21,609 nt of DNA. Source: a virus. The stretch spans positions 18,054 to 39,662 of IMG/VR virus record IMGVR_UViG_3300030328_003386, one strand, 5' to 3'. This document shows positions 1-21,609 of the stretch, piece after piece. A program made the position numbers and the translations under genes. How positions within the stretch are numbered: the first letter of the stretch is position 1; every line of letters begins with the position of its first letter. Below the pieces are notes generated by a model, which did not search any database, was not told where the DNA came from, and saw nothing but the letters and a program-made list of their open reading frames with translations.

Positions 1-1363
1 CTATCACTACTTCATCAGCTAATAATATTTTACCACCAACAGTAGGAGTAGTTGTTTCTGCTTGATCACTTGTTATAAAATCTCCAACCCTAGGTGTAGG
101 TTGTGGTGTTGGTTCATCATTAACATTTAAAAAAGTATAAGAAGCTGTAAGAGTATCTCCTTGAACAATAGTTGTATTAGGAGCAGCGTTTACAGCTGTA
201 GTATCAAAACCTCTTAATAGTAATCTATCAGCAGAGTTTTTCATTGAAGTAGAACTAAATTTTAATTCTACATCAGTGGTTTCGTCCCATGTACCAGGCT
301 GCATATTAGCAGCGCTATCACCATCTTTAAAGTTATTATATATAGTTATTATCTCTGCAGTTTCATCTATATCAATAACATTCCATAATTCTTGTATTTC
401 TTGATCAGGAAAACCTGATACTATATCTCCAATTTTAATTGAACTCAAATCACTACCTGCTAGCATAGTTAAATCATAACCTCTTGCAATAGCACCTGGT
501 GAGGTAGCTTGTGCACCTGAATCAGCTGTTAAAATAGTTTGTTGTAAAACTAAAGGTGTTTCATATGGATAATATTTAGCAACAGATATCTGATCTTCAT
601 CTACATAGTAAGTAGGAATAGCTTGGCCTAAAGAACTAGGATTAGCTATTTCTACATTTATTTTTCTAGGTTGATTACGATTATCAGTCCAAAAAAGCAA
701 ATCATCTAATAAATTAGTAGCAAATATAGGATAAGATTGAGAAAAGTTTAAGAATGAACCAATAACTAATAAAGTTAAAATGCCAGTATTAAGCTCATAT
801 CTATGAATTGTATTAGCAAAACCAATATTTATAGCGTCAAGTGTTGCAAAATTAACTATCTGATTAATAGTTATTTGATTTCCTACTACATCTATATTTG
901 TTATAATAGGAGATAAACCTGAAGAAATTGATGGAACACCTGACCAACCACTATTATCGCTCCACAATAACATACCTGTTTGTAAACCTAAGTTTCCAAC
1001 ATCTAGTATATTTCCTAAAGAATCGTATAAAGAAAAAACATTAGTAGATGCACCAGCTACTGGATCAAAAAATACTTTAATATCTCTAGGACATCTTTCT
1101 TCCCCATCATAACCCGTACTATATACATACAAAGTATTATTAGTTTCATCAGTATATTCACCAATAACTTTAGCTCCTACACCTGTATATAATTCTTGTA
1201 AAGAGATATTACCAGGTATATTCTCAAACTCTCCTACTTCGCTACCTTCTGATCTACTAAGTTGTAAATTTTTTGCATCTCTGTATTCACCGTTTGGAAG
1301 TAATCTTGCATCAAGGTCTTTGTTCATTTTAGACCTTATAAATGTATTAGTTACTTGGGGCAT
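1..1363 (-). CDS. Nozzle/muzzle-like tail protein (partial, 3' end outside window)
   Basis: The minus-strand frame opens with an ATG at 1363 (MPQVTNTFIRSKMNKDLDAR) and stays open for 454 codons to the window edge, so the C-terminus is missing. Residues 14-50 carry a conserved-looking start (NKDLDARLLPNGEYRDAKN, then SRSEGSEVGEFENIPGN). I recognise this from large beta-rich proteins of flavobacterial and crAss-like podoviruses that are called tail stabilisation, muzzle or nozzle proteins. The rest is beta-rich with many aromatic and Asn/Asp turns, as expected of a beta-propeller nozzle. It starts 3 bases after the adaptor gene stop and is the last of the connector genes, which fits a protein at the distal end of the short tail. 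The family assignment is from memory of the motif and from gene order. It could instead be another large beta-rich tail protein. Confidence 0.6.
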   Translation of the reverse strand, partial: MPQVTNTFIRSKMNKDLDARLLPNGEYRDAKNLQLSRSEGSEVGEFENIPGNISLQELYTGVGAKVIGEYTDETNNTLYVYSTGYDGEERCPRDIKVFFDPVAGASTNVFSLYDSLGNILDVGNLGLQTGMLLWSDNSGWSGVPSISSGLSPIITNIDVVGNQITINQIVNFATLDAINIGFANTIHRYELNTGILTLLVIGSFLNFSQSYPIFATNLLDDLLFWTDNRNQPRKINVEIANPSSLGQAIPTYYVDEDQISVAKYYPYETPLVLQQTILTADSGAQATSPGAIARGYDLTMLAGSDLSSIKIGDIVSGFPDQEIQELWNVIDIDETAEIITIYNNFKDGDSAANMQPGTWDETTDVELKFSSTSMKNSADRLLLRGFDTTAVNAAPNTTIVQGDTLTASYTFLNVNDEPTPQPTPRVGDFITSDQAETTTPTVGGKILLADEVVI

Positions 1364-1366
1364 ACT

Positions 1367-2635
1367 TTATCTTTTTATCCATTTAGATTTTTCACGCATA
1401 ACTTGTACTATCTCATCTAGCTTAATATTAGATAATCTAATTTTAGCATTTCTAAGTTTAGCACTTGCTTCTCTTTTTAATCTCTGCACTATATATTCTG
1501 GTTGATTTATTCTGCTAGCAATTATAGCATGTGAAATATATGCATATAGAGCAGCTTCTGCCATTTTAGGTATTCTACTATCTAAATCATAAGCAAGACC
1601 ATCAGATATATATTCTAATACTATTTGAGCTCCAACTAGGTTACTTGAAAAAGATATTTTACCTTCTCTAGGATTCATGTTAAACCAACCATTATATTGA
1701 GCATATTGTGGGGACATACCATATTGTTCACCCCAATTCCAATACCACATTCCTCCATAACCCCAATTATATCCTGCCCAGTCCATACCTTCATTATATA
1801 AAGCAAAGTTAGGTAGACCATTAACTAAATTAGTGTTAGCTTGTTTCCATTTTTTCTCTGTTTGAGAAGTTCCTTCTACATTATCTTCAAAATTATCTTG
1901 AGTTGGTTGTCCTAAATTATCTTGTAAAGGATTTTCATAAGGTGATATAGTTAAATTGTTTGCAGGATATATAATTCTTTTTACTCCTAAATTATCTATA
2001 CGAGAAACTCTTACATAATTTACATAATCTTGAGGGAGTATATTGTTTAAAGTGTGTGGTACAGTAAGTTCTTGAGATTTAACTGATTTTAAAGTATCAT
2101 AACTAAATTCTTGTAACCCACGCTTAGCATGAAATATTATATCACTTCTTCTTACATTAGGTATTAATTTTTGCTCTCCTACATATCCTACGATAAAGTT
2201 ATTAACAATATCTTGTAAAGTTGTATAAGCATAACTTCCATAATTTTCCTCTGTAGTAGTTCCATAAGCATTTTTATTACCAAAACTACCACCATCAATT
2301 GTTTTTAATTGACAAACTAAAATATGATTAGCGGGAAGATTACCATTTAATACTACTTGACTATCTCCATTAGGTCGATTATTAACTTCATAAGGATATT
2401 GAAATGCCCAATTCGCTGCTGTAACCTCTGTATAAGTTATACCATCAGCGCTTGCATATAATTTAAAATTATTTAAAGCATAATCTACCTCATTAGGATC
2501 TGGTGACCCTAAATTTAAAGGAGTATCAAAAGTAAATTCAAATGATATCTGGGGAGCTGTTGTTGTAAACCCCTGCGCTCCAGCATAATATTGACTATTA
2601 GTTTCGGTGACTAATCCACCATTTGGCATTGGCAT
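1367..2635 (-). CDS. Head-tail adaptor / tail tubular-like protein
   Basis: This 422-residue protein is probably a ring component between portal and nozzle. Residues 136-215 (from YTTLQDIVNNFIVGYVGE, through FHAKRGLQEFSYDTLKS, to LPQDYVNYVRV) and the helical C-terminus at 350-422 resemble conserved adaptor proteins of marine podoviruses, whose role matches P22 gp4, T7 gp11 and crAss ring proteins. The helix-beta-helix layout fits this. Residues 1 to about 130 are an extra beta-rich segment ahead of the adaptor core. A Tyr/Trp/Gly-rich stretch at 279-318 is probably a surface loop. It starts 3 bases after the stop of the 255-residue gene and ends 3 bases before the nozzle-like gene. The structural role is likely; the exact ring position is inferred. 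Confidence 0.68.
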   Translation of the reverse strand: MPMPNGGLVTETNSQYYAGAQGFTTTAPQISFEFTFDTPLNLGSPDPNEVDYALNNFKLYASADGITYTEVTAANWAFQYPYEVNNRPNGDSQVVLNGNLPANHILVCQLKTIDGGSFGNKNAYGTTTEENYGSYAYTTLQDIVNNFIVGYVGEQKLIPNVRRSDIIFHAKRGLQEFSYDTLKSVKSQELTVPHTLNNILPQDYVNYVRVSRIDNLGVKRIIYPANNLTISPYENPLQDNLGQPTQDNFEDNVEGTSQTEKKWKQANTNLVNGLPNFALYNEGMDWAGYNWGYGGMWYWNWGEQYGMSPQYAQYNGWFNMNPREGKISFSSNLVGAQIVLEYISDGLAYDLDSRIPKMAEAALYAYISHAIIASRINQPEYIVQRLKREASAKLRNAKIRLSNIKLDEIVQVMREKSKWIKR

Positions 2636-2638
2636 ATC

Positions 2639-3406
2639 TTATTGTTTTTCATTGTTATCTTGACTAGCAACTTGTTGTGAAGCAGCTTGTATTATAGTTG
2701 GATCTTGTAGTATCACTCCTGCATAAGCTAATATTCTCAACACTAATTCGTCTTGCTCTGTTTGATCTAATTCAAATTGAACTGAAGATGATTGATTATA
2801 TATATATTGACCCTGTATTCCTGTAGTAAAATTCCATACTACATCTTTAGGTTTAGTCAAATAAGCTATACTAATTCCGTCAGTAATTGTTGAAGGATAT
2901 AATTTTAAAACATTATTCTCATAAGTATATAATGGAAATTTATCTGTAGGTTGAGTTAAAGGGGAGAGTATTAACTGTTTTAACTCATTTGGTTGTGTAT
3001 ATTGGCCAAGATCATAGTCTTTGTAAAAAACTGTTCCTAATCTATATAAAACACTGTTAGTTGTTCCTAGTGTTCCAACTACAACTGGATTAGGAGCATT
3101 AACAACTGGATCATTAAAATCTGTAAAATCTAATAAAGGAAAACTTGATGTAGGAATATCATATGGAATATCAGCTGTTCTTTGAAAAAATTGTAACTTT
3201 TGTTCTATATTTTTAACACGATTAGCATATTCAGTATCGTTTTGTGGTACGCGGTATTGTTGATTTAAATCACTAGCATATCCTTCAAATATAGCTAATT
3301 GTGCCTGAGTTCCAGCTTTATTGAATTCATCAGGAGTTATATAACCTCTTTGTTGTTGATTAAGGATTAGTAGTACTGTTTGATATACTGCGTTAACGTT
3401 TACCAT
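2639..3406 (-). CDS. Virion connector / head-tail adaptor protein
   Basis: This 255-residue protein has a helical N-terminus (MVNVNAVYQTVLLILNQQQ, then RGYITPDEFNKAGTQAQLAIFE at residues 20-41), a beta-rich middle with many Pro and Asn residues, and a helical C-terminus (ELDQTEQDELVLRILAYAG, about 213-231). I recognise the N-terminal RGYITPDEFN signature from a family common in marine podoviruses that sits just before the tail tubular-like gene. The helix-beta-helix pattern and its place between capsid and adaptor suggest a ring or neck component. The ATG at 3406 follows an A-rich leader with no Shine-Dalgarno sequence and lies about 20 bases after a terminator-like hairpin, so it may have its own promoter or come from read-through. 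The structural role is likely; the exact role is not proven. Confidence 0.62.
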   Translation of the reverse strand: MVNVNAVYQTVLLILNQQQRGYITPDEFNKAGTQAQLAIFEGYASDLNQQYRVPQNDTEYANRVKNIEQKLQFFQRTADIPYDIPTSSFPLLDFTDFNDPVVNAPNPVVVGTLGTTNSVLYRLGTVFYKDYDLGQYTQPNELKQLILSPLTQPTDKFPLYTYENNVLKLYPSTITDGISIAYLTKPKDVVWNFTTGIQGQYIYNQSSSVQFELDQTEQDELVLRILAYAGVILQDPTIIQAASQQVASQDNNEKQ

Positions 3407-3425
3407 TATATTTTTATTTTAATAA

Positions 3426-3447
3426 AAGGGCGAACGAATCCGCCCTT
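3426..3447 (-). terminator. Terminator-like hairpin after the 274-residue gene
   Basis: A perfect 7-bp GC-rich stem (AAGGGCG at 3426-3432, CGCCCTT at 3441-3447) with an 8-base loop stands out in very AT-rich DNA. On the minus-strand transcript the stem is followed by TTATT, a weak U-tract. It begins 8 bases past the stop of the 274-residue gene and lies before the 255-residue gene. An intrinsic terminator or an RNA-stabilising 3' hairpin are both possible. Confidence 0.6.
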
Positions 3448-3454
3448 ATTATTT

Positions 3455-4279
3455 TTAATTTAGTCTTTTTTGTATAGACTTAAATACTTCTACTCCTTCA
3501 TCTGTTTTAAACCATGCAGCAATAGCTGAATATGGGTTTTCTTCAAAAGGAACATTCATTAACTTTCTATCATTACTTGACCAATGAACGCTTCTTTGAT
3601 CTGGAGATACTCTAATAATATCTTGTTCCACAGCGTTAATAGCAAAGTTTCTTAATTGAACATTTTCATCTGTAGCTAATGAAATAAATAGTTTTGGGTT
3701 TGATTTAGCTAACAATAATAAATCTCTTCTTAATTCTTTAGAAGACATTTTATTAACTTTTGAACCGTATTCTACTCTTACAATTGCTTCTGCCATATCA
3801 ATCTCAATTGATCTAGCTAAGTTTAATGCTTCAATCTCCCACTCTATATTGTCAATTTCATCATCAGCAATTTGTTGTGGTACCAATTCTTTATATCTCT
3901 GATTGTTCATAGGGTGATATAATGAAAGTAATTGTTGTAAAGCAATTGATTCTTTTGGTACGTGTAATGTTCCATCTCTAAAAGTTATATGTCCTAAAGT
4001 TACTTCTCCTTTTTGCTCATCTACAAAAGGACTAGACATGTTAGTTGCATATCTAAGTTCTCTTTGTTCTTTTTTCTCAGAATCATACCAAAGAAGCGCA
4101 TGCTTTCTAGTATGTTTCCCAGGTATTGTAAATGTTAAAGGTTCTTTACCTCCAGTTAGTATATAAGTTCTATCTTTTACTTCCCAGCTTGGTTTAGCTG
4201 GTTTTTTTGTTGCAGGTTTTACTGCAATTTTTTGAGGTGCAACCTCAACAACTTCTTCTGCTTTAGCTTTTTTAGCCAT
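3455..4279 (-). CDS. Conserved phage protein of unknown function next to the capsid gene
   Basis: This 274-residue protein begins with a Lys/Ala/Pro/Glu-rich tail (residues 1-30), followed by a compact domain starting WEVKDRTYILTGGKEPLTFT, then LRYATNMSSPFVDEQKG (75-91), a helical part (about 135-205) and a C-terminal domain ending VEVFKSIQKRLN. I recognise this as a recurrent gene just downstream of the capsid gene in marine flavobacterial phages, but know no proven function. It is bracketed by two terminator-like hairpins and has a leader identical over 19 bases to that of the scaffold gene, so its transcript level may be set separately. A minor capsid, internal head or assembly protein is plausible from position alone. 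Confidence 0.6.
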   Translation of the reverse strand: MAKKAKAEEVVEVAPQKIAVKPATKKPAKPSWEVKDRTYILTGGKEPLTFTIPGKHTRKHALLWYDSEKKEQRELRYATNMSSPFVDEQKGEVTLGHITFRDGTLHVPKESIALQQLLSLYHPMNNQRYKELVPQQIADDEIDNIEWEIEALNLARSIEIDMAEAIVRVEYGSKVNKMSSKELRRDLLLLAKSNPKLFISLATDENVQLRNFAINAVEQDIIRVSPDQRSVHWSSNDRKLMNVPFEENPYSAIAAWFKTDEGVEVFKSIQKRLN

Positions 4280-4298
4280 AATATAATATAATTAAATA
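4280..4298 (-). promoter_or_regulatory. A/T-rich translation leader shared with the scaffold gene
   Basis: The 19 bases directly before this ATG (on the minus strand TATTTAATTATATTATATT) are identical to those before the scaffold ATG at 7026. There is no purine-rich Shine-Dalgarno element. Bacteroidetes are known to start translation largely without Shine-Dalgarno pairing and to favour A-rich, unstructured leaders. A translation-start role is therefore the simplest reading; promoter content is also possible because the sequence is TATA-like. Confidence 0.45.
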
Positions 4299-4316
4299 GT
4301 TTATAAAAATAATAAT

Positions 4317-4340
4317 TATCCCTGCCCGAAGACAGGGATA
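4317..4340 (-). terminator. Terminator-like hairpin after the major capsid gene
   Basis: An 8-bp perfect stem (TATCCCTG at 4317-4324, CAGGGATA at 4333-4340) encloses an 8-base loop. Beyond one mismatch, five further pairs (4311-4315 with 4342-4346) can lengthen it. It lies 17 bases past the capsid stop, and the minus-strand transcript continues with a U-rich stretch (ATTATTATTTTT). This is typical of a terminator or 3' stabilising hairpin that raises capsid mRNA relative to downstream genes. Confidence 0.65.
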
Positions 4341-4357
4341 GTTATTAATATGAGTAA

Positions 4358-5809
4358 TTACACTCCTTTGAATAATACAAAGTTGTTAGCAGCTTGAGTT
4401 ACTAAACATCTTTCAGATAGGAAGTTAACTTCCATAGCATCAAGATCACTAGTAAATGCTCCACCAACAGAACCTGTTAACCAAGATTTCATTCTTCTAT
4501 CATCAGTTTGTGAAGCTCTATATCTTACGTGTAAGAAAGGTCTTCTGATGTTAGTTCCTAAAATTTGATCATAAACAGTTGTAGTACCAGCTGGTATTAA
4601 AACTCCTTCAATTGAGTTTGGACCTGTCATACCACCTCTTGTAGAAGCGTCATTTAAGTATTTCCAATCTGTTTTGTAGAAGTCATAAGAACCTCTTCTG
4701 AAACCGTTGAAACCTAAGTTTAACGCCATTTCTTCTGAGTTTTCAAATAAACCAAAAGCAGTACCACCTGCAGCTCCTGAAGAAATGCTAGCAAGCATAT
4801 CATCAAAATCTAAAGCAGTTTGTCTGTCTAAGAATAACATGTTCTCTTCAATTGCACCCTGAGTATCTAAGTTTCTAAGAATATCATCGAAATCTGCAAT
4901 ACCTGTAGCAGGAGCAAAACCAACTTGTACATTACCTCTATCTTCAATAGCAGCAAACATACCTTGTGTTCCTTTTAGGATAGCACCTGGAAGCGCCGGA
5001 ATAGGAGATACAGCTGCATCTACTAATTCACCTTCTACACACATCATTTCTAAATAATCTTCAAATCTTAATCTAGTTTCAGATTCAGCTTTCAGATACC
5101 ATAAGTATCCTCCAGTTCCATCTTCAGTTGAAACCTCAACCCAACCAATCTGAGCTGTATCAGAACCATTTACTACGTATTTGTTTCTGATAATTACAGG
5201 TAAGTTAGAATATTGAGTGAATGCTGGGTCAACGCTGATGTAACCATCAACTGTAGCAGCGCTATAGTTAGGAGTAGTAGAACCTTTTCTATACTCAGAA
5301 CCATATACGAATACTTTTACCACACCAACTAATCCAGCTGCAGCTAAAGTTGCAGATGTATAGCAGGCTACAGTAATTGTACCAGCAGCACCAGGAGTAG
5401 TAGCAGTAACAAGAGCTTTTACTTCAGCACCGAAGTCGTCCATAATTACTACAGTAGAGTTTACAGAAATAACGTTATTTATTCCTGCAACCGCACCTGG
5501 GTTAAGTGTAATAACACCTGTAGCACTTACAAAGGTACAGTTGTCATAAGCAATGTGTAATCTATTTTGTTCAGACCAGATTACTTGGTCACTTGTCATT
5601 GGAAGCTCCGCCCCAACCATTCTTAAGAATCCAGATAAAGTTCTATTACCATATCTTTCAACTTCTTGTTCATAAATCTCTGGAAGATACTGATTCGCAA
5701 AAGATTGGAAATCAGCAGCACCAGGATCAGTCCACTGTAAATAGTTAGTTTGTAAGACTTCTTGAGTTTGACTAGGTATAATCGAGCCAAACTGGGGATT
5801 TAAAGCCAT
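4358..5809 (-). CDS. Major capsid protein (HK97 fold expected)
   Basis: This 483-residue protein should form the icosahedral shell. The support is its place after portal and scaffold, its size, a helical N-terminus (residues 15-65), and a C-terminal segment (from TNIRRPFLHVRYRAS at 419, through LTGSVGGAFTSDLDAMEV, to the end) like that of capsid proteins of marine Bacteroidetes podoviruses. Residues about 90-180 are a Val/Ala/Thr/Gly-rich beta segment that looks like an inserted domain, perhaps exposed on the capsid surface. The DNA is visibly less AT-rich than its neighbours, as expected for a very highly expressed gene. No delta-domain protease cleavage site is evident, consistent with a separate scaffold gene upstream. 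The gene is followed by a strong hairpin. Confidence 0.85.
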   Translation of the reverse strand: MALNPQFGSIIPSQTQEVLQTNYLQWTDPGAADFQSFANQYLPEIYEQEVERYGNRTLSGFLRMVGAELPMTSDQVIWSEQNRLHIAYDNCTFVSATGVITLNPGAVAGINNVISVNSTVVIMDDFGAEVKALVTATTPGAAGTITVACYTSATLAAAGLVGVVKVFVYGSEYRKGSTTPNYSAATVDGYISVDPAFTQYSNLPVIIRNKYVVNGSDTAQIGWVEVSTEDGTGGYLWYLKAESETRLRFEDYLEMMCVEGELVDAAVSPIPALPGAILKGTQGMFAAIEDRGNVQVGFAPATGIADFDDILRNLDTQGAIEENMLFLDRQTALDFDDMLASISSGAAGGTAFGLFENSEEMALNLGFNGFRRGSYDFYKTDWKYLNDASTRGGMTGPNSIEGVLIPAGTTTVYDQILGTNIRRPFLHVRYRASQTDDRRMKSWLTGSVGGAFTSDLDAMEVNFLSERCLVTQAANNFVLFKGV

Positions 5810-5820
5810 AATTTTAAATT

Positions 5821-7026
5821 TTAATTATTAAATGTTCGTTTTTTGATTTTTAACTTTGATGAATCTGCTCCACTAATAGACTTTACCTTAAATCCTCCTA
5901 CGTAAACATCCCCGCTGGCAACCTGCCTTGGCGCATCAGAAGTTGGATTTTTAGATTGCTGGACAATATCTTTGACACCATCCGCTTTGCCTTGTTCATA
6001 AAAATGAGACGCTAGTTTATCAGCATTCATAGCAGCATATAAAGCTTTGTGATAACCGGCAGTATCTGTTATTTTACCTTCTTTGTCTAAAAATCTACCT
6101 ACAAAGTTGTTAATATCAGACTGTTTTTCCGCTAATGTTACAGGATCTTTTACTTTGTACCTAAACCTTTTATCTCCAACGTTATATTCGAAACCTTCAA
6201 ATTCATTGTTTAATATTTGGTTAGTACGATTTTTAAAATCTTCCTGTGACAGCTTTATTTCTTCTTGCTGTTTATTGTAACGATTGAAAAATTCCATAGC
6301 TTTTTGTTGCTCTTGTGTTACTCCTGGTCTATTTTTAATTTCAGCATAATATTTAGTTTTTTGATCTTCTAAATTTTGCTTAGCAGCAGCAACAGCTTCT
6401 TTATAAGCTAGTTTTTTCTTACGTATATCTTTTGGTTCATCTAAATCTTCATCAATCTTATAATCTTCCATAATAAGACTAATATCTTCTGAATCTAAAT
6501 GAGGTTTAGTTTTTCTTAAATATTCATGTAGTAATTGATCATTATCAAATTTTGAATAATCTTTGTTTAATTCTACATAATCCTCTACAGTTCCACCAGT
6601 TTCGTTCATAAATGTAACTAATTTTTCTACATTTTCTGGTAATTCAGGTGTTTGAATAAGTTGAGGTTTTTCTTTTACTTCTTTTTCTGGTTTAACTTCA
6701 TCAGTTATTTCTTCAATTACTTGGATTGGAGTACTTTCTTTATCATCTGTATCGCTGACCCGTACTTCTGTGTCCATCTCCTTGCTATCTCCGGTTCGTT
6801 GGCCCACAGGTATTTCCTCTGTTTTTCGCTCTTGAATGGCATTATCTTCGTTTTTAGTTAAATCAATTTTAGGTGTTTCTACTTTTTCTTCTAATGGTTT
6901 TTTAATTTCCATTTTTACAGGTGTATCATCTGTTTTACCTAAATTCTTAGCTTTACGCTTAGGTTTTGACTTTATTTTAAAGTCACCCTCTTGTTTGACC
7001 TCTACGGCCGCTTTTTGGTCTCCCAT
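5821..7026 (-). CDS. Head scaffolding protein
   Basis: This 401-residue protein lies exactly between portal and capsid genes, where podovirus scaffolds lie. Residues 1 to about 130 are highly charged and low-complexity, rich in Lys, Glu, Asp and Thr, and probably disordered. Residues about 130-350 are predicted helical, with coiled-coil-like stretches (for example 205-270). The C-terminus is basic (GGFKVKSISGADSSKLKIKK, then RTFNN), which recalls the basic capsid-binding C-terminus of P22 scaffold. Scaffolds rarely share sequence, so the call rests on position, composition and shape. The ATG at 7026 follows the shared 19-base A/T-rich leader, and the gene ends 11 bases before the capsid start. 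Confidence 0.75.
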   Translation of the reverse strand: MGDQKAAVEVKQEGDFKIKSKPKRKAKNLGKTDDTPVKMEIKKPLEEKVETPKIDLTKNEDNAIQERKTEEIPVGQRTGDSKEMDTEVRVSDTDDKESTPIQVIEEITDEVKPEKEVKEKPQLIQTPELPENVEKLVTFMNETGGTVEDYVELNKDYSKFDNDQLLHEYLRKTKPHLDSEDISLIMEDYKIDEDLDEPKDIRKKKLAYKEAVAAAKQNLEDQKTKYYAEIKNRPGVTQEQQKAMEFFNRYNKQQEEIKLSQEDFKNRTNQILNNEFEGFEYNVGDKRFRYKVKDPVTLAEKQSDINNFVGRFLDKEGKITDTAGYHKALYAAMNADKLASHFYEQGKADGVKDIVQQSKNPTSDAPRQVASGDVYVGGFKVKSISGADSSKLKIKKRTFNN

Positions 7027-7045
7027 AATATAATATAATTAAATA
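7027..7045 (-). promoter_or_regulatory. A/T-rich translation leader of the scaffold gene
   Basis: These 19 bases are identical to those before the 274-residue gene at 4279 and sit directly before the ATG. A shorter relative (AATTAAATTATATT on the minus strand) precedes the ATG at 14285. The repeat points to selection for an unpaired A/U leader at highly expressed starts. Confidence 0.45.
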
Positions 7046-7052
7046 ATTAATA

Positions 7053-9467
7053 CTACTGAATCTCGCTCTCTATATCTTTAATATTATTAGCTACTCCTAC
7101 ATCTTCAAAATTTACAGGTAAAGAATTATTTTTTCTTTGACTTATCATTTGACTTTGTTGGGATCCAGTTATTCTTGTTCGTTTATCTTTACGATCTTCA
7201 ATTTCTGCTTCTCTATTAGTTTCTCTTTTAGCTTTAAGTTGTTCTAATTGTAATTGATAATTAAATTCTTCAGCCATTAACTGACGTTTAATTTCTGCTT
7301 CAGTTTGCATACGTTGTAATTCAAACTGTGATTTTGCTTCTTCAAAATTTACTTTTTCAGCAGTTAATGCTTGTTGTTTTTGGACTTCTGCTTCTGCAGC
7401 TGCTTGATTAGACTGCGTATTTAATTGAGATTGTTGTTCAGCTTGTTCAGCTTGCATCTGTCTTTCTCTAGCTAATTTACGTTTACGTTTTTGTTTTAGC
7501 ATTTGATTAGCTAATTTTAAATTACGTATTTGTCTTATATCAATAGCATCTTCTAAATCAATACCTCCACTTGATAAAGCTATTTGAATATTTTGTTCTA
7601 ATTGAGCTTTTTCTTCATCATCTGGTTCTAAATCTAAAAATATTCCAAAATCATGTAGATTTAATTTATCTATTTCACTTAAAGTCATAGTATTAAAAGT
7701 AGTAATGCTCTGTTTTAAAGCATTCTTAGTTAAAGGAAAATCTAACATATCACTTATTTTTTTAGAAATATTTTCACATATTCTTAAAGTTATGTATAAA
7801 CTAGCATTGTTTATATGTTTAGTAGCAATATTAGATGCTTGTGCAGCTATTTTTTGTAAACCAACTAAAGTATCTTTATCAGCTAACGCTCCATCTCTTG
7901 CTTCATTTAATCCGGTTACATCTCTTATCATTTGTAAATAATAATTATATGTACTAATTAAACTTTGTATTTTTGCTTGGCCATTACCTGTTTGTAATTC
8001 TTGAACTGGTACTTTACCTCTATTTAATTCTCCATCTTGAGTTAAAGATCTTCCAACAACAGAACCGGTTTGAAAGTACATATTTAAAGCTTCTGCAGGA
8101 TTATAATTAGTACCATTACCTAGATCAACCTCTGCTAAACCGTCCATATCTAAGAACACACCATCTGGTACCATTCTAGCTATAACTTGTTGTAGTTTTA
8201 AATGAGTTATTTGAATCATATCCGCAAAGCCAGTTATTCTACTTACTGTAGAATCTATACGACCTTTATACATTCTTGGGGCACATATTGCATAATTCAT
8301 TTCTACCTTAGTAGTATCAGCCATAGGTCTAGTCATATTAGGACATAACTCCCATCTTAATAATATATTAGTTCCTAAAACTTTAACTCCTCTATAAAGC
8401 GTTTCTATTGTTCTTCCTACTGCTTCAAAGTTTTCATTAGCTGGAGGATTAAATCCACTTTCTTTAGCGATTGCTTTTTGTAAACCCCATTCTGTTTCTT
8501 TTACTTTAAACACTTGATCACTATAAGTTTTGTATTCAAAATATAATAATGGAATAGTATTTTGTTCCCAAGGACCATTCCCATATCCATACATATAAGA
8601 TCTATTACCTTGGTTTTCTTGTATTTTTTGTAATTCAGAATCTGGTAAGTCTGGAAATTGTTTAGCTATTTCAGGTAAAGTAACAGCTTTCAATTCTCCT
8701 ACGTAATATATATCTTCAAAATTTGGATCTTCTGTATAAGAATATATTAAATAAGCTGGATCTACGTAGTCTACAGTAATACCATTCGATGTATTAAAAT
8801 TAGTTTTACAAGCACCAATTCCACAAGTAACTAAATCATAATTAATTCTTCTTCTAGTTAAATCCCATTTATTATAATCTAATACTTGGTCTATAACTTC
8901 TTCTTCTGCTATTTCTATAGCTTGTTTATAATCTAATTGCATATGGAGTTCTAATTCTTCCATACTATTAGGTAATTGATTTTCTGGTATATCTGTATTA
9001 AATAAAGCAGAGTCTAATTTTTCAACAATGGATTGCATTGTTTCTCTAGCAAAAATATCTTGAGCTAACATCTCTGCATAATGAGTTCTTTTTTCTAAAG
9101 ACTCAGGATCTTGCGCGAATGCGTTTATTTGATAATCTTTATTAGATATACCATTTGTTAATATATCTACAAATTTAGAAACAATAGGTACAGGTTTCCA
9201 ATCTAAATTTAAATAAGACAAATCTCCATTTATAGATAATTCATCTTTATATTTTTGAGTTGGTTGTTCTCCTCTAGCGTATAATCTTAATCTATTATAG
9301 TTATTCCAAGTAGTTAAATATCTATTACCGTTTGTTCTACCCTGACTAAACCACTCTTGTTCTATAGCTTGAGCAACTTGCTCTCCATATTCCCAACTAG
9401 CTTTTTCAGCGTCACTAACCACTTGGTTAGGAAAAATACTATTACCATTAGTGTATATACTTTTCAT
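7053..9467 (-). CDS. Portal protein
   Basis: This 804-residue protein forms the dodecameric ring at one capsid vertex through which DNA passes. It follows the large terminase directly and precedes the scaffold. Residues 20-110 (YARGEQPTQKYKDELSING, then WKPVPIVSKFVDILTNGI) and the region 400-560 (DMIQITHLKLQQVIARMVPD, then LNEARDGALADKDTLVGLQK) read as the wing, clip and crown portions of large podovirus portals. Residues about 640-765 are a long Gln/Glu/Lys/Ala coiled coil resembling the C-terminal barrel of P22-type portals. The length is large for portals but normal for those of crAss-like phages. The ATG at 9467 immediately abuts the terminase stop, indicating coupled translation. Confidence 0.85.
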   Translation of the reverse strand: MKSIYTNGNSIFPNQVVSDAEKASWEYGEQVAQAIEQEWFSQGRTNGNRYLTTWNNYNRLRLYARGEQPTQKYKDELSINGDLSYLNLDWKPVPIVSKFVDILTNGISNKDYQINAFAQDPESLEKRTHYAEMLAQDIFARETMQSIVEKLDSALFNTDIPENQLPNSMEELELHMQLDYKQAIEIAEEEVIDQVLDYNKWDLTRRRINYDLVTCGIGACKTNFNTSNGITVDYVDPAYLIYSYTEDPNFEDIYYVGELKAVTLPEIAKQFPDLPDSELQKIQENQGNRSYMYGYGNGPWEQNTIPLLYFEYKTYSDQVFKVKETEWGLQKAIAKESGFNPPANENFEAVGRTIETLYRGVKVLGTNILLRWELCPNMTRPMADTTKVEMNYAICAPRMYKGRIDSTVSRITGFADMIQITHLKLQQVIARMVPDGVFLDMDGLAEVDLGNGTNYNPAEALNMYFQTGSVVGRSLTQDGELNRGKVPVQELQTGNGQAKIQSLISTYNYYLQMIRDVTGLNEARDGALADKDTLVGLQKIAAQASNIATKHINNASLYITLRICENISKKISDMLDFPLTKNALKQSITTFNTMTLSEIDKLNLHDFGIFLDLEPDDEEKAQLEQNIQIALSSGGIDLEDAIDIRQIRNLKLANQMLKQKRKRKLARERQMQAEQAEQQSQLNTQSNQAAAEAEVQKQQALTAEKVNFEEAKSQFELQRMQTEAEIKRQLMAEEFNYQLQLEQLKAKRETNREAEIEDRKDKRTRITGSQQSQMISQRKNNSLPVNFEDVGVANNIKDIESEIQ

Positions 9468-11678
9468 TTAATCTATAATTTTAGATAACAACCCACTATT
9501 ATCATATTTTTTTATTCCTAAATCATAATTTTTTAAAATTATCTGTGGAACAGGTCTATATTTATTTTTATTACAAGCCATTATTGCTAAGCCAGAACTA
9601 ATAGAAGCATCATGCGTAGTTCTATTATTTATATCAAATCTTGCCCAATCATTTAATGTTCTTTGGAAATAAACATCTCCATAAGTATTGTCATCTCTTA
9701 AACCTACGTAACTTTCAATATAACTTTCTATTGCTGCAGCATGAGCTTGTTTAATATCTTCACTGGAATTAGGTATTCCTCCTATTTCTCTTTCGGTTAC
9801 TGAAAGTTTATTATATATTTTATCTGGTCGATTCATTGCGAACCCTCTATAACCTCTTCTTTTAAAATGATATAACAATCTTGGTTTGTTATTTTCTGCT
9901 AATATTGGCATTCCATAAAATATACAAGCCATTAATACATCTTCAAAAAATATCTCTGCAGTTTGTGGACGAGCTATATATTCTAAGAAAAAATGATTAG
10001 GTGGAACATCTTCCATGCTAAATTTTGTTAAACCGTGTAAAGCTCCTTTAGAACCTCTTTTATCTACAGTTCCAGATATATCATAACTATCGCATCCAAA
10101 AGCTCCTAAGTTTTCATTTCCTGGATATTTTGTTCCTGATTTATGAATTACATTGTTTTGTAATCTTACTGGTGGAATCCATGATATGAAAAACCTACCA
10201 TTATTTTGAGGTACAAATATTACTGAAGTATCTTTTATTCCTCCTACCCATTGAAAATTACCTTGAGTAACCACACTGTCTTTAGTTTCTGCGTTCCAAT
10301 CTATTTGCTCATAGATTTTAGTAAGATTAAACAATGATGATTTAGCTTCATCTCTGAAGGCATGTTCTTCTGTTCTTGGGAATTGTCTATAAAATTCATT
10401 TAAAGCATCTTGATCGTCTTTTAATCCATCTACTTCATTTTGCCAATAATTTATAACCCCTAAAGTTATAGGTAATCCCTGTGGACCTTTAATGAGGTCT
10501 TTTGGAGTGTCGAAGACAGGTATCCCATAAGAATCAATGTATCCTTCGTAGTTCCATTCCATAGGAATGAACAAAGAATAGAGTCCCGAACGAGTCTGGC
10601 CATTTGCATTTCTTTTTGTAACATCTGAACTATAATATAATTTTTTAAAATTATCACCACCTTTATCTAAAGCATTACAGGTAGATCCCATCATACATTT
10701 ACCAATAATTCTAGAACCTAATCGTAAACATGTTTTTGTTACACGCCAATTATTTAAAATGTTATTAGGTCTTTCCCATTTACCAGATTCATCATGTACT
10801 AATAATTTTAATTTTTCACCATCATAAGAGTTGTCTCCTGTATTTTTCCAATCAATCGTGGTATCTAGACCTTGTAGTTCTGCTGTAGCTTCGTTAGAAA
10901 TAAGTTTCCGCCTAGTTAACTTAGTAGCAGGAACTCTATAAGCTAATTCAGTTTTAGGTCTATCCATACCATCTTGAATAGGTTTAAAAAAGAATGGATA
11001 ATTAACTGAAATTGGTACAACTTTATCAGTAAACATTGTTTTGGCATCTGGTCCAGATTTAGATAATATACCATATCTTGAGTCTGAATTAAGAGTGGCT
11101 AAGTTTACTGCTTCGCCTGAAGCCATAAAAGAAAATCCAGAACGTCTGTTTTTAAGATAACACATTCCATAGCATCTAATATCAGCTTTACAAGCTTCCC
11201 AAAATATAAAAAATATTCTATTTGATTCTCTAAAATCAGGTTTACCTACATCAATCTTACTCCATTGTAAATACATATATTGAGTACCGGTAATATAAGT
11301 AGCTTTATCTTTATTGTAAAACCAGAATCCTTGCTCTCTCCGTGTAAATTCTTTATCTATATAATCATACCATTGTTCTTTAAAGTCTAAAGAATATTCT
11401 TCCCAATCAAAAATTGTTTTAATTCTTTTTAACTCTTTAGGTAATGGTTTAAATTCAAATTTATTTGAATCAAACTTAACTACATCTTCCTCTAATGGTA
11501 AAGCTATGGTTAAATTTTGAATTTGTATTACTTCTCCTATCTTACCTGTTTTACTAATAATAATAACATCATGTTCTACATTATAACCATATTCCCATTT
11601 TTTATACTTATTATTTTTTTTAAGTATTTTAGGTTTGATGTAATCAGGAAGTACTTTATATAAATCTTGCTTATACAT
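9468..11678 (-). CDS. Terminase large subunit (DNA-packaging ATPase/nuclease)
   Basis: This 736-residue protein is the packaging motor. The ATPase half shows a Walker A-like element at 174-184 (YLKNRRSGFSF, a non-canonical form lacking GKT), Walker B at 291-297 (KLLVHDE, with the catalytic Glu) and a coupling motif near 331-334 (GSTC). The nuclease half shows an RNase H-like first Asp at D530 (FGCDSYDISG), an acidic E595 (LAENN) and a late Asp at D690 (THDASIS). It is long for the family because of an N-terminal region of about 120 residues. Its ATG overlaps the preceding stop as TAATG, so it is translationally coupled to the candidate small subunit. Confidence 0.9.
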   Translation of the reverse strand: MYKQDLYKVLPDYIKPKILKKNNKYKKWEYGYNVEHDVIIISKTGKIGEVIQIQNLTIALPLEEDVVKFDSNKFEFKPLPKELKRIKTIFDWEEYSLDFKEQWYDYIDKEFTRREQGFWFYNKDKATYITGTQYMYLQWSKIDVGKPDFRESNRIFFIFWEACKADIRCYGMCYLKNRRSGFSFMASGEAVNLATLNSDSRYGILSKSGPDAKTMFTDKVVPISVNYPFFFKPIQDGMDRPKTELAYRVPATKLTRRKLISNEATAELQGLDTTIDWKNTGDNSYDGEKLKLLVHDESGKWERPNNILNNWRVTKTCLRLGSRIIGKCMMGSTCNALDKGGDNFKKLYYSSDVTKRNANGQTRSGLYSLFIPMEWNYEGYIDSYGIPVFDTPKDLIKGPQGLPITLGVINYWQNEVDGLKDDQDALNEFYRQFPRTEEHAFRDEAKSSLFNLTKIYEQIDWNAETKDSVVTQGNFQWVGGIKDTSVIFVPQNNGRFFISWIPPVRLQNNVIHKSGTKYPGNENLGAFGCDSYDISGTVDKRGSKGALHGLTKFSMEDVPPNHFFLEYIARPQTAEIFFEDVLMACIFYGMPILAENNKPRLLYHFKRRGYRGFAMNRPDKIYNKLSVTEREIGGIPNSSEDIKQAHAAAIESYIESYVGLRDDNTYGDVYFQRTLNDWARFDINNRTTHDASISSGLAIMACNKNKYRPVPQIILKNYDLGIKKYDNSGLLSKIID

Positions 11679-11956
11679 TATTTAGATCTACCTTCTGCAA
11701 AACCAGCAAAAGCTTTTGGTTTTTTTGTTTCTTCTTCTACTTTACCATCAATAATATTTTGTTCTTCATTTATTCTTGATAATATTTCAAAAGCATCAAA
11801 TATAGCTAATTTCTTTGTTGCAGCAGCGTTTTTAAGTCTGTCAGCAGAAATATCAGGTCCAAATTCTATAATTGGTTCTTTAGCAACTTTAATTAATTCA
11901 TCAACTGCTACACGTCCAGCTTGGATTATATTCCCTTTTATTTTTTTTATTTCCAT
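11678..11956 (-). CDS. Candidate terminase small subunit
   Basis: This 92-residue protein lies directly before the large terminase and shares a TAATG stop/start with it. It is mostly helical (from MEIKKIKGNIIQAGRVAV, then residues 36-65) with an acidic middle and a Gly/Lys C-terminus (FAGFAEGRSK). I recognise it as a recurrent gene in this position in flavobacterial phages. Small terminases usually sit here, have about this size and are helical, but I see no convincing helix-turn-helix. The functional call is therefore inferred from context. Its first 56 bases overlap the end of the tandem GroES-like gene. Confidence 0.45.
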   Translation of the reverse strand: MEIKKIKGNIIQAGRVAVDELIKVAKEPIIEFGPDISADRLKNAAATKKLAIFDAFEILSRINEEQNIIDGKVEEETKKPKAFAGFAEGRSK

Positions 11957-12509
11957 ATTTAATTACAATATCATTAGATTTCATACAATAAAGTCTTTCA
12001 TCATCTATAAAAAACTCCCATTCAGCTCCAGGTTTAAAACCTATTAAGTCACCTCGATTAATATTAGATGTCTCTAGCTTATCATTACTTATTTTTACTA
12101 TACCAGTATAAGGTTCTTCTTTTTTATTTCTTAAATGATCATTATTTTTTATAGGTTTAATAAAACATCTATCTCCAAAAGACTTCCATTTATTATTATT
12201 TTTATATAAATATATTTGATCTACAGAAACAAAGTATAAATTATCTTTAAAATAAGATCTACTATCAGTTTGTTCCCCTTTCATGTTATAAAATCTTCTA
12301 AAAATATTTTGGTGAACCACTATTATATCACCTTTTTTTATAGAAGTGTTAAAAGCCAGCGGTGTAGATATAACTTCAGCAAAACGATTAACAAATTTCC
12401 AAGATTCAATTTTAGTATTTAAAATTAATTTCTTATCATTTATTTTTTTACTATTATTATATCTATTTTCACCTACCGGTTTTACAATAAAATCATATAG
12501 ACTATTCAT
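11901..12509 (-). CDS. Tandem (double) GroES-like protein
   Basis: This 202-residue protein can be read as two GroES-like modules. Module 2 (about 110-186) follows the GroES layout in order: GDRCFIKPI, a charged loop ending TGIV (135-138), INRGDLIGFKPG (150-161, like GroES VKVGDIVIFNDG) and ERLYCMKSNDIVIKYG (171-186, like GroES EVLIMSESDILAIV). Module 1 (about 5-102) repeats it: DFIVKPVG, a loop with KKLILNTKI, NRFAEVISTP (like TRGEVLAVGN), IKKGDIIVVH and LYFVSVDQIYLYK. The C-terminus is REYNPSWTCSS. Known double GroES proteins include plant Cpn20; known phage GroES analogues include T4 gp31. A role as co-chaperonin for capsid or packaging proteins is inferred from the fold and from its place next to terminase. 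It starts at a TAATG overlap with the upstream gene. Confidence 0.6.
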   Translation of the reverse strand: MNSLYDFIVKPVGENRYNNSKKINDKKLILNTKIESWKFVNRFAEVISTPLAFNTSIKKGDIIVVHQNIFRRFYNMKGEQTDSRSYFKDNLYFVSVDQIYLYKNNNKWKSFGDRCFIKPIKNNDHLRNKKEEPYTGIVKISNDKLETSNINRGDLIGFKPGAEWEFFIDDERLYCMKSNDIVIKYGNKKNKREYNPSWTCSS

Positions 12510-12736
12510 TAATATTCTAAATCAAACTCTATAGATATTGCCATATTGGAATTAAATTTTTTCCATGGTAATATTTCTTCGTGTTTTTTAATATAAATAT
12601 TATATGAATTATCTTTTTCATCAAATAATATATGAGATATCTCGTGACCTCCATATACTTGTTGACCTATAGAATAATGCATTGCATCATTTTTATAATC
12701 AGATCCTATACTAATCTTTCTTATTAGATTGTTCAT
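12509..12736 (-). CDS. Small conserved phage protein of unknown function
   Basis: The start chosen is the internal ATG at 12736 (MNNLIRKISIGSDYKNDAMH), giving 75 residues. The longer frame from 12763 adds nine residues that do not look like the family, whose members I recall starting MNNLIRKISIG. The protein is beta-rich with HYSIGQQVYGGHEISHI, LPWKKFNSNMAISIEFDLEY at the end and several His residues. No catalytic motif is visible. It overlaps the preceding gene by 26 bases and ends in a TAATG overlap with the tandem GroES-like gene, so it is tightly coupled to the packaging operon. Confidence 0.55.
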   Translation of the reverse strand: MNNLIRKISIGSDYKNDAMHYSIGQQVYGGHEISHILFDEKDNSYNIYIKKHEEILPWKKFNSNMAISIEFDLEY

Positions 12737-12968
12737 CTTCTTTTGCTTTAGTAAAATTTCCATCTTTTAAATCAATAGTTATTTTACCGTATTTATCCTC
12801 TAATACTTTTTTATACTCTTCTTGCTCAAAATTTAGTTTTGAAAATATATGTAATACTTCATGTTTTTGAGATTCTAAAACCCCTACATCTGTAGCTAAC
12901 ATATAGAGTCTATTTTGAAAATCTAGAATTGTGTCTAGTTCTTCTTTAGTTATTTTGTTTTCTTCCAT
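12711..12968 (-). CDS. Small coiled-coil protein of unknown function
   Basis: This 85-residue acidic protein is predicted to be mainly helical. Residues 5-60 form heptad-like repeats (KITKEELDTILDFQNRLYML, then LESQKHEVLHIFSKLN and EEYKKVLEDKYGKI), and the tail is Lys/Glu-rich. I recognise similar small proteins from marine phages, with the signature of a helical hairpin ending in KYGKITIDLKDG. No function is known to me. The ATG at 12968 follows an A/T-rich leader (AATTAAATTAAATAAA on the minus strand) like the one before the secreted-protein gene. It may be a structural or regulatory dimer. Confidence 0.5.
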   Translation of the reverse strand: MEENKITKEELDTILDFQNRLYMLATDVGVLESQKHEVLHIFSKLNFEQEEYKKVLEDKYGKITIDLKDGNFTKAKEDEQSNKKD

Positions 12969-12978
12969 TTTATTTAAT

Positions 12979-13338
12979 TTAATTAGTCATTATCCAGTAT
13001 CTTTTGTATACTGTTTCGTGATTGTTGTCTCCTTCAAATTCACAGTGAAGTTTTCCTTCTTTTACTGTATAAGTAATCTGTACTTTGTATTTGTTTTCTT
13101 TGTTTGTGAGTTTTGTTTTTACGTAATCAACTCCTACTTCAATTACTTTTTCTACTGTTTTAGTAGGATTTGTAAAAGAAAAATTAATAAACTCATATCC
13201 TCGGATTGAATCATGTGTTATAACTACGTAATAACTTGTTTTTTCACTTGACCAAATACCTTTAAGTTTTTCGGTCATTTCTTGACTTTGTATAGTAATA
13301 CTAAATAGTAATACTATACTTAATAGTAATTTTTTCAT
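12979..13338 (-). CDS. Small secreted (signal-peptide) protein
   Basis: This 119-residue protein opens with a classic signal peptide: MKKLLLSIVLLFSITIQSQ, with Lys-Lys, a hydrophobic core and a polar end, and probable cleavage near residue 19. There is no lipobox Cys. The mature part is a beta-rich domain of about 100 residues (GIWSSEKTSYYVVITHDSIR, then YVKTKLTNKENKYKVQITYT), lipocalin-like in feel. Proteins of this shape are common in flavobacterial genomes, so it may be a gene picked up from a host. It is embedded in the late operon rather than among early genes. Possible roles are changing the host envelope, excluding competing phages or aiding lysis; none is shown by the sequence. Confidence 0.6.
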   Translation of the reverse strand: MKKLLLSIVLLFSITIQSQEMTEKLKGIWSSEKTSYYVVITHDSIRGYEFINFSFTNPTKTVEKVIEVGVDYVKTKLTNKENKYKVQITYTVKEGKLHCEFEGDNNHETVYKRYWIMTN

Positions 13339-13343
13339 TTTTA

Positions 13344-13363
13344 TTTAATTTAATTTAATTTAA
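13344..13363. repeat. (TTTAA)4 pentanucleotide repeat in a leader
   Basis: Four perfect TTTAA units lie between the 249-residue gene and the secreted-protein gene, followed by an imperfect fifth. On the transcribed strand this is an AAATT-repeat leader that ends six bases before the secreted-protein ATG. Slippage here would alter the leader length without touching a coding frame. Confidence 0.75.
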
Positions 13364-13369
13364 TTTATT

Positions 13370-14119
13370 TTAATCCGTAAATCTATTGTATAAATTTACA
13401 CCTGCTTTAGCTACTTTCACCCATGGATTATCTAAAGTTCGTTCCGATAAAGGAACATCCATTTCATCTGTTTCTGGATTAATGTTAAAGTTTACTTTAG
13501 CACCTTCCCCAGGTCCACTCCCATAATACCTTGCATATACCCGCGCCCTATCTTTTATATTTCCTTCAGGTATATTACTTAATTCTTTTTCTATAGCTAA
13601 TTTTTTTTCTTCATCACTTAATCCAGCACTAGCATCATTAAAATCAAAAGTATCTGAAATACCAATAGTTCCATCAGGATTTCTTGTATACCGTGCTTTA
13701 CCTGTTGTATATCGTGCTTGGTAACCAGGATTATTAAGTAATTCTAACTGCTGAGCCATTCCTTCACCATGTTCATTTCCTCCTACAGAATAATCCCCAT
13801 AATCTATATATCCAGAATCCGGAGTATTTCCTTCTCTTTGAGACGCAGTGTGGTATGCTCTAAAATAGGCATCTTTTAATTCAGGACTTAAATCCTCTGT
13901 AGTTAAATTTCTTTTTTGCCCACTTAAATCATTTATTAATCCTCTAACAGGAAGAGGTAAACCCGACCTTCTATCGGTAGCTAAATCTATTACTTTATTT
14001 TTAACGCTTTTTAAACCTCCTATCATTTTACTAACTAAACCTCCTCTAAGATTTGATCCTATACTAATTTGATTTAAAGGAGATACTCTGTTAAAGGGAT
14101 TGTTTTGATTGTAAGGCAT
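13370..14119 (-). CDS. Accessory virion or lysis protein with SPLN motif
   Basis: This 249-residue protein begins MPYNQNNPFNRVSPLNQ, a start resembling that of the 229-residue gene (MGYTQNNPLPR). A basic helix (25-50) leads to LPLPVRGLINDLSGQKRN, an acidic middle with SGYIDYGDYSVGG (102-114), then a possible domain with NPDGTIGISDTFDFND (147-162) and RVYARYYGSGPGEGAKVNFNI (from 193). The DTFDFN segment weakly recalls the D-x-Y-D core of colicin M-type lipid II hydrolases, but the His-Arg pair expected a few residues later is absent. The gene follows the holin-like and small membrane genes, so a lysis role is possible. It overlaps the previous gene by 29 bases. The function is uncertain. Confidence 0.5.
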   Translation of the reverse strand: MPYNQNNPFNRVSPLNQISIGSNLRGGLVSKMIGGLKSVKNKVIDLATDRRSGLPLPVRGLINDLSGQKRNLTTEDLSPELKDAYFRAYHTASQREGNTPDSGYIDYGDYSVGGNEHGEGMAQQLELLNNPGYQARYTTGKARYTRNPDGTIGISDTFDFNDASAGLSDEEKKLAIEKELSNIPEGNIKDRARVYARYYGSGPGEGAKVNFNINPETDEMDVPLSERTLDNPWVKVAKAGVNLYNRFTD

Positions 14120-14285
14120 TAATTTGTTTTTTAAGTTTTATAATCCAAAAAACCATAATAAAAAATATTAATGGTTCTATAATTACAAAAATCCATATAT
14201 TTAATTCTTTATAAGTTAGACCTAATATAGGCGCTAACCATCTTAAAAATTCTGCGCATTGGTGAAATAGATTATTATAGTCCAT
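14091..14285 (-). CDS. Small membrane protein, possible lysis accessory
   Basis: This 64-residue protein has one strong transmembrane helix (NIWIFVIIEPLIFFIMVFWI, residues 29-48) followed by a basic stretch (KLKKQ), and a weaker hydrophobic segment before it (FLRWLAPILGLTY). The basic stretch suggests a cytoplasmic C-terminus. I recognise the LGLTYKELNIWIF signature from small proteins of marine flavobacterial phages. It lies directly after the holin-like gene, separated by a small hairpin, so a second holin, antiholin or pinholin is plausible. Its ATG follows a shortened form of the A/T leader seen at the scaffold gene. Confidence 0.55.
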   Translation of the reverse strand: MDYNNLFHQCAEFLRWLAPILGLTYKELNIWIFVIIEPLIFFIMVFWIIKLKKQINALQSKQSL

Positions 14286-14311
14286 AATATAATTTAATTG
14301 TTCTATAATAT

Positions 14312-14332
14312 AATCACTGATTTTTAGTGATT
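14312..14332 (-). terminator. Weak hairpin after the holin-like gene
   Basis: A 7-bp stem (AATCACT at 14312-14318, AGTGATT at 14326-14332) with a 7-base loop lies 2 bases after the holin-like stop. On the minus-strand transcript only ATATTATAG follows, so there is no good U-tract. It is more likely a processing or stability element than a strong terminator. Confidence 0.35.
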
Positions 14333-14333
14333 T

Positions 14334-14789
14334 TTACTTTTTGAACATACTTGTCGCCTTTTCCGTTGTGCGGCCCCCAAAATAAGCTAAAACTACAGCC
14401 ATCATAACCTTCTCGAAAGTATCATTCCATGTGCTATTTATATGAAATGGTATACTTTCTACACTATCTAATATACCCGCAAAAGAAAATACAACAATAC
14501 ACCATACAAGAACTAGTGGACGTACATTTTTAGACATCCAAGAATCAGACATAGAATCTGCGTTCCATCTGGAAGTAATAGCTTCTATTTCTTTATTCTG
14601 TTGTTCATATATTAATTGTTGTAATTTTATTTTATCATCTAAAGAAGCGTCTGACTTTGTTATTTCAGCTATAGCTTCTTTGGGAGAAGTAACTCCTTGT
14701 AATACATTTCCTAATGTAGGATTTATTACAGATGCAGCGCCAAATAAAAGTTGGCCAACGGTAGTGTCTTTGAATTTCTTTTTACTCAT
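14334..14789 (-). CDS. Holin-like protein (3TM / gene-transfer-agent holin type)
   Basis: This 151-residue protein matches the layout of the three-helix holin family best known from gene transfer agents: an N-terminal amphipathic helix (VGQLLFGAASVINPTLGNVL), a helical stalk (50-75) leading to RWNADSMSDSWMSKNVRP (74-91), a transmembrane helix (about 91-107) and a second (about 127-138, VMMAVVLAYFGG). The SDSWMSKNVRPL motif is the hallmark I rely on. Holins open the inner membrane and time lysis. The gene sits between the metallopeptidase-like gene and the small membrane gene, which together look like a lysis cassette. No recognisable endolysin is in this window. Confidence 0.72.
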   Translation of the reverse strand: MSKKKFKDTTVGQLLFGAASVINPTLGNVLQGVTSPKEAIAEITKSDASLDDKIKLQQLIYEQQNKEIEAITSRWNADSMSDSWMSKNVRPLVLVWCIVVFSFAGILDSVESIPFHINSTWNDTFEKVMMAVVLAYFGGRTTEKATSMFKK

Positions 14790-14792
14790 TAT

Positions 14793-15137
14793 TTATAATG
14801 CTTCGTAATCATCTGTTTTATCGTAGGCTTCTTTTTCCCATGGTAAATCGGGCGCACCTTCTTCCATTTCCTCTCTTGAATAAGTTTTTCCTTTCCAATA
14901 CACATTATCATCATCATAATCTAAGTCACCTCTTTTAATTTGATCAATATGTATTTTTTCGTGTTCAATAACACTGTGTCTTTCTGCTGGATCAGTGAGT
15001 TTATCTGATACTAATATAGTACCATTGCTATTTGCTTTACCTAAAACTCCTTCTTCAAGATCAGCGGCATAAATAGGTGTACCATCTTTTTGAAATGGAG
15101 GATTTATTTTGAATCCACTACTTAATCTTATTTTCAT
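14793..15137 (-). CDS. Small HExxH zinc-metallopeptidase-like protein
   Basis: This 114-residue protein carries H59-E-K-I-H63 in a likely helix (RHSVIEHEKIHIDQIKRGD), the zinc-binding and catalytic motif of zincin peptidases. A possible third ligand is E101 or E103 in LPWEKEAYD about 40 residues later, as in gluzincins. A Gly-rich N-terminal segment and an acidic YWKGKTYSREEMEEG segment flank it. The protein is very short for a peptidase, so it may be a minimal domain or a virion cofactor. It has a 4-base overlap (ATGA) with the 51-residue CGCKKR gene before it and lies 3 bases upstream of the holin-like gene. Cleavage of a virion protein, a host envelope protein or peptidoglycan cross-links are all possible. 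Confidence 0.55.
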   Translation of the reverse strand: MKIRLSSGFKINPPFQKDGTPIYAADLEEGVLGKANSNGTILVSDKLTDPAERHSVIEHEKIHIDQIKRGDLDYDDDNVYWKGKTYSREEMEEGAPDLPWEKEAYDKTDDYEAL

Positions 15138-15289
15138 TGCTTGTAAGGAAATTTTTTATTTAAATAGTTTTGTCTTTTTTTGCATCCACAGGGTTTATTA
15201 AGGCCGCTAGCTATTTTATTAACCGCAGCCTTAATTCCTGTTTTTTGGGTAAAGTTAGCTATACTATCACCTAATCCTTTAGGTTTCAT
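15134..15289 (-). CDS. CGCKKR microprotein, 51 residues
   Basis: A complete short gene runs from ATG at 15289 to TGA at 15134. It begins MKPKGLGDSIANFTQKTG, continues IKAAVNKIASGLNKPCGCKK and ends RQNYLNKKFPYKQ. A helical N-terminal half is followed by a Cys-Gly-Cys pair (C34, C36) and a basic tail. I recognise the pattern GLGD...TGIK.AV.K...CGCKKRQ..LN..FPYK from numerous flavobacterial phages, so I regard it as real despite its size. It fits precisely between its neighbours: 2 bases after the 132-residue gene and a 4-base ATGA overlap with the metallopeptidase-like gene. The function is unknown. The close Cys pair could bind a metal or form a disulphide. Confidence 0.75.
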   Translation of the reverse strand: MKPKGLGDSIANFTQKTGIKAAVNKIASGLNKPCGCKKRQNYLNKKFPYKQ

Positions 15290-15291
15290 AT

Positions 15292-15690
15292 TTAGCTAAT
15301 AAGAATATCTTTCCAGTATACTCTTAATTCTTGCATGTAATGAGCATTTGGATCTAAACTATCTTGTGGTAATAATACACTAGCTTTTACTCCACCTGGA
15401 TTAGCTGTAATAGCTCTGTTAACTGCTTTCTTCATTAGTGGAAGATAATCAGCACCTACTGTAGGATTAACTGGAGCTACTGCGTCAGCATCTATAGAAC
15501 AAGTTGCTCTACAAGATAAACCGCCTGTTAATTGAAGAACTACATTATATTCTCCACCTGCACCAGTTTCTGCTTTTACATTTAAAATGTTATCTACATT
15601 TACTAAATTATCTCCATCTAGTGATGAATCTGCAGCTGCTGCTGCTAAGTCATATCCACCAACTATGTTAAAGTTAATAAATTTTGCCAT
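15292..15690 (-). CDS. Small virion-type protein of marine phages
   Basis: This 132-residue protein starts MAKFINFNIVGGYDLAAAAA and is beta-rich in the middle (NVVLQLTGGLSCRATCSID), with a Cys pair at C60 and C64. It continues to AVNRAITANPGGVKASVLLP, a signature I recognise from small abundant proteins of marine phages that lie in structural regions. A capsid decoration or minor virion protein is plausible, but no member has a role I can cite. Its ATG follows a longer leader (about 68 bases to the previous gene) with TTTA repeats, suggesting independent high expression. Confidence 0.55.
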   Translation of the reverse strand: MAKFINFNIVGGYDLAAAAADSSLDGDNLVNVDNILNVKAETGAGGEYNVVLQLTGGLSCRATCSIDADAVAPVNPTVGADYLPLMKKAVNRAITANPGGVKASVLLPQDSLDPNAHYMQELRVYWKDILIS

Positions 15691-15715
15691 GTTTTTTTTG
15701 TTTTATTTGTTATTA

Positions 15716-15730
15716 TTTATTTATTTATTT
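15716..15730. repeat. Short TTTA tetranucleotide repeat in a leader
   Basis: Three perfect TTTA units plus TTT lie in the leader of the 132-residue gene, within the 68-base gap that separates it from the previous gene. The rest of this gap is T-rich with no clear hairpin. Confidence 0.6.
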
Positions 15731-15758
15731 GGTTTTATACAGATCCATGACTGTTTTT

Positions 15759-16400
15759 TTAATTTCCTCTAGGTTTTCCCATGATACTTTCATAAATTGC
15801 GTCAAGCTTCTCATCACCTTCTAAGTCATCAAATTTACCCTTGGGTTGTTGACTAGGATCATATTGAGCAAAATTATAGGTGTAATCTATACCAGTATCA
15901 CCTCCTCCAGAATTTCCTCCTCCTCCTTGTTGGATAATATTAGTTGTACCACCACTGGATGTTGATTTTTTACCTCTATTTGTTCTAATATCACTCATAC
16001 CTGATTCAACTCCTTTTTGAGCTTCATCACCTAATAATCCATCATAATCTTTAAATCCATCACCAGCACCTTTTATAAAATCTCCAAATCCAGCACCTGG
16101 ATTATTACTAGCTTTAATACCACCAGCAACAGCTGCACCTACAGCTCCTACCACTTTACCAGTAGCTTCACCTGCTTTTTTAAATGCCTCATGCTCTGCT
16201 CTTACAGCATCACTTGAATCAAAAGCTGTTGAGTATTGATCAGGTGTAAAGTTTACTAAAGGAACACCACCATCATATCTAGCTGGAACCTCTGGTCCAC
16301 TAGTAGAAATATAACTAAAGGGTGATCTATTATTAAACCCTATTTTAAAAGATTTATTTTTTCCTAAAAAATTAGTTCTGAATTTACCTATTGTTTCCAT
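15759..16400 (-). CDS. Accessory protein with Gly/Ala-rich helix
   Basis: This 213-residue protein has a basic N-terminus with NNRSPFSYI (23-31), related to the SP-hydrophobic motif of its neighbours. Next come NFTPDQYSTAFDSSDAVRAE (50-69), a Gly/Ala/Val helix KVVGAVGAAVAGGIKA (82-97) with glycine-zipper spacing, a Gly/Ser-rich linker (149-169) and an acidic C-terminus ending SIMGKPRGN. The glycine-zipper helix could insert into a membrane or form oligomers, as in proteins ejected with phage DNA. That is inference only. It lies 1 base after the 318-residue gene. No family is recognised. Confidence 0.5.
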   Translation of the reverse strand: METIGKFRTNFLGKNKSFKIGFNNRSPFSYISTSGPEVPARYDGGVPLVNFTPDQYSTAFDSSDAVRAEHEAFKKAGEATGKVVGAVGAAVAGGIKASNNPGAGFGDFIKGAGDGFKDYDGLLGDEAQKGVESGMSDIRTNRGKKSTSSGGTTNIIQQGGGGNSGGGDTGIDYTYNFAQYDPSQQPKGKFDDLEGDEKLDAIYESIMGKPRGN

Positions 16401-16401
16401 A

Positions 16402-17358
16402 TTATCCCGCGTGATAACCTCTTAATGCAGCTTCAGCATTTGCTTTGCTACCATAGTTTGCCGGCCAAGGTTTACCTGTTTTATTGCTAATTACTTTCCA
16501 TTCACCACCTCTTTGTTGAACACACCCGCTTCCACCTTCTGATTTAGCGCATGCATCTAATGGAGAATCGTCTCTTCCTTCACCACCTCTTTCATCAATC
16601 TGTCTATTTAATTCATTCTCCTGGGTATTTCCCCAAACTGGTCCATCTGGCAGTTTTTCTATCTTCTTCGTTAGTTTATTCATTGCTTTTCTACCTTTAC
16701 CACTTCTTTCATCTAATTTATTAGCTTTTTCTAACATTTTTTGAACTCTTGGGTCTTCATAATCATATTCATCACCTCTTTCTGCACCTGTTCTTTCAGA
16801 TCTTTTCATTGCTCTTTTTCTTATTCTATCAGCTCTACTAAGTCTTGGTATAGCGCTTTCTTTAACACCCTCTGGCTCAGTTAATCCTGGTGGTAGTGGT
16901 TCTTTAATAAAACTTGAATTATCGAATCCAGTAGGTTCTATATCCATACCAGCGTTATCTCTTGCCCACTTTATGTCTTCTATATCCTTAGCATTGTCAT
17001 ATCCCAGTGCTCTTCTCCAGTCTGCATGATGAGCTCGAGCTTGCAAATTTTCATAATCAAGACCACCAGGAGCAGTAACATCCTCTGCAAAACCTTGCAA
17101 TCTATCTTGATATCTTGGATTATCATAATACCCTTCAGGATCAGAAGTATATTCACCAATTTCACGTAGAGTATTTTTCATTCTACCCCATGAATCATGA
17201 TGGAAATTTGCTGGTGAACTATGATCATGTCTATCGTTTTCTAAATAATGTAATCTTGCTGATGCTGTTAAATCTTTATTATAAGCTTCTTTAGCATCGT
17301 ATTTCTCGTCTCCATGTTTGGAGTAACGCGGATGGTTTCCGCTGTATCCTCTTCCCAT
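16402..17358 (-). CDS. Accessory protein with C-terminal DUF2188-like module
   Basis: This 318-residue protein is highly charged and rich in Arg, Asp, Gly, Tyr and His. The last 40 residues form a recognisable unit: C279, then GGEWKVISNKTGKPWPANYG, then SKANAEAALRGYHAG. It resembles the W-V...Y-x-T/S-x-x-x-A-x-x-A pattern of DUF2188-type domains and is a recurrent C-terminal module in flavobacterial phage proteins. Just before it, DDSPLDAC (263-270) carries the SPL motif and a second Cys. Residues 175-235 are basic and helical (RADRIRKRAMKRSERTG). A DNA- or virion-associated protein is plausible; the function is unknown. It lies 2 bases after the 229-residue gene. Confidence 0.5.
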   Translation of the reverse strand: MGRGYSGNHPRYSKHGDEKYDAKEAYNKDLTASARLHYLENDRHDHSSPANFHHDSWGRMKNTLREIGEYTSDPEGYYDNPRYQDRLQGFAEDVTAPGGLDYENLQARAHHADWRRALGYDNAKDIEDIKWARDNAGMDIEPTGFDNSSFIKEPLPPGLTEPEGVKESAIPRLSRADRIRKRAMKRSERTGAERGDEYDYEDPRVQKMLEKANKLDERSGKGRKAMNKLTKKIEKLPDGPVWGNTQENELNRQIDERGGEGRDDSPLDACAKSEGGSGCVQQRGGEWKVISNKTGKPWPANYGSKANAEAALRGYHAG

Positions 17359-17360
17359 GA

Positions 17361-18050
17361 TTATTTATTTTCGTAGTCTGTACGCGTTGCAGATTGATCT
17401 CCATGAGATTCTCCATCATGTCCATGATAACTAGGATCTGTATCTTTAAAATCTGAATAGTCTGTATGAGTAGCAGATTGATCACCTTTCATAGCACCAT
17501 GTTTATGCATTGGAGAACTAGATTTTCTTGATGGAGCATCATCGGCTCTTCTAGTGTTAAATGTTCCACCTCTCCAACTAAAAGTACCATCAGCACCGTG
17601 TTTTTTTCTAGCATCTGCGAAAACAGCATCAAAACTTCTATTATAATTATAGTCAGTATGAGTAGATCCAGGTGTTGATTGAGAAACTTCATTATGACTC
17701 CAATATGAACCAGTGTTTGGATTCTGCATAGCAACATCAGTAGGAACACTTGTTCCCGCTACGCTGTACATTCCATCTATACTATTCTTTCCTATTTCTC
17801 TTGCCGCTAGTGTTGATCTATTAGGAAGATGATCATATCCTCCTGCTCTTTCATCATCATTTTGATTTAAAGGAGTTGCTGCTCCATGATCCATTATCGG
17901 CATGTAATCAAGTTCATCATTTCCTTGAATACCGTATTGTTCAGCATTATGTAACGCTGAGTTTCTATGTAACCCTGATTTCTTTTCAGCTTTTCTCATT
18001 TTTAAAGCTGATTTCATTCTAGGTAACGGATTGTTTTGTGTATATCCCAT
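17361..18050 (-). CDS. Accessory protein with HTDY repeats and WRG module
   Basis: This 229-residue protein begins MGYTQNNPLPRMKSALKMRK, like the 249-residue gene. It has TPLNQ at 59-63 and three STHTDY-like repeats: GSTHTDY (128-134), GDQSATHTDY (189-198) and GDQSATRTDY (217-226). Residues 139-170 form a module SFDAVFADARKKHGADGTFS, then WRGGTFNTRRAD. I recognise this (F-D-x-x-F-x-x-A-R...G-T-F-x-W-x-G-x-x-F/Y-x-T) from many phage proteins, where it is often at or near the C-terminus. It also has SSSPMHKHGA (177-186). Disorder and modules suggest a virion-associated or binding protein; the function is unknown. Confidence 0.5.
   Translation of the reverse strand: MGYTQNNPLPRMKSALKMRKAEKKSGLHRNSALHNAEQYGIQGNDELDYMPIMDHGAATPLNQNDDERAGGYDHLPNRSTLAAREIGKNSIDGMYSVAGTSVPTDVAMQNPNTGSYWSHNEVSQSTPGSTHTDYNYNRSFDAVFADARKKHGADGTFSWRGGTFNTRRADDAPSRKSSSPMHKHGAMKGDQSATHTDYSDFKDTDPSYHGHDGESHGDQSATRTDYENK
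17374..17486. repeat. Imperfect direct repeats encoding the HTDY motif
   Basis: A 29-base unit at 17374-17402 recurs at 17458-17486 with 25 of 29 bases equal. A shorter third copy (TAGTCAGTATGAGTAG) lies at 17650-17665. The units are in frame within the 229-residue gene and encode the DQSAT-H/R-TDY repeats, so the gene probably grew by internal duplication. Confidence 0.65.
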
Positions 18051-18052
18051 TG

Positions 18053-18076
18053 TTTATTTATTTATTTATTTATTTA
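18053..18076. repeat. (TTTA)6 tetranucleotide repeat overlapping a stop codon
   Basis: Six perfect TTTA units span the junction between the 193-residue gene and the 229-residue gene. The last unit contains the stop codon of the upstream gene (18074-18076), and the first ends three bases before the downstream ATG. On the transcript this is an AAAU-repeat leader. Confidence 0.75.
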
Positions 18077-18655
18077 TTCTTGTATTTTTAGTGCTAAAAT
18101 TCTTCCACCACCTGTTAAATTTTGTAATACTTTTACTACTTGTAAATCATTAGGTGTGTCTTGTGCGTACGTAATATTAACTAAATCATTATTTACAGTT
18201 AAAACTATTAAATTTAATCTTTGATCACATAATATACTATATCCTTCGCTGTTCCCTGCGCCAGTTGGACCACCAGGCGCTGCTGATGTTCCTGTTGTAG
18301 GGTTGTAATTTCCTCTATACACCGTTGCAACCAAATCGCCTATTGGTATTGCTGCTGGAGGACTACATATATCAAATAAAACTATAGTGTCTGTTGGCAC
18401 ATCTATATATTCTATTTGAAAAATATATTCAGCTCCTGTAGCTGAGTTTGTAGCATATATAACATCACCACCACCTACGTTATTTTCAATTAATAATTGT
18501 GTTGTAGAAGGAGGAAGACTTGTTATAATAGGTTGTGGACCAGCGTTATTATAAACACCAGTTAGACCTAAATTTAATTCTTGAACTACACCTGGTTGAG
18601 GAATATTTATTTCTGTACAAATTCTTACTTGTATTGCTCCATTGTATGTTGCCAT
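18074..18655 (-). CDS. Beta-rich accessory (possible virion) protein
   Basis: This 193-residue protein starts MATYNGAIQVRICTEINIPQ and is rich in Val, Ile, Thr, Pro and Gly, with repeated beta-strand-like stretches and few Lys/Arg. It has four Cys residues in total. A Gly/Pro linker (about 125-140) divides it into two parts, the second being LCDQRLNLIVLTVNNDLVNI and following strands. This composition is common for virion decoration or fibre-attachment proteins. I recognise no family. It lies 2 bases after the 70-residue gene, and its stop is inside the TTTA repeat. Confidence 0.45.
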   Translation of the reverse strand: MATYNGAIQVRICTEINIPQPGVVQELNLGLTGVYNNAGPQPIITSLPPSTTQLLIENNVGGGDVIYATNSATGAEYIFQIEYIDVPTDTIVLFDICSPPAAIPIGDLVATVYRGNYNPTTGTSAAPGGPTGAGNSEGYSILCDQRLNLIVLTVNNDLVNITYAQDTPNDLQVVKVLQNLTGGGRILALKIQE

Positions 18656-18657
18656 GA

Positions 18658-18870
18658 TTATTGTTGTGCTTTTAAGGTTATAGGACCTGGAGAATAAGGA
18701 GTTCCATCTAATTTTAGTTTCATACCATAAATACCTGAACTAGAACCTTCACCATGTAGTCTACCTACTTGGCTTAAAGGACCGTCCCATATATGTGATT
18801 CTCCAACTATACCTACTTTTCCTTTACCCATTTTTTCAGCGTGTGGATCGTATGTGTGATTATGTTTCAT
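18658..18870 (-). CDS. Small His/Gly-rich protein, unknown function
   Basis: This 70-residue protein begins MKHNHTYDPHAEKMGKGKVG, then IVGESHIWDGPLSQVGRLHG, and ends ITLKAQQ. It is rich in Gly and His, with little hydrophobic core. Supports for a real gene are its tight fit (2 bases before the 193-residue gene and 8 bases after the 201-residue gene) and an AAATAAA-type leader at its start. No family is recognised. Confidence 0.45.
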   Translation of the reverse strand: MKHNHTYDPHAEKMGKGKVGIVGESHIWDGPLSQVGRLHGEGSSSGIYGMKLKLDGTPYSPGPITLKAQQ

Positions 18871-18878
18871 TTTTTTAT

Positions 18879-19484
18879 TTATAAAGTTATTAATTTTTTT
18901 CTATTTTGAACTTGTGTACCATTTCCAAATATACTCATCGCTGCTTCTTCTGTTGTAGGATTAAAGTTGCTTTGTGTTGCGACATTAGCAGGTGTTGTAT
19001 TATTAGGTGCATTTCCTGTAGCTTGTTCTACACTTCCCATATTTTCACCACCTATAAATGGATCTCCACTAAAAGCATTAGGATTTGTACTAAAATTTCC
19101 TACCGCACTAGTATTATTAGGATCTGTTCCACTTGCTCCAATTCCTGGTCCTGCTCCAACACTACTAGGTCTCATCCAAAATGGTAATCTTGAATTTTGA
19201 TAAGAATTTGATTGATTAGCAACCCATTGAGCGGGGTTTTGCATCATTGGCATAATTCCACCACCAACACCTACTTGGCCCATACTTCCGAAAGAAGGAG
19301 TTAGACCTGACATCATATTAGGAAGCATACCGAAATTTAATGGACTCTTGTCTCTTAAGGCTTGAATTTTTCTTTCATGAAGTTCAATATCCATATCAGT
19401 TCCTTTTTTACCTTTAGCAACTTTTTTCTTGAATCTATCTTCTATTCTGTTAATGCGTTTTTCTATTCTTTGAGATTTACTCAT
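18879..19484 (-). CDS. Low-complexity accessory protein with coiled-coil N-terminus and SPLN motif
   Basis: This 201-residue protein has a strongly charged helical N-terminus (SKSQRIEKRINRIEDRFKKK, to about residue 45) that should form a coiled coil. It is followed by KSPLNFGMLPNMMSGLTPSF (46-65) and then about 130 residues rich in Gly, Asn, Met, Pro, Ser and Thr, ending RKKLITL. The SPLN motif links it to the other accessory genes downstream. The disordered Asn/Gly/Met part resembles internal or cargo-like virion proteins, but this is composition only. The ATG overlaps the previous stop by 4 bases (ATGA). Confidence 0.5.
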   Translation of the reverse strand: MSKSQRIEKRINRIEDRFKKKVAKGKKGTDMDIELHERKIQALRDKSPLNFGMLPNMMSGLTPSFGSMGQVGVGGGIMPMMQNPAQWVANQSNSYQNSRLPFWMRPSSVGAGPGIGASGTDPNNTSAVGNFSTNPNAFSGDPFIGGENMGSVEQATGNAPNNTTPANVATQSNFNPTTEEAAMSIFGNGTQVQNRKKLITL

Positions 19485-19927
19485 CTTTCTTTATCTTTAT
19501 TTACATTATATATAGATGTTTGTAATACTTTATCTATATAACTTTTACCTTTCATAATAGAGTTTCTCCGTTCACTTGTAGGTATATCATCTTCACCTAA
19601 CATAATACGGTAAATTCTTTGTATTAACTGTTTACCTTTAAAAGAAACTTTATATATATTGTATTTTTGAGTTGTTCTATTTCTATGTCTCCATACTACA
19701 ACCCAATCATTTTGTATTAATTTGTTCCATCTTCTATTATCCCAACTATATGAATATGTCCCTATTTTAAAATCTTTAATAGTAAACAAATCTATACAGT
19801 CTAAATATATTAAAAGTTCTAAATCAGCGTCATTTAAGTCGTTGTTTTTACAAGCCCACTTACGTATAATGCGATAGTGTTTAAGCAGGTTATTATTTTT
19901 TAAATCTCCTGCCGATAGCCTTTTCAT
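19481..19927 (-). CDS. Probable winged-helix (MarR-like) DNA-binding protein
   Basis: In this 148-residue protein, residues 32-105 fit a winged helix: DADLELLIYLDCIDLFTIKD (helices 1-2), YSWDNRRWNKLIQNDWVVVW (recognition helix into the wing) and YNIYKVSFKGKQLIQRIYRI (wing strand and helix). I recognise the family from marine phages, with the conserved tail GEDDIPTSERRNSIM and VNKDKER at the end. Such proteins could regulate late transcription or act in the virion; no target is visible here. It has a 4-base overlap with groES before it and with the 201-residue gene after it, so all three are coupled. Confidence 0.55.
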   Translation of the reverse strand: MKRLSAGDLKNNNLLKHYRIIRKWACKNNDLNDADLELLIYLDCIDLFTIKDFKIGTYSYSWDNRRWNKLIQNDWVVVWRHRNRTTQKYNIYKVSFKGKQLIQRIYRIMLGEDDIPTSERRNSIMKGKSYIDKVLQTSIYNVNKDKER

Positions 19928-20184
19928 AAAACAACGACGACGTCTTGCGCCTTAATGACTTGATAAGTTTTATTTTCTATTTCTATAGAATGACCAGCAT
20001 GCTTATCATAAAAAATCTTATCATCTTTTTTTAAACTCTTTATATCTTCTCCGCTAGATACTACTGTTGCTTCAATATATCTAATATCTGATCTATCATT
20101 TTTATTTAATAACAATCCTCCTTTAGATTTAGTTATATTGTTTTCAATTTTTTGTATAATTAAATTACTTCCTACTGCTTTCAT
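19924..20184 (-). CDS. groES: GroES-type co-chaperonin
   Basis: This 86-residue protein has the single GroES fold: a first strand MKAVGSNLIIQKI, a mobile-loop region NITKSKGGLLLNKND (16-30) with the GGLLL equivalent of GroES GGIVL, then YIEATVVSSGEDIKSLKKDD (36-55, like GEVLAVG...VKVGD), and the end KTYQVIKAQDVVVVL (like EVLIMSESDILAIV). It is slightly shorter than the usual 95-100 residues. It should cap the chaperonin ring encoded by the gene before it. The ATG at 20184 overlaps the groEL stop by 20 bases, so the two are translationally coupled. The order groEL then groES is the reverse of the usual bacterial operon. Confidence 0.85.
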   Translation of the reverse strand: MKAVGSNLIIQKIENNITKSKGGLLLNKNDRSDIRYIEATVVSSGEDIKSLKKDDKIFYDKHAGHSIEIENKTYQVIKAQDVVVVL

Positions 20185-21609
20185 CTACCCTTATATTATT
20201 AATTACACAATCCGTTGATAATATAGTAGTTGCTACAGAAGCCGCGTTAGTTAATGCACTTTTAGTAACTAACAATGGGTCAATAATACCTTCTTTTATC
20301 ATGTGTACCATATTTCCTGTAACTACATTAACTCCATAACCTTTTTTACTAGGAGTTTCTGCTTTTATTCCAGCATTATTTAATATTGTTTTAAAAGGAT
20401 ACATTATTGCTTTTAGTAATACGCGTTCTCCAATATTTTCTTCATCAATATTAAGAGATGCGTTTAATAAAGCAATTCCACCTCCAGACACAATTCCTTC
20501 TTTTATAGCGGCTTTAGTAGCACATATAGCATCTTCAACCCTGTCTTGTTTTTCTTTTAATTCAATATCAGAGTTTGCTCCCACTTTTATAATAGCTACT
20601 TTAGCTGATAATCTCGCTAATCTATGTTCGTAGCCTATTACTTCGTGTGGTTTTAATTTTTTAGTAAGTTTTTCCTTTATATCACAAATTATTTTTTCAA
20701 CCTCAGTGCTAACACTTTCTACTTGAATTATAGTTTGATCATTACTAGTAGTAGTTTTTAAACATGTTCCTAAATAGTCTACTTCAATAGTATTTAAATC
20801 ATCTCCTAAATCTTCGTTTATAATTTGAGAATTAGTGAGTAGAGCTAAATCTTCTAATATTTCTTTACGTCTTAGTCCAAAAGCTGGTGGCTCAACCACG
20901 TTTACTCTTATATTACCTTTTATTTTATTCATCACTAATGCGGATAAAACAGCTGGTTCTAGTTGACCTATAATAAATAAAGATTTATTATTTTTAATAA
21001 CGTATTCTAATACTGTTTGTATTTGTCTAATTGATTCAACTTTAGAATCAATTATTAATACTAGTGGATTATCTAATTCATTACAACCTTTTTCTTTATC
21101 AGTTATAAAATTTGGATTTAATAATCCTTTATCATATTCTACTCCTTCAACAATTTCTACCTTTGTTTCACCTAAAGATGAAGGTTCCATTATAACAACT
21201 CCTGTTTTACCTACTTCAGTAAAAGCTTTAGCTATAAGTTTACCTAATTCTGAATCATTGTTTGTTGATATAGTAGCAATTTCTTTTATTTTATCTTCAA
21301 CGGGGACGGCTACTTTATTTAAATATTCTATAACTTTATCCACAGCGGATAAAATACCTTTTTTTAATGATCTAGTATTTTTTTTATCTAAATAACAATA
21401 AGCTTCTTTTAATATAGCATGAGCTAATATAGTAGCTGTGGTAGTACCATCTCCAGCTTCTTTTACGGTTTTACGTGCAGCTTCTTTTATTAAAGTTGCA
21501 CCCATGTTTTCCACAGGATTTAAAAGAACTATAGATTCTGCAACAGTTACACCATCTTTAGTAATTATGGGATTACCATTAGAATCTTCTAAAATAACAC
21601 ATTTACCGC
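20165..21609 (-). CDS. groEL: GroEL-type chaperonin (partial, N-terminus outside window)
   Basis: The frame is open at the window edge. It begins GKCVILEDSNGNPIITKDGV, equivalent to about residue 35 of E. coli GroEL, and continues for 480 residues to the stop at 20165. Key sites are present: ENMGATLIKEA, AGDGTTTATILA (catalytic Asp of the nucleotide pocket), TISTNNDSELGKLIAKA, the apical region YDKGLLNPNFITDKEKG, VIKVGANSDIELKEKQDRVE (with the ATPase Asp in RVEDA), GIVSGGGIALL and GIIDPLLVTKSALTNAASVA. The C-terminal Gly-Gly-Met tail of bacterial GroEL is missing; it ends NIRVDESSRK. The protein should refold phage proteins such as capsid subunits in the host cytoplasm. The DNA is as AT-rich as its neighbours, so it was not acquired recently. 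Confidence 0.92.
   Translation of the reverse strand, partial: GKCVILEDSNGNPIITKDGVTVAESIVLLNPVENMGATLIKEAARKTVKEAGDGTTTATILAHAILKEAYCYLDKKNTRSLKKGILSAVDKVIEYLNKVAVPVEDKIKEIATISTNNDSELGKLIAKAFTEVGKTGVVIMEPSSLGETKVEIVEGVEYDKGLLNPNFITDKEKGCNELDNPLVLIIDSKVESIRQIQTVLEYVIKNNKSLFIIGQLEPAVLSALVMNKIKGNIRVNVVEPPAFGLRRKEILEDLALLTNSQIINEDLGDDLNTIEVDYLGTCLKTTTSNDQTIIQVESVSTEVEKIICDIKEKLTKKLKPHEVIGYEHRLARLSAKVAIIKVGANSDIELKEKQDRVEDAICATKAAIKEGIVSGGGIALLNASLNIDEENIGERVLLKAIMYPFKTILNNAGIKAETPSKKGYGVNVVTGNMVHMIKEGIIDPLLVTKSALTNAASVATTILSTDCVINNIRVDESSRK

Follow-up and report, generated by a model that had tools for sequence, protein, structure and literature searches.

A minimal gluzincin-like protein encoded beside the holin-like gene in a clade of marine phages, with a possible role on particle proteins

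Introduction

What does a phage do with a 114-residue protein that carries an HExxH motif, when the gene lies directly between a small cysteine-bearing microprotein (CGCKKR) and a holin-like gene? The question is raised by a 21,609-nucleotide stretch of DNA (the window), positions 18,054 to 39,662 of a virus record that is 39,662 bases long. A first-pass annotation made from the sequence alone had read H59-E-K-I-H63 with the downstream E101 and E103 as a gluzincin core, and had suggested either an unusual lysis enzyme or a virion maturation protease. We use a combination of homologue searches, residue conservation, predicted structures and comparative gene order to study this protein, here called the zincin, and to weigh the roles that it might have in these phages.

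Results

The zincin gene and its conserved residues

The features of the locus are collected in Table 1. The tiny HExxH reading frame between the microprotein and the holin-like gene is present as first described, 114 amino acids long with H59-E-K-I-H63 and a downstream Glu. Its start shares four bases (ATGA, 15134-15137) with the stop of the CGCKKR gene, and 3 bases separate its own stop from the start of the holin-like gene. One scan of viral contigs returned 253 relatives, and so the gene is more than a chance reading frame. When the window zincin is set against five relatives, dN is 0.13-0.17 versus a dS of 0.53-0.93 (dN/dS of about 0.15-0.33), and by this comparison of coding sequences the gene is under purifying selection. 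It is real and strongly conserved.

Table 1. Coordinates of the zincin, its predicted functional positions and selected neighbours in the window
Feature	Position	Strand	Basis
114-aa minimal gluzincin-like protein	14793..15137 (stop codon included)	-	ORF, ATG start, relatives, conservation, dN/dS, models
H59-E60-K-I-H63 codons (HExxH), predicted zinc and catalytic site	14949..14963	-	sequence, invariance, models
E101 codon, candidate third zinc ligand, helix 99-107	14835..14837	-	invariant in alignments
Y74 codon, possible catalytic Tyr (inference)	14916..14918	-	invariant in 47-row alignment
Unstructured N-terminal segment of the zincin, GFKINPPFQK	15087..15116	-	low pLDDT, tag counts
CGCKKR microprotein, 51 aa	15134..15289	-	4-base overlap with zincin start
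Holin-like protein, 151 aa	14334..14789	-	phrog_3427 holin, E 5e-18; GTA_holin_3TM below cut-off
249-aa protein with N-terminal tag MPYNQNNPFNRVSPLN, not core (cluster of 2 loci)	13370..14119	-	ORF, cluster, tag counts
213-aa module protein, SPF-type N-terminal tag	15759..16400	-	ORF, tag counts
SPL-type tagged module protein	18879-19484	-	

Which residues does this conservation protect? We kept the best 80 of the 253 relatives and, together with the window, these gave 59 distinct sequences, in all 59 of which H59, E60, H63, Q66, E101 and E103 are retained; this set had been found partly with patterns over the same motifs. Because the scan patterns covered the motifs, we turned to relatives selected through their terminase (window included) as a fairer test. 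Here HExxH is kept in 32/32 of the rows that cover it and E101 in 35/35, while E103 is kept in 28/35. In a sister clade in which the zincin domain is fused to a longer protein (23 of 31 loci examined), HExxH and E101 are found in every case and E103 in only 3/23. Since E103 is dispensable in both sets, we reject it as a zinc ligand and regard E101 as the candidate for the third. A joint alignment of 47 rows, reaching down to 33% identity, leaves only H59, E60, H63, Y74 and E101 invariant, and no His other than H59 and H63 is invariant or nearly so. The core originally proposed, H59/E60/H63/E101/E103, thus stands for its first four residues and loses the fifth; with E103 dropped, conservation of the core in homologues, a check set beforehand, was passed.

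Predicted fold and superfamily

Two AlphaFold models of the zincin (mean pLDDT 83.1 and 84.9) agree with one another. The predicted layout is a set of strands, a helix spanning residues 50-69 that carries HExxH, three further strands and a helix spanning residues 99-107 that carries E101; both models place E101 on the next helix after that of HExxH, a motif kept in 47/47 rows of the joint alignment. Confidence is low over the first 20 residues, with a mean pLDDT of about 49-54 for residues 1-10 and about 65-66 for residues 11-20.

The leading fold matches are zincin peptidases: IrrE (Z 5.8-5.9), SPRTN (5.4-5.6) and abylysin (5.1-5.2), followed by ArdC and selecase. No relative exceeded Z 5.9 in a second-look comparison of the two models, and a Foldseek search of solved structures gave no match with E below 0.3. 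Since all of these Z values are below 8 and may reflect just a common arrangement, they support membership in the superfamily and not in any close family. Among predicted viral models, eight match with E up to 0.001; the first of these is an uncultured virus protein sharing 46% identity, and SprT-like phage proteins are among them. When the single protein and two profiles were compared by sequence with solved structures, only chance matches came back, and neither Pfam nor NCBIfam assigns the window zincin to a family. Peptidase_M78 does not match the window protein and matches 12/47 rows weakly (E up to 0.1, best 7e-4); DUF6782 is matched weakly by 23/47. Conservation and fold resemblance together support a predicted gluzincin-type core within a minimal protein.

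Phage clade and gene neighbourhood

The terminase of the record matches those of Elemovirus (Flavobacterium), Cellulophaga, Maribacter and Tenacibaculum phages and MW202828; Cellulophaga phage phi38:1 belongs to the Pervagoviridae. On the host side, this is a phage of marine flavobacteria-like hosts, one of the Elemovirus/Pervagoviridae-related podoviruses. Read along the minus strand, the gene order is GroEL, GroES, many small module proteins, the CGCKKR microprotein, the zincin, the holin-like gene, small proteins, the terminase, the portal and capsid-type genes.

How constant is the zincin in this setting? It is present in 34/78 of the loci found through the terminase, many of the others being too short to show the gene, and in 21/23 of those with at least 6 kb upstream of the terminase; it is a near-core gene in one marine Elemovirus/Pervagoviridae-related clade. 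It is also dispensable, because 6 of the 79 tree loci fall inside the same clade and are without it, and a profile search of four named relatives found no zincin. Among 119 zincin loci, many of them near copies, the CGCKKR gene is directly upstream in 57/119 (7 more end at a contig edge), and directly downstream lies the holin cluster in 60/119 or a short TM-like protein (cluster 23) in 16/119. At other loci a short variable gene separates zincin and holin. In the fused clade (L090 and L096-L126) the zincin domain is the N-terminus of proteins of about 315-680 residues, still just before the holin, and the long fusion partner is probably disordered. With the fused protein of L121 as query, no phage record was matched.

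The microprotein occurs more widely than the zincin. Homologues of CGCKKR are found in Nonlabens phages P12024S/L, Microcystis phage Mel-JY01 and MW202828, as a small cysteine-bearing protein across different phages; among the matches listed for the Nonlabens and Microcystis phages, none is a zincin. That the zincin and CGCKKR are bound together, with the microprotein as necessary donor of zinc or as inhibitor, is made less likely by MW202828, which has the microprotein and no zincin. We also note that the same phage locus appears at L082, L083, L086 and L089 in contigs filed under Woesearchaeota, Aliivibrio, Euryarchaeota and Alphaproteobacteria MAGs, which are probably misbinned viral contigs.

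A common N-terminal tag among module proteins

Many proteins encoded between GroES and the terminase, otherwise unrelated, have a common N-terminal tag of the SPL type. The pattern SP[LFIM] falls within the first 60 residues in 33/93 module clusters (shuffled mean 4.0, maximum 10 of 200), compared with 6/147 proteins elsewhere (shuffled mean 3.8); these tag patterns were drawn up with the data already in view. A longer version of the tag, its pattern likewise chosen after the fact, occurs in 14/92 non-zincin clusters (shuffled mean 0.003), and similarity extends beyond residue 45 in one pair only among these 14. The N-terminus of the zincin resembles the tag in part, with SP[LFIYM] in 9/47 rows and a relaxed pattern in 28/47.

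One tagged protein, the 249-residue product listed in Table 1, matches positions 2392-2550 of the 2564 of phrog_7348, annotated as an endolysin (E 4e-8); this annotation may not transfer, because the match is to a C-terminal piece of that family.

One speculative idea is that the tag (about MxYxQxNNPFSRKxSSPLN) directs proteins to the inside or the surface of the particle, and that the zincin is the protease that processes or sorts them. Carried along with the tagged proteins, and in one clade joined to a long partner in the same slot, it would cleave or retain them at the particle. Tagged genes number 42/484 at 26 zincin loci against 7/760 at 53 zincin-less loci, a count that phylogeny confounds and that excludes one conserved MKSPFYFI-type family, to which most of the 33 earlier tags at zincin-less loci belong. 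The six zincin-less loci inside the zincin clade have no tag in 65 genes, an absence that loss of the whole block would explain. The association is weakened by phylogeny, by the exclusion of the MKSPFYFI-type family, by possible block loss and by the 8/26 zincin loci that have no tag at all, and we regard the tag-protease idea as a long shot. If true, it would be the metallo-type counterpart of T4's capsid-targeting sequence with its prohead protease. The common tag of the neighbours gives a directly testable list of candidate substrates.

Discussion

Lysis, regulation or a binding domain

Because the zincin adjoins a holin-like gene, a natural thought is that it passes the neighbouring holin and cuts peptidoglycan peptides or envelope proteins. 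The record itself has no recognised endolysin and ends before the slot in which relatives carry one: after the structural genes come a 3097-residue gene and a 278-residue gene and then the end of the record. The relatives speak against this role. Amidase_2 is found in 5/14 and Peptidase_M15_3 in 4/14 zincin-bearing records (four confirmed by hmmscan), which leaves 5/14, the window's own among them, that are fragments of 27-40 kb. With another recognised hydrolase in 9/14 carriers, the zincin is disfavoured as a cell-wall hydrolase, and the holin is still present at the zincin-less loci L199, L220 and L227. We know of no HExxH gluzincin that serves as a main endolysin. The unusual lysis enzyme of the first-pass annotation is therefore not supported, relatives having ordinary M15 or amidase endolysins elsewhere and keeping the holin without the zincin; we consider a lysis enzyme quite improbable. 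The zincin is probably not the dissolver of the cell wall in these phages, and an accessory role in lysis is possible. The 3097-residue reading frame of the record (L136:913-10203) has no Pfam match below E 0.04. At another locus, a 118-residue protein in the module of the zincin (L258:779-1132) looks by eye like an M15 endolysin.

Could the neighbourhood instead be incidental, and the zincin an intracellular protease of the ImmA/IrrE, SprT or ArdC kind, cutting a host or phage regulator or a DNA-bound protein late in infection for regulation or counter-defence? IrrE/PprI, SPRTN and ArdC are its best fold matches, the weak Peptidase_M78 and DUF6782 matches point the same way, and ImmA/IrrE is the annotation given to a relative in Ochrobactrum phage OC. 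Yet no XRE-type regulator is seen beside the zincin in the window, throughout its clade the zincin keeps its slot, flanked by the microprotein and the holin, and the third conserved His of SprT-type proteins is missing from the family; we judge this role unlikely, while giving it an appreciable chance. The same fold might also serve for binding alone, as a zinc-binding or structural domain without catalytic activity. Fusion to long, disordered-looking proteins in the sister clade and the small structural roles common in the gene module would suit such a domain, but E60, the general-base residue, is invariant, and a role in holding zinc would not need it, so we think a non-catalytic domain very improbable.

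A protease acting on particle proteins

The explanation that we prefer, tentatively and at somewhat less than an even chance, is that the zincin belongs to the virion-gene module as a minimal gluzincin that acts on particle proteins or is packaged with them; its zinc binding and peptidase activity, like its substrate and its place in the virion, are inferred here. In this model H59, H63 and E101 would coordinate a single zinc, E60 would serve as the general base, and Y74 may help to stabilise the transition state. The protein would work in the cytoplasm on proteins of its own module, as an assembly-stage processing enzyme, or would be packaged with them as a virion-borne protease. We favour this reading because of the position of the gene in the particle module, where it runs in the same direction as the particle-type protein genes between GroES and terminase, because of its near-core status and because of the fusion to a long partner. 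Other observations weigh against it. Prohead proteases are usually encoded between the portal and the major capsid protein, but by gene order the zincin lies upstream of the terminase; six loci inside the clade are without it; and the four named relatives that lack the zincin show no S78 prohead protease either. A search for this S78 family alone found none in 13 records (zincin carriers and the four relatives), which removes S78 as a competitor in the same records. The maturation protease that had been suggested is a possible reading of the zincin.

Proteases that act on phage particle proteins are as a rule of serine types, and if the zincin acts on such proteins it would be a metallo-type protease in their role. 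Whatever its substrate, the five invariant residues define a widespread unnamed family of predicted phage metallopeptidases of about 100 residues, with 253 relatives in viral contigs from one scan.

Comparison with known systems

In the open-licence literature we recognised no paper describing the zincin family. The closest described sequences are phage proteins of unknown function: the window zincin has significant profile matches to phrog_10499 (E 9.7e-7) and phrog_16532 (E 1.3e-7), and the proteins of phages Melnitz, XacN1 (ORF071) and OC (p413) match these families. These proteins have in common with the window zincin an HExxH followed by LPWExxA. Unlike them, the window family carries a segment found in it alone among these, YDxxxVYWKGK, and always occupies the slot before the holin; the Melnitz, XacN1 and OC genes belong to T4-like or jumbo phages and lie in unrelated surroundings, outside virion, structural or holin modules. 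With distant relatives in such settings, the domain has no general tie to virions. Among the cultured phage records searched, none carries a close relative of the zincin.

In size the zincin is like the minigluzincins abylysin (4jiu), jannalysin (4jix) and selecase (4qhf), which have about 105 residues and whose ligand set is HExxH plus Glu. Abylysin aligns with the zincin model over 71 residues (Z 5.2, rmsd 2.9), with a Foldseek E above 0.3. The minigluzincins differ in being archaeal cellular proteins with 12-20% identity in the structural alignments and no sequence match. IrrE/PprI and ImmA (Peptidase_M78) are the best fold matches; the phage zincin is half their size, with no fused or adjacent DNA-binding regulator seen. 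SprT, SPRTN and Wss1 are HExxH zincins too, and in SprT and SPRTN the third zinc ligand is a His, a feature that the window family lacks.

A parallel in proposed function is in group 1 jumbo phages, for whose zincin Iyer and colleagues are reportedly the authors of a virion-maturation proposal. These phages have a different, conserved zincin-like metallopeptidase for which the authors proposed a role in virion maturation (PMC7824862). They are different phages from those studied here, and the likeness to the window zincin is one of description; the idea of virion processing by a zincin has in them a precedent, as a proposal.
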